Positions 1 through 56,484 of a stretch of DNA of 56,484 nt are shown one piece after another. The DNA is from an uncultured Acidobacteriia bacterium. GTDB lineage: Bacteria > Acidobacteriota > Terriglobia > Bryobacterales > Bryobacteraceae. Each line of letters opens with the position of its first letter. Within the stretch, counting starts at the first letter, position 1. The position numbers and the translations under genes were made by a program. The stretch lies in contig CAIVPR010000024.1 in assembly GCA_903907865.1 (NCBI GenBank), positions 1 to 56,484 on the forward strand. Direction: 5' to 3'. The notes below the pieces were generated by a model, which searched no databases, was not told where the DNA came from, and was given only the letters and a program-made list of their open reading frames with translations.

Positions 1-458
1 CCAACCGCGTCTCCATCGCCTTCGCCAACGGCTCCCGCATCATCGGCGTCCCCGGCCACCTCTCCTCCGGCACCGCCCGCCTCCGCGGTTTCGCCGTCAA
101 CCTCATGTTCGTCGACGAGGCCGCCTTCCTCGACGACGCCGTCTACCACGTCCTCCGCCCCATGCTCGCAGCCACCAAGGGCGACCTCTGGCTCCTCTCG
201 ATGCCCAACGGCCGCCGCGGCTTCTTCTTCGAGACCTGGACCTACGGCGCCAACTGGACCCGCTTCAAGGCCCCGGCCACCGACTGCCCCCGCATCTCCC
301 GCGAGTTCCTGGAGGACGAGCGAGGCGAGATCGGAGCAACCCGCTTCCAACAGGAGTACCTATGCGACTTCGTCGAATCCGAAGACGCCGCCTTCAGCCA
401 ACTAGTCATCGACCAATCCATGGACGACACCGTCCCCGGAATCAAAATCCCCACCTGA
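1..458 (+). CDS. Terminase large-subunit-like ATPase, 3' part
   Basis: The reading frame is open from base 3, so the gene begins outside the window. The visible 151 residues hold the Walker B/DEAA segment (LMFVDEAAFL, about base 102-131), followed by an ATPase coupling region (LLSMPNGRRG) and a segment typical of terminase-like proteins ending EYLCDFVESEDAAF. In phage terminases an RNase H-like nuclease domain would follow. Here the protein stops about 20 residues after this point, so the nuclease domain is absent. Short solitary terminase-ATPase-like proteins of this kind occur in acidobacterial genomes, so this could be an intact stand-alone gene rather than a broken one. No other phage gene is in view. 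The next gene, mfd, is on the opposite strand. Confidence 0.75.
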   Translation, partial: NRVSIAFANGSRIIGVPGHLSSGTARLRGFAVNLMFVDEAAFLDDAVYHVLRPMLAATKGDLWLLSMPNGRRGFFFETWTYGANWTRFKAPATDCPRISREFLEDERGEIGATRFQQEYLCDFVESEDAAFSQLVIDQSMDDTVPGIKIPT

Positions 459-639
459 CGACGTGGCGCGCGCAATCGTGCGTGCCGCGTCGACAATCCT
501 GTCGACGCCTGTTCTTCGGCTGGCTGCGGCAGTCCCAGCACTCCCAACTCGATCCCAACTAGTAAAGGACCCACCATGTACCACCCAAACCGAGCCCTCG
601 GCCCACGCCCAGACCCCCGGTCCGAATCCACGTTGTGGG

Positions 640-704
640 GCAGCCATTCCTGGCTGCGAGGTGGCTTTCAGCCACCTCATGCGCCGCAAGGCGCAGGCTC
701 CTGC
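640..704. repeat. Cluster of four adjacent perfect hairpins (intergenic repeat element)
   Basis: Between the terminase-like gene and the 3' end of mfd lie four back-to-back inverted repeats: stems at 640-646/651-657 (GCAGCCA), 658-666/670-678 (GAGGTGGCT), 681-685/690-694 (GCGCC) and 693-697/700-704 (GCAGG). The last two overlap by two bases and so exclude each other partly. None is followed by a clear T-run, so this is not a standard terminator. It resembles the hairpin-rich dispersed intergenic elements of acidobacterial genomes. Only one copy is seen in the window. The rest of 459-722 shows no convincing gene. Confidence 0.7.
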
Positions 705-708
705 CCGA

Positions 709-729
709 CCCTACCCCTACCCCTACCCC
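709..729 (-). other. G-quadruplex-forming motif at the mfd stop codon
   Basis: On the minus strand there are three GGGG tracts and one GGG tract separated by TA, a classic four-tract G-quadruplex pattern with 2-base loops. The mfd stop codon TAG (725-723) uses the first TA linker and the first G of the second tract. The motif is therefore present both in the mfd mRNA 3' end and in the non-template DNA strand. The plus strand could form an i-motif. Confidence 0.7.
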
Positions 730-3700
730 AAAACCGAAACAATCTCGCGCTCGATATAATCCAGCATCGCCGCCGGAGCCGCATTCCCGTCAATCGGCAA
801 CCGCAGCACCCCCGCCGGAGTGAACTGCGCACCCTTCGTCCGGGCCACCAGATCCATCAGCTTCTGCGCATCCACGCTGGTCTTCTCATGGAACTTGATA
901 TTCAGCACCGAGAACCGCCGGTCTACCGCCTCGATCCCCAGCTTCTCCGCCATCGTCTTGACCGCCGAATACTTCAGCAGGCAAATGACATCCTGCGGCA
1001 CCGGACCATACCGGTCCGCCAACTCCTGCTCCAGCTTGACCCGCTCCACCGGAGTCGCCGCCTGCGCGATCCGCTTGTACGCCCGCAGCCGCTGGTTCTC
1101 GTCCGTGATATACGTGGCCGGAATCCGCAGGTCCAGCCCCAGATTCAACGCGGAATGGATCTCCAGCGGAACCTCCTCGCCACGCAGCTCCTTGACCGCC
1201 TCGTCCAGCATCCGGACGTACATGTCGAAGCCGATCATATTGATCTGCCCGTGCTGTTCGCCGCCCAGCAGGTTGCCCGCCCCGCGCAACTCCAAATCCA
1301 GCGCCGCGATCTTGAACCCGGCCCCCAAATCGCTGAACTCCTTCAGCGCCGCCAGCCGCTTCCGCGCGACCTCGGTCAGTTCCGTGTCCGGCTGCACCAG
1401 CAAATAGCAGTACGCCCGGCGGTTCGACCGGCCCACGCGCCCGCGCAGCTGATACAACTCCGAGAGGCCGTAGTGCTCCGCCTTCTCGATGATCATCGTG
1501 TTCGCCAGCGGGATGTCCAATCCGTTCTCGACAATCGTCGTCGACACGAAGACGTCGAACTCGTGCCGGATAAACTGGAGCATCACCTTCTCCAGTTCCG
1601 CCTCGGGCATCTGGCCATGGCCCACGCCGACCTTGATGTTCGGGAACATCTCCTGGATCATCGCGGCCCGGTGGAAGATCGAGTCCACCCGGTTGTGGAC
1701 GAAGTACACCTGCCCGCCCCGCGCCAGCTCCAATTCGATCGCGGGCTTGATCAGGTCCGGGCTGAACGGCGCAACCACCGTGTGGATCGCCAGCCGGTCC
1801 TTCGGGGGCGTCTCAATCACCGACATGTCGCGCAGCCCCAACAACGACATGTGCAGCGTCCGCGGGATCGGCGTCGCCGACATCGCGACCGTATCCACCG
1901 CCTGGCAGATCTCCTTCAGCCGCTCCTTGTGCTTGACGCCGAACCGCTGCTCCTCGTCGATCAGCACCAGTCCGAGGTCCTTCCAGACCACGTCCTTGGA
2001 AAACAGTCGGTGCGTGCCGACCACCAGATCGACCTTGCCCTCGGCCAGATCCGTCAGCACCTCGGCCTGCTCCTTGGCACTACGGAACCGGCTCAACATC
2101 ACAATCCGCACCGGGAACTGCTGGAAGCGCTTCTTGAACGTGTTGAAGTGCTGGAAACAGAGCACCGTGGTCGGCGCGAGCACGGCCACCTGCTTGCCGT
2201 CGCCCATTGCCTTGAACGCCGCACGCATCACGACCTCGGTCTTGCCGTACCCGACGTCGCCGCACAGCAGCCGGTCCATCGGCTCTGGACTCTCCATGTC
2301 GCGCTTGATGTCGGAAATGGCGGCGCGCTGGTCCTTGGTCTCGGTATACTCGAAGGCGTCCTCGAACTCGCGCTGCCAGTTGCTGTCGGGCGAAAACGCG
2401 AACCCCTCGGCCATCTTGCGGCGGGCGTAGAGCTTCAGCAGCTCGTCCGCCATGTCCCGCATCCGGGCCTTGATCTTGGTCTTGGTGCGGACCCAGGTCG
2501 CGCCGCCCATCTTGTCGAGCGATGGCTTGGACTCGCCCTCGCCCCGAAAACGCTGCACCAAGTCGAGGCGCGTGAGCGGGACGTAGAGCTTGTTCCCCCC
2601 CGCGTACTCGATCAGCATGTAGTCGCCCTTGGCGTCGCCCTGCTGGATTTCGCGGAGACCGAGGAACTGTCCCACGCCGTGGTCCGAGTGGACGATGTAG
2701 TCGCCGGGTTTGAGGTCGAACTGGTCGGCCGAAAAGGCCGCGCGCCGGTCGGAGATGCCAGGTTTTGCGACCGTCTCGGTGGCGTCGAACAAATCCTCGG
2801 CACCGAAGATATTCAGGCCTGTCTCGTTGAAGACGACGCCCTTGGCGATGTCGCCGCGGATCAGCGCGACGGCGGAGCCGGTGGATTTGGCGCGTTGGCG
2901 GAGGTGTTCCGGCGGCCGCTCACTGCCGAGGTCGAGCTGGTACGGGACCGAGTACTCGCTGAAGACATCCGCCAACCGCTCGATTTCGCCGGTGGTGGGC
3001 GCGAAGAAGGCCAAACGCCGGCCCGCTTCAAGCAGCGTCTTCGACTCCCGGATCGCCACCTGCAGGTTGCCATGGAAGGCCATCGACGGGCGCGTGGAAA
3101 TCTCAAATCCGATCCGCTGCTCGTCCATTCCGATGGGGTCCAGTTCGCGGACTTCCAAAATGTCGCCCTTGTGCGCCCGCTCGAGGAATTCCTCCCATCG
3201 GAAGGTCGCCTGTTCCGGCTTCACGAAGACGGCCCAGTTGGAGGTTTCGAGGCGGGTCCAGAAGCGGTCCGCCGCGCCCGAGGTCATTTCAGGTTCGTCG
3301 ATCACCAGCAAGGGGCGCTCGAAGAAGTCGAGGATGGTGGACTCGCGGGGCCGCACGACCGACGTCATCATCTCCCAGCCCGCGAAGGTCTCGCCGACCG
3401 GCAGGTCGCGCCCGCGCACCCCGAGATTGCGGAGGTGGTCGGCCAGCCGGACCAGCAATTCGTTGGAGCGCTGGAACTCGGTGAACGGCTGCAGGACGCA
3501 CTCGTTGAGCTTGTGGATGGAGCGCTGCGTTTCGGGGTCGAAGCGGCGGATCTCCTCGATCTCGTCTCCGAAGAACTCGATGCGGACGGGCTGGGACTGG
3601 TCGGACGGGTAGACGTCGATGATGCCGCCCCGGACCGAAAACTCGCCGACCATTTCGACCGGGTCGCGCCGGGTGTAGCCGATGCTTTGCAGGTGCGCGA

Positions 3701-4193
3701 CGAGATCGTCGAGACCAATCTCCTCGCCGACCTTCAGGCTCAGAGTGAGCTGTCGGTAGTAGAGCGACGGCTCCATCCGGCTCATGGCCGCGGCAACGGG
3801 CAGGACCAGAATCCCGCCCTTGCCGTGGGCCAGTTTGTCCAGCGTCGCGGCGCGCGAGGAGAGGATTTCGGCGTGCGGCGATAGATTCTGGCCTGGCAGG
3901 ACGTCGATGGCGGGCAGGAGGAGCGGCGTGGTGCCGCAATCGAAGAGGTCGCAGAAGGTGCGGAGAGTAGGGAAGAGGGCTTCGGCCTGCTTGTTCCCGT
4001 CCGTAACGATGACCATTGGACGGCGCGTTTCCTTGTAAAGCAGCGCGGCGTAGACCGCCTTGGCAGTGAGGGTCAGGCCGGAAAGGCGAAGGATGCCGAA
4101 CCGGTCCCGGGACGCAAGTCGTGCCGCCAGCCCCTTGAAGGCGGGACCGTGGGAGAGGCCGAAGAAGAGGGCTTCAATCTGGGGGTTGCGCAC
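723..4193 (-). CDS. mfd: Transcription-repair coupling factor Mfd
   Basis: A full-length 1156-residue Mfd. It removes RNA polymerase stalled at DNA lesions and recruits UvrA. The N-terminal part is the UvrB-like domain. The CarD-like RNA-polymerase interaction domain is seen at DYIVHSDHGVGQFLGL. The RecG-like helicase follows, with Walker A GDVGYGKTEV (Lys651), motif II DEEQRFG (746-749) and SATPIPRT. The C-terminal domain carries the usual LRGRVGRSNR and LRGAGNLLGGEQHG segments. The start is GTG at 4193, directly after the stop codon of the upstream YHS gene, which implies translational coupling. The stop codon lies inside a G-quadruplex motif. A very long open frame on the opposite strand (576-3884) is a GC-bias shadow. 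Confidence 0.97.
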   Translation of the reverse strand: MRNPQIEALFFGLSHGPAFKGLAARLASRDRFGILRLSGLTLTAKAVYAALLYKETRRPMVIVTDGNKQAEALFPTLRTFCDLFDCGTTPLLLPAIDVLPGQNLSPHAEILSSRAATLDKLAHGKGGILVLPVAAAMSRMEPSLYYRQLTLSLKVGEEIGLDDLVAHLQSIGYTRRDPVEMVGEFSVRGGIIDVYPSDQSQPVRIEFFGDEIEEIRRFDPETQRSIHKLNECVLQPFTEFQRSNELLVRLADHLRNLGVRGRDLPVGETFAGWEMMTSVVRPRESTILDFFERPLLVIDEPEMTSGAADRFWTRLETSNWAVFVKPEQATFRWEEFLERAHKGDILEVRELDPIGMDEQRIGFEISTRPSMAFHGNLQVAIRESKTLLEAGRRLAFFAPTTGEIERLADVFSEYSVPYQLDLGSERPPEHLRQRAKSTGSAVALIRGDIAKGVVFNETGLNIFGAEDLFDATETVAKPGISDRRAAFSADQFDLKPGDYIVHSDHGVGQFLGLREIQQGDAKGDYMLIEYAGGNKLYVPLTRLDLVQRFRGEGESKPSLDKMGGATWVRTKTKIKARMRDMADELLKLYARRKMAEGFAFSPDSNWQREFEDAFEYTETKDQRAAISDIKRDMESPEPMDRLLCGDVGYGKTEVVMRAAFKAMGDGKQVAVLAPTTVLCFQHFNTFKKRFQQFPVRIVMLSRFRSAKEQAEVLTDLAEGKVDLVVGTHRLFSKDVVWKDLGLVLIDEEQRFGVKHKERLKEICQAVDTVAMSATPIPRTLHMSLLGLRDMSVIETPPKDRLAIHTVVAPFSPDLIKPAIELELARGGQVYFVHNRVDSIFHRAAMIQEMFPNIKVGVGHGQMPEAELEKVMLQFIRHEFDVFVSTTIVENGLDIPLANTMIIEKAEHYGLSELYQLRGRVGRSNRRAYCYLLVQPDTELTEVARKRLAALKEFSDLGAGFKIAALDLELRGAGNLLGGEQHGQINMIGFDMYVRMLDEAVKELRGEEVPLEIHSALNLGLDLRIPATYITDENQRLRAYKRIAQAATPVERVKLEQELADRYGPVPQDVICLLKYSAVKTMAEKLGIEAVDRRFSVLNIKFHEKTSVDAQKLMDLVARTKGAQFTPAGVLRLPIDGNAAPAAMLDYIEREIVSVLG

Positions 4194-4475
4194 CTAGGCT
4201 CTATAGCGGTCGCGGCAATCGTTGGAGCAGAAATGCCACACCTTGCCGTCGACGATCCTTTTCAGTGAAGTTTCGGTGGAGACGTAGGTCCCGCAAACGG
4301 GATCCTGCTGTAGTGTTGTAGTGCCGGAAGCGGCACGGGGCGGCGCTTGGCGGGTCGCGGATTGCCCGTGGCCGCTGGTCAGGTTCACCCACAGGCGCTG
4401 GAGGAACGCGATCACGTTCCGCAGCACGGAAAGCGCGATCAGGAAGAGGACCAGTCTTGAGAGGAACGCAAACAT
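4194..4475 (-). CDS. Small membrane-anchored YHS-domain protein
   Basis: A 93-residue protein with a hydrophobic N-terminal helix (residues about 4-28), a Ser/Arg-rich linker, and a C-terminal YHS-type metal-binding segment: DPVCGTYVS, then VWHFCSNDCRDRY. Small anchored YHS proteins like this are common in acidobacteria and Deltaproteobacteria, and their function is not established. The gene ends one base before the GTG start of mfd, so the two are probably cotranscribed. The start codon is immediately preceded by the U-tract of a terminator hairpin, so no ribosome binding site is visible. A downstream start is possible, but it would cut into the membrane helix. Confidence 0.75.
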   Translation of the reverse strand: MFAFLSRLVLFLIALSVLRNVIAFLQRLWVNLTSGHGQSATRQAPPRAASGTTTLQQDPVCGTYVSTETSLKRIVDGKVWHFCSNDCRDRYRA

Positions 4476-4476
4476 G

Positions 4477-4502
4477 AAAAAAGGGGATGCCGGAGCACCC
4501 CC
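4477..4502 (-). terminator. Rho-independent terminator after the TPR gene
   Basis: Read on the minus strand, an 8-bp stem GGGGGTGC/GCATCCCC (one G-U pair) with loop TCCG is followed by TTTTTT. It lies about 30 bases after the stop codon of the 5687-4533 gene, and its U-tract ends one base before the ATG of the YHS gene. Confidence 0.85.
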
Positions 4503-4532
4503 TTTCAGTGTAGTCGAGATGTCTACGAGGAA

Positions 4533-5687
4533 CTACTTCTTCTTCGGAGCGGCCTTCGTGTTCTTCGGCGCGTTCGGGTTGACGTAGCTGGTGCTCACGG
4601 TGGAACCGAGGGCCGTGATCATATCCTTGGCGCTCTGGGCATTGACGCCGTCCGGCTTCAGTTCGAGGTACTTCTGGAGGGCCTCGACGGCTCCGGGGGG
4701 CGCAACCACGTTGCCCTTGGCGTCGGTGGTGGCGCGACCGGAGAGGGCGACACCATATTGATACTGCGCGTCGGCGTAGGTCGGGTCGAGTTCGATGGCC
4801 TTCTTGAAGGTGTCCGTGGCAGCGTCGTTCTGGCCGCTGTTCACGAGCAGCGCGCCGAGATTGTAGTAGTACTTGCCAGCACCGGGGGGGTCGAGTTCGG
4901 CGGCCTTGGCGAGGTTGGTCTTGGCGTCGTCGATCTTCTTGTCCTTGGCCAGTGCGAGTGCGTAGTTGTTGAACAGACCGGCGTCGGTGGGGGAAAGCTC
5001 AAGCGCCTTCTTGAAGGCGTCGAAGGCCTTGTCGTAGGTGGCTGCTGCTTCGGCGGGAGTGGCTTGGGCCTTGCCAACATAGGCGTCGGCGAGCGCGCTC
5101 CAAACGGCACCCTGCTTTGCGTCCATTTCGGAGGCCTTGGTAAGGCTTTCGATGGCGGCGTCCCACTGCTTGGCTTCCAAGGCGGTCTTGCCAGTTTGGA
5201 AGGCGTCGTTAAGCGCCTTGTTCTTGGCCAACTGGGCTTCACGGGCCTTGGCCTGCTTGTCGAAGGCTTCCTTCTGCTCCTTCGACATGCCGCGTTCCTG
5301 TTCCTTGCTCAGCGTGCCGGTCTCGGCTGCCTTCTGGAGGGACTGTTGCTGTTCGGCGGTGGCATGGAGGTCGAAATTGAGAACCTTCGGTTCGCCGAGG
5401 CCGGAACGGAAGCCCTTGGCGGTGTCGCGGGTCTTGCCGTCGACCACGCAGGAGATGTCGTAGGTGCCGAGCGGCAGGCCGTAGTGCCCGTAGTGGCCCT
5501 TCTTGTCGGACTTGACGGTGTAGTGGCCCTTGATGTCGGTGCGGTCGAAGTTGATGACGGCATCCTTGAGCGGCTTGCCCTGTTCGTCCTTGACCATGCC
5601 CTCGATGGCGGAAGTCTGGGAGAACGCGGGGACGGACAACAGGAGTGCCGCGAAAGCGGTGAGTGTGAAGGACTTGATTAGGGACAT
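4533..5687 (-). CDS. Secreted TPR protein with N-terminal carboxypeptidase-regulatory-like domain
   Basis: A 384-residue protein. The start chosen is ATG 5687, giving a clear signal peptide (MSLIKSFTLTAFAALLLSVPAFSQ); an ATG 16 codons upstream would spoil it. Residues about 27-110 form a carboxypeptidase-regulatory-like beta-sandwich (IEGMVKDEQGKPLKDAVINF, then YDISCVVDGK). A Lys/Gln-rich coiled segment follows, then about five TPR repeats from residue 170 on (QWDAAIESLTKASEMDAKQG, ALELSPTDAGLFNNYALAL, AIELDPTYADAQYQYGVAL). The C-terminus is Lys-rich. The likely role is a periplasmic scaffold, but the partner is unknown. It is transcribed alone and ends at a strong terminator. Confidence 0.85.
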   Translation of the reverse strand: MSLIKSFTLTAFAALLLSVPAFSQTSAIEGMVKDEQGKPLKDAVINFDRTDIKGHYTVKSDKKGHYGHYGLPLGTYDISCVVDGKTRDTAKGFRSGLGEPKVLNFDLHATAEQQQSLQKAAETGTLSKEQERGMSKEQKEAFDKQAKAREAQLAKNKALNDAFQTGKTALEAKQWDAAIESLTKASEMDAKQGAVWSALADAYVGKAQATPAEAAATYDKAFDAFKKALELSPTDAGLFNNYALALAKDKKIDDAKTNLAKAAELDPPGAGKYYYNLGALLVNSGQNDAATDTFKKAIELDPTYADAQYQYGVALSGRATTDAKGNVVAPPGAVEALQKYLELKPDGVNAQSAKDMITALGSTVSTSYVNPNAPKNTKAAPKKK

Positions 5688-5736
5688 GGCTCTGCTACCT
5701 CTGAAATTGGGCCTGGGCCCGGAAAGGACCAGCATA

Positions 5737-5998
5737 CTACAACGACGACGTGGGCGGCGTCAAGGTGTCGCGTTCTGTTTCATTGTCGAGAAAAATTCCC
5801 ACAGTATCGGTCGTCCATGTGGCGACACCGCATCCGAAGAAGTCGAGATCCTCGGTCCGTATCGGGCAGTCGAGGGCGAGGGCGGCGGCGACCACCTGAC
5901 AGTCGTCAGGATCGCGCCTGGAGATCCGCCGCGCGGCCCGCACGGCACGTTTCATCTCCTCGAACTGTTGTATGCTCGTTTCCATAATGATGCGAGCC
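5737..5998 (-). pseudogene. PIN-domain (VapC-like) remnant, C-terminal half only
   Basis: The minus-strand frame reads RRISRRDPDDCQVVAAALAL, then a CPIRTEDLDFFGCG-type segment and TWTTD: the C-terminal half of a PIN_3-type ribonuclease toxin, including the RDPDD and TEDxDF acidic residues. The N-terminal half with the first catalytic Asp is missing. Upstream codons of the same frame do not look PIN-like and lie under the start of the divergent gene at 5972. No antitoxin is next to it. It is therefore read as a dead fragment, though a short expressed peptide cannot be excluded. Confidence 0.6.
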
Positions 5999-6598
5999 AT
6001 CCTGTTGATGTTGTGCCTCCCGGTCGTCCTCGCCGCGCAGGAACCCCGACTTCCGCAACTGAAGCTTGAGGACACCTCCGGCGACCAGCGGGTCCTCGCA
6101 GAACAGATGCTGAAGCAGACCCGCTCCGGACTGACCGGTCCGTTCAACTCGATGCTACGGAGCCCGGAGATGTCCAAAGGCCTGATGGACCTCTACCTCT
6201 ATTTCCGTTACAAGACCGCGCTGCCCAGAAACTTGGTGGAGATCGCGATCCTGGTGACGGGACGGGAGTGGTCGGCACCGTTCGAATGGTACATGCACTA
6301 TCCAATCGCAATCTCGGAGGGAGTGGCCCCGGCGTTGCTGACAGATCTGCGGGAGGGTCGGCGACCGGCGGCCATGAAGGCCGAGGAAGCCGCGGTCTAC
6401 GAGTTCGCCACCGAACTGCTGCGGACCCACCGAGTGACTGACGCCACCTACGACAAGGCGCTGAAGCTGTTCGGGGAGAAGAACGTAGTGGATTTGACCT
6501 CGCTCGTCTCGACCTACTCAACCTATGCGGCGCTCCTGAACGTGAGTCGGCAGGCAACACCCGCTGCGACGGGCATGCAGGCGCTGCCGGTCAAATAG
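5972..6598 (+). CDS. Secreted carboxymuconolactone decarboxylase-family (AhpD-like) protein
   Basis: About 208 residues with an N-terminal signal peptide (ILLMLCLPVVLAAQ). The rest matches the carboxymuconolactone-decarboxylase fold common in acidobacteria: GPFNSMLRSPEMSKGLMDL, then LPRNLVEIAILVTGREW, FEWYMHYPIAISEGV and a C-terminal helical repeat ending TYSTYAALLNV. The AhpD CxxC redox motif is absent, so peroxidase function is unlikely. The substrate is unknown. Starts at 5972, 5987 and 5990 are all in frame; the two later ones give a tighter signal peptide. The 5' end overlaps the PIN remnant on the other strand. The SDR gene follows 30 bases later on the same strand and may be cotranscribed. 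Confidence 0.8.
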   Translation: MLVSIMMRAILLMLCLPVVLAAQEPRLPQLKLEDTSGDQRVLAEQMLKQTRSGLTGPFNSMLRSPEMSKGLMDLYLYFRYKTALPRNLVEIAILVTGREWSAPFEWYMHYPIAISEGVAPALLTDLREGRRPAAMKAEEAAVYEFATELLRTHRVTDATYDKALKLFGEKNVVDLTSLVSTYSTYAALLNVSRQATPAATGMQALPVK

Positions 6599-6628
6599 CC
6601 AACCTGGGTACCCGGATAAACTGGTTCC

Positions 6629-7429
6629 ATGCGAAGACCCAGGCTCGAAGGAAAAGTTGTCGTCGTCACCGGTGCCGCGCAGGGCATCGGGTACGGAATA
6701 TCGGAGATGCTCGCCGACGAAGGCGCATCCGTCGTCGTCTCCGACATCAGCGTGGAAAAGGGCGAAGCGGCTGCGGCGAAGTTCCGCGAGGCGGGCGGCA
6801 AGGCTGTGTTCGTTCGCGCCGATGTCGCCAGTGAGTCCGATTGTGCCGCCCTCATGCAGGCGGCCGTCGACAACTTTGGGCGTTTGGACGGTCTTGTCAA
6901 TAACGCTGGCTGGTATCCGCGGGCGTCGCTGGAAGACACCACCACCGAGTTTTGGGACAAGATCCAGGACATCAATCTCCGCGGTCCCTTCTATTGCTGC
7001 AAGTACGCGGTCCCGCTGATGCGTGACAACGGCGGCGGAAGTGTCGTAAACATGGGGTCGATCAACGGCATTCAAGGGCTTCCGAACCTTGTGGCGTACG
7101 CCTCGGCCAAGGGTGGACTGCTGACGATGACCCGTACGCTGGCCGGTGCCTACGCCAGGCAGCGTATCCGGTTCAACTACTTGATCCCGGGTTGGGTGCT
7201 GAGCGAAGGCGAAATCGCCTTGCACGCGGCCAAGGGGCACTCACTCGAATCCCTGCTGAAGACGGGCGAAACGCTGACGCTCGGCCGACATCAGACGCCG
7301 CTCGATTCCGCCTACGCCACCGTCTACTTGCTTTCCGACGAATCGGCGCAGGTCACGGGCTCGATCCTCAATGTCGACGCCGGGACCTCGTGCATGCCCA
7401 TCCAAAATGCCGACCTTTATGTTGGGTGA
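6629..7429 (+). CDS. SDR-family NAD(P)-dependent oxidoreductase
   Basis: A 266-residue classical short-chain dehydrogenase/reductase. The nucleotide-binding TGAAQGIG motif is at residues 14-21. NNAG is at 91-94, the catalytic Ser at 144 (NMGSING), and the YASAK active site has Tyr157 and Lys161. SDI at 38-40 at the end of the second strand has Asp39, which favours NAD over NADP. The substrate cannot be told from sequence. It sits downstream of a secreted AhpD-like gene, which gives no clear pathway clue. Confidence 0.92.
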   Translation: MRRPRLEGKVVVVTGAAQGIGYGISEMLADEGASVVVSDISVEKGEAAAAKFREAGGKAVFVRADVASESDCAALMQAAVDNFGRLDGLVNNAGWYPRASLEDTTTEFWDKIQDINLRGPFYCCKYAVPLMRDNGGGSVVNMGSINGIQGLPNLVAYASAKGGLLTMTRTLAGAYARQRIRFNYLIPGWVLSEGEIALHAAKGHSLESLLKTGETLTLGRHQTPLDSAYATVYLLSDESAQVTGSILNVDAGTSCMPIQNADLYVG

Positions 7430-7498
7430 GCGGCGAAGCTAAGCCCTGGGGAAACGGCTATCGGCGAGAAATCCGCAAGCACGGTAGGCGGGTGGGAG

Positions 7499-7831
7499 TC
7501 AGTTCGGGCCGAGAGAAATGCGTTTGGCGGCTTGGTGGGCTGCCGTGCGGATGACGGCCAAGGGATTCGGAGCGATCTTCCACTTCTGTTGGCTGATCGC
7601 TTCGGAAACAGCGGGAGCCATGTCAGCAGTCATGTTCACGACATCCTTGACGAACGCAATGAACTCAGGGGCGTCCTGTCCAAACTGGCTGGCCGCCTCG
7701 ATCTGTGCATAGCCAGCGGGCTTCTGCGCGGTCCGCGTTGGAACGTAGGTAGACTGTGGTGCAATTGTGGGTGCACGGGGGTCGAGAAACCGCGAGACCT
7801 TGCCGCGCTTATTGTTCTTGCCGTTGTACAT
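7499..7831 (-). CDS. Small hypothetical protein
   Basis: A 110-residue protein of unknown function. ATG 7831 (MYNGKNNKRGKV) is preferred over an upstream frame start at 7876, because the upstream codons give an unlikely Phe/Arg-rich leader. The N-terminus is basic and probably disordered. The C-terminal 65 residues are predicted helical and amphipathic (FIAFVKDVVNMTADMAPAVS), ending in AAKRISLGPN. No cysteine or enzyme motif is present. It lies downstream of tRNA-Asp on the same strand, so it could be read from the tRNA promoter. It is not recognised as a family. Confidence 0.5.
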   Translation of the reverse strand: MYNGKNNKRGKVSRFLDPRAPTIAPQSTYVPTRTAQKPAGYAQIEAASQFGQDAPEFIAFVKDVVNMTADMAPAVSEAISQQKWKIAPNPLAVIRTAAHQAAKRISLGPN

Positions 7832-7894
7832 GCTCACAGATGGACTGCGAAAGGTCCTTGGAAGGAAGAATACCAAAAAACAGAAAGGAAAGAG

Positions 7895-7971
<77 letters not shown>

Positions 7972-8016
7972 GCACTGCATCGGAACTCTTTAATAGTAAC
8001 ACGGTCGCCACAGAAA

Positions 8017-8057
8017 GCGAAAGGGCCGGTATGCGGTTTCCCTCCGCATCCCGGCCC
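8017..8057 (-). terminator. Strong hairpin downstream of the Oar-like receptor
   Basis: Inverted repeat 8023-8036/8044-8057: GGGCCGG and ATGCGG arms pair with CCGCAT and CCGGCCC, with one mismatch and a 7-base loop. On the minus strand it is followed by TTTCGCTTTC, a weak U-tract. It lies 25 bases after the receptor stop codon and is probably its terminator. Confidence 0.7.
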
Positions 8058-8082
8058 CCAGCCAAACAAATCGCCGTTGCGA

Positions 8083-11000
8083 CTAGAACGTCAGCTTCGC
8101 ACCCAGCTGGATCACACGGGGGTTGCTGCTGTAGACCTGGTCGAACTGGCCGAACAGGGCGTTGCCGGGCGTCAAGTAGTTGGTCACGCCGGAGCGGCTG
8201 GTCGCATTGACCGTGTTCACCGAGCCCGGGGTGTACTGCGCGTGGTTCAACACGTTGAAGAAATCCGCGCGGAACTCGAACTTGGTGCGTTCGCGGAAGG
8301 CGATGATCTTCGACACGTTGAAGTCGATGTTGTCGATGGGGCGGGTTGGCAGGATGTTGCGCCCGGAGTTGGCGTACATGCCCGCACGGGCCCGGATGTA
8401 CTGCGCGTTGGGGTTGTTGGCGAGGTAGCCTACCGTGGCTCCGGCGGAGTTCACCAAGGCCGTCACGTCGCTGCTGGTGCCCGCAACGCCGTTGGGATTG
8501 AGGACCACGCGGTCGCCCGCCGAATCACCGTTGAGGTTGGTGTCGGTGGCGCTCTGCGGGGTACCCCATTCCGGGGCCTCGTAGGTGTAGACGCCGGAAA
8601 CCTGCCAGTTGCCGATCACGTTCTTGGCGATCCAGTTGTCGGCCTTCACCAGTTTGGGAAGCTCGTAGATCGAGGTGAAGGTGAAGCGCTGGCGGCGGTC
8701 GAGAGCGGACGAGGCGCGCTCGGCGCGTAGGTTCTGGAAGTCCTGAGCACGGCGCGGCGAGAGCGTAGTCGAATTGACTTCCGCCGTCGAGTCGTCGATC
8801 AGGTGGCTCCAAGTGTAGGAACCCTTGAACAGGAAGTGGTCCGAGAAGCGCTTGCTCAACTCGGTGGCCAAGCCCTCATAGCTGGAGTTGCCGATCGGCA
8901 GGTAGCCGGTGATCGTGCTCTGGTAGCCCGAGTTGTAGAGCAAGTTGTTCCGGATGCTCGAGCTGGCCTGCAGTTGCGCCAAGGTCAGCGAGAGCCCGTT
9001 GAGAGTCGCTGCCGACGGCTGGCTGTAGAAGAGCGGCAGGTTGGTGCTTGGCGTCACGAGGGGTGCCCGGTTGATCTGGTTCTGGAACAACAGGTGCACG
9101 CCGCGGTTGCCGATGTAGCGGGCTTCAAACGTGTAGTCCTTGTGGAATACATGCTGGATGCCGAGGTTCCAAGTGATCGCGTAGCCCATCTTCTGATCCG
9201 GCAGGTAAGCGGAAGTCGCCGCCTTGGCCTGCGCTGCGGTCAGAGTTCCAGCCACGGCGTCGGGATGGATGCCGCCGGAAGCGAGGTAGTTGCCGTTCGG
9301 GTAGGCGTTGGGGCTGGAATCGACCGTAGCAGTTGCCTGCGGCGGACGCGCGTTGGTGCCGACGTTGTCGAACACCTGGTCATACGCGATGCCGAAGCCG
9401 CCGCGGATCGAGGTTGCACCCGTACCGCCCGGCGAGTAGGCGAAGCCGACACGCGGGGCAAAGTTCGTCTTCTGCGACTTCGGAGCGGCAAAGGTGAGCA
9501 CACCCGGCGTGCTGGCGACGGCGTTCAGGTCGAACTCGCGCATCGACTGGGCCACGCCGTTGAACTCGTAGCGCACGCCGAGGTTGAGGGTGAGGTTCCT
9601 GGTGGCCTTGTAGTTGTCGTTGGCGAAGGCGTAGTAGGCCATCTGGTTGCCGGAGTAGGGCTTGCCGCCGACGTTGCGCTGGGCCAACTGGTCCGGGAAC
9701 TGGTCGCGGAGGAACAGGTCGAGCGTCGAGTACTCATAGTCGCCGCGGACACGCTGGATGAACGTGCTGGCTGCGATGAGGTCGCGGCCGTCGAAGCCGA
9801 ACTTGAACTCATGCTTGCCCTTGATCCAGCTCAGGTTGTCCACCAACTGGTAGGTGCTCTGGATCGTCCCCTGGGGCGCGTTGCCGTCGGGACCGATGCC
9901 GAGGTTCAAGTCGTTGTTGATGCCGACATTCGGGAACACGTCGAGGCCCGGGTACTTGAAGTCCGGCACCACGATGTTGTCGTTGTAGCGATTGTAGGCC
10001 ATCCGGAACTCGTTGACCACCGTCGGCGAGAAGTTGTGGAACTCGGAGAACGAGCCCAAATGCGCCGTGATGGGGCGCGCGGTGAAGAAGACCGGGAGAT
10101 TCGCGGCCGTGTCGATGGTCGAGGTCTTCTGGTCGATGTAGCGGGCGTGCAACTGGTCGTTATTGGACAAGTTGTAGTCAACCGACGGCATCCACTTGTA
10201 GGTGTTCGAGAAGTTCGGGGACGAAATCGGCAGGACGCCAATCGGAATGACCACACCGGCAACCGTCGTGGTGCCGGCCTTGCCCGCGGCTTGGACGGGC
10301 GCGGGTGCCGCGTACTGTTTCAGGATGGCGAGGTTGACCTGGTTGAGCGAGGAGATGGCGGCCAACTTGGCATAACCGTCGGCAGTCGGGGAGTAGCTGG
10401 CCGAGGAGGGCGAACTTGCCTGGCCGAGCGGATTGTACTCGTAGGTCCCGAAGTAGAACAGCTTGTTCTTCAGGATCGCGCCGCCAATGCGCGCTCCGAG
10501 GCGGTTCTGGTCGTAGCGCGCAAGTTTGGGAAGCGTCTGGCCGACGAATTGGCGCGCGAACGACTGGTCGTAAGCGTTCAGATTGCGGTTGCGCAGGTAT
10601 TCCCAAATGGCACCGTGGACCTGGTTCGTACCGCTCATGATGACGGTGTTGAACTGGCCGCCGGAGGAGTGGCCGAATTCGGCGCTGAACTGGTTCTGCA
10701 GCAGGGTGAACTCCGCGATGGAGTCGTTGGGGGGCGAAATCACCGGTCCCGTGACGTCCTTGCGGTTGTTGTCCACACCTTCAATCATGAAGTTGTTGTT
10801 GCGGGGACGCTGGCCGCCGACCGACGGGCCGGTTCCAACGCCGACGCCGCCACCCGAGCCGACACCGGCACCGAGCAGGGAGAGGTTCAACACGCCGCCA
10901 GCACCCGCCGTGGCCGGGAGTGTGGCCGCGAACTGGGAGTTGTAGGTGTTGGACACCTGCGCCGTGGTGGTGTCGATGATGGCGATCGAGTCTGTCACTT

Positions 11001-11361
11001 CAATCGCTTGGGATGCGTCGCCGACCTGCAGGGTGAGGTTCACCGTGCTGGAGACGCTGAGGGCCACCGCAACGCCTTTAACGGTGCGGGTCTTGAAGGC
11101 CTTGGCCGAAGCTGTCACGTCGTAGGCCGCTACCGGCATGTTTCCGAAACGGTAGTTGCCCGTGGCATCGGTGGATGCGGCGCTTTTAACGCCGGTCAGT
11201 GGGTTGACGGCTTCCACGGTCGCTCCCGCGATCGCGGCACCGGTCGGATCCGTTACGGTTCCGACAATGCTTCCGTCGATGGTCTGCCCGAAGGTAATCG
11301 GAGCCAGACTGGCCAGCAGCGCGAGTAGGGCTGCTGGAGAGTTGAGTCGTTTGAAATTCAT
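8083..11361 (-). CDS. Oar-like TonB-dependent-receptor-type outer-membrane protein
   Basis: A 1092-residue protein with a Sec signal peptide (PAALLALLASLAPITFGQ). Residues about 30-115 are a carboxypeptidase-regulatory-like domain (GSIVGTVTDPTGAAIAGATV). Plug-like segments follow (GQRPRNNNFMIEGVDNN, EFTLLQNQFSAEFGHSSGGQ), and then a long beta-barrel rich in aromatic and Asn/Tyr positions that ends in LGAKLTF with the terminal Phe typical of outer-membrane barrels. Acidobacteria carry dozens of such receptors, thought to take up or bind large substrates. The substrate is unknown. It stands alone, with its own terminator-like hairpin and no SusD-like partner. A Gly-rich stretch (about 158-185) in the plug is unusual. 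Confidence 0.9.
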   Translation of the reverse strand: MNFKRLNSPAALLALLASLAPITFGQTIDGSIVGTVTDPTGAAIAGATVEAVNPLTGVKSAASTDATGNYRFGNMPVAAYDVTASAKAFKTRTVKGVAVALSVSSTVNLTLQVGDASQAIEVTDSIAIIDTTTAQVSNTYNSQFAATLPATAGAGGVLNLSLLGAGVGSGGGVGVGTGPSVGGQRPRNNNFMIEGVDNNRKDVTGPVISPPNDSIAEFTLLQNQFSAEFGHSSGGQFNTVIMSGTNQVHGAIWEYLRNRNLNAYDQSFARQFVGQTLPKLARYDQNRLGARIGGAILKNKLFYFGTYEYNPLGQASSPSSASYSPTADGYAKLAAISSLNQVNLAILKQYAAPAPVQAAGKAGTTTVAGVVIPIGVLPISSPNFSNTYKWMPSVDYNLSNNDQLHARYIDQKTSTIDTAANLPVFFTARPITAHLGSFSEFHNFSPTVVNEFRMAYNRYNDNIVVPDFKYPGLDVFPNVGINNDLNLGIGPDGNAPQGTIQSTYQLVDNLSWIKGKHEFKFGFDGRDLIAASTFIQRVRGDYEYSTLDLFLRDQFPDQLAQRNVGGKPYSGNQMAYYAFANDNYKATRNLTLNLGVRYEFNGVAQSMREFDLNAVASTPGVLTFAAPKSQKTNFAPRVGFAYSPGGTGATSIRGGFGIAYDQVFDNVGTNARPPQATATVDSSPNAYPNGNYLASGGIHPDAVAGTLTAAQAKAATSAYLPDQKMGYAITWNLGIQHVFHKDYTFEARYIGNRGVHLLFQNQINRAPLVTPSTNLPLFYSQPSAATLNGLSLTLAQLQASSSIRNNLLYNSGYQSTITGYLPIGNSSYEGLATELSKRFSDHFLFKGSYTWSHLIDDSTAEVNSTTLSPRRAQDFQNLRAERASSALDRRQRFTFTSIYELPKLVKADNWIAKNVIGNWQVSGVYTYEAPEWGTPQSATDTNLNGDSAGDRVVLNPNGVAGTSSDVTALVNSAGATVGYLANNPNAQYIRARAGMYANSGRNILPTRPIDNIDFNVSKIIAFRERTKFEFRADFFNVLNHAQYTPGSVNTVNATSRSGVTNYLTPGNALFGQFDQVYSSNPRVIQLGAKLTF

Positions 11362-11634
11362 AAGGTCTCTTCACCATTAGCACGTTTTGGGCCAAAAAAG
11401 CCATACGTGCAACTTGTTGTAGTACCGGAACTTAGCGCGCAGGAGCGAACTCGGGCAGGTGCCCGGACTCAAATATCCTGCCAAACCAGACCCCAAGTAC
11501 TACAGCTATCCTTATTCTTGACGCTTCCACGGCAGAGCGCGGCGCTTTCACCCCTTTTTTCGTGCGAAACTGGGTACCGGGTGGCCAGGACGGCTGGGCT
11601 GCCCGCCCAATCGGCCCGTCCCTGGAGGTCCGGC

Positions 11635-11949
11635 ATGTCCCAACACCGCAGCGAGACACCTTTCGACAGCATCGAGAGCTCGCTGGAATTCGTTTCACTG
11701 TTGGGTGACGCCATCCGCGATGCCTTGGCCGAGATTGCCGCCGACATCTCCCTGGCCGAAGCCGACCTGCCCGAATCTGAAGGCTCCTCCCGGAAAATCG
11801 AGGCGTTGCAACTGGTCCGTTTCAAGCTGAAGGGACTGGACGGCCACATCGAATCCAGCCACCGGATTCTGAACGACCTGCGCACCTTGCGCAGGCTGCT
11901 ACTCGAGGAAAGAACTCTCGGAAACGTCGTCCACCCGACTGCCCGCTAG
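11635..11949 (+). CDS. Small acidic helical protein, unknown function
   Basis: A 104-residue protein. The start is ATG 11635 because GGAGG lies seven bases upstream (ctggaggtccggcATG). The sequence is almost wholly helical: an acidic first half (DAIRDALAEIAADISLAEAD) and a basic amphipathic second half (LKGLDGHIESSHRILNDLRT) ending in an Arg/Glu-rich segment. No cysteines, membrane segment or known domain are evident. It is cytosolic by appearance. It precedes the carD promoter and reads the same way, but is separated from carD by 225 bases, so it is probably independent. Not recognised. Confidence 0.6.
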   Translation: MSQHRSETPFDSIESSLEFVSLLGDAIRDALAEIAADISLAEADLPESEGSSRKIEALQLVRFKLKGLDGHIESSHRILNDLRTLRRLLLEERTLGNVVHPTAR

Positions 11950-12076
11950 GCTGCGACTCGCCACCCACCGAAGGTGTACAGTTCCGGGGGGCACCTATCG
12001 AAAGTTGGGCCAGGCCACCAACCGTGTGTGTGCGTAGCACAAAAGTGTTTCAGATTCATAAGTTTGCAATAGGCAC

Positions 12077-12106
12077 TTGACAAAGAAAATGGACCCTGCC
12101 TATCAT
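12077..12106 (+). promoter_or_regulatory. Sigma-70-type promoter of carD-like gene
   Basis: TTGACA (12077-12082), an 18-base spacer and TATCAT (12101-12106). The predicted leader is about 60 nt and contains the palindrome ACCACCGGTGGT before the start codon at 12175. This is the best consensus promoter seen in the window. Confidence 0.75.
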
Positions 12107-12174
12107 GGGTTGCTCGTCTGTAGTGAAAGTTTTTTCATCACCACCGGTGGTAACGTTTTGGGGGCTCTCTACGT

Positions 12175-12687
12175 ATGATGACCTTCGCAGTCGGTGAAAA
12201 GGTGGTCTACCCGAATCAGGGGGTAGGCACGATTGAAAACATCAGCACCCGCTACTTTGAACAGAGACCGGAGAAGTTCTACCTTCTTCGACTTTTTTGT
12301 TCGAGCATGACGGTGATGGTTCCGTTCTCGAACGCCGAGTCAATCGGCCTTCGGAAACTCTCCAAAAACACGGACGTCGCCAACGTCCTGGCGTACCTTG
12401 CCGGGCCGGCGTTCGAGAACCTGCAGGACTGGAAAGTCCGGTTCAAAATCAACAGCGAGAAGATGCTCACCGGCAGCCTCCTCCAAATTGCGGAAGTGTT
12501 CAAGCAGCTCGTCCGGCTCCAAGCGGAGAAACCGCTTTCGTTCCGGGAGAAGAAGATGCTCGACCGCGCCCGCACCATGCTGATCTCAGAAGTATCCCAA
12601 GCCCGCAGCATCGCCGAACCCGAGGCGATCCAGTTGATGGAGTCCGCGCTGTCAGCCGCCGGCTTCCATTTCCCGGAACCGGCCTAA
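12175..12687 (+). CDS. CarD/CdnL-family RNA-polymerase-binding transcription regulator
   Basis: A 170-residue protein. The N-terminal RNA-polymerase-interaction domain begins FAVGEKVVYPNQGVGTIENI and matches the CarD/TRCF fold, with the beta-strand segment TVMVPFSNAESIGLRKL. The helical C-terminal DNA-binding domain spans about 75-165, with SFREKKMLDRARTMLISEVS typical of CdnL. Such proteins stabilise the open promoter complex and often act on rRNA and ribosomal-protein genes. The length agrees with the family. Two adjacent ATG codons (12175, 12178) could start it. A clear promoter sits 70-100 bases upstream. The partner domain of the same type is found inside Mfd in this window. Confidence 0.92.
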   Translation: MMTFAVGEKVVYPNQGVGTIENISTRYFEQRPEKFYLLRLFCSSMTVMVPFSNAESIGLRKLSKNTDVANVLAYLAGPAFENLQDWKVRFKINSEKMLTGSLLQIAEVFKQLVRLQAEKPLSFREKKMLDRARTMLISEVSQARSIAEPEAIQLMESALSAAGFHFPEPA

Positions 12688-12745
12688 CCAAGGACCCTAC
12701 CCCCAACCCTGATCGCAAGCGCCGGGCACGACCTTATAATAGAGG

Positions 12746-13510
12746 TTGCTGCTCGGCGTTTTGCTTTTTCTCTTCACCGCCGGTTCCTGCGCGCTGTTCG
12801 TGGCGCGACCGGCTTGGTTTCCGTCCGCCATCACCGCCGAGGCAGTCCTCTACGACCGCCAGTTCGGCTGGACCCTGTGGGTTGCCGGAATCCTGTTCGT
12901 CGCGCTCCAACTACTCCTCGCTTGGACGATCCTGCGCCGGTCCCGAAACGCTGCCCCTGTTCCCAAGACCACCGAGACAAAGTGGGAGATCGGCTGGACC
13001 ATTGCCGCTGTAGCGCTATTTGCCGGGCTGGCCGTCGCCGGATCGCGCAGTTGGGCCACAGTGCCCTCGCGTGACGCAGACCGGGAAACCATTGAGGTCT
13101 ATGCCCACCAGTTCGCGTGGAACTTCCGCTACACGGGCCCGGACAGGCGTTTCGGACGAACTTCCATCGATCTGATCAGCGATTCCGGCGGCAATCCTTT
13201 CGGCATCGACCCGACCGACCCTCGCGGCACCGACGACTTGGTCACGGCGAGCCTGCGGGTACCGGTGGCCCGCGATGTGCTCTTGATCCTCAAATCGCGC
13301 GACGTGATCCATGACTTTTTCGTCCGCGAACTGCGCACGAAGCAGGATGTGGTGCCGGGGATGGAGATCCCGCTGCAGATTCGCATTGAGAAGGCGGGGG
13401 AGTACGAGATTGCCTGCGCTGAACTCTGTGGACTGGGGCACAGCCAGATGCGGAGTCTACTCATCGCCATGCCCCCCGAGGACTACGACCGCTGGAAGCG
13501 CGGCGAGTAG
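12746..13510 (+). CDS. coxB: Cytochrome c oxidase subunit II (orphan)
   Basis: About 254 residues. Hydrophobic segments lie at about 1-20, 42-62 and 83-100, followed by a cupredoxin domain. The full CuA site is present: His189 (DVIHDFF), Cys224, Glu226, Cys228, His232 and Met235 in the CAELCGLGHSQM motif. It receives electrons from cytochrome c and passes them to subunit I. The first possible start is TTG at 12746, right behind TATAAT-AGAGG; a TTG at 12761 has better spacing to AGAGG. No coxA, coxC or cytochrome c gene is adjacent, so subunit I must be encoded elsewhere. Downstream genes point the other way. Confidence 0.9.
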   Translation: MLLGVLLFLFTAGSCALFVARPAWFPSAITAEAVLYDRQFGWTLWVAGILFVALQLLLAWTILRRSRNAAPVPKTTETKWEIGWTIAAVALFAGLAVAGSRSWATVPSRDADRETIEVYAHQFAWNFRYTGPDRRFGRTSIDLISDSGGNPFGIDPTDPRGTDDLVTASLRVPVARDVLLILKSRDVIHDFFVRELRTKQDVVPGMEIPLQIRIEKAGEYEIACAELCGLGHSQMRSLLIAMPPEDYDRWKRGE

Positions 13511-13511
13511 C

Positions 13512-13742
13512 CTAACTGAGAATCGACGGTGGGGGTTCCGGTTTGCGCCTGCTGTGGATTGCGGCGACGACGACCCCCGCTGAGATGCACGCGACTGTAA
13601 ACCAGCGAAGCCACCCGTCGGCCATGGCCACGAAGACCACGGCTAGCACGGCCCGGAAAGCGATCCCCTTGGTCAGGAAGGACGGCGCGGCCCTACGGCT
13701 TGACCACAGGCTTGAGATCCGCCACGCTCTTCTTCTTGCCAA
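13512..13742 (-). CDS. Possible small membrane protein
   Basis: A minus-strand frame that overlaps the 3' end of the outer-membrane protein gene at 13693. The segment after the overlap is strongly hydrophobic, with two possible helices (FRAVLAVVFVAMADGWLRW and FTVACISAGVVVAAI), and ends in a basic/proline tail. Codons in the overlap look accidental, so the true start may be a GTG near 13650, preceded by AAGGGG, giving a protein of about 46 residues. It would be cotranscribed with the preceding gene. The family is unknown. Confidence 0.4.
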   Translation of the reverse strand: MARRRAWRISSLWSSRRAAPSFLTKGIAFRAVLAVVFVAMADGWLRWFTVACISAGVVVAAIHSRRKPEPPPSILS

Positions 13743-14508
13743 ACTCGAACCGCCTTCCGACGATGAACTTCAGGATTAGATGGTCCGTCGAAGAGGTCAT
13801 GCCGACCCCGATCCCGGCGTTGAACTCCCAGTTCGGGTTCAGGTCCAAGTCCACGGCGGCGAAAACCTGCTGCTGCTGGTCGCGGAGTGGGTCGAAGCCC
13901 GTGATGGGACCCATGGCGCCGTAGTACTCGATCCCCGCGTTCACCTTCTTGGAAAATTCGTAGCCATACTTGAAGTTGGGCGAGAATCCCATCGCCTGCG
14001 AGGTCCCCGGGCCGTGGAATGACCGGTCGAACGTGGGGTTGAACGAGAGGTAATGCCTGCCGATCGTCTTGTCGATGATCGGGCGCAACTCCAGCGTCCA
14101 CGTATCCGGCGAGTACTTCGCCCGCTGGTAGCCAACTTCCGCCGACAGGCTCAAGCCCACCGGAAACTTCCATTCCTTCGGGACCGCGATTCTAGGCCGG
14201 ATGTGGTCACCGACCCACCCGTAGCCACCTTGGACCGGGTTGTAACTGGTGAAAATGTAGAATCCGGTCTCGAACCAGTCCGTGATGCCGTGGGTGATCT
14301 CGATGGTCTCGTGCAGGGCGTGGTTGGTGGGAAGCAGCCCGTCCTCGACCTTTTTGGAGCCGTTCAAGGTGATGTTGCTGTGCAATTCCACCATGGTTTT
14401 GCCCTTTTCCATGGTGTCGGCCCCGTAGACCTGGATCTCATAATTGTCTTGGGCCGACAGGCGGCAGACTGCGACTGCGGCGGCGAAAACGGCTGTGCGG
14501 AATCTCAT
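13693..14508 (-). CDS. Probable outer-membrane beta-barrel protein
   Basis: A 271-residue protein with a signal peptide (FRTAVFAAAVAVCRLSA) followed by DNYEIQVYGADTMEKGKTMV. The body shows repeated amphipathic strands rich in Tyr, Phe and Gly (WFETGFYIFTSYNPVQGGYG, GLSLSAEVGYQRAKYSPDTW, FNAGIGVGMTSSTDHLILKF), as in small outer-membrane barrels. Related acidobacterial proteins are usually annotated as transporter or hypothetical. No enzymatic motif is seen. It follows a secreted 596-residue protein on the same strand with a 43-base gap, and the two are likely cotranscribed. Confidence 0.7.
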   Translation of the reverse strand: MRFRTAVFAAAVAVCRLSAQDNYEIQVYGADTMEKGKTMVELHSNITLNGSKKVEDGLLPTNHALHETIEITHGITDWFETGFYIFTSYNPVQGGYGWVGDHIRPRIAVPKEWKFPVGLSLSAEVGYQRAKYSPDTWTLELRPIIDKTIGRHYLSFNPTFDRSFHGPGTSQAMGFSPNFKYGYEFSKKVNAGIEYYGAMGPITGFDPLRDQQQQVFAAVDLDLNPNWEFNAGIGVGMTSSTDHLILKFIVGRRFEFGKKKSVADLKPVVKP

Positions 14509-14551
14509 GAATCTATAAGAATCATAAGCGACGCCGCTTTCCCGCCCGCCG

Positions 14552-16342
14552 TTACTTGTCCGTCTCGAACTTGATGCTCGTGTCCGCCCCGAACTTTCGG
14601 TAGTTGCGGAACTCGATCACGTTGCGCGAGCAGTCGCTCGTGCCGCGAATGCAACTCAGCGTCTCCGAGTGCGCCGGCAGCAGGTACTTCACGTCGGTTA
14701 TCATCACGTAGTCGTAGTCGAGCGCAGTCTCCACTTGGTCGAGCGCGAAGGAGCGGGGCATGTTCTGCGCCGACATTTCGATCCGCAGGACCCGGAAATT
14801 CTCCTTGTCGATCCAGATCGTCCCGGTGTAGCCCGGCTTGTAGGATTCCGACGACGCGTGGATGTCCCAGTTCGAGTTGCGCTTCTCCACCGTGAAGTCG
14901 TATTTGAAGGCCGCCCGGTTCACGATGGTGGTGGAGCGCTTGTTGTGGAAGTCGGCGTCTGTGCCGGGCGACAGGAGATTCAGCTGGATCGTCTGGAACT
15001 CGCCGGTCGACCACGAACCGGAATTCTCAACGGAGTCCTTGGGAACCTTGCCGTTGATCAGGATGTTCTTGTACGACTCCTTGCCACCCTCGCTGACCAC
15101 GTCGGCAGTGACGATGTCCTGCGCCTGCCAGGAGGTCTTGTTGCCTCGCGTCGTTTCCGTCTGGTACCGGGTGGTGTACTGCTTGACGATGTAGTTGGGC
15201 AGCGATTCGGTGAACGAGTAGGCCGCCTCGCGGGCGCTGCGAATCACCGGATCGCCGGTCTCGGGTGCGCCCCGGCCAAGTTGGGAACGGCTGAAGGTCG
15301 TCTCGTCGTCCTCGCGGACGTTTTGTGCCTGGCGCTCCGCCGGACCGACCACAATCGGTGCCGGAAGTCGGGTTACGCCGTTCGATTCCTCGGCCTTGAT
15401 GCTGGGCCGGGCGCTGGGCGCGGACGGCGGGGGCGCTGACATCGCGACCGTGTCGCTAGCACTGGACTGGGCGGGACGGCCGCGGCGGAGCACCGGGGGG
15501 CCCGGATCGTCGGCAGACCGTGGCGCGGGGGTGATGGGGCCGGCGGACGGGGAGTCGGTCGCTACTGCGCGGCGGCGAGATACCGTCACGCCGGTGTCCT
15601 CGTCGGGCGTGATGATCTGGGCCCGGGGCGTGTCTTCCCTCGATGCGGTTTGAGGAGCCGAATCCGAATTGGCGCGGCGCATGATGGGGCGGTCGGGATC
15701 GTCGGAAGCGGGAGTTGCGCTCTTCGTGGGGGCGGAATCACCGGAATCCGAAGATCGTTGGCGGCGCAGGACGGGACGGTCAGAATCGTCAGGGGAACTG
15801 GCGCGTGACGAGGCGCGTCCGGAATCCGACGAGTCGGAGTCTGCAGACGGCGCACGCTTCAGCTTTGGCTTGTTTGAGACCTTGTCGTCGTCGCTCGTGT
15901 TGCCCAAGCCCTTGCGGAGCATCAGGACGTTTACGGCGATGTAATAGCCGTTGTAGTCGCGGTTGGCGTCGATCTGGATCTCGTCTCCGGCGTCGAAGTC
16001 ACCGTAGCGGGCCTGCTGCCGACTGACGTCGTAATAGCGGGTACTGCGGTCGAGCGTGACCATGATGTCCCGCCCGTCGCCGGGATCCAGCGCAATCTGT
16101 GTCGTGGCGATGCGGCGGATCTTGCCCGACAGCGTGTCGGTTGGTTGGTTGCCTTGCCGACGCCGCTGCGTCTGGCCGGGAAAGCCGACGCCACCGCCTT
16201 GGCCGGGTATAGGGATTCCGAATTGGGCCGCAGCCGGAAAGTCGGCAAGTGTGGCCAACAAGACCAACGGAAGCGTAAGCCTGTAACGCACAAGACGGTG
16301 TGACGGCCCGCCAGCCGCGCGAGTTTCAACGCCGCTACTCAT
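14552..16342 (-). CDS. Secreted two-domain protein with repeat linker, unknown function
   Basis: Up to 596 residues. A signal peptide is seen at about 18-40 (RYRLTLPLVLLATLADFPAA); ATG 16342 is the first start, but GTG 16291 would give a more normal signal. Residues about 70-145 form an OB-like beta domain (LSGKIRRIATTQIALDPGDG). A long Ser/Asp/Pro/Arg linker (about 150-365) contains a repeated decamer: DDSDRPVLRR (185-194), DDPDRPIMRR (214-223) and DDPGPPVLRR (278-287). The C-terminal domain (about 368-596) resembles outer-membrane-lipoprotein carrier-like folds found in many acidobacterial proteins (GYTGTIWIDKENFRVLRIEM) and holds two cysteines (SCIRGTSDC). Function unknown. Confidence 0.75.
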   Translation of the reverse strand: MSSGVETRAAGGPSHRLVRYRLTLPLVLLATLADFPAAAQFGIPIPGQGGGVGFPGQTQRRRQGNQPTDTLSGKIRRIATTQIALDPGDGRDIMVTLDRSTRYYDVSRQQARYGDFDAGDEIQIDANRDYNGYYIAVNVLMLRKGLGNTSDDDKVSNKPKLKRAPSADSDSSDSGRASSRASSPDDSDRPVLRRQRSSDSGDSAPTKSATPASDDPDRPIMRRANSDSAPQTASREDTPRAQIITPDEDTGVTVSRRRAVATDSPSAGPITPAPRSADDPGPPVLRRGRPAQSSASDTVAMSAPPPSAPSARPSIKAEESNGVTRLPAPIVVGPAERQAQNVREDDETTFSRSQLGRGAPETGDPVIRSAREAAYSFTESLPNYIVKQYTTRYQTETTRGNKTSWQAQDIVTADVVSEGGKESYKNILINGKVPKDSVENSGSWSTGEFQTIQLNLLSPGTDADFHNKRSTTIVNRAAFKYDFTVEKRNSNWDIHASSESYKPGYTGTIWIDKENFRVLRIEMSAQNMPRSFALDQVETALDYDYVMITDVKYLLPAHSETLSCIRGTSDCSRNVIEFRNYRKFGADTSIKFETDK

Positions 16343-16405
16343 ACCGCAACTCTAGCGCTCCTGAAGGCCGGGGTCAACCGGTCGCCGCGTTTCCGCCAAG
16401 AAACG

Positions 16406-17161
16406 TCATGGGACGAACTTTACGTAGCCCCAAGTTTCGGGCCGGTGCATGTCGACAACCCCTTGGGGCGACCAGACCCAGTTGTCTTCCTTGCCGGGTA
16501 ACTTTCGATACTTGCCGTTGACGACCTCGATCCGCCACTCCACGCGCGAGAAGTTGACCCTCCATTCATCGCCGTTTTTGGGCAAACCCTTGCCCGAGCG
16601 CTCCGCAAAAGCCGACCATGGAAAGGCCAATTCGACCGTCCAACCTTTGTCCGGCTTGCCGCCCGGCCGGTTGATACTACCGTTCACGAGCACGGCGGAC
16701 TTGAGTCCCGGGATCTCCCAGCTGTTGTCGGCCTTGCCTTGTTGCCGGTAGGGTTTGGGAAGGAAGAGGTCCCAGAACGTGCCGAGGGCGTTGATCTCGA
16801 ATTCGAAATACTTGAGGCTGTCGCCGGTAGGGTTGAGGAAGACCTCGAAATCGTTGTCTTGGAAGATGACGGAGTCGTGTTCGCGAAGGGTGGCCCAGAC
16901 ATCGGGCTCCTCCAATTCGGCGGCTACGTAGAAGTACTGGTCGTCCCACAGCATCTTGGCGCGGGTGCGGAACCGGGGTGCGGGTTTGGCGCTGCCTTCG
17001 ATGTCCTCGAAGGCGTCGGTCCAAGGGGCCTTGGACCATTCGGAGGCAGGGAGCTTGCCGTCGATCCGAATGGTTCCCGCGCGATGGCACTCGTAACGCT
17101 TCGGCAAGGACTGCGCGTTGGCCGCGAGGGCGATAGCGAGGAGGAGCGACAGGGCGGACAT
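16406..17161 (-). CDS. Secreted CBM9-like (carbohydrate-binding family 9) protein
   Basis: A 251-residue protein. ATG 17161 is chosen because it gives a signal peptide (SALSLLLAIALAANAQS) and has GGAG just upstream; the frame extends 43 codons further, but those codons lie under the neighbouring arsC gene. The mature part matches the CBM9-like fold: IRIDGKLPASEWSKAPWTDA, AKMLWDDQYFYVAAELEEPD, FQDNDFEVFLNPTGD, then FEFEINALGTFWDLFLPKPY and the C-terminal MHRPETWGYVKF. Such proteins are common in acidobacteria and planctomycetes; some bind xylan or other sugars. No catalytic domain is attached. It is just downstream of the arsenic operon, but its product is unrelated in function. Confidence 0.85.
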   Translation of the reverse strand: MSALSLLLAIALAANAQSLPKRYECHRAGTIRIDGKLPASEWSKAPWTDAFEDIEGSAKPAPRFRTRAKMLWDDQYFYVAAELEEPDVWATLREHDSVIFQDNDFEVFLNPTGDSLKYFEFEINALGTFWDLFLPKPYRQQGKADNSWEIPGLKSAVLVNGSINRPGGKPDKGWTVELAFPWSAFAERSGKGLPKNGDEWRVNFSRVEWRIEVVNGKYRKLPGKEDNWVWSPQGVVDMHRPETWGYVKFVP

Positions 17162-17186
17162 AACTCCACTTTGCCACTCCCGATCC

Positions 17187-17600
17187 TCAGCGGGCGGCGA
17201 AGGCGGCGAAGTAGGCGCGCAGTTCGTCCCGGATTCGGCGGAACGAGGCGAGGCGTTCTTCTCCGGTACCGGTCGACAGCGGGTCTTCAAAACCGTGGTG
17301 GATGCGTTCGGCGGTCCCGAAGAAGACCGGGCAGTTCTCGCGCGCGTTGTCGCAGACGGTGAAAACGTAGTCGAAGTGCTGTCCGTCGAATTCGGCGACC
17401 GATTTCGAACGGTGCGTGGTCAAGTCGATTCCGATTTCCGCCATGACTGCGATGGCCTCGGGCCGGACGATGCTCGCACGGGTGCCAGCGCTCTCAACGT
17501 CGAACTTGTCGCCAGCGTCGTGCCGCAACAGGCCTTCCGCCATCTGGCTGCGGGCGGAATTCGCCGTGCAAAGGATCAGCACTCTTTTTTTAGGATTCAT
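17187..17600 (-). CDS. arsC: Thioredoxin-coupled arsenate reductase ArsC (LMW-PTP fold)
   Basis: A 137-residue protein that reduces arsenate to arsenite. The P-loop CTANSARS spans Cys11 to Ser18, and the redox pair Cys83 and Cys90 in TVCDNARENCPVF completes the three-cysteine relay of thioredoxin-linked ArsC. The length fits the family (about 130-140). The start is ATG 17600; the longer upstream frame is out of register with the aquaporin gene and rejected. It is the last gene of arsR-arsM-aqpS-like-arsC, seven bases after the aquaporin gene. Confidence 0.93.
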   Translation of the reverse strand: MNPKKRVLILCTANSARSQMAEGLLRHDAGDKFDVESAGTRASIVRPEAIAVMAEIGIDLTTHRSKSVAEFDGQHFDYVFTVCDNARENCPVFFGTAERIHHGFEDPLSTGTGEERLASFRRIRDELRAYFAAFAAR

Positions 17601-17607
17601 ATGCTCT

Positions 17608-18294
17608 CTATGTAAGGTTTCGGGCGGGGACGAGCCACCGGAATAGAATCGTTGCGGCGGCGGCCCCGGCCAGCTGCGCGATGATGAAACCCGGCACATC
17701 CACCGGGCGGATTCCGGCAAAGGTGTCGGTGGCCGCCCGGGCAAGCGTGACGGCGGGATTGGCGAACGAGGTGGACGCCGTGAACCAGTAGGCCCCGGTA
17801 ATGTAGGTGGCAACGGCGAACGGCACGGCGGACGGGCGGCTGCGCGAGCAACCCCAGATGACGGCCAACAATCCAAACGTCGCCACGAATTCGCTGAAGA
17901 TCTGAGCGCCGCCCGCCCGTACATGGCGCGACGCGGTAAAGACCGGCTCTCCGAACATCAAGTGCGCCGAAGCGACACCCCCGAATGCGCCCGCGACCTG
18001 CGCCGCCAGATAGCCCGGCACATCCCGCCAAGCCATTTCCCCCTGCGAGGCCATGGCCAAAGTTACCGCCGGATTCATGTGCGCTCCCGAGACCGGGCCG
18101 AATGTCAGAATCAGCGCCGCCAGCATCGCCCCGGTCGCCAGCGTATTCGCGAGCAGCGCGATGGCGACATTGCCGCCCGCCAAGCGGTCCGCCATTATGC
18201 CGGAGCCGACCACCGTCGCCAGTAGCAGCGCAGTGCCGATCGCTTCCGCCGCGTAGGACCGGGCCGCGTTCAAGAGCAGCATCCCGGTGCGCAA
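17608..18294 (-). CDS. Aquaglyceroporin, probable arsenite channel (AqpS-like)
   Basis: A 228-residue MIP-family channel with six hydrophobic segments and the two pore loops HMNPAVTLA (NPA 74-76) and FANPAVTLAR (NPA 179-181). In most aquaporins an Arg follows the second NPA as part of the selectivity filter; here it is Val182, as in the arsenic-linked AqpS subgroup. Located between arsM and arsC and overlapping the end of arsM by up to 25 bases, it most likely lets arsenite leave the cell down its gradient after ArsC action. ATG 18282 is an alternative start. No ArsB or Acr3 pump is encoded in the operon. Confidence 0.88.
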   Translation of the reverse strand: MRTGMLLLNAARSYAAEAIGTALLLATVVGSGIMADRLAGGNVAIALLANTLATGAMLAALILTFGPVSGAHMNPAVTLAMASQGEMAWRDVPGYLAAQVAGAFGGVASAHLMFGEPVFTASRHVRAGGAQIFSEFVATFGLLAVIWGCSRSRPSAVPFAVATYITGAYWFTASTSFANPAVTLARAATDTFAGIRPVDVPGFIIAQLAGAAAATILFRWLVPARNLT

Positions 18295-19106
18295 CAGGTC
18301 TTCGGTTTCGTCGCGCGGACGAATGCGCTCATGAACTTCCCGTCCACCAAGGGCGCGATCGCATCGACATCGACACCTTGCCCGGTCAGGAAGGAACGGG
18401 CATCCTCGATGTTGTAGACACGGGTCGGCTCGATTTCAATTCCGTCGAAGCCGGCCTTCGCGAGTTTGGCGACGTATTGGTAGTCGTCCAGCGCGCCCGC
18501 GATGCAGCCGACCCACAGCAGCATGTTCTGACGCACCGACTCCGGCACCTTTCCGCGGGTCACGACGTCGGAAACCGCGAACCGGCCTCCGGGCTTGAGG
18601 ACACGGAACGCTTCGCGCAACACCCGGTCCTTGTCCGACGAAAGATTGATCACGCAATTGCTGATGACCACGTCCACCGAATTGTCTGGAAGCGGGATGT
18701 GCTCGATTTCGCCTTTCAGGAACTCGACGTTTTCCACCCCGGCGATGCGCTGGTTTTCGCGTGCGAGGGCCAGCATTTCGTCCGTCATGTCGAGCCCGAA
18801 CGCCTTGCCGGTTGGCCCGACCCGCCGCGCCGAAAGGAGCACGTCGATCCCGCCGCCGGAGCCGAGGTCCAGCACCGTCTCGCCCGCCTTCAGTTCGGCA
18901 AGTGCGGTCGGATTCCCGCAGCCCAACGATGCGAGGACCGCGGCCTCCGGCAATACGCTTGTCTGCGCGGTGTCATAAAGGTTGGAGGTGATGGGGTCGC
19001 AGGACCCTGGCATCGCCGACCCGGCACCGCAACAGGAACTGCCGCCAGAATGTACCCTGAGCGCAGCCTGTCCGTACTTCTCTCGAACCGTTTCCCTGAT
19101 TTCCAT
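18270..19106 (-). CDS. arsM: Arsenite S-adenosylmethionine methyltransferase ArsM
   Basis: A 278-residue enzyme that methylates arsenite to volatile or less bound species. The SAM-binding motif [12 protein letters not shown] is at about 79-90. The conserved arsenite-binding cysteines Cys151 (ISNCVINL) and Cys201 (WVGCIAGAL) are present, with Cys63 a candidate third. Extra Cys pairs at 25-26 and near the C-terminus (KTCCAPGCC) are also typical of bacterial ArsM. Start ATG 19106 has AGGAG six bases upstream. The gene begins 8 bases after the arsR stop and overlaps the channel gene at its 3' end. Confidence 0.93.
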
Positions 19107-19114
19107 GGTGGCTC

Positions 19115-19456
19115 CTAACAGCAAAGATTTGTGATCGTATGGGGTTCCACCGCTTGGTTCCTCGTGCAGCACTCGGCATAGAGGAAGCCGAGCAGTTCGC
19201 GCAGGCCGTCGGCATTGGCCGAGTACCACAGGAACGTCCCATCCCGCCGCACGCGGACCAACCCTTCGTTCTTCAGCTTTTCCAAGTGGTGCGAAAGCGT
19301 GGACGCGGCGATCCCCAGTTCCTGACCGATGTCGCCGACGACCATCCCACCTGGATGGGCGGCCAGCAAGAGCCGCATGATCCGCAAGCGGGGAGCGGTC
19401 CCCATGGCGGAGAACATGTCGGCGAAGCGGGTGATCTGGTCTTCGGTGGGCGTCAT
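19115..19456 (-). CDS. arsR: ArsR-family arsenic-responsive repressor
   Basis: A 113-residue winged-helix repressor. The helix-turn-helix spans about 41-66 (VVGDIGQELGIAASTLSHHL), followed by the wing (LVRVRRDGTFLWYSA). It lacks the classic ELCVCD motif in the recognition helix. Instead Cys96-Cys97 near the end of the dimerisation helix and Cys112-Cys113 at the C-terminus are candidate arsenite ligands, a pattern seen in atypical ArsR proteins. First gene of the arsenic operon; a perfect palindrome lies just before its start codon and is its probable operator. Confidence 0.92.
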   Translation of the reverse strand: MTPTEDQITRFADMFSAMGTAPRLRIMRLLLAAHPGGMVVGDIGQELGIAASTLSHHLEKLKNEGLVRVRRDGTFLWYSANADGLRELLGFLYAECCTRNQAVEPHTITNLCC

Positions 19457-19463
19457 TCGATAT

Positions 19464-19479
19464 TTCTATATTTATAGAA
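19464..19479. promoter_or_regulatory. Probable ArsR operator (perfect 7-2-7 palindrome)
   Basis: TTCTATA-TT-TATAGAA, a perfect AT-rich inverted repeat 7 bases before the arsR start codon, in a region otherwise GC-rich. This is the size and position expected of an ArsR/SmtB-type operator overlapping the promoter. Binding would repress the whole operon until arsenite is bound. Confidence 0.7.
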
Positions 19480-19598
19480 GCATAGATGGATGCCGGACTG
19501 CAAGTGGGAAAAACATGCGAGGTCCAAGCGTTGCCGCGTGGGGGGGTGTCTTCCCCATCAACAGCTCACGTCCAGCTGCGCCAACCGCCGCTCGTGTC

Positions 19599-19618
19599 CT
19601 GAAAGGCAGACCTTTCGG
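19599..19618. other. Hairpin in the leader of the GGDEF/EAL gene
   Basis: CTGAAAGG-CAGA-CCTTTCGG, an 8-bp stem with one G-T pair and a 4-base loop, about 100 bases before the start of the GGDEF/EAL gene. No T-run follows on either strand. It does not fit the c-di-GMP riboswitch pattern. Its role is unknown. Confidence 0.4.
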
Positions 19619-19715
19619 AATCGTCAGCTCCCTGAAATTTTGGCCGGAAACAGCGGAATTTGGAAAGGACGTGCGTGCCGCCGTTATCCACTAATGGATG
19701 TGAGATTATCAGACT

Positions 19716-20969
19716 ATGGAGCGCGACGTGACCGGAGAAAATCGGGACTTTCGCCGAGATCCGTTGACCGGTTTGTCGGACGGAACCGAGCTCCTCCACT
19801 GTGCAAGGGCCGCGCAGGAGCAACACCGGGAAGGGCAAGACCCTCCGGCGCTTCTGGTGGTCGACTTGGATGGATTCAAAGCTGTAGTCGACGGTGCCGG
19901 CCACAAAACCGGAAACTTGGTCCTGCAGCGGGTCGCCAAACGCCTCCGGGATGCGTCCGGTTCCGACATGTTGGTTGCCAGGCTGTGGGCCGACGAGTTT
20001 GCCATTCTGATGCCGGACGGAGCCGAGGCCGAGCGGCTTGCCGAGCGGCTCCTCGCCGTCATTCGGAGACCGTACGCGGTCGGCGGGCAGATTGTAAACA
20101 TCTCCGCCAGTCTCGGAATAGCCATGCTGGCACCGGGCCAAGCCGTCGAGGAATGGATTGGCAACGCGAGCATCGCGGTTCGTGAGGCTCAGCGGGGCAC
20201 CAGGGGTCGCCGCGTCACGTTCGCCGACCGCATGCGGGAGAGCGCGAGCCGCCGGTTCGTGTTGGACCGAGACCTGCGGTCCGCAGTTACCCTGCTCAAC
20301 CCGGAACTGCGGTACGCGCGGGAATTGAGTCAGTTCGTTCTGGAATACCAACCGCATTTCCACTTGCAAAGCCGTCGGCTCGCGGGCTTCGAGGCTCTGA
20401 TTCGCTGGTTCCATCCCGAACGTGGACGCGTCGGTCCGGACGAATTCATCCCAGTGGCCGAGCGAACCGGGTTGATCTGCACATTGGGAACTTGGATCCT
20501 TCGCACCGCTTGTCAAGCCGCCGTCCAATGGCCGGCGTGCGACGGCGGGCAGCCGCTGCTCAGCGTCAACGTCTCCCCGCTTCAGATCGCGGAAGGGAAT
20601 TCGTTCATCCAATCCCTCCGTGAGGTCCTTCGGGGATCTGGTCTGCCACCAACCCGTCTGGTCCTGGAGATCACCGAGTCCGCCGCTTTACCGGACGCCC
20701 TGCCCGTGTTCGAGGAGATTCGGGCGATGGGCATCCAGCTGAGCATCGACGACTTCGGAACTGGTTTTTCCTCGCTCGGCCACCTCGCAAGGTTCGGCTT
20801 CGACCGGTTGAAAATCGACCGCTCCTTCGTCCGGGACCTTTCCCTGTTCTCTTCAGAGACAGCAACCCCCGTCGGAAACGGCACATTGAGCCGCAGTGAC
20901 CAAGCAGTCTGGATTGTTCGCGCGATCACCGGCTTGGCCCAAGGACTGGGGTTGTCGACACTTGCCTAG
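19716..20969 (+). CDS. GGDEF/EAL c-di-GMP protein, cut by an in-frame amber codon
   Basis: 417 residues before TAG. The GGDEF domain (about 14-170) starts at DPLTGL, but its active site reads LWADEF (90-95) instead of GGDEF, so cyclase activity is unlikely. The EAL domain (about 200-417) keeps Glu226 (EAL), Asn285 (VNVSP), Glu318 (LEITES), Asp345-Asp346 (DDFGTG) and Lys366 (LKIDRSF). Codon 418, where the family has the Glu of the AEGVE motif, is TAG; the same frame continues with GVE and a normal EAL C-terminus to 21122. A single G-to-T change (GAG to TAG) explains this. No sensor domain is attached. A BLUF gene overlaps the end of the original frame. Without read-through the product should lack phosphodiesterase activity. 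Confidence 0.88.
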   Translation: MERDVTGENRDFRRDPLTGLSDGTELLHCARAAQEQHREGQDPPALLVVDLDGFKAVVDGAGHKTGNLVLQRVAKRLRDASGSDMLVARLWADEFAILMPDGAEAERLAERLLAVIRRPYAVGGQIVNISASLGIAMLAPGQAVEEWIGNASIAVREAQRGTRGRRVTFADRMRESASRRFVLDRDLRSAVTLLNPELRYARELSQFVLEYQPHFHLQSRRLAGFEALIRWFHPERGRVGPDEFIPVAERTGLICTLGTWILRTACQAAVQWPACDGGQPLLSVNVSPLQIAEGNSFIQSLREVLRGSGLPPTRLVLEITESAALPDALPVFEEIRAMGIQLSIDDFGTGFSSLGHLARFGFDRLKIDRSFVRDLSLFSSETATPVGNGTLSRSDQAVWIVRAITGLAQGLGLSTLA

Positions 20970-21122
20970 GGCGTTGAGAACCCAGACCAAGAGGAAATCT
21001 TGCGGAGGGCCGGAGTCGACGAAGCGCAGGGCTTCCTCTACTCCCGTCCTTTGGCCGCCGACCGGGTTCCGGCGTTCATCGAGGGTGCCAGCGTTTTCGT
21101 GTTGGATAGAGGAAAACCGTGA
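20970..21122 (+). pseudogene. Cut-off C-terminus of the EAL domain
   Basis: Directly after the amber codon and in the same frame, 50 codons read GVENPDQEEI, then DEAQGFLYSRPLAA and a short tail to TGA at 21120-21122. This matches the end of EAL domains, including the Gln-Gly and SRPL segment that closes the active site. The terminal TGA overlaps the GTG start of the BLUF gene (GTGA), an arrangement that only makes sense if translation once ran through. Confidence 0.85.
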
Positions 21123-21607
21123 GCCACGAGATTTTCAGTCTTGCCTACGTCAGCAGGAGTGAACTGTCTGGGTCCGGGGACGTGCTGAAAGCCGAGATTC
21201 GCGCCATACTTGCATCGTCCCGGCGTAACAACCATCGGCTGGGCGTGACGGGTGCCCTCCTCTATTCCGAAGGTTGGTTTGCGCAAATCCTCGAGGGCCC
21301 GGTCGACGCCTTGGAGTCACTCTTTGAGACCATCGGGGCGGACCGTCGCCACTCCAACGTGACGATCCTGCACTTCCATCCAGTGGAGGAGCCGTCCTTT
21401 CCGGCTTGGTCCATGGCGTATGCCGGTCTGGACCCGGCAGGGAAGGGCCGGGCGGAGGAGGTGAGCGCGCTTTCCGCTGCGGACCAGATCCCCGCGACGT
21501 CCACTGGGGCTTCCTTCGTGGCGACCCTGCACGACTTCATTTCCTGCCAGGAGCAGGGGTTGGCGGAACAGACTCAGCCGGACCCGGCACCGCCCGCGAA
21601 CGGCTAA
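21119..21607 (+). CDS. BLUF-domain blue-light photoreceptor
   Basis: A 162-residue stand-alone BLUF protein (FAD-binding blue-light sensor). Key residues are visible: Tyr10 (LAYVSRS), Asn37/Asn38 (SRRNNHRLGVTG), Gln56 (FAQILEG), and Trp97 with Met99 (PAWSMAY), corresponding to the Tyr-Gln-Trp/Met photocycle set. Tyr-to-Gln spacing is 46, a few residues more than in short BLUFs, from an insertion after SRSELSG. After about residue 105 the tail is acidic and probably disordered. The start is GTG, overlapping the TGA of the broken EAL frame, so it was translationally coupled to it. In other bacteria BLUF controls EAL domains in the same chain or in trans; here it is a separate chain. Confidence 0.92.
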   Translation: MSHEIFSLAYVSRSELSGSGDVLKAEIRAILASSRRNNHRLGVTGALLYSEGWFAQILEGPVDALESLFETIGADRRHSNVTILHFHPVEEPSFPAWSMAYAGLDPAGKGRAEEVSALSAADQIPATSTGASFVATLHDFISCQEQGLAEQTQPDPAPPANG

Positions 21608-21729
21608 GCGACCGCAACCGATCCTTCCATTGGCCGATCCGGCGCAGCGGTCTGCGGGGACGGTCCGGACGCACTAGAGGGGCCGAATACCTCCCGTGGA
21701 ACTGTTCCACTGGCGACATACAATGTGGT

Positions 21730-22299
21730 TTGGCAAGTGCGGCTCCATTCACCCAACTCCTGCGCCACCTCAAGGATGGCGACAAGGCTGCTTTAGACCA
21801 GCTGATGCCCCTTGTCTACGCCGAGCTGCGCCGTTTGGCCGACAACTACCTGCGCAATGAGCGTCCCGGCCACACCCTCCAGCCGACCGCCTTGGTCCAC
21901 GAGGCCTACATGCGCCTCGCTGGCCAAGAGCAGCCGGACTACGAAAGCCGCGCCCACTTCAGCGGTGTCGCCGCCCAGGTGATGCGTCAGATCCTGGTGG
22001 ACCACGCCCGGCGCCGCAACGCATCCAAGCGGGGGGGCGGCGTGCGGCCGCTGTCGCTCGACGAAGGCATTGACGCGGCCGAGGAGCGCGCCGGCGACCT
22101 GATCGCCCTCGACGACGCGCTCACCGCCCTGGCCCAGCAGGATCCGAAAAAGGCCCGCCTCATCGAACTCCGCTACTTCGGCGGGCTCACCGCCGAGGAG
22201 GCCGCGGAGGTCACCTCGCTGTCGGTCCAAGCCGTCTACCGCGAGATCCGCATCGCCAACGCCTGGCTGCGCCGGTTCATCGAAGCACCGGTCCAATAG
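21730..22299 (+). CDS. ECF-type RNA polymerase sigma factor (acidobacterial/planctomycete type)
   Basis: About 189 residues. Region 2 (TQLLRHLKDGDKAALDQLMP, then HTLQPTALVHEAYMRLA) and the AHFSGVAAQVMRQILVDHAR helix are signatures of the Sigma70-ECF family common in Acidobacteria and Planctomycetes. Region 4 ends with VTSLSVQAVYREIRIANAWL. The start is uncertain: TTG 21730 gives the length usual for the family, while the open frame reaches back into the BLUF gene without sigma-like sequence. No anti-sigma factor is adjacent. It is followed by the DUF1800/DUF1501 pair, an association often seen in these phyla. Confidence 0.87.
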   Translation: MASAAPFTQLLRHLKDGDKAALDQLMPLVYAELRRLADNYLRNERPGHTLQPTALVHEAYMRLAGQEQPDYESRAHFSGVAAQVMRQILVDHARRRNASKRGGGVRPLSLDEGIDAAEERAGDLIALDDALTALAQQDPKKARLIELRYFGGLTAEEAAEVTSLSVQAVYREIRIANAWLRRFIEAPVQ

Positions 22300-22396
22300 T
22301 TTATTTTCACGACCCTTAAAAACTACGCACATTCTTGCGCCCTGCCAAATAGGAGGATGTACTGCCGGATCCGAATGGACCGGCGGAATCAAGAAC

Positions 22397-24934
22397 ATGC
22401 GAATGTTACATGCAAGTCGGAGGATCGGTGTGTGCCTACTGGCAGCCGTTCCACTTTTTGGAGCGGCCTCGATCACGGTCACTCCGAGCAACGAGTCCGT
22501 CGCAATCGGAGGGACCCGGCAAATGACCGCCATGGTTTCGGGCCTGGCCAATACGGCGGTCAACTGGTCCGTCATTGGCGCTGGATCCATCGACGCCAAC
22601 GGGCTCTATTCGGCACCGGCAATGATGCCAGCCAGCAACTACGTATCCATCCTGGCGACCAGCATGATGGACCAAACCATTTCCGGCTCCACCGGGGTCT
22701 TCCTCAAAGGGGCAGGACCGGTTCTCACCAGCCTGTCGGTCCAAGTCTCGGGCGGCTACATGACCCTGCAGGTCTACGGCAATGGTTTTCAACCCGGAGC
22801 CTGGGGCTACTACGGCAACGTGGGCACGTCAACAACCTACGTGTCCCCAACCCAAGTGACCGTCAACGGCTACGTGACGGCGGGGATGACCGGCCAAGTC
22901 TACGTGAAGAACACCACGTCGATGCCTTCCAACATGCTGAACCTCACGATTCCCGGCGGCAACGCCGGAGCCGCACCGGTGGTGTCGCCCGCGACCATCA
23001 GCGTGGTGCAGGGGATGACGCAGCAATTCAATTCGACCGTCCAAGCGGTCACTTGGTCCGCCACGGGGGGAACCATCACTGCTTCAGGTCTCTTCACGGC
23101 ACCGGCACAGGTGCCGAATCCCCCAACCATCACCGTCACCGCCACGGATGCGACCAGCAAGAGCGGAAGCGCCACGGTTACCATTCTGAGCAACGCGCCA
23201 CCCACCATTAGCAGCGTCGCCCTAAATCCGATTCCCGTCGGCGTCTTTTCGACCTCCGCAACCGGGACGGGCTTCACCGCCACATCAACGGCCTCGTTGG
23301 GCGGAAAGGCGCTCTCCACGAGTTTCGTGTCGTCCACGCAGCTCGCAATCAGCGGTTATGCCTCCACCGGCGGCACGAGTTCGATATCCGTGAGCAACGG
23401 ACCGATCGCTTCGGCACCGTTCACCGTGCAGGTCGGCGTCGCCAATCCGCAGGTTTCCGCTGCCGCCGCCCGACGGTTCCTGGAGCAGGCGGCCTTCGGA
23501 CCCAGCCCGGCGGATGCCCAGCATGTCCAGCAGGTCGGCCTCCAAGGCTGGCTGAACGAGCAATTCGCGATGCCCCGCGTCTCCAACTTTCTGAACTTGG
23601 GCAACGTGAGCAGCATGGGACCCCGTTTCATCGCCAACGCGACGATGAACCCCGACCAACTCCGCCAGCGCGTCGCCTTCGTTCTCAGCCAGTTCTTCGT
23701 CACCTCGCTGAACAAGATCACTTGGCAGACCGACATGGAGACCTTCCAGGACATGCTCGCGGCCGACGCGTTTTCCAATTACCGCCAGATCCTTGGCGAT
23801 GTGACGCTGAGTGGCGTCATGGGCGAATACCTCGACATGGCGAACAGCCCCAAAGGCAACGCCAACGGCAGCGTGGTCGCCAACCAGAACTACGCCCGCG
23901 AAGTCCTTCAGCTCTTCTCGATCGGAACGGCCCTACTGTTCCCCGACGGAACGCCGCAGGTCGACGGCGTCGGCGTGCCCCTGCCTGCCTACAACCAACA
24001 GACGATTGCTGAGTTCGCCCGTGTTTTCACCGGTTGGTCGTACGCTCCTGCCCCGGGAAAGCAGGGCTACTTCGGCAACTACATCTACACCGGTGCCCCG
24101 ATGGTCGCCTATCCCGCCTATCACGACACCGGGTCGAAGACCCTGTTGAACGGCGTGGTGTTGCCCCCCAACCAGACGCCGCTTGCGGACTTGAACGCCG
24201 CGCTCGACAACATCTTCAACCATCCGAATGTCGGGCCGTACCTCGCCAAACAGTTGATCCAGCACTTGGTGAAGAGCAACCCCAGCCCGGCCTATGTCGG
24301 TCGCGTAGCCGCAGCTTTCAATGACAACGGCAACGGCGTGCGCGGGGACATGAAGGCGGTCGTCACGGCAGTCCTGATGGACGTCGAGGCCCGCGCCAAC
24401 GATATCGGCGGCCAAGACCTGGTTCTCGACGGCCACCTGCAGGAGCCGGCCCTGTACATCAGCGGCATCATGCGGGCCCTCTCGGCGAGCATTTCGGACC
24501 AAAACTATTTCGCCAACGACCTCCGTTCGATGGGAGAGGACATCTACAACGCCCCAAGCGTTTTCAACTACTACTCGCCCTTCTACTCGGCTCCTGGCGC
24601 GCAAGCACTGGGTCCGGAGTTCCAGATCTACTCGCCCTACACGGCGGTATACCGCGCGAACTTCATCTCCAGCTTCTTCTACAACTACTCGGCACTGGTG
24701 CAGACGTCGGGACCAGGGGCCACTGTAGATCTCACTCCCTTGGCCGCTTTGGCGGGAACACCTTCCGCCCTGGTGGACGCACTCGACATCACGTTCACCC
24801 ACGGCACGATGCCGGCGGCGATGAAGCAGACCCTGGTTGGCGCAGTGACGACGGAGGCTGGCGGCAATTTGCGCCGAGTCCAGACCGGAATGTACCTGCT
24901 CCTGACCTCGGGATACTACAACGTCTGGCACTAG
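22397..24934 (+). CDS. Secreted DUF1800 protein with N-terminal Ig-like/IPT domains
   Basis: An 845-residue protein with a signal peptide (RIGVCLLAAVPLFGAASI). Residues about 28-350 hold four Ig-like/IPT beta-sandwich repeats (SITVTPSNESVAIGGTRQMT; SPATISVVQGMTQQFNSTVQ). The DUF1800 domain runs from about 355 (AAARRFLEQAAFGPSPADAQ) through LRQRVAFVLSQFFVTS, ANQNYAREVLQLFSIGT and AEFARVFTGWSY to the C-terminal YLLLTSGYYNVWH. DUF1800 is usually encoded next to DUF1501, as here (52-base gap). The biochemical role of the pair is unknown; both are exported. Follows an ECF sigma gene on the same strand. Confidence 0.9.
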   Translation: MRMLHASRRIGVCLLAAVPLFGAASITVTPSNESVAIGGTRQMTAMVSGLANTAVNWSVIGAGSIDANGLYSAPAMMPASNYVSILATSMMDQTISGSTGVFLKGAGPVLTSLSVQVSGGYMTLQVYGNGFQPGAWGYYGNVGTSTTYVSPTQVTVNGYVTAGMTGQVYVKNTTSMPSNMLNLTIPGGNAGAAPVVSPATISVVQGMTQQFNSTVQAVTWSATGGTITASGLFTAPAQVPNPPTITVTATDATSKSGSATVTILSNAPPTISSVALNPIPVGVFSTSATGTGFTATSTASLGGKALSTSFVSSTQLAISGYASTGGTSSISVSNGPIASAPFTVQVGVANPQVSAAAARRFLEQAAFGPSPADAQHVQQVGLQGWLNEQFAMPRVSNFLNLGNVSSMGPRFIANATMNPDQLRQRVAFVLSQFFVTSLNKITWQTDMETFQDMLAADAFSNYRQILGDVTLSGVMGEYLDMANSPKGNANGSVVANQNYAREVLQLFSIGTALLFPDGTPQVDGVGVPLPAYNQQTIAEFARVFTGWSYAPAPGKQGYFGNYIYTGAPMVAYPAYHDTGSKTLLNGVVLPPNQTPLADLNAALDNIFNHPNVGPYLAKQLIQHLVKSNPSPAYVGRVAAAFNDNGNGVRGDMKAVVTAVLMDVEARANDIGGQDLVLDGHLQEPALYISGIMRALSASISDQNYFANDLRSMGEDIYNAPSVFNYYSPFYSAPGAQALGPEFQIYSPYTAVYRANFISSFFYNYSALVQTSGPGATVDLTPLAALAGTPSALVDALDITFTHGTMPAAMKQTLVGAVTTEAGGNLRRVQTGMYLLLTSGYYNVWH

Positions 24935-24986
24935 GCGGAACCTGGCTACCAAGAACCTCTAACGATCTACACACAAGGAATTCACA

Positions 24987-26339
24987 ATGTTCATCAAATC
25001 CAGAAGAGACTTTCTGAAAGCCGGCCTCGGTTCCGTAACCGCGCTGGGCACCTTCGGCAGCATGTCCAAGTTCGGCGAAATGAACGCCTTCGCGGCGGGC
25101 GGCGGCAACTACCAAGCCCTCGTCTGCATCTTCCTCGCGGGCGGCAACGACGGCCACAACACGGTGATCCCGATCTCGACCGCGGCGCAAGGGATCAACC
25201 TCTACCAATCCGCCCGCGGGAACCTCGCGCTCCCGCAGGCGTCCCTGCTTCCCGTGCAGAACGGAACCGACGTCTACGGACTGCACCCGAAGCTGACGGA
25301 GATGCAATCCCTCTACAACAGCGGCAAGGCAGCCATCCTGACCAACGTTGGAATGCTGGTGGCCCCCGGCCTCGACCGGCAGAGCTACTTGAACGGCGCA
25401 GCGGTCCCGGCCAACCTCTTCTCGCACTCCGACCAGACCAACCAGTGGCAAACCACGGTGCCAAATGGCCTGATTGGAACCGGTTGGGGCGGCCGGTTGG
25501 CGGACGCGGTGCAGGCTCAGAACGCCGGCGCTGCCTTCCCGCCGGTGGTCGACGCTTCCGGATGCGGCCTGTTTTGCACCGGCAACCAGAATTTCCCGTC
25601 GACGGTGCCGCCGGGTGGTGCGCTGCAGATTTCCGGGACCCAAAACAACACGGCGCGGCAGCAAGGCATGCAGTCCCTGTTGAGCTTCGACAACGGACTG
25701 AAACTGGTACAGTCCGCCAACGGCATTGTCAGCCGCGGCAACACCTACGCGAACACGTTGAACGGCCTGCTCGCTGCTGGTCCGGTCATCAACACCGTCT
25801 TTCCGGCCGGCAACGGCTTGGCGGCGCAGCTGAAGATGGTGGCCCGGATCATAAGCGTGCGTGCCCAACTCGGTCTCAGCCGGCAGATCTTCTTCTGCAC
25901 GCTGGGAGGTTTCGACACCCACAGCTCGCAACTCGCCAATCAGGACGCGCTGCTGGCCCAGGTCAGCCCGGCAGTCGCCGCCTTCTACAACGCGACGGTG
26001 GAATTGGGGGTCGACCAGCAGGTCACAACGTTCACGTCGTCAGAGTTCGGGCGCACACTCCAGCCCAACTCCAGCAGCGGGACCGACCACGCGTGGGCTA
26101 GCCACCACTTCGTCGTCGGTGGTGCCGTCAAGGGAGGGGCGATGTACGGGAACTTCCCGGTGCTCGCGCTCGGCGGCCAGTACGACGCCACTGGAGGCGG
26201 CGCGATGATCCCGACAACATCCGTCACGCAGTATGCGGCAACGCTGGCGCAGTGGTTCGGGGTCGGCGCACCGAATTTGCCCTCCATCTTCCCGACGATC
26301 GGCAACTTCCCGAACAGCAACCTCGGGTTCCTGGCTTGA
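24987..26339 (+). CDS. DUF1501 protein with Tat signal (sulfatase-like fold)
   Basis: A 450-residue protein beginning with a twin-arginine signal (SRRDFLKAGLGSVTALGTFG). DUF1501 motifs follow: LVCIFLAGGNDGHNTVIPIS, then LYGLH-type YGLHPKL, GGFDTHSSQLANQ and FTSSEFGRTLQPNSSSGTDH, ending with the WASHHFVVGGAVKGG segment. The fold is related to sulfatases and alkaline phosphatases, with Asp/His residues for metals, but the substrate is unknown. It is the usual partner of the upstream DUF1800 gene. Export through Tat suggests a folded, metal-loaded protein. A small kinase-like fragment gene starts 5 bases after its stop. Confidence 0.92.
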   Translation: MFIKSRRDFLKAGLGSVTALGTFGSMSKFGEMNAFAAGGGNYQALVCIFLAGGNDGHNTVIPISTAAQGINLYQSARGNLALPQASLLPVQNGTDVYGLHPKLTEMQSLYNSGKAAILTNVGMLVAPGLDRQSYLNGAAVPANLFSHSDQTNQWQTTVPNGLIGTGWGGRLADAVQAQNAGAAFPPVVDASGCGLFCTGNQNFPSTVPPGGALQISGTQNNTARQQGMQSLLSFDNGLKLVQSANGIVSRGNTYANTLNGLLAAGPVINTVFPAGNGLAAQLKMVARIISVRAQLGLSRQIFFCTLGGFDTHSSQLANQDALLAQVSPAVAAFYNATVELGVDQQVTTFTSSEFGRTLQPNSSSGTDHAWASHHFVVGGAVKGGAMYGNFPVLALGGQYDATGGGAMIPTTSVTQYAATLAQWFGVGAPNLPSIFPTIGNFPNSNLGFLA

Positions 26340-26343
26340 TCTG

Positions 26344-26580
26344 ATGGACCGAGACCGTTCCACGCTGGTTGAGGAACTGTTCTTCCGTGCGGCGGATCTT
26401 CCGCCGCACGAGAGGGAACGGTTCCTCGACGGGAGCGGGCTTGACGACGATCTCCTGACTGAGGTCCGGTCCCTCTTGGCCCACGACCGGGCCGCCGGAA
26501 GCATGTTTTCCGCCGTGGTTCCCCTGAACGCCTCCATGCTCCTGCCATGGTTCGGCGGCGCCCTCGGACCGGATGTTTGA
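26344..26580 (+). CDS. Small protein resembling the N-terminal extension of Ser/Thr kinases
   Basis: A 78-residue protein. Its first 50 residues (STLVEELFFRAADLPPHERE, then DDDLLTEVRSLLAHDRAAGS) match the helical segment preceding the kinase domain of the large acidobacterial Ser/Thr kinases that are usually encoded with ECF sigma factors. The kinase domain itself is absent: the frame stops soon after, with a hydrophobic Met/Leu/Trp tail. It is 5 bases from the DUF1501 gene and probably in the same operon. It could be a degraded kinase or a stand-alone partner protein; no kinase sequence is recognised downstream before the next gene. Confidence 0.6.
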   Translation: MDRDRSTLVEELFFRAADLPPHERERFLDGSGLDDDLLTEVRSLLAHDRAAGSMFSAVVPLNASMLLPWFGGALGPDV

Positions 26581-26640
26581 GACGGTTTTTTTCGCCTCCC
26601 CCCTAAAGTTTTTCGCTCCTCCTGCCGATAGGTACTATAC

Positions 26641-26653
26641 GGACCACTGGTCC
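26641..26653. other. Perfect inverted repeat GGACCA-C-TGGTCC
   Basis: A short palindrome in the AT-rich gap 26581-26771, followed at once by a third GGTCC half. Another GACCGGTCC palindrome lies at about 26717-26725. The spacing suggests regulator half-sites for the gene at 26772, but nothing identifies the regulator. Confidence 0.35.
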
Positions 26654-26771
26654 GGTCCCAAATCGCCTTTCGCTATGGGTCGTATCAGTACCGTCGATCA
26701 AACTTTACGAAACTTAGACCGGTCCAAACGCACTAATAGATTAGGGACCACGTTCTAGGAAGTAGGGGAAC

Positions 26772-27008
26772 ATGACAATGGAAACGCCAAACATGCAGGC
26801 CATCCGCAACGAAGCGATCTTCGCAGGAGCGATTGATCCGGCGACCCTGCGCTTCAAGATTGTCGAATACTGCAAGTGGAGCGGAGAGCTGCTAGGCGTC
26901 CGCAATGGGAACATCGGCCTCGAAGAGGCGATTCACACCACGAAGAAGATGATCGAGCGCCGTCAGGACTCGCACTTCTGCCTCGAACCAGTCGGCTACA
27001 TCCAGTAG
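26772..27008 (+). CDS. Small hypothetical protein
   Basis: A 78-residue cytosolic protein with start ATG 26772 behind GTAGGGGAAC. The sequence mixes short helices (MQAIRNEAIFAGAIDPATLR; LEEAIHTTKKMIERRQDSHF) with two Cys (EYCKWS, HFCLEP). No transmembrane segment or familiar motif is present. It lies alone, 191 bases after the previous gene and 69 before the permease. Codon use resembles its neighbours, so it is probably a real gene of unknown function. Confidence 0.6.
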   Translation: MTMETPNMQAIRNEAIFAGAIDPATLRFKIVEYCKWSGELLGVRNGNIGLEEAIHTTKKMIERRQDSHFCLEPVGYIQ

Positions 27009-27077
27009 CCTGTCTACATCGGGAACCGCGCGACGGACCGCTGCCAACCAGCTACACTGGACTGAAACCGGTCCGCC

Positions 27078-28418
27078 ATGTCCGAAAACTTCAACAACCT
27101 TGCAGGCCGCGAACAGGGCCTGAAGCGCGATCTCACGTCAGGCCAATTGACGATGATCGCCATCGGCGGCGCGATCGGCACTGGCCTTTTTCTGGGCAGC
27201 GGTCTCGCAATCGGGCTGGCCGGTCCTTCGGTCGTCCTGAGCTACGGGATTGGTGCCTTCATCGCACTGCTCCTGATGGGCTGCCTTGCGGAAATGACCG
27301 TGGCGCACCCGACCCCCGGCTCGTTCGGTACCTGGGCGGAGTTCTACGTCCACCCGATGGCCGGATTTCTCGTCCGATATTCCTACTGGTCGGCTATCGT
27401 GCTGGCCGTGGGCACCGAGGTCACCGCCATCGCCGTCTATATGGCGCGCTGGTTCCCGGGCGTCCCCGGCTGGATCTGGATCGTTGGCTTCTCCGGCATC
27501 TTGATCGCCGTGAATCTGCTGGGTGTCGGCGTCTTCGGCGCGGTCGAATACGCTTTCGCCGCCCTCAAGGTTGGGGCGATCATTATCTTCATCGTTACTG
27601 GCGCCCGGTTGCTGTTCGACATCGGCCCGGTCCACTACACGGCCCACGGCGGCGTCTTTCCCCATGGCGTCTGGGGGATGTGGGTCGCGGTCATCGTCTC
27701 GATCTTCAGCTACCTGAGCATCGAGATGATCGCCGTTGCCGCCGGCGAGGCCGCCGACCCGAAAACTGCCATCACCAAGGCGTTCCGGTCCTGCGTGGCA
27801 CGCTTGGCCGTGTTTTACCTGCTGACCTTGGCGCTGATTGTCGGCATGGCCCCGTGGACAACTGCCGGAAAAGGCGAAAGCCCGTTCGTGACCGTAATGG
27901 CCCGGACACACATTCCGTTTGCCGCCGACATTGTGAATCTGGTGATCCTCGCGGCGGCGCTCTCCGCGATGAACAGCCAACTCTACATCTCGACGCGCAT
28001 GATGTTCAGCTTGGCGCGGGCCGGACAAGCTCCCAAATCCCTCGGTGTACTGAACCGACGAGGCACTCCCGCCTCGGCTCTTGCTGTTTCCACTGCGGGA
28101 ATCGCCGTTGCGGTCCTCGTCAACGCGTTGGCCCCGGACACCTCCTTCACTGTGATGATGGCCATCGCGATGTTCGGGGCCATCTTCACGTGGACCATGA
28201 TCTTCGTCACGCACCTGTTCTTCCGGCGACGCCACAAGGGAGAACACCTCGCCTTCCGAATGTGGGGCTACCCCTACGCGACTCTGGCTGGGGCGTTCCT
28301 CATGACCGCAATCGTCCTCACCACCGCCTTCACCACCGAATTCCGGATGACGCTGGCATACGGGATCCCATTCCTACTCGTCCTGGTCGCGGTCTGGCGC
28401 GTGCGGTTCCAGCGCTAG
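27078..28418 (+). CDS. Amino-acid permease (APC superfamily, AAT type)
   Basis: A 446-residue membrane protein with about 12 hydrophobic segments. The N-terminal signature GLKRDLTSGQLTMIAIGGAI, followed by GTGLFLGSG, is that of the AAT family (LysP, GabP, AroP, CycA relatives), and the broken helix 1 GAIGTGLFLG forms the substrate site. Helix 3 has PTPGSFGTWAEFYVHPMAGF. The length is slightly short for the family (450-490) but complete. Twelve bases downstream starts the kynureninase-like gene, so import of tryptophan, kynurenine or another aromatic amino acid is a reasonable inference, not shown by sequence. Confidence 0.9.
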   Translation: MSENFNNLAGREQGLKRDLTSGQLTMIAIGGAIGTGLFLGSGLAIGLAGPSVVLSYGIGAFIALLLMGCLAEMTVAHPTPGSFGTWAEFYVHPMAGFLVRYSYWSAIVLAVGTEVTAIAVYMARWFPGVPGWIWIVGFSGILIAVNLLGVGVFGAVEYAFAALKVGAIIIFIVTGARLLFDIGPVHYTAHGGVFPHGVWGMWVAVIVSIFSYLSIEMIAVAAGEAADPKTAITKAFRSCVARLAVFYLLTLALIVGMAPWTTAGKGESPFVTVMARTHIPFAADIVNLVILAAALSAMNSQLYISTRMMFSLARAGQAPKSLGVLNRRGTPASALAVSTAGIAVAVLVNALAPDTSFTVMMAIAMFGAIFTWTMIFVTHLFFRRRHKGEHLAFRMWGYPYATLAGAFLMTAIVLTTAFTTEFRMTLAYGIPFLLVLVAVWRVRFQR

Positions 28419-28429
28419 GCTAAGAACAG

Positions 28430-29584
28430 ATGGACCCCCTCCTCCACTGGCGTAAGGAATTCCCGATCCTCGCCCACACCACCTACATGATCAGCCACTC
28501 GCTGGGTGCCATGCCCCGACGCGCGTCGCAGGCCATGCAGGAATACACGGACACTTGGGCCACTCGCGGCATCCGCGCCTGGGAGGAGGGCTGGTGGGAC
28601 ATGCCCGTCGCCATCGGCAACCTCATCGGATCCATAATCGGCGCGGGCAAGGGCGAAGTCGCCATGCAGCAGAACGTGTCGATCTGCCAGTGGATCGTCA
28701 CGTCCTGCCTCGATTGGTCCGGCCCCCACAACAAGCTAGTCACCGACGGACTCAACTTCCCTTCGAACGACTACATCTACCACCGCCTCGAAAAGCAGGG
28801 GGCGGAGATCCACAGCGTCGCCTCGCCCGACGGCATGACCCTCTCCACGGAAGCCATGCTGGCCGCAATCGACGAGCGCACCCGGCTTGTTTCGGTTTCA
28901 CATGTGGCGTTCCGCAGTTCCTGGGTGCAGGATTTGGCCGCCATCACCAAGCGCGCGCATGAAGTCGGGGCCATGGTCGTCGCCGATCTGTACCAGTCGG
29001 CAGGAATCCTACCCGTCGATGTCCGCGCCCTCGGAGTCGACTTCGCCACCGGCGGTTCCGTCAAGTGGCTTTGCGGCGGACCAGGCGCGGGCTACCTTTA
29101 TGTACGGCGCGACCTCTGGCCCGAGCTGGAACCCGCAGCCACCGGATGGATGGCGCACCGCGAGCCGTTCGGCTTCGAACGCGGCCCCATTGACTACGCC
29201 CCGGACATCTTCCGTTTCCTCAACGGCACGCCGGGGGTTCCGGCGCTCTACGCCGCCAAATCGGGTTACGAGATCATCAATGAAGTCAGCGTGGAGGCTA
29301 TCCGGGCGAAGTCTGTTCGCCAAACGACGCATCTGATCGGCCTCGCGGACGAACACGGTTTCCCCGTCCGCACGCCGCGCGACCCGAATCAACGGGGCGG
29401 CGTCGTGATCCTCGACGTCCCCGAAGGCAAGGCTGTAACCAAGGAACTCGCGCGGCGTGAAATCCTGGTGGATTACCGTCCCAAAGCCGGTATCCGCATC
29501 GCGCCGCACTTCTATACGACCGACGAAGAGATCGAGCACACCGTCCGCCAGATACGGAAGATCGTGGATGGTGGACATTCTTGA
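28430..29584 (+). CDS. Kynureninase-like PLP enzyme (aminotransferase class V fold)
   Basis: A 384-residue fold-type I PLP enzyme. The Schiff-base lysine is Lys212 in GGSVKWLCGGPG, the pyridine-N-binding Asp is Asp186 in VVADLYQSAG, and the GGPGAGYLYVRR segment is typical of kynureninases. The N-terminal PILAHTTYMISHSLGAMPRR is also kynureninase-like. Kynureninase splits kynurenine into anthranilate and alanine. Assignment is supported by the adjacent formamidase-like hydrolase (16-base overlap) and the upstream permease. Another class V activity, such as a cysteine desulfurase-like lyase, cannot be fully excluded. Confidence 0.82.
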   Translation: MDPLLHWRKEFPILAHTTYMISHSLGAMPRRASQAMQEYTDTWATRGIRAWEEGWWDMPVAIGNLIGSIIGAGKGEVAMQQNVSICQWIVTSCLDWSGPHNKLVTDGLNFPSNDYIYHRLEKQGAEIHSVASPDGMTLSTEAMLAAIDERTRLVSVSHVAFRSSWVQDLAAITKRAHEVGAMVVADLYQSAGILPVDVRALGVDFATGGSVKWLCGGPGAGYLYVRRDLWPELEPAATGWMAHREPFGFERGPIDYAPDIFRFLNGTPGVPALYAAKSGYEIINEVSVEAIRAKSVRQTTHLIGLADEHGFPVRTPRDPNQRGGVVILDVPEGKAVTKELARREILVDYRPKAGIRIAPHFYTTDEEIEHTVRQIRKIVDGGHS

Positions 29585-30290
29585 TATGCCGCCACCGCCG
29601 GGTGGCAAACGAATTCCGTATGGAGACGATCCCAACCAATTTGGCGAACTGAGGTTGCCGACCGGTGACGGGCCCCATCCGGTCGTCATCTTCATCCACG
29701 GCGGCTTCTGGCGGGAAAGATACACCCTCGACCACGCCACCCACCTCTGCCAAGCGCTGGCGGACGCCGGTTACGCCGTCTGGAGCTTGGAATACCGCCG
29801 GATTGGCCAGCCTGGGGGTGGGCATGCCGGAACCACCGCTGATATCGAGGCCGGTGCCAGATTCTTGGCCCAACTTTCCGGACTCGATTTGGACCGGGTC
29901 GTAGTCGCGGGCCATTCCGCAGGTGGTTATCTCGCGCTGTGGCTGGCATCCCGACGGGCGATTCCCCTTCGAGGCGTGGTTGCGCTCGCCGCCGTGTCCG
30001 ATCTGAAGCGCGCCCAAGACCTCCGGCTCAGTAACGGCGTTGTCGACCAGTTCCTCGAAGGTGCCATCCCGGCCCCGCTGGCCCCGATCCAAATCCCGCA
30101 AATCTTGTTCCACGGTACCGAGGACGACATCGTTCCGTTCGACCTCAGTCGTCAGTTCGCGGCCGAGCGTCCAGAAGCCGGGTTGATCCCACTCCCCGGC
30201 GCGGGCCATTTCGAACTCATCAATCCCCGCACTCCCGCAGCCAGGGAGGTCCTGTTGGCAGCGGGGAAACTGCTGGCGACGACACCGTAG
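29568..30290 (+). CDS. Alpha/beta hydrolase, probable kynurenine formamidase
   Basis: A 240-residue alpha/beta hydrolase. The oxyanion-hole motif is HGGFWR (44-49), the nucleophile Ser117 lies in GHSAGG, the acid is Asp187 in HGTEDDIVPF, and His214 lies in GAGHFE. The order, and segments like VWSLEYRRIGQPGGG, match the esterase-type kynurenine formamidases related to the animal enzyme rather than the cyclase-type KynB. The start ATG 29568 lies inside the end of the kynureninase gene, implying translational coupling; upstream codons of the frame are shadows. Together they would turn N-formylkynurenine into anthranilate. No tryptophan dioxygenase gene is in the window. Confidence 0.8.
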   Translation: MVDILDMPPPPGGKRIPYGDDPNQFGELRLPTGDGPHPVVIFIHGGFWRERYTLDHATHLCQALADAGYAVWSLEYRRIGQPGGGHAGTTADIEAGARFLAQLSGLDLDRVVVAGHSAGGYLALWLASRRAIPLRGVVALAAVSDLKRAQDLRLSNGVVDQFLEGAIPAPLAPIQIPQILFHGTEDDIVPFDLSRQFAAERPEAGLIPLPGAGHFELINPRTPAAREVLLAAGKLLATTP

Positions 30291-30554
30291 CCGAGCGGCT
30301 CGTAAGCAAGCCGTTCGCATCCGAGGCTCGGCAAAGTCGCGTTGCGGCCTTTTTGCTCTTGCATTTTCGGCAACGGCCCAAATCACGCCAGGCACGGTGA
30401 CGGGACGGGTCGCTGGTTCCGGTTCTGGAAGGTCCGGGAAGCGCGCCGGTTCGAGTTCGCGCTTCAGTGAATCTTGCGAAACAACCGCATGAATCTTCCG
30501 TGAGAGACCGTTGGAGAGGCACCGCTCGGACGCAAAGTTTGAGACGCTAGATAG

Positions 30555-33071
30555 GTGCGCACCAAGATTGCTATCCTCGCCACCATTTCCCTCGCCGGTT
30601 TCGCCGCCGTCACCACCATCTTCCCGGTCCTGAAGTCCGACGTCCATATCGGCAAGCAACCCGCTGGCTTTTACGTCCTCCCCACCAACCAACTCCTCCA
30701 GCCCTGGGGCGAGCAGTCCATCATCAAAGGTCGCCCCGTCGACGCGGCGCTCAGCTCCGACCGTACGCTCCTCGCAGTCCTCAACACCCGCGGCATCGAC
30801 ATTTTCAACGCCTCGACGGGCACGCCGACCGGCACCGCCACCAGCAAGGCCACCTCCTACACCGGCGTCGCCTTCCGCCCCGGCACTCCCGAGCTCTGGA
30901 GCACCGAAACCTCGCGCAGTGGCAATGACTTTCTACTGGTCACCCTCGTCTCGCCCGTCGGCGTCCCCGGCAAGAGTGAGGAGATCGCCCTCGGCAAGCA
31001 CGCCGTCCCCACCGGGATCGCTTTCTCGGCTGACGGCAAGTTTGCGTGGATCGCCCTGAGCCGGTCCAACACGGTCGCCGTCTTCGATGCCGATTCGCGC
31101 AAGATCGTCCGCGAAATCGAGGTCGGCGTGGCACCCTTCGGCGTCGTCTACTCCGAAAAGAAGCACCGCGTGTTCGTCACCAACCGCGGCGGACGCCGCC
31201 CGAAGGGTTCGGAGACCACCGCGCCCTCCAGCGGGTCCGAAGTCTTGACCGATCCGACGACGGGCTCGTCCATCTCCGGTACGCTCACCGTGATCGACAC
31301 CGTTTCCTTCGATGCCAAGGAGATCCCCGTCGGCCTCGCCCCGTCGCAAGTAGAACTTAGCCCCGATCAATCCCTGCTAGTTGTCGCGAACGGCCACTCC
31401 GACAGCATTTCGCTCATCGACACCACTACGCTGAAGGCTACAGAGGTCAAGGTTCCGGCCTACCCGGCGGGGGTCATTGGCAGCCAGCCCATCGCCGTGG
31501 CTTTCGCCCGCGACGCCAAATCGATCTTCGTCGCCTGCGCCGGAACCAATGCCATCAGCGTGGTGACGCAGAAGAGTGGCAAATGGTCGGTGGCAGGGGC
31601 GATTCCGACCGGCTGGTTCCCCTCCTCGGTGACCCCGATGGACGATGGCTCCCTGCGCGTGGTGAACCTGAAGGGCGTGGGCAACACCGCCAACGGAAGA
31701 GGCGCATTCATTTCGACCGCGTACCAAGGTTCCTTGGAGCAGATTCCCGCGTTGGACACCGGTCGCCTCGCTGCCGCCACCCGCGAGGTGGTCGCCGCCA
31801 ATTCCCCCAAGTTTGAGCCCAACGGCGGTGTCGCCAACCTGCAATCGCTCGGCATCCAGCACGTGGTCCTGATCGTGAAGGAAAACCGCACCTACGACCA
31901 AGTCTTCGGCGACCTCAAGCAGGCTAACGGCGACGCCTCGCTGACCATGTTCGGCCGGGACGTCACCCCAAACCACCACGCCCTCGCCGAGCGCTACGTG
32001 ATCCTCGACAATTTCCACACCGGCGGTGCCATCAGCTTCGACGGCCATCCCTGGCTGATGCAGTCCTTCGTCAGCGATTACACCGAGCGCGCCTTTGCAG
32101 CCTCCCCGCGCGGCTACGCATGGAACATGGCCGACTCCCTCACCGTCGCCCCGACCGGCTTCTTCTGGCAAGGTCCGAAAACCCCCACCCTCCGCATCTA
32201 CGGCGAGTTCTGCCTTCCCGCCAAGTGGGACGCTAAAACGCAATCCGTCATCGACATCAACGAATCCGAGGGCGGCTTGAAGTGGACCGACTACTGGAAG
32301 ATGTACAAGGCCGGCACGCTGAAGGATTTCGTGGCCTCCAAAAGCGGTGTCCCGGCGCTGCAGAAGTACATCGACCCACGCTCGCCCGACAACGACACCA
32401 ATATCACGGACCAGATCCGCGCCGACGAGTACCTGCGCGAACTGGCAGAGTTCGAAAAGAAAGGCGAGATGCAGCAGTTAACCGTGCTGACCCTCACCTC
32501 CGACCACACCAACGGCACCTCGCCGACTTCGCCCACGCCGAAGGCCATGGTAGCGGACGATGATTTGGCGCTGGGTCGGATCGTCGAGGGCCTCTCGAAG
32601 TCGAAATTCTGGCCTTCGACCCTAATCCTTGTGGTCGAGGACGACGCGCAGAACGGCCTCGACCACGTGGACGGACACCGCACCGTGGCACTCGCCATCG
32701 GCCCGCACATTCGAAAAGCTGCGGTGGATTCGAACTTCTACGACCACTCCAGCATGATCCGGACCATCCAGGACATCTTCCGCATCCCGCCCCAGACCCG
32801 CTTCGTGGCTGCGGCGCGCGCGATGAACTCGGTGTTCACCCCGACCGCCGACACCACGCCGTACAAGGCAATCCCGAACAACATCCCGCTGGACCAGATG
32901 AACCCGGCCGTGCGGGGACTGAACGGGCGCGAGAAATGGGCTGCGGAACAGTCGCTGGCCATGAACTGGAAGGACCCGGACGACATCCCGTCGGACGTGT
33001 TGAACAAGATTCTGTGGTGGAGCACCAAGGGGTACGACAAGGAATACCCGGTTTTGGTGGGTCGCAAATAG
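30555..33071 (+). CDS. YVTN beta-propeller / phosphoesterase fusion protein
   Basis: An 838-residue exported protein. The start is GTG 30555, giving a signal anchor (KIAILATISLAGFAAVTTIF). Residues about 45-390 form a YVTN/NHL-like seven-bladed propeller with repeated ...VPTGIAFSADGKFAWIAL and GLAPSQVELSPDQSLLVVAN blades. The C-terminal half is a phosphoesterase of the alkaline-phosphatase superfamily: VVLIVKENRTYDQVFGDL (Glu443), DNFHTGGAISFDGHPW, TLTSDHTNG, VVEDDAQNGLDHVDGHRT. Such fusions are common in acidobacteria and annotated as bifunctional, but the substrate is unknown. Its 5' gap (30291-30554) contains small hairpins and a T5 run after the hydrolase, possibly a terminator. Confidence 0.9.
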   Translation: MRTKIAILATISLAGFAAVTTIFPVLKSDVHIGKQPAGFYVLPTNQLLQPWGEQSIIKGRPVDAALSSDRTLLAVLNTRGIDIFNASTGTPTGTATSKATSYTGVAFRPGTPELWSTETSRSGNDFLLVTLVSPVGVPGKSEEIALGKHAVPTGIAFSADGKFAWIALSRSNTVAVFDADSRKIVREIEVGVAPFGVVYSEKKHRVFVTNRGGRRPKGSETTAPSSGSEVLTDPTTGSSISGTLTVIDTVSFDAKEIPVGLAPSQVELSPDQSLLVVANGHSDSISLIDTTTLKATEVKVPAYPAGVIGSQPIAVAFARDAKSIFVACAGTNAISVVTQKSGKWSVAGAIPTGWFPSSVTPMDDGSLRVVNLKGVGNTANGRGAFISTAYQGSLEQIPALDTGRLAAATREVVAANSPKFEPNGGVANLQSLGIQHVVLIVKENRTYDQVFGDLKQANGDASLTMFGRDVTPNHHALAERYVILDNFHTGGAISFDGHPWLMQSFVSDYTERAFAASPRGYAWNMADSLTVAPTGFFWQGPKTPTLRIYGEFCLPAKWDAKTQSVIDINESEGGLKWTDYWKMYKAGTLKDFVASKSGVPALQKYIDPRSPDNDTNITDQIRADEYLRELAEFEKKGEMQQLTVLTLTSDHTNGTSPTSPTPKAMVADDDLALGRIVEGLSKSKFWPSTLILVVEDDAQNGLDHVDGHRTVALAIGPHIRKAAVDSNFYDHSSMIRTIQDIFRIPPQTRFVAAARAMNSVFTPTADTTPYKAIPNNIPLDQMNPAVRGLNGREKWAAEQSLAMNWKDPDDIPSDVLNKILWWSTKGYDKEYPVLVGRK

Positions 33072-33498
33072 GTGTATCGTGGGGAGGAAGGCATCCTGGA
33101 TCGAGCTGGCCAACCCCCGTACGCGCCGTCCGAGGCGACCAGGGGCCGTGCGTCAATTCCTTGCCGCCAAGTCAAGACTCAAGAAGGACAAGCCTTAGGC
33201 ATTTTTACAGCCTTGTCCCTGCGCCAAGATCCAGCGTCCACTGGCATTGGTAGACGAAACTGTAGCCAGTGCGCGTTCAGCGTGCGCTCAGTTATGTACC
33301 TTGTTCCCAGATCAGGATCAGGAGTAGGTTCAGGATTTCGTCGTTGCTCATTGAGGCTTCCTTCTTGTGAACGCTCGTGGTGTGTACACCCTTAATATGG
33401 CCGGTGAACGGTCATCCGTACGGGTGGAAGGCACCAGTCAAAATTGCCGGTGCCTTAATACCAAACCGTCGAATCTACCTCCATCGCGGGAGCGCCTG
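33072..33498. other. 427-base intergenic region without a supported gene
   Basis: This gap separates two convergent genes. Frames here are short and lack ribosome binding sites. One sizeable hairpin is present at 33428-33456. A stretch at about 33306-33340 has loosely repeated TCAGGA/TCAGG words. No RNA gene could be recognised. Confidence 0.5.
33428..33456. other. Hairpin between convergent genes
   Basis: Perfect 8-bp inverted repeat AAGGCACC/GGTGCCTT with a 13-base loop, about 40 bases after the DksA-type gene on its strand. There is no strong T-run, but the flanking AA/TT could serve as a weak bidirectional terminator for both convergent genes. Confidence 0.5.
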
Positions 33499-33879
33499 CT
33501 AGACAGCCACTTCCTCGTACGTCTCGATCTCTTCGCGTTCCGCTTGGTGCCGGTCAAGATACTCCTGGCACTTGATGCAATAGGCCGCCCACGGCACGGC
33601 GTTCAAGCGCTTGGGGGCGATATCCTCCTCGCACTTCGCGCAAATACCGTAAGATCCGACATCCAAGCGGCCCAATGCCCGCCGGACCTGCCGCAGCATG
33701 GCCGAGTCGCGGTCCAGATTGCGGATGGCCAATTCGCGCTCGCCCATCAACTGGACTTGGTCCAGCGCGTCCGGCGCATTTTCGATCACGATGTCCTCGC
33801 GGTTGCGGGCTGCGCCCGTCAGTTCCTCTGCTTTTGCTTCGAGGATGCCCCGAAAGCGTTGTTGCTCTTGCTCCGTCAT
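33499..33879 (-). CDS. DksA/TraR-family zinc-finger protein
   Basis: A 126-residue protein. The N-terminal coiled-coil (about 1-70; MLRQVRRALGRLDVGSYG at its end) precedes a four-cysteine zinc finger: Cys80 and Cys83 (GICAKCEED), Cys101 and Cys104 (AYCIKCQEY). DksA proteins enter the RNA-polymerase secondary channel and work with ppGpp. This one is shorter than E. coli DksA (151), and its coiled-coil tip lacks the DxxDxA motif in plain form, so it may be a DksA-like paralog of TraR/YbiI type. It is monocistronic, convergent with the phosphoesterase gene. Confidence 0.88.
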   Translation of the reverse strand: MTEQEQQRFRGILEAKAEELTGAARNREDIVIENAPDALDQVQLMGERELAIRNLDRDSAMLRQVRRALGRLDVGSYGICAKCEEDIAPKRLNAVPWAAYCIKCQEYLDRHQAEREEIETYEEVAV

Positions 33880-34126
33880 TTGTAAACTCCTCTACCCGTT
33901 CGGGGGCGCCGCACGCTGCGGCCACGTTTGCCCCACGGGAGAATAAGTGAGGTTATCACAGAATTTTTCTCACGGGAAGTAGAGAAAAATTTCCATGCGG
34001 TTCCGGTACTGGAACCAAATGTTCCGGGGCCGCCTGCTGGCCGATCCCCGAAACCGTCGATGTTGGCACCGACTTGCGGTGCCCCAAATGGAAATTGCCG
34101 CCGGGGCGGCGATTGCGGAAACCGAA

Positions 34127-34987
34127 CTAAGCCGTTTCCACCAGCGCGCGGAGGTTCCGCCCGCAGATCTTGCTGCCTTCAAACTTGTTGCCGTCGGGGC
34201 CGGGCCAGTGGGTCTCCAAATGAATATACCCCTTGTAGCCATCCGCGGCCAACGCCCCAATCTGGCCGGTCCAATCGATATCTCGCTCACCCAACGGCCC
34301 CCAGATCGGCTTGTGGCCTTCCAAAGTGCAGTCCTTTGCGTGGACATGCGCGATGCGGGTTGGATCTAACAACTGGTAGCCGTTCGGGAAGGGTATTTCG
34401 CCCGAACAATACGCATTCGCCGGGTCCCAAACGATCTGGAGATTCTCGTGGTCGATGGCTGCCAACACGCGCGCCGTCTCCTGCGCGGTCGCGATGTTGC
34501 AAGCATGTTCATTTTCCAGTCCGATGATCAGGCCACGCGCGGCAGCCTTGTCGGACAGATCCTGCAGGGCGTCAACCACCCGCTCGAAAACCGCTTCCGG
34601 TTTGATGACGCGCCAATACGAAAAGACGCGCACTATTTTTGCGCCTGTCAGCGCCGCAATTTCGAACGCCCGCTCGGTCAGCCGCGCTTGGTCTTCGAAA
34701 GTGTGCTTGGCATTGAACATGTCCTGCTGGAAGCGGGCATCCACGTCCGGAGCGTCCGGCAGGGTGCACTTCAAGAGCGGCGACGCGATGGAAACCACCT
34801 GCAGGCAGTTGGCTCGCAGGACGTCCATCGTTGCGGAAATCTCGCCGTCGGTCAAGTCCATGATGTTCTTGCCGTTGACCACCCGCAGTTCTGCGCCCTT
34901 CATCCCGAGCTCGCGCATGGCTTCGGCGGCTACGGTGATGTCGGAAGAAAACTCGTCGGTGATCGCACCGATACGGAAACGTTGCAT
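34127..34987 (-). CDS. Sugar phosphate isomerase/epimerase-like TIM-barrel protein
   Basis: A 286-residue protein of the xylose-isomerase-like TIM-barrel family. The beginning (RFRIGAITDEFSSDITVAAE) and MKGAELRVVNGKNIMDL are typical. Metal-site candidates are Glu in GLENEHACN, Asp in VWDPANAYCSG, His in AHVHAKDCT and the final Glu in YIHLETHW. No signal peptide is present, so it is cytosolic, unlike many acidobacterial relatives. The substrate (a keto sugar or inositol derivative) is not predictable. The neighbouring DUF72 gene is divergent, and there is no catabolic operon around it. Confidence 0.88.
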   Translation of the reverse strand: MQRFRIGAITDEFSSDITVAAEAMRELGMKGAELRVVNGKNIMDLTDGEISATMDVLRANCLQVVSIASPLLKCTLPDAPDVDARFQQDMFNAKHTFEDQARLTERAFEIAALTGAKIVRVFSYWRVIKPEAVFERVVDALQDLSDKAAARGLIIGLENEHACNIATAQETARVLAAIDHENLQIVWDPANAYCSGEIPFPNGYQLLDPTRIAHVHAKDCTLEGHKPIWGPLGERDIDWTGQIGALAADGYKGYIHLETHWPGPDGNKFEGSKICGRNLRALVETA

Positions 34988-35096
34988 TGAGGTAATAGTG
35001 TACCAAATTCACTCTGCGCACCGACTGGTACTCGCAACGGGGCCAGCCCAACGCGACCACGTTCCGGGGTTGCTAGAATCGCGGTGGCACTTGAGT

Positions 35097-36047
35097 ATGA
35101 CTCTCTTCGATCTCCACGATCCCGGCCAATTGGACCGCTACGAACTTCGCGACCGCCTCGCCGATCTCGCCGCGCGGGGCGTGCGCATCGGCGGCAGTTC
35201 GTGGAAGTACGAAGGCTGGCTCGACCAAATCTACACCCGGTCGCTCTACCAAACACGCGGACGCTTCTCCAAGAAGCTCTTCGAGGACACCTGCCTCGAA
35301 GAATACGCCCGGACCTTTCCCACCGTCTGCGGCGATTTTGCTTTCTACCAGTTCCCGCTTCCCGCGTTCTGGGAGAAGTTGTTCCGCCAGACCCCACCGT
35401 CGTTCCGATGGGGCTTCAAGGCACCGGAACATGTAACCGTGTCGACCTGGCCCGTCCAACCACGGTACGGGGCCCTCGCGGGCTTGCAAAATCACACCTT
35501 CCTAGATGCTGGGCTGTTCAATCAAGCCTTCCTGGGCGTCTTGGAACCGTGGCGCGAGCAGGTCGGGGTAATCGTATTTGAGTTCGGGACGTTCCGGCAA
35601 CGGGATTTTGCGGGCCCCGCCGATTTCGTCCGCGCGCTGGATCCTTTCTTATCCGGGCTTGCGGCAGGGTGGCGCTTTGGAGTCGAGATCCGAAACGCCG
35701 ACTACCTCGTGCCCCGCTATTTCGATTGCCTCCGCGCGCATGACGTCGCCCATGTCTACAACGCTTGGACCCGGATGCCGGAAATCGCCGACCAGATGGC
35801 GATTCAAGGCTCGCGCACGTCGGACCTGATTGTGGCCCGAGCCCTTTTGCGCCGCAATCGCCCCTACGAGGAGGCCGTGCGCATGTTCGAGCCCTACACG
35901 AAGGTTCAGGATGTCAACGAGCCCGTGCGCAAGGCGTTGCGGGAACTGGTCCATGTCGCGCTGGTGGATGGCAATCCCGCCTTCCTGTTCGTCAACAACC
36001 GGCTGGAAGGAAACTCTCCCGGGACCATGGTCGCCATTACAAGTTGA
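35097..36047 (+). CDS. DUF72-domain protein
   Basis: A 316-residue protein with start ATG 35097; the frame continues upstream only as a shadow of the isomerase gene. DUF72 signatures are visible: VRIGGSSWKYEGWLDQIYTR at the first strand, YARTFPTVCGDFAFYQFP, FRWGFKAPEHVTV, and the C-terminal YTKVQDVNEPVRKALREL then PAFLFVNNRLEGNSPGTM. The fold is a TIM-barrel. DUF72 proteins are widespread with unknown activity. It ends 61 bases before tRNA-Val. Confidence 0.9.
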   Translation: MTLFDLHDPGQLDRYELRDRLADLAARGVRIGGSSWKYEGWLDQIYTRSLYQTRGRFSKKLFEDTCLEEYARTFPTVCGDFAFYQFPLPAFWEKLFRQTPPSFRWGFKAPEHVTVSTWPVQPRYGALAGLQNHTFLDAGLFNQAFLGVLEPWREQVGVIVFEFGTFRQRDFAGPADFVRALDPFLSGLAAGWRFGVEIRNADYLVPRYFDCLRAHDVAHVYNAWTRMPEIADQMAIQGSRTSDLIVARALLRRNRPYEEAVRMFEPYTKVQDVNEPVRKALRELVHVALVDGNPAFLFVNNRLEGNSPGTMVAITS

Positions 36048-36108
36048 TTGCTATACTGGTTCTTTCGCCAGCGGGTCCACGGCCCACCGTCGAATTCCTC
36101 CCCCACGG

Positions 36109-36185
36109 GGGCCTGTAGCTCAGTTGGTTAGAGCGCTACCTTGACACGGTAGAGGTCTGCAGTTCGAGTCTGCACAGGCCCACCA
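36109..36185 (+). tRNA. tRNA-Val (GAC)
   Basis: A 77-nt cloverleaf. The acceptor stem is GGGCCTG/CAGGCCC, the discriminator is A, and CCA is encoded. The D-arm is GCTC-AGTTGGTTA-GAGC, the anticodon stem CTACC/GGTAG has loop TTGACAC (anticodon GAC), and the T-arm is TGCAG-TTCGAGT-CTGCA. Confidence 0.95.
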
Positions 36186-36227
36186 TTTCCCATCAGTACA
36201 CGATCCCAGAAGCACGCGCCAAAGCGC

Positions 36228-36258
36228 TTGCCACGAGGCGTCAGGAATCTGCTAAAAT
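36228..36258 (+). promoter_or_regulatory. Possible promoter of the MerR gene
   Basis: TTGCCA (36228-36233) and TAAAAT (36253-36258) separated by 19 bases, slightly long. If used, transcription would begin near 36265, which supports ATG 36297 rather than GTG 36264 as the start of the regulator. Confidence 0.4.
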
Positions 36259-36296
36259 CCTAGGTGCCTGATTCTTCGGAACGGAGTGGACTGAAA

Positions 36297-36860
36297 ATGT
36301 TCGAAACAAAAGAAGACTCTTTCGTGGAGCCTCTGCCCGAGCACTACACCAGCGGCGATGTTGCCCGCATTGCGGACGTAAGCCTTCGCCAACTCCAATG
36401 GTGGGACGAGCAGAATGTCGTGTCACCCCGTCAAGTCGGACACCGGCGTGTCTACCTTCGGCAAGAAGTGGCCGAGGTCTCGGTGATTGCCGAACTCCGG
36501 CGCAAGGGCTTCTCGCTTCAGAAGATTCGACGAGTGCTGAAGTTCCTCCAGCGGGAAATGGGCGAGAGGCTAGGTACCGCGTTCGCCACCGATGCCGAAA
36601 TTCACCTCCTCACGGACGGCAAGCATATTTACTTGGAAGACGAGCCGGGACGCGTAATCGACGTCTTGAAGAACGCAACCCAGCCCATGTTCCTGGTATG
36701 CGTGACCGACCAGCTTCGGCGCTTCCGGGCGACGACTCCGGGTGCCGAGCCCGAAGCTAAAGCGGTCACCGAATCGCTACCAACGAGGAAGCCCGCGGTT
36801 TCCGAACGTCGGCGTCCCGCCGCTCGAACCGTGACCACGCGAACCGCAAAAGTCGGCTGA
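36297..36860 (+). CDS. MerR-family transcriptional regulator
   Basis: A 187-residue protein. The winged helix-turn-helix begins YTSGDVARIADVSLRQLQWW and continues with the wing HRRVYLRQEV and the second helix pair AELRRKGFSLQKIRRVLKFL. It has no cysteine pair at the C-terminus for metals and no known ligand domain. Instead a segment with GTAFATDAEIHLLTDGKHIY may form a small effector fold, and a basic Arg/Ala tail follows. ATG 36297 has GGAG at 36283-36286; GTG 36264 is an alternative. It is monocistronic, convergent with the GGDEF gene (6-base gap). Confidence 0.88.
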   Translation: MFETKEDSFVEPLPEHYTSGDVARIADVSLRQLQWWDEQNVVSPRQVGHRRVYLRQEVAEVSVIAELRRKGFSLQKIRRVLKFLQREMGERLGTAFATDAEIHLLTDGKHIYLEDEPGRVIDVLKNATQPMFLVCVTDQLRRFRATTPGAEPEAKAVTESLPTRKPAVSERRRPAARTVTTRTAKVG

Positions 36861-36866
36861 TTCTCT

Positions 36867-37937
36867 TTAGCCCGTAGCCGGAACCGGCAGTTGCAATTCC
36901 GCCTTCACGGAGGCCGCTCGTGGCGTCCGCGACTTGTGCGTGTAGAGATCCGCATCGGCACGTTCGATGAGCATCTCGAGCGTCTCTCCGGGCCTGCTTG
37001 CGGCGACACCGACGGAAGCGCCGAGAACCACGTCGCACGTCTTGCCCGTTTGGCTCAGTTTGTGGCAAGACGTCAGCCGCACCCGCAGTTCCGCCGCCCG
37101 CTGTTCCGCGACCTCGCCCGTGCAACGCAGGAGAACGAGGAATTCGTCTCCGCCCCATCTGCAGACCATGTCCATCGCCCGCACGCTGTTTGCAAGCAGA
37201 CTTGCGAACGAGCGCAGCACCTGATCCCCGCACCCATGTCCCCAACGGTCATTGATCTGTTTGAATCCGTTCAGATCGATCAGGATGACACTTGACGGGT
37301 CCTGTTCCCCCAACTGCTTGCGGAGCCTGGCTTCTCCTTCGCCCCGGTTGAGCAACCCGGTGACTGCGTCCACGGAGGCCCGCCGCGCGGCCTGCTCCAA
37401 GCGCCCTTGGAATTCCGTCAGCTTCGCCTGCATCTCGTGGATCGCTCCCGCGCTTTCCTGCATGAGCGACGCCCCGAACTCGCGCAGCTCGGCGACCTGC
37501 TTGGCCAAATCCTCCCGGATCCTCCCCAAGTCGGTTCCCCGCGACACCAACTGGAGGCGCATGGCGAATTGCTTGATCTTCAGGGACTGCCTGTCCCCGT
37601 GCGTCGCCAGTGTTCCGACCGCCTCCGCCAGCGACGAAAGCAGCCCGCGCAGATCCTCATCTCTGCCCGCCTGATGAGCCGAGGCCTTCGCCTGGAAGTC
37701 CGACAGCAACGTGCCGACCCGCACTTGGCTCCGTCCGAGTTCTTCGGGCCCGGGGTTGTCCGATACGTCGCGCACAACTTCCCGCAAGGATGACCGGAGA
37801 GATCCTGTTATCTCTGGAGTGACCTCAACCGCGGCGTCCGCAACTGTCGTGAGCGCGGCCAGGTAGCATTGGACCGCAGCCCGGAACCGAAGTTCGTCCC
37901 GTTCTAGTCGCTGGATGCTTTGTTTTAACGAGATCAT
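36867..37937 (-). CDS. Diguanylate cyclase with N-terminal helical region
   Basis: A 356-residue protein. Start ATG 37937 is preferred; the open frame extends upstream under the TPR gene. Residues about 1-190 are helical and coiled-coil-rich with no recognised sensor (LKQSIQRLERDELRFRAAVQ), like the N-terminal region of PleD-type or stress-related cyclases. The GGDEF domain (about 190-345) is intact: ASVDAVTGLLNRGEGEARL, LIDLNGFKQINDRWGHGCGD, RWGGDEFLVL and SVGVAA. RxxD at the usual I-site, five residues before GGDEF, is RAMD. It should make c-di-GMP. It is the third gene of a minus-strand run miaA-TPR-GGDEF, 95 bases after the TPR gene. Confidence 0.88.
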   Translation of the reverse strand: MISLKQSIQRLERDELRFRAAVQCYLAALTTVADAAVEVTPEITGSLRSSLREVVRDVSDNPGPEELGRSQVRVGTLLSDFQAKASAHQAGRDEDLRGLLSSLAEAVGTLATHGDRQSLKIKQFAMRLQLVSRGTDLGRIREDLAKQVAELREFGASLMQESAGAIHEMQAKLTEFQGRLEQAARRASVDAVTGLLNRGEGEARLRKQLGEQDPSSVILIDLNGFKQINDRWGHGCGDQVLRSFASLLANSVRAMDMVCRWGGDEFLVLLRCTGEVAEQRAAELRVRLTSCHKLSQTGKTCDVVLGASVGVAASRPGETLEMLIERADADLYTHKSRTPRAASVKAELQLPVPATG

Positions 37938-38032
37938 GCCCTTGCGGCGTTGGCCTTCACTGGTACTATCGGCGGGCGCAAGCGAATTCTTTAGGGCTTC
38001 CGGAGTTATTTTGTCTCGGTCGGCAACAACTT

Positions 38033-39256
38033 TTATTTGGACTTCCCTGGTCCCCGCAGCTCCGCCTGCAACTGACGGAAGGCGGAATCCTCGAATGACG
38101 TCTTGATGCGCTCCAAGCCCTGGCTCCGCGCATCCCCCGCCCGGGGGCCGTCCATCCGTAGGCACCGCCCCAGGAGCACGGTCGCGTCCTGGTCACCCGC
38201 CGACCGGTCCAGCACGGCCCGGAACCGGTCTGCGGCCTGCGCGAACTGGCCCTGTTTCCACAGCGAGTAGCCAGTGTTGAACCAGTAGTCCGGATCGGCC
38301 TCGTCGCCTTCCAGCGCCTTCTTGAACTGGTCGAAAGCCGCAGGATCGTTGCGCCGCGAGAGCGCCGCGCCCAAGTTGTTGTACACCTCGTTCAAGGGAA
38401 TTTCCAAAAGAACGGTGCGGAACTGCCGCACGGCCCCGTCGAAATCACCCTCGTGATACTTGCAAATGCCGAGCAGGTATGTGGCCTCGAAGTAGTGCGA
38501 ATCGTTGCGGCTCACTCGGGCTAGGTATACCGAGGCCCCCCGGTAGTCCTTTTTTGCGAATGACAACCGCCCCAGCTGGAAGTTGGGCTGGGAGAACTTC
38601 TCGTCCAGCCGCACGGATTGGGAAAACAGCTTTGCCTGCCGCTCCGGTGTGGAGGCGATCAGGCCCCGGACGTAGCTTTCCATCGCATCCAATCGCACCG
38701 GGGGACGGTCGCGCATGAATTCGGCCTCTGTCGGAACGCTATCCTGGCGCAGATTGCCAAGGATCAACCACGCGATCTTCACCTGCATCTGGCTCAAGGT
38801 TTCAAGCGGCCCGGACTGCTCATACACAGCCATCTCGTGTAGCTTGCGCAGGTCCACCACATGTACCACCACGCGCAGGTTGGACGCTGGACCCGGCGTT
38901 GTCCCAGGAGCAGCCCCGTCGACAGCAAACTCGCCATAGAGGACCGTTCCGGCATCCAACGTGTCGCCGATTTTCAGCACCGAGGCCTTTGTCAGCACCA
39001 CTCCGGTGCGCAGGGAAAGCCGCCGGTATGCCTCTTGGCGTTCCTCCCGCGCCAGCAGCAGCAAGCCTGTGGCCGAGAGTGATTCCCGAATCGTCTCCGA
39101 AACGCTCTCGCCGATCCAGTCCAGTCCCGGTGCCTGGGCATGGTTGAGATTGAACAACGGCAACGCGGCGATGGTTTCGGCCCCGTCGGCGGTGGCCGAG
39201 ACCAATGTCGCGAGCAAAATCATGGCGGGGAAGCGGCGCAAGCTATACGTTATCAA
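38033..39256 (-). CDS. Exported TPR protein
   Basis: About 407 residues. Start TTG 39256 lies 14 bases inside the end of miaA and has GGAGGG 11 bases upstream; ATG 39223 is an alternative with a shorter signal. Signal segment: RRFPAMILLATLVSATADGA. Residues about 25-190 form a FlgO/CsgG-like domain (TIAALPLFNLNHAQAPGLDW, SVSETIRESLSATGLLLLAR). TPR repeats follow from about 215 (HYFEATYLLGICKYHEGDFD; NEVYNNLGAALSRRNDPAAF; DPDYWFNTGYSLWKQGQFAQ). It probably acts in the periplasm, perhaps in an assembly complex. The partner is unknown. Confidence 0.8.
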   Translation of the reverse strand: MITYSLRRFPAMILLATLVSATADGAETIAALPLFNLNHAQAPGLDWIGESVSETIRESLSATGLLLLAREERQEAYRRLSLRTGVVLTKASVLKIGDTLDAGTVLYGEFAVDGAAPGTTPGPASNLRVVVHVVDLRKLHEMAVYEQSGPLETLSQMQVKIAWLILGNLRQDSVPTEAEFMRDRPPVRLDAMESYVRGLIASTPERQAKLFSQSVRLDEKFSQPNFQLGRLSFAKKDYRGASVYLARVSRNDSHYFEATYLLGICKYHEGDFDGAVRQFRTVLLEIPLNEVYNNLGAALSRRNDPAAFDQFKKALEGDEADPDYWFNTGYSLWKQGQFAQAADRFRAVLDRSAGDQDATVLLGRCLRMDGPRAGDARSQGLERIKTSFEDSAFRQLQAELRGPGKSK

Positions 39257-40211
39257 CTTGACGGGGACCCTCCACGAAATCCTCTACCCGCTCGCACACC
39301 CGGAAGGCGACCGCCGGATCGTCCCCGAAACCACTGAAAAACTCAAGCCCAGGCTCTTGCCGGAACCAAGTCAGCTGGCGCTTGGCGTAGCGGCGCGTGT
39401 CGCGGCGGGCGTAGAAAAGCGCATCCCGATAGTTTGATTCGCCCTTCACGATCTGCAGAGCCTGCTTGTATCCGATTGCCTCGAACGGCTTGCAGGTTTC
39501 GGAGAATCCGCGCTTGAGGATGGATTCCACCTCCCCGACGATCCCGTCGGCGAACATCTTCTCCAAACGGTCTTCGAGCCGGGTGTAGAGTTTCTCGCGG
39601 TCCGGGAACAGGCCAATCTTTAGCACCCGGTATCCCTCCAAGGCGTCGCGACCTTGGGAATACACCTCCTGGACCGGCTTCCGGGCGCTGTAGCAAATCT
39701 CGATGGCCCGGATGTTCTTCGGCAGGTCGTTGGCGTGGATGCGGGAGGCCGCCTGCGGATCCAGTCGCCGCAGGAGTCGGTGCAGCAAGCCGGGACGGCT
39801 CTCCTCGCGGCCCGCGAGGCGGTCCCGCATGGATTGGTCGCGCTCGGGCCCCGGCGCAAGGCCCTCCACCAGCGCCCGGAGGTAGAAGCCCGTGCCGCCT
39901 GCAAGGATCGGCAGTCGGTCGCGCGACGTAATTTCCTGTAAGATCTGCCGGGCCGCCCTCGAATAGTCGCCTGCGGTGAACACCTGATCGGGGTTTCGCG
40001 CGTCAATCAGGTGGTGGGGAATGTCGCGCCGCTCTGATGGCGGGGTCTTGGCTGTGCCGATGTCGAAATGCCGGAAGATCTGGACGGAATCGCAATTGAT
40101 GATTTCGCCCCCGAACCGCTCCGCCAGTACCAGCGCCAAGTGGCTTTTGCCCGATCCGGTGGGGCCGACAACCGCAACAAAAGGGGGAATGCTTTGCAAC
40201 TGTTTGACCAA
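39243..40211 (-). CDS. miaA: tRNA dimethylallyltransferase MiaA
   Basis: A 322-residue enzyme that adds a dimethylallyl group to A37 of UNN-reading tRNAs. The P-loop is VGPTGSGKS (15-23), followed by INCDSVQIFRHFDIGTAKT and DIPHHLID, then GGTGFYLRALVEG and the C-terminal TRRYAKRQLTWFRQEPGLEF. The start is TTG 40211 with a weak ribosome site; TTG 40199 is a possible alternative. It overlaps the TPR gene downstream by 14 bases. The divergent large TPR gene begins 103 bases away. Confidence 0.95.
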   Translation of the reverse strand: MVKQLQSIPPFVAVVGPTGSGKSHLALVLAERFGGEIINCDSVQIFRHFDIGTAKTPPSERRDIPHHLIDARNPDQVFTAGDYSRAARQILQEITSRDRLPILAGGTGFYLRALVEGLAPGPERDQSMRDRLAGREESRPGLLHRLLRRLDPQAASRIHANDLPKNIRAIEICYSARKPVQEVYSQGRDALEGYRVLKIGLFPDREKLYTRLEDRLEKMFADGIVGEVESILKRGFSETCKPFEAIGYKQALQIVKGESNYRDALFYARRDTRRYAKRQLTWFRQEPGLEFFSGFGDDPAVAFRVCERVEDFVEGPRQVDNV

Positions 40212-40313
40212 GTCCGCCGTTATACAATGAGGACGGAAGCTGCACGCTCCGGTCGCCTTCTCTATTCTAGGTTAAGCCGAAGGTCGCGCGGGATGCAAGG
40301 AAGGCGAAATACG

Positions 40314-42374
40314 ATGATTGGTCACGCGAGAGCCGCGTTTATTACAGCTGTCCTGGCAATTGGTGCCGCGCAACTTTCTCTTCAGTCAGCGGTCGCCCAG
40401 GTGCCTTCCCAAGCCCCGGCCCCGCTTCCCGCCAAGCCGGACGAACGTTCCTCCGCCTACTACAACTTCGCCATGGGCCACCTCTATGGGGAACTGGCCG
40501 GAGCCTACGGCAATCGCGGCGAGTACGTGAACCGCGCCATCGATTTCTACCGCCAAGCGATGAAGCTCGACCCCGACGCCAACTACATCGGCGAGGAACT
40601 GGCCGACCTCTACGTTCAGGCCGGACAATTCGAGCGCGCGACCCAGCAGGCCAAGGACCTCATCAAGGCCAACCCCAAGAACGCCGCAGCTCACAAGATC
40701 CTCGCCCGCATCTACGCCCGTCAAATCGGCGATCCCGACCAAAACCAAGGCAAGCTCGACCAAGCGATGCTCAAATCCGCCATGGCCGAGTATCAAGCAA
40801 TCACTGAAATCAACCCCAAGGACGTGGAGAGCCTCTCCATGCTGGCCCGCCTCTACCGCGTTTCCCGCGACGACGCGAGCGCCGAAAAGGCCTACCGCGC
40901 CATCCTCGCCGCCGAGCCCAACGATGACGATGCCCTGACCGGCCTCGCAGCCGTCTTTGCAGACCGCGGCGATCTTACCAACGCCATCGGCATGCTCAAG
41001 ATGGCCGTCGATAAGAATCCCGACCCCCGCACCGTCACCACCTTGGCCGAATTCTACGAGCAGAACAAGGAATACTCCAAAGCCGCCGACACTTGGGAAA
41101 TGGCGCTGCCGCTGACCAACGACAACCTGCAAGTCCGCCGCCATCTGGCCATCAATCTGCTCGCGGCCAACCGTCTCGATCCGGCGTTGAAGGCTTTCAC
41201 CGCGTTGGCCAACGAGGATCCGAAGAATCTCGAACTGCAGATGCAACTCGTGGAGATACTCCTCCGCAAGCAGGATTTCGCTGGAGCCCATACCGCCATC
41301 GACAAGGCGAAGGCCCTTAGCAACAGCCCCGAAGTACGGTTCGCCGAAGCCGGCTTGCTCGACGCCGAAGGCCGGACGCCGGAGGGCATCGCGATCATCC
41401 AGTCCATCTTGGTCGACACGCGGAAAACGCAGTATTCCGACCAAGAACGCGGCCAGAGGATCCAGTTCCTGGAGACTGCGGCGCGCATGCAGCGCGTCAT
41501 CGGGAAGACAGCCGACGCAATCGCGTCGTTCCGGCAGATCTCGGAGTTGAATCCCGCCGCAGCCGCCCGCGTCGAGGTGGAGATCATCGAGACCATGGTG
41601 GCTGCCAAGGACTACAAGGGTGCCAAGCAGGCTTCGGACGCCGCCGTGAAGCGATACCAAGGCGACCGTCTGGTCATGATGGAGCACGCCGCGTTACTGG
41701 GCCAACTCGGCCAGTACGATGCAGCCATCGCCGAACTCCGCGCGTTGCCCGATGCGTCCAAGGATCGCGATGTGCTCGTCCAGATCTCCCAGGTTCAAGA
41801 GAAGGCCAAGAAATTCGCCGACGAGCGCAAAACCTTTGACGCCATCGAGGCTCTCTCGACGACGGACCAAGAGCGCCAAGCCCTCGACTTCATGCGCGGC
41901 GCGATGTACGAGCACGAAAAGAACTTCGATGCAGCCGAGCGCGAGTTCCGCAAGATCCTCCAGCGCGACCCCAACAGCCCCGGTGCCCTCAACTACCTCG
42001 GCTACATGTTCGCCGACCGCAACATCCGTTTGGACGAAGCACAGCAGATGATCGCCAAGGCCTTGGAGCTCGATCCGGGCAACGGTGCCTACCTCGACAG
42101 CCTTGGCTGGGTGCACTTCCGCCTGAACAAGCTGGACCAAGCCGCGGACGAGCTCCGCCAGGCCGTCCTCAAATCCGGCAACGATGCTACGGTCCATGAC
42201 CATTTGGCCGAAGTCTACGCCAAGCAGGGCAAGATTAAAGAAGCCATCCAGCAATGGGAAGCCTCCGTGGCGCAAATGAAATCCGCCGTGCCCAGCGACC
42301 AGGATCCGGAAGAGTTGAGCAAGGTCGCCAAAAAGCTGGAGTCCGCCAAGGTCAAGGTCGCGGAGAAGAAATAG
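40314..42374 (+). CDS. Large exported TPR protein
   Basis: A 686-residue protein. ATG 40314 gives a signal peptide (MIGHARAAFITAVLAIGAAQ, then LSLQSAVAQ) and has AAGGAAGG ten bases upstream; earlier in-frame codons lie under miaA. More than ten TPR units cover residues about 38-660, e.g. YVNRAIDFYRQAMKLDPDAN, EYQAITEINPKDVESLSMLA, REFRKILQRDPNSPGALNYL and DSLGWVHFRLNKLDQAADEL. The C-terminus is Lys-rich. Similar proteins help outer-membrane or secretion complexes. The adjacent miaA is divergent and a sigma factor gene follows, so context gives no partner. Confidence 0.88.
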   Translation: MIGHARAAFITAVLAIGAAQLSLQSAVAQVPSQAPAPLPAKPDERSSAYYNFAMGHLYGELAGAYGNRGEYVNRAIDFYRQAMKLDPDANYIGEELADLYVQAGQFERATQQAKDLIKANPKNAAAHKILARIYARQIGDPDQNQGKLDQAMLKSAMAEYQAITEINPKDVESLSMLARLYRVSRDDASAEKAYRAILAAEPNDDDALTGLAAVFADRGDLTNAIGMLKMAVDKNPDPRTVTTLAEFYEQNKEYSKAADTWEMALPLTNDNLQVRRHLAINLLAANRLDPALKAFTALANEDPKNLELQMQLVEILLRKQDFAGAHTAIDKAKALSNSPEVRFAEAGLLDAEGRTPEGIAIIQSILVDTRKTQYSDQERGQRIQFLETAARMQRVIGKTADAIASFRQISELNPAAAARVEVEIIETMVAAKDYKGAKQASDAAVKRYQGDRLVMMEHAALLGQLGQYDAAIAELRALPDASKDRDVLVQISQVQEKAKKFADERKTFDAIEALSTTDQERQALDFMRGAMYEHEKNFDAAEREFRKILQRDPNSPGALNYLGYMFADRNIRLDEAQQMIAKALELDPGNGAYLDSLGWVHFRLNKLDQAADELRQAVLKSGNDATVHDHLAEVYAKQGKIKEAIQQWEASVAQMKSAVPSDQDPEELSKVAKKLESAKVKVAEKK

Positions 42375-42436
42375 CCACTCAAAAAAACTTTCGCGGGAAT
42401 GAAATACTTCCCCTCCCGGCTCCATATCCCTAGTGA

Positions 42437-43033
42437 ATGGCACGGACGGGAGCGATAAGATTTCCTCGGCGGAGTTATGAATCCAGTGACTTGGACGCGC
42501 AGTTGGTCCGCCTGCTGCAAAAGCCGGTCCCGCTGTCACACTTGGTGGAGGTCGCCTATCCCGAACTTCTCAGGATGGCGGCGGGTCGACTGAGCCGCGA
42601 ACGCCGGTGGCATCGCTGGGAGCCCGCTGCCTTGGTGCATGAGGCCTATATCCGTTTGGACGCCCCCGGTCGCTGCTGGGTCAACCCCGGCCATTTCTTC
42701 GGCACATGGAGCGAAACCATGCGATTGCTGCTGATCGACGACAGCCGGCGACCGCTTTACGCCTCCATTTATATCCGCATCGAGGATCTCCCCGGCGGCG
42801 ATTTGCGGGGTTCCATCGAACAGCGGTCCATCGACCAGCTTGCAATGGACGCGTCGCTTCGGCGCCTCGCAATCGAGCACCGGCGTCTCGCCGTGTTGGC
42901 AAAGCTGATGTTGCTCGGCTTCACCCAGGACGAGGCCGCCAGCCGCATGGGCATCGCCCTCCGCACGGCTAAGCGGGACGTACGCGCGTGCCGAACGTGG
43001 TTGGCCAACGATCTTCACGCGATTGCGGCCTAG
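42437..43033 (+). CDS. Divergent ECF-type sigma factor
   Basis: A 198-residue protein of the same ECF group as the gene at 21730 but diverged. Region 2 reads LSHLVEVAYPELLRMAAGRL, then WEPAALVHEAYIRLDAPGRC; the AHF...DHARR helix is changed to GHFFGTWSETMRLLLIDDSR. Region 4 ends LGFTQDEAASRMGIALRTAK. Trp/His-rich substitutions in region 2 (RERRWHRWEP) are unusual. No anti-sigma or kinase gene is next to it. The preceding TPR gene is 62 bases away on the same strand, so it may be in the same transcript. Confidence 0.8.
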   Translation: MARTGAIRFPRRSYESSDLDAQLVRLLQKPVPLSHLVEVAYPELLRMAAGRLSRERRWHRWEPAALVHEAYIRLDAPGRCWVNPGHFFGTWSETMRLLLIDDSRRPLYASIYIRIEDLPGGDLRGSIEQRSIDQLAMDASLRRLAIEHRRLAVLAKLMLLGFTQDEAASRMGIALRTAKRDVRACRTWLANDLHAIAA

Positions 43034-43060
43034 CTACGCCTCAACCGGCGGTGAGTCGGC

Positions 43061-43729
43061 CTATTCAATATCCAGACACTCAGCCAATTCCCGGGTCAGA
43101 ACCGCACCTTCTTTCAGTACCTTCCACCCCGATCCTGAAATGTCGATCGTAGTGGCCCCCACGCCCCCGCAAAATCCGCCGTCCAGCACCAGATCGACGC
43201 GCCCGTCCATCATCCCGAACACTTCGATACCGCTGCTGCACGTCGGATGCCCCGAGATGTTCGCGCTCGTTGCAATAACCGGTTGCCCCAACCTCTCCAG
43301 CAAGCCGTCCACCACCCGCGATTCGGCATGCCTTACGCCAAGACGCCCCGTGTTCCCTGTAGCCCGCAGCGGTATCCCGGCGGCGGCCTGCAGGATCATC
43401 GTAAGCGGCCCCGGCCAGAACTTGCGCGCCAGCAGCCGGAATCTCGGCGTGATCTCCCGTGCCAATTCCTCCACCATCATCGCGTCGCTCACCAGCATCG
43501 GCAGCGCGCGGTTGATCTCGCGTCCTTTGGCCCGGTAAACCTCGCGCACGGCACGCAGGCTGAACGGATCGGCCACCAGCGCGTAGAGCGCGTCGGTAGG
43601 AATCGCGACCACACGACCGGCGCGGATGGCGTCGGCAGCGCGGTCCAATGCATCCCCGTCCGGGGACTGCTGGTCAATCTCGATTAGATCGGTAGGCACC
43701 CGGAGCCAGCGTAGCACCCCGACGGCCAT
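43061..43729 (-). CDS. Threonylcarbamoyl-AMP synthase, Sua5/YrdC/TsaC family
   Basis: A 222-residue YrdC-fold enzyme that makes threonylcarbamoyl-AMP for t6A37 in ANN-reading tRNAs. Motifs: AGRVVAIPTDALYALVADPF (substrate site; the usual TxYGL is here ALYAL), KGREINRALPMLVSD, FWPGPLTMIL and TSANISGHPTCSSGIEV. The change from YGL to YAL suggests it may be a YciO-like paralog rather than the main TsaC. ATG 43729 is used. It is divergent from the ATP-grasp operon. With miaA nearby, two tRNA A37-modification genes lie within 4 kb, but they are not in one operon. Confidence 0.88.
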   Translation of the reverse strand: MAVGVLRWLRVPTDLIEIDQQSPDGDALDRAADAIRAGRVVAIPTDALYALVADPFSLRAVREVYRAKGREINRALPMLVSDAMMVEELAREITPRFRLLARKFWPGPLTMILQAAAGIPLRATGNTGRLGVRHAESRVVDGLLERLGQPVIATSANISGHPTCSSGIEVFGMMDGRVDLVLDGGFCGGVGATTIDISGSGWKVLKEGAVLTRELAECLDIE

Positions 43730-43853
43730 AAAAACAACCGGTTCAAGTACAATGACAGTTACCGACTAGCGGCGGCGACCACGTAGCTCGTACCGGCCGC
43801 ATTTACGGGAGCGCACAGGCCCGTTTCCCTGCGCCCCGAACGAAAGAGGAAGC

Positions 43854-45341
43854 ATGTCTGCGGCACAACCGGCCCATCCGGTCAACCAGCTTCTGTTCCA
43901 AGGCTACGACCCCGGCAATTTTTACGACGAACTGATCGCCCCCAACGGCCTCCCGAGGGAGTGCGCCGCCGCGATGTACGAGCACTTGGCGTCGATGCCC
44001 CTCGACGTCTTCGAGGAACGGCGCAAATTGGCCGACCTCTCGTACCTCGTGCAGGGTATCACCTTCACGGTCTACAGCGACGGTCGCGGCACCGAGCGTC
44101 TCTTCCCCTTCGACCTCGTTCCGCGCATCATTCCGCACCACGAATGGGCGCTGATAGAGCGCGGGCTAGCGCAGCGCGTCACAGCTCTTAACCTATACCT
44201 GCGCGACATCTACAACGAGCAGCGGATTCTCAAGGACCGCATAATCCCGCGCAACCTCGTCTATTCCTGCAAGCACTTCCGCCGCGAAATGGTGGGCCTG
44301 TCGGTCCCCCGCGACATCTACGTGCACGTCTCGGGCATCGATCTGGTCCGCGACTCCCGCACCGGCGAGTACTTGGTTCTCGAAGACAACGCCCGCTCGC
44401 CAAGCGGCATTTCCTACGTCTTGGAAAACCGCCTCGTGATGCGCCGCACCTTCCCGACGGTCTTCGAGGCCTGCGAGGTGATGCCGGTCGACCACTACCC
44501 CACCGAGCTGGTCCAGATCCTTCGCAGCCTCTCGCCGCGCTCCGGCGACCGCCCGGTGATCGTCCTGCTCACCCCCGGCCTCTACAACAGCGCCTACTTC
44601 GAGCACTGCTTCCTGGCACAGGAAATGGGCATTGAACTGGTGGAAGGTCGCGACCTCGTGGTGGCCGACGACGTGGTCTACATGAAGACCATCCGCGGCC
44701 TGACGCGCGTCGACGTGATCTACCGCCGCGTGGACGACGACTTCCTGGACCCCTTGGCCTTCCGGGCGGACTCGCTGGTCGGCGTACCCGGTCTGATGAA
44801 CGCCTACCGGGCCGGCAACATCGCCCTCGCCAACGCGGTGGGTACCGGCGTCGCCGACGACAAGGCCATCTACGCCTACGTCCCCGCCTTTATCAAGTAC
44901 TACATGGGCGAGGAGCCGATCCTCAAGAACGTAGACACCTACCTCTGCTCCGATCCCACACAGCTCTCCTACGTGCTGGACCATTTGGGCGAGCTGGTGG
45001 TGAAGGCGGTGGGCGAATCCGGCGGCTACGGCATGCTGATGGGACCGTCGGCGGACAAGAAGACCATTGAGGACTTCCGGCAGCGCCTTATTGCCGACCC
45101 CCGCAACTATATCGCCCAGCCGGTGATTCCGCTTTCCCGATGCCCGTCGTTCGATCCGGCGACGGGCACGATGAGCCCCCGGCACGTCGATCTGCGGCCC
45201 TACTGCCTGTACGACGGCGAAAAGACGACCATCGTCCCCGGCGGCCTTACGCGCGTGGCACTGCAGCGTGGCTCGCTGGTGGTGAACTCGTCGCAGGGCG
45301 GCGGCAGCAAGGATACTTGGGTTCTGAGGGGGGAAGAATAA
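43854..45341 (+). CDS. Circularly permuted ATP-grasp protein (DUF404/DUF407 type)
   Basis: A 495-residue protein. The N-terminal [20 protein letters not shown] and [20 protein letters not shown] lead into the ATP-grasp core: [39 protein letters not shown], and late [20 protein letters not shown], which carries the nucleotide-binding loop that has moved position in the permuted fold. It is likely a peptide or amino-acid ligase. First gene of a three-gene operon with alpha-E and transglutaminase genes, found in many phyla and proposed to modify peptides or proteins; the true substrate is unknown. The stop is one base before the next start. Confidence 0.93.
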
Positions 45342-45342
45342 C

Positions 45343-46287
45343 ATGATGTTGTCACGCATTGCCGACTCCCTCTTCTGGATCGGCCGTTACATGGAGCGCG
45401 CCGACAACACCGCGCGCATCCTGGACGTGAACTACCATATGCTCCTGGAGCAGCCTGCGGACACCTACCAGCTCCGCTGGCATCCGCTCATCACCGTCAC
45501 TGGCGAGCGCACCCGCTTCTACCAGCGCCACGACGAGGCCAACGCGCACGCAGCGTTCGACTTCCTCGGCTACTCCGAGGACAATCCGAACTCGATCGCC
45601 CAGTGCATCATCCACGCCCGTGAAAACGCGCGCACCATCCGCGACCGCATCTCGCGCGAGTTGTGGGAGGACATCAACGGCCTCTACCACAAGATCAACA
45701 AGCTGCGCGACGAGGGCGGCGACCTATCCCGCTTCTGCGACGCCGTCAAGCGCGGCGGCCACCGCTTCCACGGTGTCTGCGACGCCACGCTGTCGCGCGA
45801 CGAGGGCTGGCACTTCCTCCAAGCCGGGTGCGCCGTGGAGCGGGCCGAGATGACGGCGCGCATCCTCGACGTCCACTACCACCAGTTGCTGGAGGGTCCG
45901 CAGATCCTGTCGGAAGCCCGGCACGCATGGATGGCGGTGCTGAAGTCGGTGGCGGCGTACGAGCTTTACAAGCGGCAGTACACGCAGATCGAGCCCCCGA
46001 AGGTAGCGGAGCTGCTGTTGCTGGACGCGCGTCATCCCCGCTCGGTGCGCTTCAACCTTGGCGTGCTGCAGAATTCCCTGTACGCGATTAGCGGTTCGGT
46101 GCCGGGTACGTACGCCAATGAGGCGGAGCGGCTGACGGGCAGGGCGTACGAACGGCTGACCTACGACAGCATCGAAGAGATCTTCGAGGGCGGTCTCCAC
46201 GAGTATCTGGAGGAGCTGCAGGGGACCTGCCGGACGATCGGCGCCGAAGTGACCCAGACGTATTTCTATTACGCCGTCGTTGCGTAG
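45343..46287 (+). CDS. Alpha-E domain protein
   Basis: A 314-residue all-helical protein of the alpha-E family: MLSRIADSLFWIGRYMERAD at the start is the hallmark, with DNTARILDVNYHMLLEQPAD and, in the second half, QAGCAVERAEMTARILDVHY then HPRSVRFNLGVLQNSLYAIS. The two RADNTARILD/RAEMTARILD segments suggest an internal duplication. It is always encoded with the permuted ATP-grasp protein and probably its partner or substrate carrier. The start is one base after the ATP-grasp stop; the transglutaminase gene follows 69 bases later. Confidence 0.93.
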   Translation: MMLSRIADSLFWIGRYMERADNTARILDVNYHMLLEQPADTYQLRWHPLITVTGERTRFYQRHDEANAHAAFDFLGYSEDNPNSIAQCIIHARENARTIRDRISRELWEDINGLYHKINKLRDEGGDLSRFCDAVKRGGHRFHGVCDATLSRDEGWHFLQAGCAVERAEMTARILDVHYHQLLEGPQILSEARHAWMAVLKSVAAYELYKRQYTQIEPPKVAELLLLDARHPRSVRFNLGVLQNSLYAISGSVPGTYANEAERLTGRAYERLTYDSIEEIFEGGLHEYLEELQGTCRTIGAEVTQTYFYYAVVA

Positions 46288-46303
46288 CGCTCGGTTGAAC
46301 CAG

Positions 46304-46327
46304 CAGAGCCGCGACCGCAAGGGACCG
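46304..46327. repeat. Copy 1 of a short dispersed GC-rich repeat
   Basis: The core GCCGCGACCGCAAGGGACCG lies between the alpha-E and transglutaminase genes. A similar word occurs at 47403-47426 (ACCGCGACCGCGAGGG). The pattern resembles the CCGCGACCGnnAGGG elements scattered in intergenic regions of acidobacteria and planctomycetes, recalled from general knowledge. Confidence 0.45.
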
Positions 46328-46356
46328 GCCTTCTGCCTATTTCCCGGAGGAACCTG

Positions 46357-47328
46357 ATGAACCGCTACAAACTAGTCCACGTCACGCAGTTTTCCTACGA
46401 CGGCCCAGTGTCGGAGAGCTACAACGAGCTCCGTCTCCGCCCGCGCCACGACGAGGGCCAGAGCTGCCTGTCGTTCCGCGTCTCGACCAACCCGTCGGCG
46501 CGCGCGGTCGGCCATCAAGACTTCTTCGGCAACTGGGTGCACCTGTTCCACATCCTGCCCGAACACCGCCGCCTGCGCGTCGAAAGCGAGGCGGTTGTCC
46601 TAGTCCACCCGAAGGACCCGCCCACGCCTTCAGCTGTGACCGTGGCCGAGATGGACGCCCAGCATGACATCTTGATGGATGACCACTTTGACTGGATGTC
46701 GTCGTCGCGCTACTGCCCGCTGTCGGATTCGCTGGGCGACCTGATCGCGTCGGCGGAATCGCGCTGTGATGGCACGCTGTACAGCTTCGTGGTGGAGGCC
46801 TCGTCAGTGATCCACGAGGGCTTCAAGTACCAGCAGGGGGCGACGCATGTGCACTCGTCCGTGGCGGAGTGCTTGGAGAGCCGCGCCGGGGTGTGCCAGG
46901 ATTTTTCGCACATCCTGATCTCGCTGCTGCGGACCCGGGGTATTCCGGCGCGGTATGTATCGGGGTATTTGGTGCCGAGGCAGACGGCTGATGATCAGGC
47001 AGCGATGGAACGGGTGATCGGCGGCCTCGCGTCGCACGCCTGGGTGCAGGCTTGGATTCCGGGGATGGACTGGATCGGGCTGGATCCGACCGTCGGCTCG
47101 TGGGTCGAAGCCCAGCATATCCGGATCGCCTATGGGCGGGATTACGGCGACGTGCCGCCTGTGCGTGGGGTTTACAAAGGGCATGCGGGACAGAGTTTGT
47201 CGGTGGACGTGCTGTTGCGCCCGGCGTTGGACCACGAGGGCTCCGAGATTTTGGAGGAGACCGCAGCGGTCCCGCCGCCGGATCCGCACGAGGACGAGAT
47301 GTACCAGCAGCAACAACAACAACAGTAG
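46357..47328 (+). CDS. Transglutaminase-like cysteine protease (operon with ATP-grasp/alpha-E)
   Basis: A 323-residue protein. The N-terminal beta domain (KLVHVTQFSYDGPVSESYNE) is the bacterial transglutaminase N-domain. The catalytic triad is Cys180 (SRAGVCQDFSHI), His227 (LASHAWVQAW) and Asp243 (GLDPTVG). It may hydrolyse or ligate amide bonds made by the ATP-grasp partner. The C-terminus (residues about 280-323) is a Pro/Glu/Asp-rich tail ending in seven glutamines, which is unusual for the family. A 24-base repeat-like segment lies in the gap before it. Confidence 0.92.
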   Translation: MNRYKLVHVTQFSYDGPVSESYNELRLRPRHDEGQSCLSFRVSTNPSARAVGHQDFFGNWVHLFHILPEHRRLRVESEAVVLVHPKDPPTPSAVTVAEMDAQHDILMDDHFDWMSSSRYCPLSDSLGDLIASAESRCDGTLYSFVVEASSVIHEGFKYQQGATHVHSSVAECLESRAGVCQDFSHILISLLRTRGIPARYVSGYLVPRQTADDQAAMERVIGGLASHAWVQAWIPGMDWIGLDPTVGSWVEAQHIRIAYGRDYGDVPPVRGVYKGHAGQSLSVDVLLRPALDHEGSEILEETAAVPPPDPHEDEMYQQQQQQQ

Positions 47329-47402
47329 GCTTCGGGTGGCATCCAGGTCCGTCCGACGCAGTGCGACCTAGACCCAACCGGCTCGGTAACATGTGGTTTC
47401 TG

Positions 47403-47426
47403 CCGAACCGCGACCGCGAGGGCGCG
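47403..47426. repeat. Copy 2 of a short dispersed GC-rich repeat
   Basis: CCGAACCGCGACCGCGAGGG lies in the 254-base gap after the transglutaminase gene and matches the copy at 46304 over about 17 bases. The rest of the gap 47329-47582 shows no gene. Confidence 0.45.
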
Positions 47427-47582
47427 TTTGTTCGGGGAACTGAAGGCGCGCCTGCTGCTCGACTAGCTGGCGTTGACGGCCGCCTCCGCCAAGGGAGCTT
47501 GTAATGCCACCCGTCTGCTCCTGACCCGGCCTAGAATTGAAACAGGGGCTCCCTTCCACATATCCACCGGGCGAATGCTGGG

Positions 47583-48217
47583 TCAGCCTAGCTTCTCACC
47601 CCGCCCCCAAACCAGCCTGCACCCAAACACCACCAGAAACGTCCCCGCCGCCCGGTCGATCCACTTTTTCGCCCGCCGGTAAGCCGTCTGCGACCGCACC
47701 GTCGAAAGCACCACCGTCAGCATTGCGTACCAGAGCGTTTCGTTCACCAGAATGATTCCCGGCAACGACATCCGGATCCACCCGGGCCAAGCCGGGTCCA
47801 GCACCGCCGCAAAAATGCTGGCGAAGAAGACCATCACCTTCGGGTTGGAGATGTTCAGCGCCAAGCCCCGGCGGAAAGCCTCGGCACCCGTCAACTTACC
47901 CGTCGAGCCCGACGTTTCCGGGCCCGCATCCTTCGCACGTCGCCACGACTGCACCCCCATGTACAGCAGGTACGTGCCGCCGCCGAACTGCAGCAGCTTG
48001 TACAGCCACGTCAGACGCACGAACAGCGCCTCCAGCCCGACCAGCGCTGCGATGGCCCAGATCGTTGCCGCCACGCCCAGCCCGAGGGCATGTAGCACGC
48101 CCACCCGCCGTGAATGCTGGACCGAAAGTTGGACGGTCGCCACAAACGCAGGGCTTGGACTGGCCACGGCAAGCAGACGGACCCCCATAAAGGCGAGCAG
48201 GGAAGGCAGGGAACGCA
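47583..48217 (-). CDS. LysE/RhtB-family amino-acid exporter
   Basis: A 211-residue membrane protein with about six hydrophobic segments. ATG 48217 is chosen; the frame runs upstream into the divergent gene without membrane-like sequence. Family signatures: LLAVASPSPAFVATVQLSVQ (usual PGP is PSP here), GVLHALGLGVAATIWAIAAL, GGTYLLYMGVQSWRRAK, RRGLALNISNPKVMVFFASI. LysE proteins export amino acids or small metabolites. It is a single gene, convergent with the transglutaminase operon. The substrate is unknown. Confidence 0.9.
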
Positions 48218-48265
48218 TTTCCCATAAATGTAGCAGCGATAGAATGACGTCAGACCCTCCACTCC

Positions 48266-49165
48266 ATGTTGTTTGCCGTCCTTCTGATGCTCGCCGCTGT
48301 CCCCGGGTTTGACGAGGCCTTCCGGTCGGGTCTGCTCGCGCTCCAGCGCGGGGACTTGAAGGGTGCCGAAACCGGACTGTCCCAAGCCGCGAAACTGGCC
48401 CCGTCCGACGGGCGCGTCTGGGTCGCGCTGGCCCAGGTGCGTCGACGTCTGGGCGACGAGGCCGGTGCAGAATCCGCCGCCGGTCAGGCTGCAAAGAACG
48501 CTGCGGGGAACAAGCCGCTGCTCGCGGCCCTCGGCACGTACTATTTCGAGGCCGCCAAGCCGCTGCTCCAGTCCGAACAATTCGCCGAGGCCGCCAAACT
48601 GCTCGAAACCGCCCGTACGCGCGTGCCGGGCGATCCGCAGATCGAATTGGCGCTGGGCGTCGCCTGCTACGGACTGCGCCACTTCGACGAGGCCGCCGCC
48701 GCGTTCCTGCGCACCATCGACATCGACCCCACCATCGAACAACCCTACGTCTTCCTCGGACGCTTCCCCGACCAAGTGGCGTCGCGGTTGCCGGAGATCA
48801 CACGGAAATTCGAGGCCTACGAGAAGGCGCACCCCAAGAGCTACCTCGGGTACTTCCTGCATGCGAAGGCGCTGAATGCGGGTTCTGCGGACGCCGAGGC
48901 ATCGCTGAAGCTGCTGGAGAAGGCCGTTTCGCTGAATGCCAACGACTCGGCTGTCCAGTTCGAACTGGGCACCGTGCTCGACCGTCTGCGCCGCTACGAC
49001 GACGCCGCCAAAACCTACGAGTCTGCCGCGACGCTCGATCCTTTGGACGCCCCTACCCAATACCGGCTGGCGCGGGTCTACGGTCGTCTGGGTCGGGAGG
49101 CCGACGCGCAACGCGCCCGCGAGGCCCACGAAAAACTCACCCGAACGCAGGATGCGAAGCGATGA
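48266..49165 (+). CDS. Exported TPR protein upstream of UnbV-type protein
   Basis: A 299-residue protein with a short hydrophobic N-terminus (MLFAVLLMLAAVPG), likely a signal. TPR units: FRSGLLALQRGDLKGAETGL, SDGRVWVALAQVRRRLGDEA, PQIELALGVACYGLRHFDEA, and near the end KLLEKAVSLNANDSAVQFEL and QYRLARVYGRLGREADAQRA. The stop overlaps the start of the next gene as ATGA, showing tight translational coupling. The two products therefore probably work together in the periplasm or at the surface. Confidence 0.85.
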   Translation: MLFAVLLMLAAVPGFDEAFRSGLLALQRGDLKGAETGLSQAAKLAPSDGRVWVALAQVRRRLGDEAGAESAAGQAAKNAAGNKPLLAALGTYYFEAAKPLLQSEQFAEAAKLLETARTRVPGDPQIELALGVACYGLRHFDEAAAAFLRTIDIDPTIEQPYVFLGRFPDQVASRLPEITRKFEAYEKAHPKSYLGYFLHAKALNAGSADAEASLKLLEKAVSLNANDSAVQFELGTVLDRLRRYDDAAKTYESAATLDPLDAPTQYRLARVYGRLGREADAQRAREAHEKLTRTQDAKR

Positions 49166-52100
49166 CGAGGCGTGAATTCGCGGCGGCCATCGCGGCCGCG
49201 GGGTTGTTGCCATCGAGGTCGGTGCAGGCGGCCCCGTTCGAGGTGCATTTCCGAAAGCCCAATCCGTTTGATCCGCTGCTGAAGCTGGCTGTGCCGGGCA
49301 CCGACGAGTTCGCGGGCGAAAAGGTGGCCGCGGAGCTGGAGGACAGGCTCGTGCGCATCTTCCAAGGTAAGGAATCGGCCCCGAACTCCCTGCAAGCCTT
49401 GGTCGCGAAGGTACGGAAGGACCCGAGTCCCCGCTTCCGCTTCTTCTCCCTGCCAGATGACATCGTGCGCTTCGAGATCACGGTGCGTGGCGAGCACCAC
49501 GTCGGCACTTGGAAACTGCCCGACTTCCGGGAGCTCACCCACGCCACCGCCGTCTCCGAGCAGTCTTATTTCATCGACGCCACCAGCCACGTCTTCGGTG
49601 GCGTCCCCTCCTTCCGCGACCAGATGCTGGGCGGCAACAACTACTGGCGGGCGCGCCTCGATTCCGCCGTCGGCATCGACGTCTTCGGGAACCAAGGCAT
49701 CGCGGCGGGCGATATCGACAACGACGGCGTCGACGAAATCTACGTCTGCCAACCCGGCGGCCTCCCCAACCGCCTCTACAAATTTCGCCCCGACGGCACT
49801 GCTGAGGACATCACCGAGCGCGCCGGCCTCGCGATCCTCGACGAATCCACCTCGGCGCTCTTCGTCGACTTCCGCAATTCCGGCCACCAGGACCTCGTCG
49901 TGCTGCGCGGCAGCGGCCCGCTACTGTTCCTGAACCAGGGCGACGGAACCTTCAAGGAGCTCCACGACGCCTTCCATTTCCGCACCGCCCCCCAAGGCTC
50001 GTTCACAGGCATGGCCGCCGCCGACTACGACCGCGACGGCAAGGTCGACCTCTACCTCTGCTGCTACGTCTACTTCCAGAGCGAGGACCAATACCAATAC
50101 CCGGCCCCCTACCAGGACGCCCGCAACGGCCCGCCGAACTTCCTCTTCCGCAACCAGTTGACGAAGGAAGGGGGTGTCTTCGAGGACGTCACCGCCGAGG
50201 TCGGCCTGAGCGAAAACAACGACCGCTTCTCGTTCGCCACCACCTGGATCGACCTGGACGGCGACGGCTGGCCGGACCTCCACGTCGTCAACGACTTCGG
50301 GCGCGACAACCTCTACTGCAACCGCAACGGCAAGTTCCGCGACGAGGCGGCTGCGGCGGGGGTCGACGATGCCGGTCCGGGCATGAGTTCCTCGTGGTTC
50401 GACTACGACGGCGACGGTCGCCCCGACCTCTACGTGTCCAACATGTGGACCGCAGCCGGGCAGCGCGTGATGGCCGATCCGGCCTTTACCGCTAAAGACC
50501 GCGATCCCGCCGCATGGCGCAACCACGCCAAAGGCAATTCGCTGTTCCGCAACCGGGACGACGGGACGTTCGAGGACGTCGGAGCGGCGCAGAATGTCGA
50601 AATGGGGCGCTGGGCTTGGGGTTCGGGCGGTTTCGACTTCCGGCTGAACGGGCACCCGGACATCCTCGTCGCGACTGGCATGGTGACCAACGGGAATGGC
50701 CCCGATTTGGAGAGCTTCTTCTGGCGACAGGTGGTGGCGAAGACGCCAGCGGCGGCGGGCGAGGCCCCGGCGTACGAAAACGGCTGGAACGCGCTGAACC
50801 AGATGATCCGGGAAGAGTCGTCCTGGAGCGGGCACCAGCCGAACGTGTACTACACGTGGGGCGAAAAGGGGTATCTCGACGCGTCCGGGGTGAGCGGCTT
50901 GGATTTTGCCGACGACACGCGGTCGTTCGTGGTGACGGATTTCGATGGCGACGGGTGTCCGGACATCATCCTGAAGAACCGGCTCGGGCCGCAGATCCGG
51001 GCGATGCGGAACAATTTGGCGCAGGCGCGGCCTCGGACTGGCGTCCGGCTGCGCGGGGTGAAGTCGAATCGGGACGCGATCGGGGCGCGGGTGGAGGTTG
51101 GCGGAGCGGCGCAGTGGGTGCAGGCGGGGTCGGGATTCCTGTCCCAACATGGAAAGACGCTGTATTTCGGGGTCCCGCAGGGGGCGGGAACCATTTCGGT
51201 GGTTTGGCCTTCGGGGCTGAAGGAGGAGTTTCCGCTGCGGCTTGGCGGCGTGAACACGCTCACCGAGGGCTCTGCGGAAACGGCGTTCCGGCCGTTCGCG
51301 GGGCGCCGGGACTGGGCGGTAGCGCCCGTTATCCCCAGGAATGCCCCGGAGTCGGCCGATGTCTGGCTGCGCGAATCGGTTCCAACGCCGGAGCGGCATC
51401 CCGGTCCCGCGTTCGTGGTGCTGCATACGGGGCAGTCGGCGAACGGCATCGACCTGACTAAGGCGGGTGACGACATCCCCGCCATCTGGGCGCTCTTCCG
51501 GCGCTACCTTTTTGAATACCGCAGACCACTTTCCCCGCCGATGACGGTGCTGATCGACGCCGAGAGCCGCGCCCGCAAGGTCTACGCCGGAATCCCGACC
51601 GAGTCCACCATGCGCGCCGACCTCCGGCAACTCGACCGCAGCCGCGAACTCGCCACCCCGTTCGCCGGGCGGTACTACTCGGAGCCGCGTCGAAGCTATT
51701 TCAAGTTCGGCGCGGCCTACTACTGGGCGGGATATCCCGAACGGGCCTTGCCGTATCTGGAAGAGGCCGTCCGCGCGCGCCCCGACAACTGGAAGGCGCT
51801 GATCGCCGCCGCGCGCATCGAGCAGGAGTTGGGCCGTCACCGGGACGCCGTCGCGACGTTCGAGCGCGTCCTCGGAGTGCGGCCAGCGTACGCCCCGGCG
51901 ATGGAGGGTGCCGGCGAGTCCCTGCTGAAACTGGACAACCGTGAATCCGCCAAAACGTCCTTCGAGCGAGCGGTGACGGTCGATCCGCAGTGCGCCGACG
52001 CCTGGAACCAGCTCGGGATCATGGCCGGGGAGGCGAACGACCTCGGCGCGGCACGGCAGCATTTCGAGAAGGCGATCGCGGCGCGGCGCGATCACACCGG

Positions 52101-52341
52101 GGCGATCAACAACTTGGGGGTCCTGTTCGCGAAGCTCGGCCAGGCGAATGATTCGATTGCGGCGTTCCGTTACGGGATCTCGGTGGACCCCGACGACGAG
52201 CAACTGTACATGAACCTGGCTCGGATTTACGTGACGACGGGGCAGCGGGACCAGGCAACCGCCGTGTTGCGGCAGTTGATGGAGAGGAAGCCGGGGAATG
52301 CCATGGGGGCGCGGGCTTTGCGGGAGTTGGAGGGGCGGTGA
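49162..52341 (+). CDS. FG-GAP/VCBS propeller + ASPIC/UnbV + TPR protein
   Basis: A 1059-residue exported protein with a Tat-like signal (TRREFAAAIAAAGLLPSRS). Residues about 160-620 carry repeated calcium-type FG-GAP motifs (DIDNDGVDEIYV, DYDRDGKVDLYL, DLDGDGWPDLHV, DYDGDGRPDLYV, DFDGDGCPDIIL). An ASPIC/UnbV domain follows (about 620-690; NRDAIGARVEVGG, ISVVWPSGLKEEF). The last 220 residues are TPR repeats (RALPYLEEAVRARPDNWKAL, SAKTSFERAVTVDPQCADAW). Such proteins are expanded in acidobacteria and are thought to be surface or periplasmic binding proteins. Coupled to the TPR gene upstream. Confidence 0.92.
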   Translation: MTRREFAAAIAAAGLLPSRSVQAAPFEVHFRKPNPFDPLLKLAVPGTDEFAGEKVAAELEDRLVRIFQGKESAPNSLQALVAKVRKDPSPRFRFFSLPDDIVRFEITVRGEHHVGTWKLPDFRELTHATAVSEQSYFIDATSHVFGGVPSFRDQMLGGNNYWRARLDSAVGIDVFGNQGIAAGDIDNDGVDEIYVCQPGGLPNRLYKFRPDGTAEDITERAGLAILDESTSALFVDFRNSGHQDLVVLRGSGPLLFLNQGDGTFKELHDAFHFRTAPQGSFTGMAAADYDRDGKVDLYLCCYVYFQSEDQYQYPAPYQDARNGPPNFLFRNQLTKEGGVFEDVTAEVGLSENNDRFSFATTWIDLDGDGWPDLHVVNDFGRDNLYCNRNGKFRDEAAAAGVDDAGPGMSSSWFDYDGDGRPDLYVSNMWTAAGQRVMADPAFTAKDRDPAAWRNHAKGNSLFRNRDDGTFEDVGAAQNVEMGRWAWGSGGFDFRLNGHPDILVATGMVTNGNGPDLESFFWRQVVAKTPAAAGEAPAYENGWNALNQMIREESSWSGHQPNVYYTWGEKGYLDASGVSGLDFADDTRSFVVTDFDGDGCPDIILKNRLGPQIRAMRNNLAQARPRTGVRLRGVKSNRDAIGARVEVGGAAQWVQAGSGFLSQHGKTLYFGVPQGAGTISVVWPSGLKEEFPLRLGGVNTLTEGSAETAFRPFAGRRDWAVAPVIPRNAPESADVWLRESVPTPERHPGPAFVVLHTGQSANGIDLTKAGDDIPAIWALFRRYLFEYRRPLSPPMTVLIDAESRARKVYAGIPTESTMRADLRQLDRSRELATPFAGRYYSEPRRSYFKFGAAYYWAGYPERALPYLEEAVRARPDNWKALIAAARIEQELGRHRDAVATFERVLGVRPAYAPAMEGAGESLLKLDNRESAKTSFERAVTVDPQCADAWNQLGIMAGEANDLGAARQHFEKAIAARRDHTGAINNLGVLFAKLGQANDSIAAFRYGISVDPDDEQLYMNLARIYVTTGQRDQATAVLRQLMERKPGNAMGARALRELEGR

Positions 52342-52377
52342 CGGGGACAATGCGGGCAAGCCCCAGCCGGGAATAGA

Positions 52378-52664
52378 TTACCCGAACAATTCGCTATGCG
52401 ACCCAAGCCGGATCAGCCGCAGGCTCTCAGTGTCTGGCTTTTCGTAAATCAACAGCAAGTCGGATTTGAGGTGGCACTCCCAGGGTTCCGACGAACTGGC
52501 CGACGAGTACATGGTCGCGAAATCTCGCAGGCAGGGGCTGGTCGACAACCAGTAGCCCCAAAAACGTTTTCCCGCAGTGAGTCCAACCCCGTTGCCGCCC
52601 GACGGGCGGCCTTCTCGCGCTTGTAGTCGCGTTTGAAGGCCGCCGATCCCTCAATCGTCCTCAT
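52378..52664 (-). pseudogene. YafQ/RelE-type toxin gene with two frameshifts
   Basis: Starting at ATG 52664 the frame reads MRTIEGSAAFKRDYKREKAA, the N-terminus of YafQ-type mRNA interferases. At about 52556-52564 (near a G4/T5 run) it shifts by +1 to LLVVDQPLPARFRDHVLVGQ, and at about 52481-52486 by another +1 to WECHLKSDLLLIYEKPD, ending RLGSHSELFG and TAA at 52380-52378. All three pieces match the toxin family in order, so a full toxin existed and is now broken twice. Its ATG overlaps the end of the antitoxin remnant by 14 bases. Confidence 0.82.
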
Positions 52665-52916
52665 TCAGATCCGCCAACAGCGCGGCAACACTGGAGAAGC
52701 GCTTGCCCTTGCCCGCTGCCAGCTCAGCCATTGCTTCCCGTGTCGTTGCGTTCGGAACCTTCTCGTCAAACGGTAACCGCCGTTCGTCGGCAGCGTGCAA
52801 CATCATCATTCGGATGGCGTCCGATACGGGCAGTCCATGGATGCCAATACCAATTCGGCACAGTCCTTGGTAGCGCCATCGATCCGGGCCCTGACGGATG
52901 TATCGCCGGTCTTCAA
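52651..52916 (-). pseudogene. DinJ/RelB-type antitoxin gene with one frameshift
   Basis: From TTG 52916 (AAAGGA eight bases upstream) the frame reads KTGDTSVRARIDGATKDCAE, a DinJ/RelB ribbon-helix-helix N-terminus. At about 52833-52837 one base is missing (ASM then GLPVSDAIRMMMLHAADERR in the next frame), after which it continues to LADLNEDD and TGA at 52653-52651. Order and spacing relative to the downstream toxin are those of a normal dinJ-yafQ-like operon. Confidence 0.8.
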
Positions 52917-53009
52917 GTTGGTGTCCTTTCGTTCACCCACAATTGTAGCCCCGGACCGGGTTGAGGCGTCCGAGTCCGGCACGATAGCATAGGGCAAGGA
53001 GTGTCGATC

Positions 53010-53246
53010 ATGGCAAATCTCAACTGGTCGCAGTGCCCCGCCGTAGAAAGTGTGCCGGGCAAGGTAAGCGGGGCGTGGGTGTTGCGGGGCACGCGGATGC
53101 CCGTTTCGGCGATCTTCGAGAACATCGAAGTCGGGGCCAACATCAATGACCTCATGGAGTGGTTCGAGGGGCTTGACCGGGATCAGATCAAAGCGGTGAT
53201 TGCATTCGCGGCCCGCAGTCTCGACCGAGCGCCAGTCACGATGTAG
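53010..53246 (+). CDS. DUF433 protein (antitoxin-like), copy 1
   Basis: A 78-residue DUF433 protein. ATG 53010 is preferred (AAGGAG eight to nine bases upstream) over GTG 53001. The N-terminal strand-rich part (WSQCPAVESVPGKVSGAWVL, RGTRMPVSAIFENIE) leads to a helix-turn-helix-like C-terminus (INDLMEWFEGLDRDQIKAVI). DUF433 proteins often pair with DUF5615 PIN-like proteins and are thought to be DNA-binding antitoxins. The next gene, one base further, is such a partner. Confidence 0.88.
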   Translation: MANLNWSQCPAVESVPGKVSGAWVLRGTRMPVSAIFENIEVGANINDLMEWFEGLDRDQIKAVIAFAARSLDRAPVTM

Positions 53247-53247
53247 T

Positions 53248-53574
53248 ATGCGGATTCTTTTCGATCAGGGAACCCCGGTGCCAATCCGGCCTTATCAGGA
53301 GGGGCATTCGGTGACCACAGCTTTTCGGCAGGGCTGGGATGAGCTCAAGAACGGTGAATTGTTGGCAGCCGCCGAACAGGCTGGGTTCGAGGTGTTTGTG
53401 ACAACGGACCAGAACCTGAGCTATCAGCAGAACCTCGCCAACCGATCGATTGCGATAGTCGTACTCGGTCAGCAGCAGTGGCCGACCGTTCGGCCGCACA
53501 TTCAGCGTGTAGTCGATGCCGTCAACGCAGCGACACCCGGCAGCTTCACTGAGGTTGAGATTCCCTTCAGGTGA
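53248..53574 (+). CDS. DUF5615 PIN-like protein (toxin-like)
   Basis: A 108-residue protein. MRILFDQGTPVPIRPYQEGH places the first catalytic-type Asp at residue 6; GWDELKNGELLAAAEQAGFE and VFVTTDQNLSYQQNLANRSI give the TTDxNL motif with the second acidic group. This is the VapC-like PIN fold of DUF5615, probably an RNase toxin. It begins one base after the DUF433 stop, so it is cotranscribed and translationally coupled. ATG 53248 is used; upstream codons of the frame lie inside DUF433. All motif residues look intact. Confidence 0.87.
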   Translation: MRILFDQGTPVPIRPYQEGHSVTTAFRQGWDELKNGELLAAAEQAGFEVFVTTDQNLSYQQNLANRSIAIVVLGQQQWPTVRPHIQRVVDAVNAATPGSFTEVEIPFR

Positions 53575-53623
53575 AGTCTCCCCGACGATGTGGCGTACCC
53601 TATGGGGAGGAGGAGCGCAGATC

Positions 53624-53866
53624 ATGGCAAGTCTTGATTGGTCACAATGCCCTGTCGTGGAGAGCATCCCTGGCAAGGTCAGCGGTGCATGGGTGTTTCG
53701 TGATACGCGGGTTCCGGTTTCGGCGATTTTCGAGAACTTGAAAACGTCGCCCCTTGAAGAGGTGCTGGAAAACTTCCACGTCACGCGCGATCAGATCCAG
53801 ACCGTCCTCGACTTCGTGGCACGGACAATAAAATACTTGACGGTGAACGATGCATTTGAATTGTGA
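53624..53866 (+). CDS. DUF433 protein, copy 2
   Basis: An 80-residue paralog of the DUF433 gene at 53010. The first about 38 residues are nearly the same (WSQCPVVESIPGKVSGAWVF versus WSQCPAVESVPGKVSGAWVL); the C-terminal helices differ. A strong ribosome site GGGAGGAGGAG precedes ATG 53624. No PIN-like partner follows; instead its last 17 bases overlap the start of a J-domain gene. It arose by duplication and could cross-bind the DUF5615 toxin. Confidence 0.85.
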   Translation: MASLDWSQCPVVESIPGKVSGAWVFRDTRVPVSAIFENLKTSPLEEVLENFHVTRDQIQTVLDFVARTIKYLTVNDAFEL

Positions 53867-55163
53867 CTTTCTGGGATATTATTCAGCTCTCGGCGTCAAA
53901 CCATCTGCGACCTCCGAGGAAATCAAGAAGGCCTTCAGGACGAAGGCCCAAGAAGTTCACCCGGACCGAAATTCAGCTCCGGATGCGACCAAGCGCTTTC
54001 AGTTTCTGAACGACGCCTTCCAAACATTGAGCAACCCAGAGGCCAGGGCACAGTACGACGCGGAAGGTTCTGCATCCTTGGCCGAAGACAACGGGCCCCC
54101 CGTTTTTGAGCCGCTCATTTGTTCGGTATGTAAGAAGATCTCCGCACAGCCCCGTTACGCCATCTACTATCAAGTCGTCAGCTTCATTGTCTTCACGCAG
54201 CGTAGCGTGTCTCAGGGTATTTTCTGCTCGGCGTGCGGAGCGAAGGCGGCGTACAGAGCCTCCTTGGTGACCGTCTTCTTTGGCTGGTGGGGTTTTCCGT
54301 GGGGGCCAATCTGGACACTGCCAGCGCTCGTTCGGAATCTGTTAGGGGGTACACAGCCTCCAATGAACAACTTCAAGATCCTCTGGTGTCAGGCGATGTA
54401 TTTTGCTTCGATTCGGCGCATCGAGATCGCCTCCGCTATGGCGCTGGACGCCCTAAACTTTGGAGCGAAGCTGTCGTCCGCTGAAAGAGCGGACGCCAAC
54501 GTCAATCAGCTTCTAGAAGCACTAGGCTATCTGCTCGCAGTGGCGAAATCCGGCACCTCAACTCTCCCCAAGGTGTGGGGCTTTGGCTCCAAAACATTCA
54601 AGGTCCAAGCTATTGGTGGCGTGATAGTTGCTGTCGCAATCACTGTCGCAGTGGCAATGATTGCCAACACGCCAAGGACTGCTTACCGCCACACCCCGCC
54701 CACTGGAGCACAGGAGTCGAAGGCACCCGCACCAGCTCCAGTCGCTGTCTTTGACCAGCCAGAGGTGCCATATCCACCAACCGGCAGAATCAGGACACTT
54801 CGGGTACGTCGCCCTGAGTCGGAAATGGCACCACTAAAGATCGTGACCGCAACTGGTGGGTTTAATTACTATGCAAAACTCGTGGGTGTCGAGACTGGAA
54901 AACCAGCGCTAATACTGTTCGTCCGCGCCGGCGACACGGTAGAAACGGAACTCCCGATTGGTTCTTACTATCTGAAATTCGCAGCAGGCGAAAGATGGTA
55001 CGGCGAAGACTTTCTGTTTGGTCCCGACACCTCCTACAGCAAAGCAGACGAGCCGCTGCTTTTCCGCATCGAGGGTCACCGGGTATTTGGCCACGTGATA
55101 GAGCTGATCAAGCAAGTCAACGGAAATCTGAGAGAGACGCCGATCTCCCCCACAGATTTTTGA
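53850..55163 (+). CDS. Membrane-anchored J-domain protein with zinc-binding and C-terminal domains
   Basis: A 437-residue protein. J-domain residues about 8-72 (YYSALGVKPSATSEEIKKAF) hold HPD at 37-39, so DnaK stimulation is plausible. CxxC pairs at Cys91/Cys94 (ICSVCKK) and Cys126/Cys129 (FCSACG) flank a hydrophobic stretch and may bind zinc. Hydrophobic segments lie at about 137-160 and 253-272 (IGGVIVAVAITVAVAMIANT). After a Pro/Ala linker, the C-terminal domain (about 320-437) reads GGFNYYAKLVGVETGK, GSYYLKFAAGERWYGEDFLF and ends NGNLRETPISPTDF. Its function is unknown. It starts inside DUF433 copy 2 and is lower in GC than the surrounding genome. Not a canonical DnaJ or CbpA. Confidence 0.82.
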   Translation: MHLNCDFLGYYSALGVKPSATSEEIKKAFRTKAQEVHPDRNSAPDATKRFQFLNDAFQTLSNPEARAQYDAEGSASLAEDNGPPVFEPLICSVCKKISAQPRYAIYYQVVSFIVFTQRSVSQGIFCSACGAKAAYRASLVTVFFGWWGFPWGPIWTLPALVRNLLGGTQPPMNNFKILWCQAMYFASIRRIEIASAMALDALNFGAKLSSAERADANVNQLLEALGYLLAVAKSGTSTLPKVWGFGSKTFKVQAIGGVIVAVAITVAVAMIANTPRTAYRHTPPTGAQESKAPAPAPVAVFDQPEVPYPPTGRIRTLRVRRPESEMAPLKIVTATGGFNYYAKLVGVETGKPALILFVRAGDTVETELPIGSYYLKFAAGERWYGEDFLFGPDTSYSKADEPLLFRIEGHRVFGHVIELIKQVNGNLRETPISPTDF

Positions 55164-55251
55164 ACTGGACTCTTGTACTTCTGATAAGGGATATGGTCAT
55201 AACAAGACTGAGTACACTTTTCCCATCTTCGAGCCGCAGCGCTTTTGGGAG

Positions 55252-55647
55252 TTAGGCTTCTTGGTAGTGTAGTCGCTTTTGGACGGCTCTTTCGATATCC
55301 CTAATGATCCTGGTCAGGCTCTCGTTGCTAATTGTCTCAATCCCGGAGGCTTGAGTCTCCCAATCCCGCGCCCTCTTGCCGCAGTGGTAGAAGCTGGTGG
55401 CGTGCGCAAACTGTTGATGCGCCGCCCTGAATTTTTCGCGGAGCTCGTCTGTCATAAAGATGCTGTACTTAGTCAGGTAGTTACCAAAGAGCCTCAGCTT
55501 CTCGTTCGCGTCGTCCATATTGACGCCCGCCATGGACTCCTTGAAATAGTCACTGCGCCTATCCGGGTCGAGCCGCCGCACCCTCTGTGTCAAGCTTGAT
55601 GAGTCATCCTGTGTGACAAGAATTAGAGTGCAGGGCGGGAAAGGCAA
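55252..55647 (-). CDS. Hypothetical protein, probably cut at its 5' end by the IS element
   Basis: The frame runs 131 codons, but its first codons lie in the sequence just outside or within the insertion-sequence end, so the natural start is probably lost. The supported part is helical: DPDRRSDYFKESMAGVNMDD, then LRLFGNYLTKYSIFMTDELR and RIIRDIERAVQKRLHYQEA. ATG 55533 or 55518 could start a shorter product. No known family is recognised. It is convergent with the J-domain gene and belongs to the accessory region. Confidence 0.45.
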   Translation of the reverse strand: MPFPPCTLILVTQDDSSSLTQRVRRLDPDRRSDYFKESMAGVNMDDANEKLRLFGNYLTKYSIFMTDELREKFRAAHQQFAHATSFYHCGKRARDWETQASGIETISNESLTRIIRDIERAVQKRLHYQEA

Positions 55648-55655
55648 ACCTCATC

Positions 55656-56138
55656 ATGACAAAGAACGGTTTTACAAGCCCGGCCCCGGTTCCGGTGGGT
55701 ATGGGGACATTCAACGCGGTGATGCGCGACTTGGACGGGACCCCGGCTCCGCGGCCCGATCCCGAGGTGGTGGCCCGCGCCAAGCGCCGGCGGTTCACTG
55801 CGGAATACAAGCGCCGGATTCTGGCCGAGGCCGACGCCGCCAGGGAGCCGGGCGCGGTCGGTTCGCTCCTGCGCCGCGAAGGATTGTACTCGTCCATTCT
55901 CGCCTCGTGGCGGAAGGAGCGCGAGGCTGGAATCGAGGCGGCTTTGGCTCCCCAAAAGCGCGGCCCGAAGGCCATGGGTGAAGGCGAGGCCGCGGTTTCG
56001 GAGCAGTACCGGCAGCTCAAGCGGGACTACGACCGGCTTGCCGAGCGTCTTCGGAAGGCCGAAATCGTGATCGACGTTCAAAAAAAAGTGGCTGCCCTGT
56101 TGGCTGGAACGGTTCCGGCGGAAACGGGGCTGCTCTGA
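55656..56138 (+). CDS. IS3-family transposase OrfA
   Basis: A 160-residue protein with the OrfA helix-turn-helix (RRRFTAEYKRRILAEADAAR, then VGSLLRREGLYSSILASWRK) and a C-terminal leucine-zipper-like coiled-coil (QYRQLKRDYDRLAERLRKAE). It binds the IS ends. The length is longer than usual OrfA (about 100) because of an N-terminal extension of some 40 residues, as in certain IS3 subgroups. Near its end there is an A8 run for frameshifting. The stop TGA shares its A with the ATG of orfB. Confidence 0.88.
   Translation: MTKNGFTSPAPVPVGMGTFNAVMRDLDGTPAPRPDPEVVARAKRRRFTAEYKRRILAEADAAREPGAVGSLLRREGLYSSILASWRKEREAGIEAALAPQKRGPKAMGEGEAAVSEQYRQLKRDYDRLAERLRKAEIVIDVQKKVAALLAGTVPAETGLL
56081..56087 (+). 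other. Probable -1 ribosomal frameshift site in IS3
   Basis: Heptamer A-AAA-AAA followed by G, in the codon phase required for a -1 slip (orfA codons CAA AAA AAA GTG). The -1 frame is open from here straight into orfB, so a fused OrfAB transposase can be made. Confidence 0.65.
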
Positions 56139-56484
56139 TGGCCGGGGTTGCCGAACTGGCCCCTGTGGTCGGGGTCAAGCGGGCATGCGCCGCGCTGGGC
56201 CTCCCCCGTGCTTCTTTCTACAGGAGGACCCGTGCGGACGGGGCGGCCGGCAGGCCGCCCGTCCGAACGGCGGTCCAGCCGAGGGCGCTTTCCGGTGCCG
56301 AGCGGGAAGCTGTCCTGTCGCGGCTGCGCGAGGAGCGTTTCCAGGACGTTTCCCCCGCCGCCGTGTACGCCACATTGCTTGACGAGGGCGAATACCATTG
56401 TTCGATCCGCACCATGTACCGGATTCTGGAGGAGGAGGGGGAAACCCGCGAACGGCGGGACCAGCTGGTCCATCCTCCTTACAG
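56138..56484 (+). CDS. IS3-family transposase OrfB, 5' part
   Basis: 115 codons are visible before the window ends. The N-terminal helix-turn-helix (RACAALGLPRASFYRRTRAD) and VSPAAVYATLLDEGEYHCSI then TMYRILEEEGE match the region before the DDE catalytic core, which lies outside the window. It is in the -1 frame relative to orfA. Confidence 0.88.
   Translation, partial: MAGVAELAPVVGVKRACAALGLPRASFYRRTRADGAAGRPPVRTAVQPRALSGAEREAVLSRLREERFQDVSPAAVYATLLDEGEYHCSIRTMYRILEEEGETRERRDQLVHPPY

Follow-up and report, generated by a model that had tools for sequence, protein, structure and literature searches.

Light control of cyclic di-GMP breakdown by BLUF proteins has been described in two arrangements. 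In Rhodopseudomonas palustris, the EAL enzyme PapA and the short BLUF protein PapB form a complex (PMC8846402). In BlrP1 of Klebsiella pneumoniae, a BLUF domain and an EAL domain work together within one fused phosphodiesterase. For EAL genes with a premature stop codon or read-through, the literature offered one useful precedent, from related enzymes of Shigella: c-di-GMP still rose with diguanylate cyclase genes that carried nonsense codons, and two of these genes gave a full-length-sized band for which read-through was offered as one possibility (PMC11327459). A stop codon alone is therefore no proof of loss.

Here, we describe a locus within the window (the whole stretch of 56,484 nucleotides that was analysed) at which a GGDEF-EAL gene with an in-frame amber codon runs into the start of a separate BLUF gene. 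With a probability of about 0.62, we read this locus as a PapA/PapB-like light/c-di-GMP module whose phosphodiesterase gene was very recently broken by a nonsense change.

A GGDEF-EAL gene with an in-frame amber codon overlaps a BLUF gene

The GGDEF-EAL gene (19716-20969, + strand) begins with ATG and encodes 417 amino acids before ending at a TAG, codon 418 (20967-20969); the open reading frame at 19716-20969 confirms the position given for this stop in a first-pass annotation of the same DNA. By Pfam, the 417-aa product contains a GGDEF domain (residues 14-163) and positions 3-208 of the 236 in the EAL profile (PF00563; 176.8 bits, above the cut-off of 31.3). Downstream of the TAG, the same frame stays open for 50 sense codons up to a TGA at 21120-21122, and this stretch (20970-21122, + strand) encodes GVE, a helix, a strand with Q438, and a C-terminal helix. 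The 50-residue piece matches EAL profile positions 210-236 (E value of 7.7e-5; 22.6 bits, which for the piece alone falls under the curated cut-off of 31.3 for PF00563), in agreement with the earlier statement that the frame continues into an EAL C terminus. A whole-genome profile search returned a single EAL match of 216.9 bits spanning the TAG, with "1 TAG" inside. The EAL domain as a whole (20304-21050, + strand) has E226, N285, E318, D345/D346, and K366 upstream of the stop, intact and correctly numbered when first reported, and E421 and Q438 downstream of it. In the product translated with table 11, the full EAL active-site set (E, N, E, DD, K, E, Q) is incomplete, as the Glu of EGVE and Q438 are missing.

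The terminal TGA of the EAL frame overlaps the GTG start of a second gene as GTGA. This gene (21119-21607, + strand), a hint to the nature of the module that the first-pass annotation overlooked, encodes a 162-aa protein with a BLUF domain (92.9 bits, Pfam). The protein matches solved BLUF photoreceptors and carries Tyr10, Asn37/38, Gln56, and Trp97, which we take to be the flavin-site residues. A GAGG ribosome-binding-like motif, read by eye, lies just 5' of the start, and a scan of 19400-21900 for sigma-70-like promoters returned none, with 0.3 expected. A separate BLUF protein encoded together with an EAL gene is a PapA-PapB-like layout, and the gene order suggests that the BLUF protein may bind the EAL enzyme and regulate it by light.

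An open extension of 50 codons is not significant by itself, given that 17 other TAG-ended long open reading frames in the window extend by 1 to 388 codons. The case for an interrupted gene comes instead from the EAL homology after the TAG and from the exact fit of the frame to the BLUF start. Divergent from the EAL-BLUF genes is a cluster (17187-19456, - strand) with Pfam matches to an ArsR-type regulator, a methyltransferase, a MIP channel, and an LMWPc (ArsC-like) phosphatase. Its gene order points to arsenic roles, and the methyltransferase might, as a guess, be an arsenite methyltransferase. A second GGDEF-domain protein of the window is encoded at 36867-38165 (- strand).

The amber codon falls at the EGVE glutamate, as had been claimed. 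This column is Glu in all 36 relatives that reach it, own-genome paralogues included. The underlying alignment had 40 rows, of which 37 were left once duplicates and pieces under 180 residues were removed; the 37th row is the window's own truncated frame and stands outside the 36 counted. In a fold alignment of the window protein with 30 of the 36 relatives (1 was too short and 5 were left out), column 418 is again Glu in 30/30, and sequence alignments pair codon 418 with the glutamate of the EGVE motif in PA0575 and MorA. By length arithmetic (query 202-450 against RocR 151-384), codon 418 would also correspond to E352 of RocR, which is listed as a metal-coordinating residue (PMC7911125). That a catalytic codon was hit is slightly surprising at most: a single substitution could also turn 113 other codons of the gene into a stop, including five at conserved positions of the EAL site (226, 318, 366, 421, and 438), so that about 6 of the 114 single-step nonsense sites (5%) would be equally striking. 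Any stop upstream would have broken the enzyme as well.

We modeled the full frame with AlphaFold2, reading the stop as Gln (mean pLDDT of 90.3). In fold, this model is matched best by PA0575 and MorA, both GGDEF-EAL structures (5m3c, 4rnh). Residue 418 ends predicted strand 414-418 and is followed by helix 423-431, strand 436-438, and helix 448-461. Since these elements all come after residue 418, the 417-aa product is predicted to lack the closing strand of the barrel. It also lacks three conserved residues (418, E421, and Q438); it should be catalytically inactive, and it is probably unstable. Restart of translation after the TAG was considered and set aside, as none of the in-frame candidates (TTG at 21000, TTG at 21051, GTG at 21099, and TTG at 21102) would be able to rebuild the barrel.

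Constraint on the EAL and GGDEF domains

Among the matches listed from 40 other genomes, the nearest EAL relative belongs to the same genus (genome G008, locus L010) and is 54% identical over query residues 10-417. Its EAL gene is intact, has Glu at the column, and ends in a TGA that overlaps a BLUF start as GTGA. An insertion of about 20 residues in an EAL loop near 376-395 (20841-20900) is common only to this relative and the window gene among the 24 relatives listed. A genome contig scan for a near-identical strain returned only two distant loci (38% and 31%), and near records may be absent from the set scanned.

We defined near-invariant columns as those with the same residue in at least 90% of 29 other relatives. 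In the EAL domain, the window gene deviates at 0 of 30 such columns before the TAG and at 0 of 7 after it. Lineage-specific changes, averaged over 29 outgroups, number 13.3 in the window gene and 13.2 in the G008 relative before the TAG, and 1.3 and 3.9, respectively, after it. The pN/pS ratio between these two genes is 0.386 before the TAG (residues 197-417) and 0.376 after it, values that are rough because synonymous sites are near saturation (pS of 0.71 and 0.85). The EAL domain looks to have been under full constraint until very recently. As its sequence has no sign of decay, the nonsense change is probably recent, which supports this part of the first-pass interpretation; we infer the recency from intactness, and it carries no date because even the closest relative shares no more than 54% identity.

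The accompanying claim that nothing else had decayed holds for the EAL domain but not for the GGDEF domain (19755-20204, + strand; PF00990, 93.5 bits against a cut-off of 23.8). The active site of the latter is degenerate, with V58, N67, W91, and A92 at near-invariant columns; where an intact domain has GG(D/E)EF, this one reads WADEF, and V58 and N67 stand in place of near-invariant residues of the site. Deviations at near-invariant GGDEF columns number 7 of 30 in the window gene, 5 of 30 in the G008 relative, and 0 to 6 in the others (leave-one-out), and lineage-specific changes in this domain average 17.4 in the window gene versus 12.8 in the G008 relative (29 outgroups). Deviating positions 91, 152, and 159 are common to both genes, with different residues. 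This pattern suggests that the GGDEF domain of a dedicated phosphodiesterase came under weaker constraint at an earlier stage, with the window gene further along (V58, N67, and A92). The window GGDEF domain is probably noncatalytic.

Taken together, these findings point first to a recent nonsense change; an error in the consensus sequence is the second explanation. In the ancestral state, a GGDEF-EAL phosphodiesterase gene would have overlapped the gene for a separate BLUF photoreceptor, which would bind and regulate the phosphodiesterase. Very recently, the codon for the EGVE glutamate in the phosphodiesterase gene would have mutated to a stop. With RF1 expected to terminate translation at codon 418, barrel strand 7 would be one residue short at its end, and strand 8 and the C-terminal helix would be missing from the product. 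The BLUF gene, with its own start and ribosome-binding-like motif, may still be expressed, in which case its protein would be left without an output enzyme and translation coupling across the junction would be lost.

The absence of decay in the EAL domain is equally compatible with a sequence error or with read-through. In the former case, assembly, sequencing, or consensus calling would have produced the TAG as an artefact, or the TAG would belong to a minority strain, and the living population would carry an intact gene. We consider this unlikely but worth taking seriously, as it would account for an EAL domain free of any decay and the assembly is a draft of 186 contigs. Moreover, tRNA-Ile(GAT) and tRNA-Ala(TGC) are absent from the 46 tRNA matches called, so the tRNA set may be incomplete and parts of the genome may be missing (a guess is that both tRNAs lie in a missing rRNA operon). 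Weighing on the other side, the window gene is the only one of 11 EAL matches in its genome with an internal stop, and no stops lie inside the 10 further EAL, 21 GGDEF, or 87 response-regulator matches, indicating that the assembly is not error-rich in those coding sequences. Across 19 genomes of the genus (own included), the window gene is likewise the only one of 137 EAL matches with an internal stop, a count that misses broken genes listed as two pieces. A lone wrong base at the TAG is possible.

TAG as a stop codon in this genome

In this genome, TAG does function as a stop codon. Among the 39 long open reading frames of the window, a crude set that was chosen mechanically and includes some spurious frames, 18 end in TAG, the GGDEF-EAL gene included. 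We searched the extensions beyond 9 of the 17 other TAG codons against Pfam (the search did not take in those at 42375 and 47329 or six of 1-8 codons); 7 had no match, and 2 ran into a separate tandem gene. The Alpha-E gene covers 294/294 profile positions before its TAG, and a transglutaminase gene comes next in the same frame. A TPR-repeat gene ends in TAG and is followed by a small YHS gene (4194-4532, - strand), whose own TAG abuts the GTG start codon of mfd, the gene for the transcription-repair coupling factor. The YHS domain (profile positions 2-37 of 47) was tried as a second split gene and dropped because of this TAG immediately preceding the mfd start. Reassignment of TAG is rejected, given that the codon is the ordinary gene end at the Alpha-E, YHS, and TPR-repeat genes.

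Read-through at some level, by near-cognate misreading or by an undetected suppressor, would yield a little full-length enzyme, perhaps conditionally. The first-pass annotation had raised this idea together with that of an amber-suppressor tRNA, and the genome supports neither. None of its 46 tRNA matches, a set that is not quite complete, has a CUA anticodon. A CUA-loop pattern gave 4 hits, below the 20 of the reversed control, and these fell in tRNA-Leu(CAG), in tRNA-Arg(TCT), and at two sites that no tRNA match covers. The genome encodes RF1 (532 bits against a cut-off of 423), and ordinary genes nearby end in TAG. Full activity would also require insertion of Glu, and near-cognate misreading of UAG usually inserts other residues. 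What read-through would explain is that the sequence after the TAG is as constrained as that before it, and the full-length-sized bands from the two Shigella genes lend it a precedent (PMC11327459). On balance, we find it improbable, and the EAL amber gene carries little weight as evidence of recoding.

It is slightly more improbable still that the 417-aa product is retained as a noncatalytic protein, for example, one that partners the BLUF protein or regulates it by binding a ligand. Such proteins exist, as LapD and FimX are noncatalytic GGDEF-EAL proteins; both appear among the relatives of known structure, and the GGDEF part of the window protein is already degenerate. However, all near-invariant EAL columns before the TAG are kept, unlike in a domain long freed from catalysis, and the predicted truncation takes away the closing barrel strand. 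We give very little credence to the amber codon as a conditional switch, with a stress- or error-dependent pool of full-length, light-regulated enzyme and the 417-aa product serving as an inactive BLUF partner.

EAL-BLUF gene pairs and described light-regulated systems

Across the family, 33 of the 237 genomes, this one among them, contain BLUF matches. At 14 BLUF loci, the window's excluded, we looked for EAL motifs in the adjoining sequence by a crude search and found an EAL gene overlapping the BLUF start at 3 of them (in genomes G008, G022, and G185; loci L010, L097, and L098), which is a lower bound because the flank was at most about 1.5 kb and the motifs were strict. Overlapping EAL/BLUF gene pairs do occur in this family of large-genome bacteria. 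Internal stops were also seen in other matches. The TAG inside the G022 BLUF match is an ordinary gene end, and two further BLUF matches have one stop inside (G231:C211:4250-4522, TAG; G105:C47:6381-6773, TGA). Among the matches listed, the GGDEF-region matches of relatives G032 and G009 each contain one TGA. In G001, contigs C83 and C79 have two EAL genes as overlapping pieces in different open frames, likely frameshifted.

If the nonsense change is real, the window offers a snapshot of the first step in the loss of a light-to-c-di-GMP pathway, with one nonsense codon in the enzyme while the other EAL-site columns and the photoreceptor gene look intact. Cases like this one help to date how fast signalling modules are lost.

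As in the PapA-PapB pair of R. palustris, the window pairs an EAL protein with a separate short BLUF protein, here encoded by overlapping genes. This likeness draws on the published description and the gene layout of the window rather than on sequence comparison, and PapA differs in being a solo EAL domain, whereas the window protein has a degenerate GGDEF domain before the EAL domain, plus the stop. The EAL and the BLUF protein of the window each match the BlrP1 chain in the PDB (E values of 8e-16 and 1.1e-6), and the pair would work together as the two domains of that protein do, from two genes in place of one fused chain. Over the GGDEF-EAL domains, PA0575 and MorA are the best matches in sequence as well as in fold. 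The closest counterpart is the orthologue at L010 of G008, which has the same loop insertion and the same GTGA overlap with a BLUF gene, and which differs in having no stop, Glu at the column, and GGDEF deviations at partly different positions.
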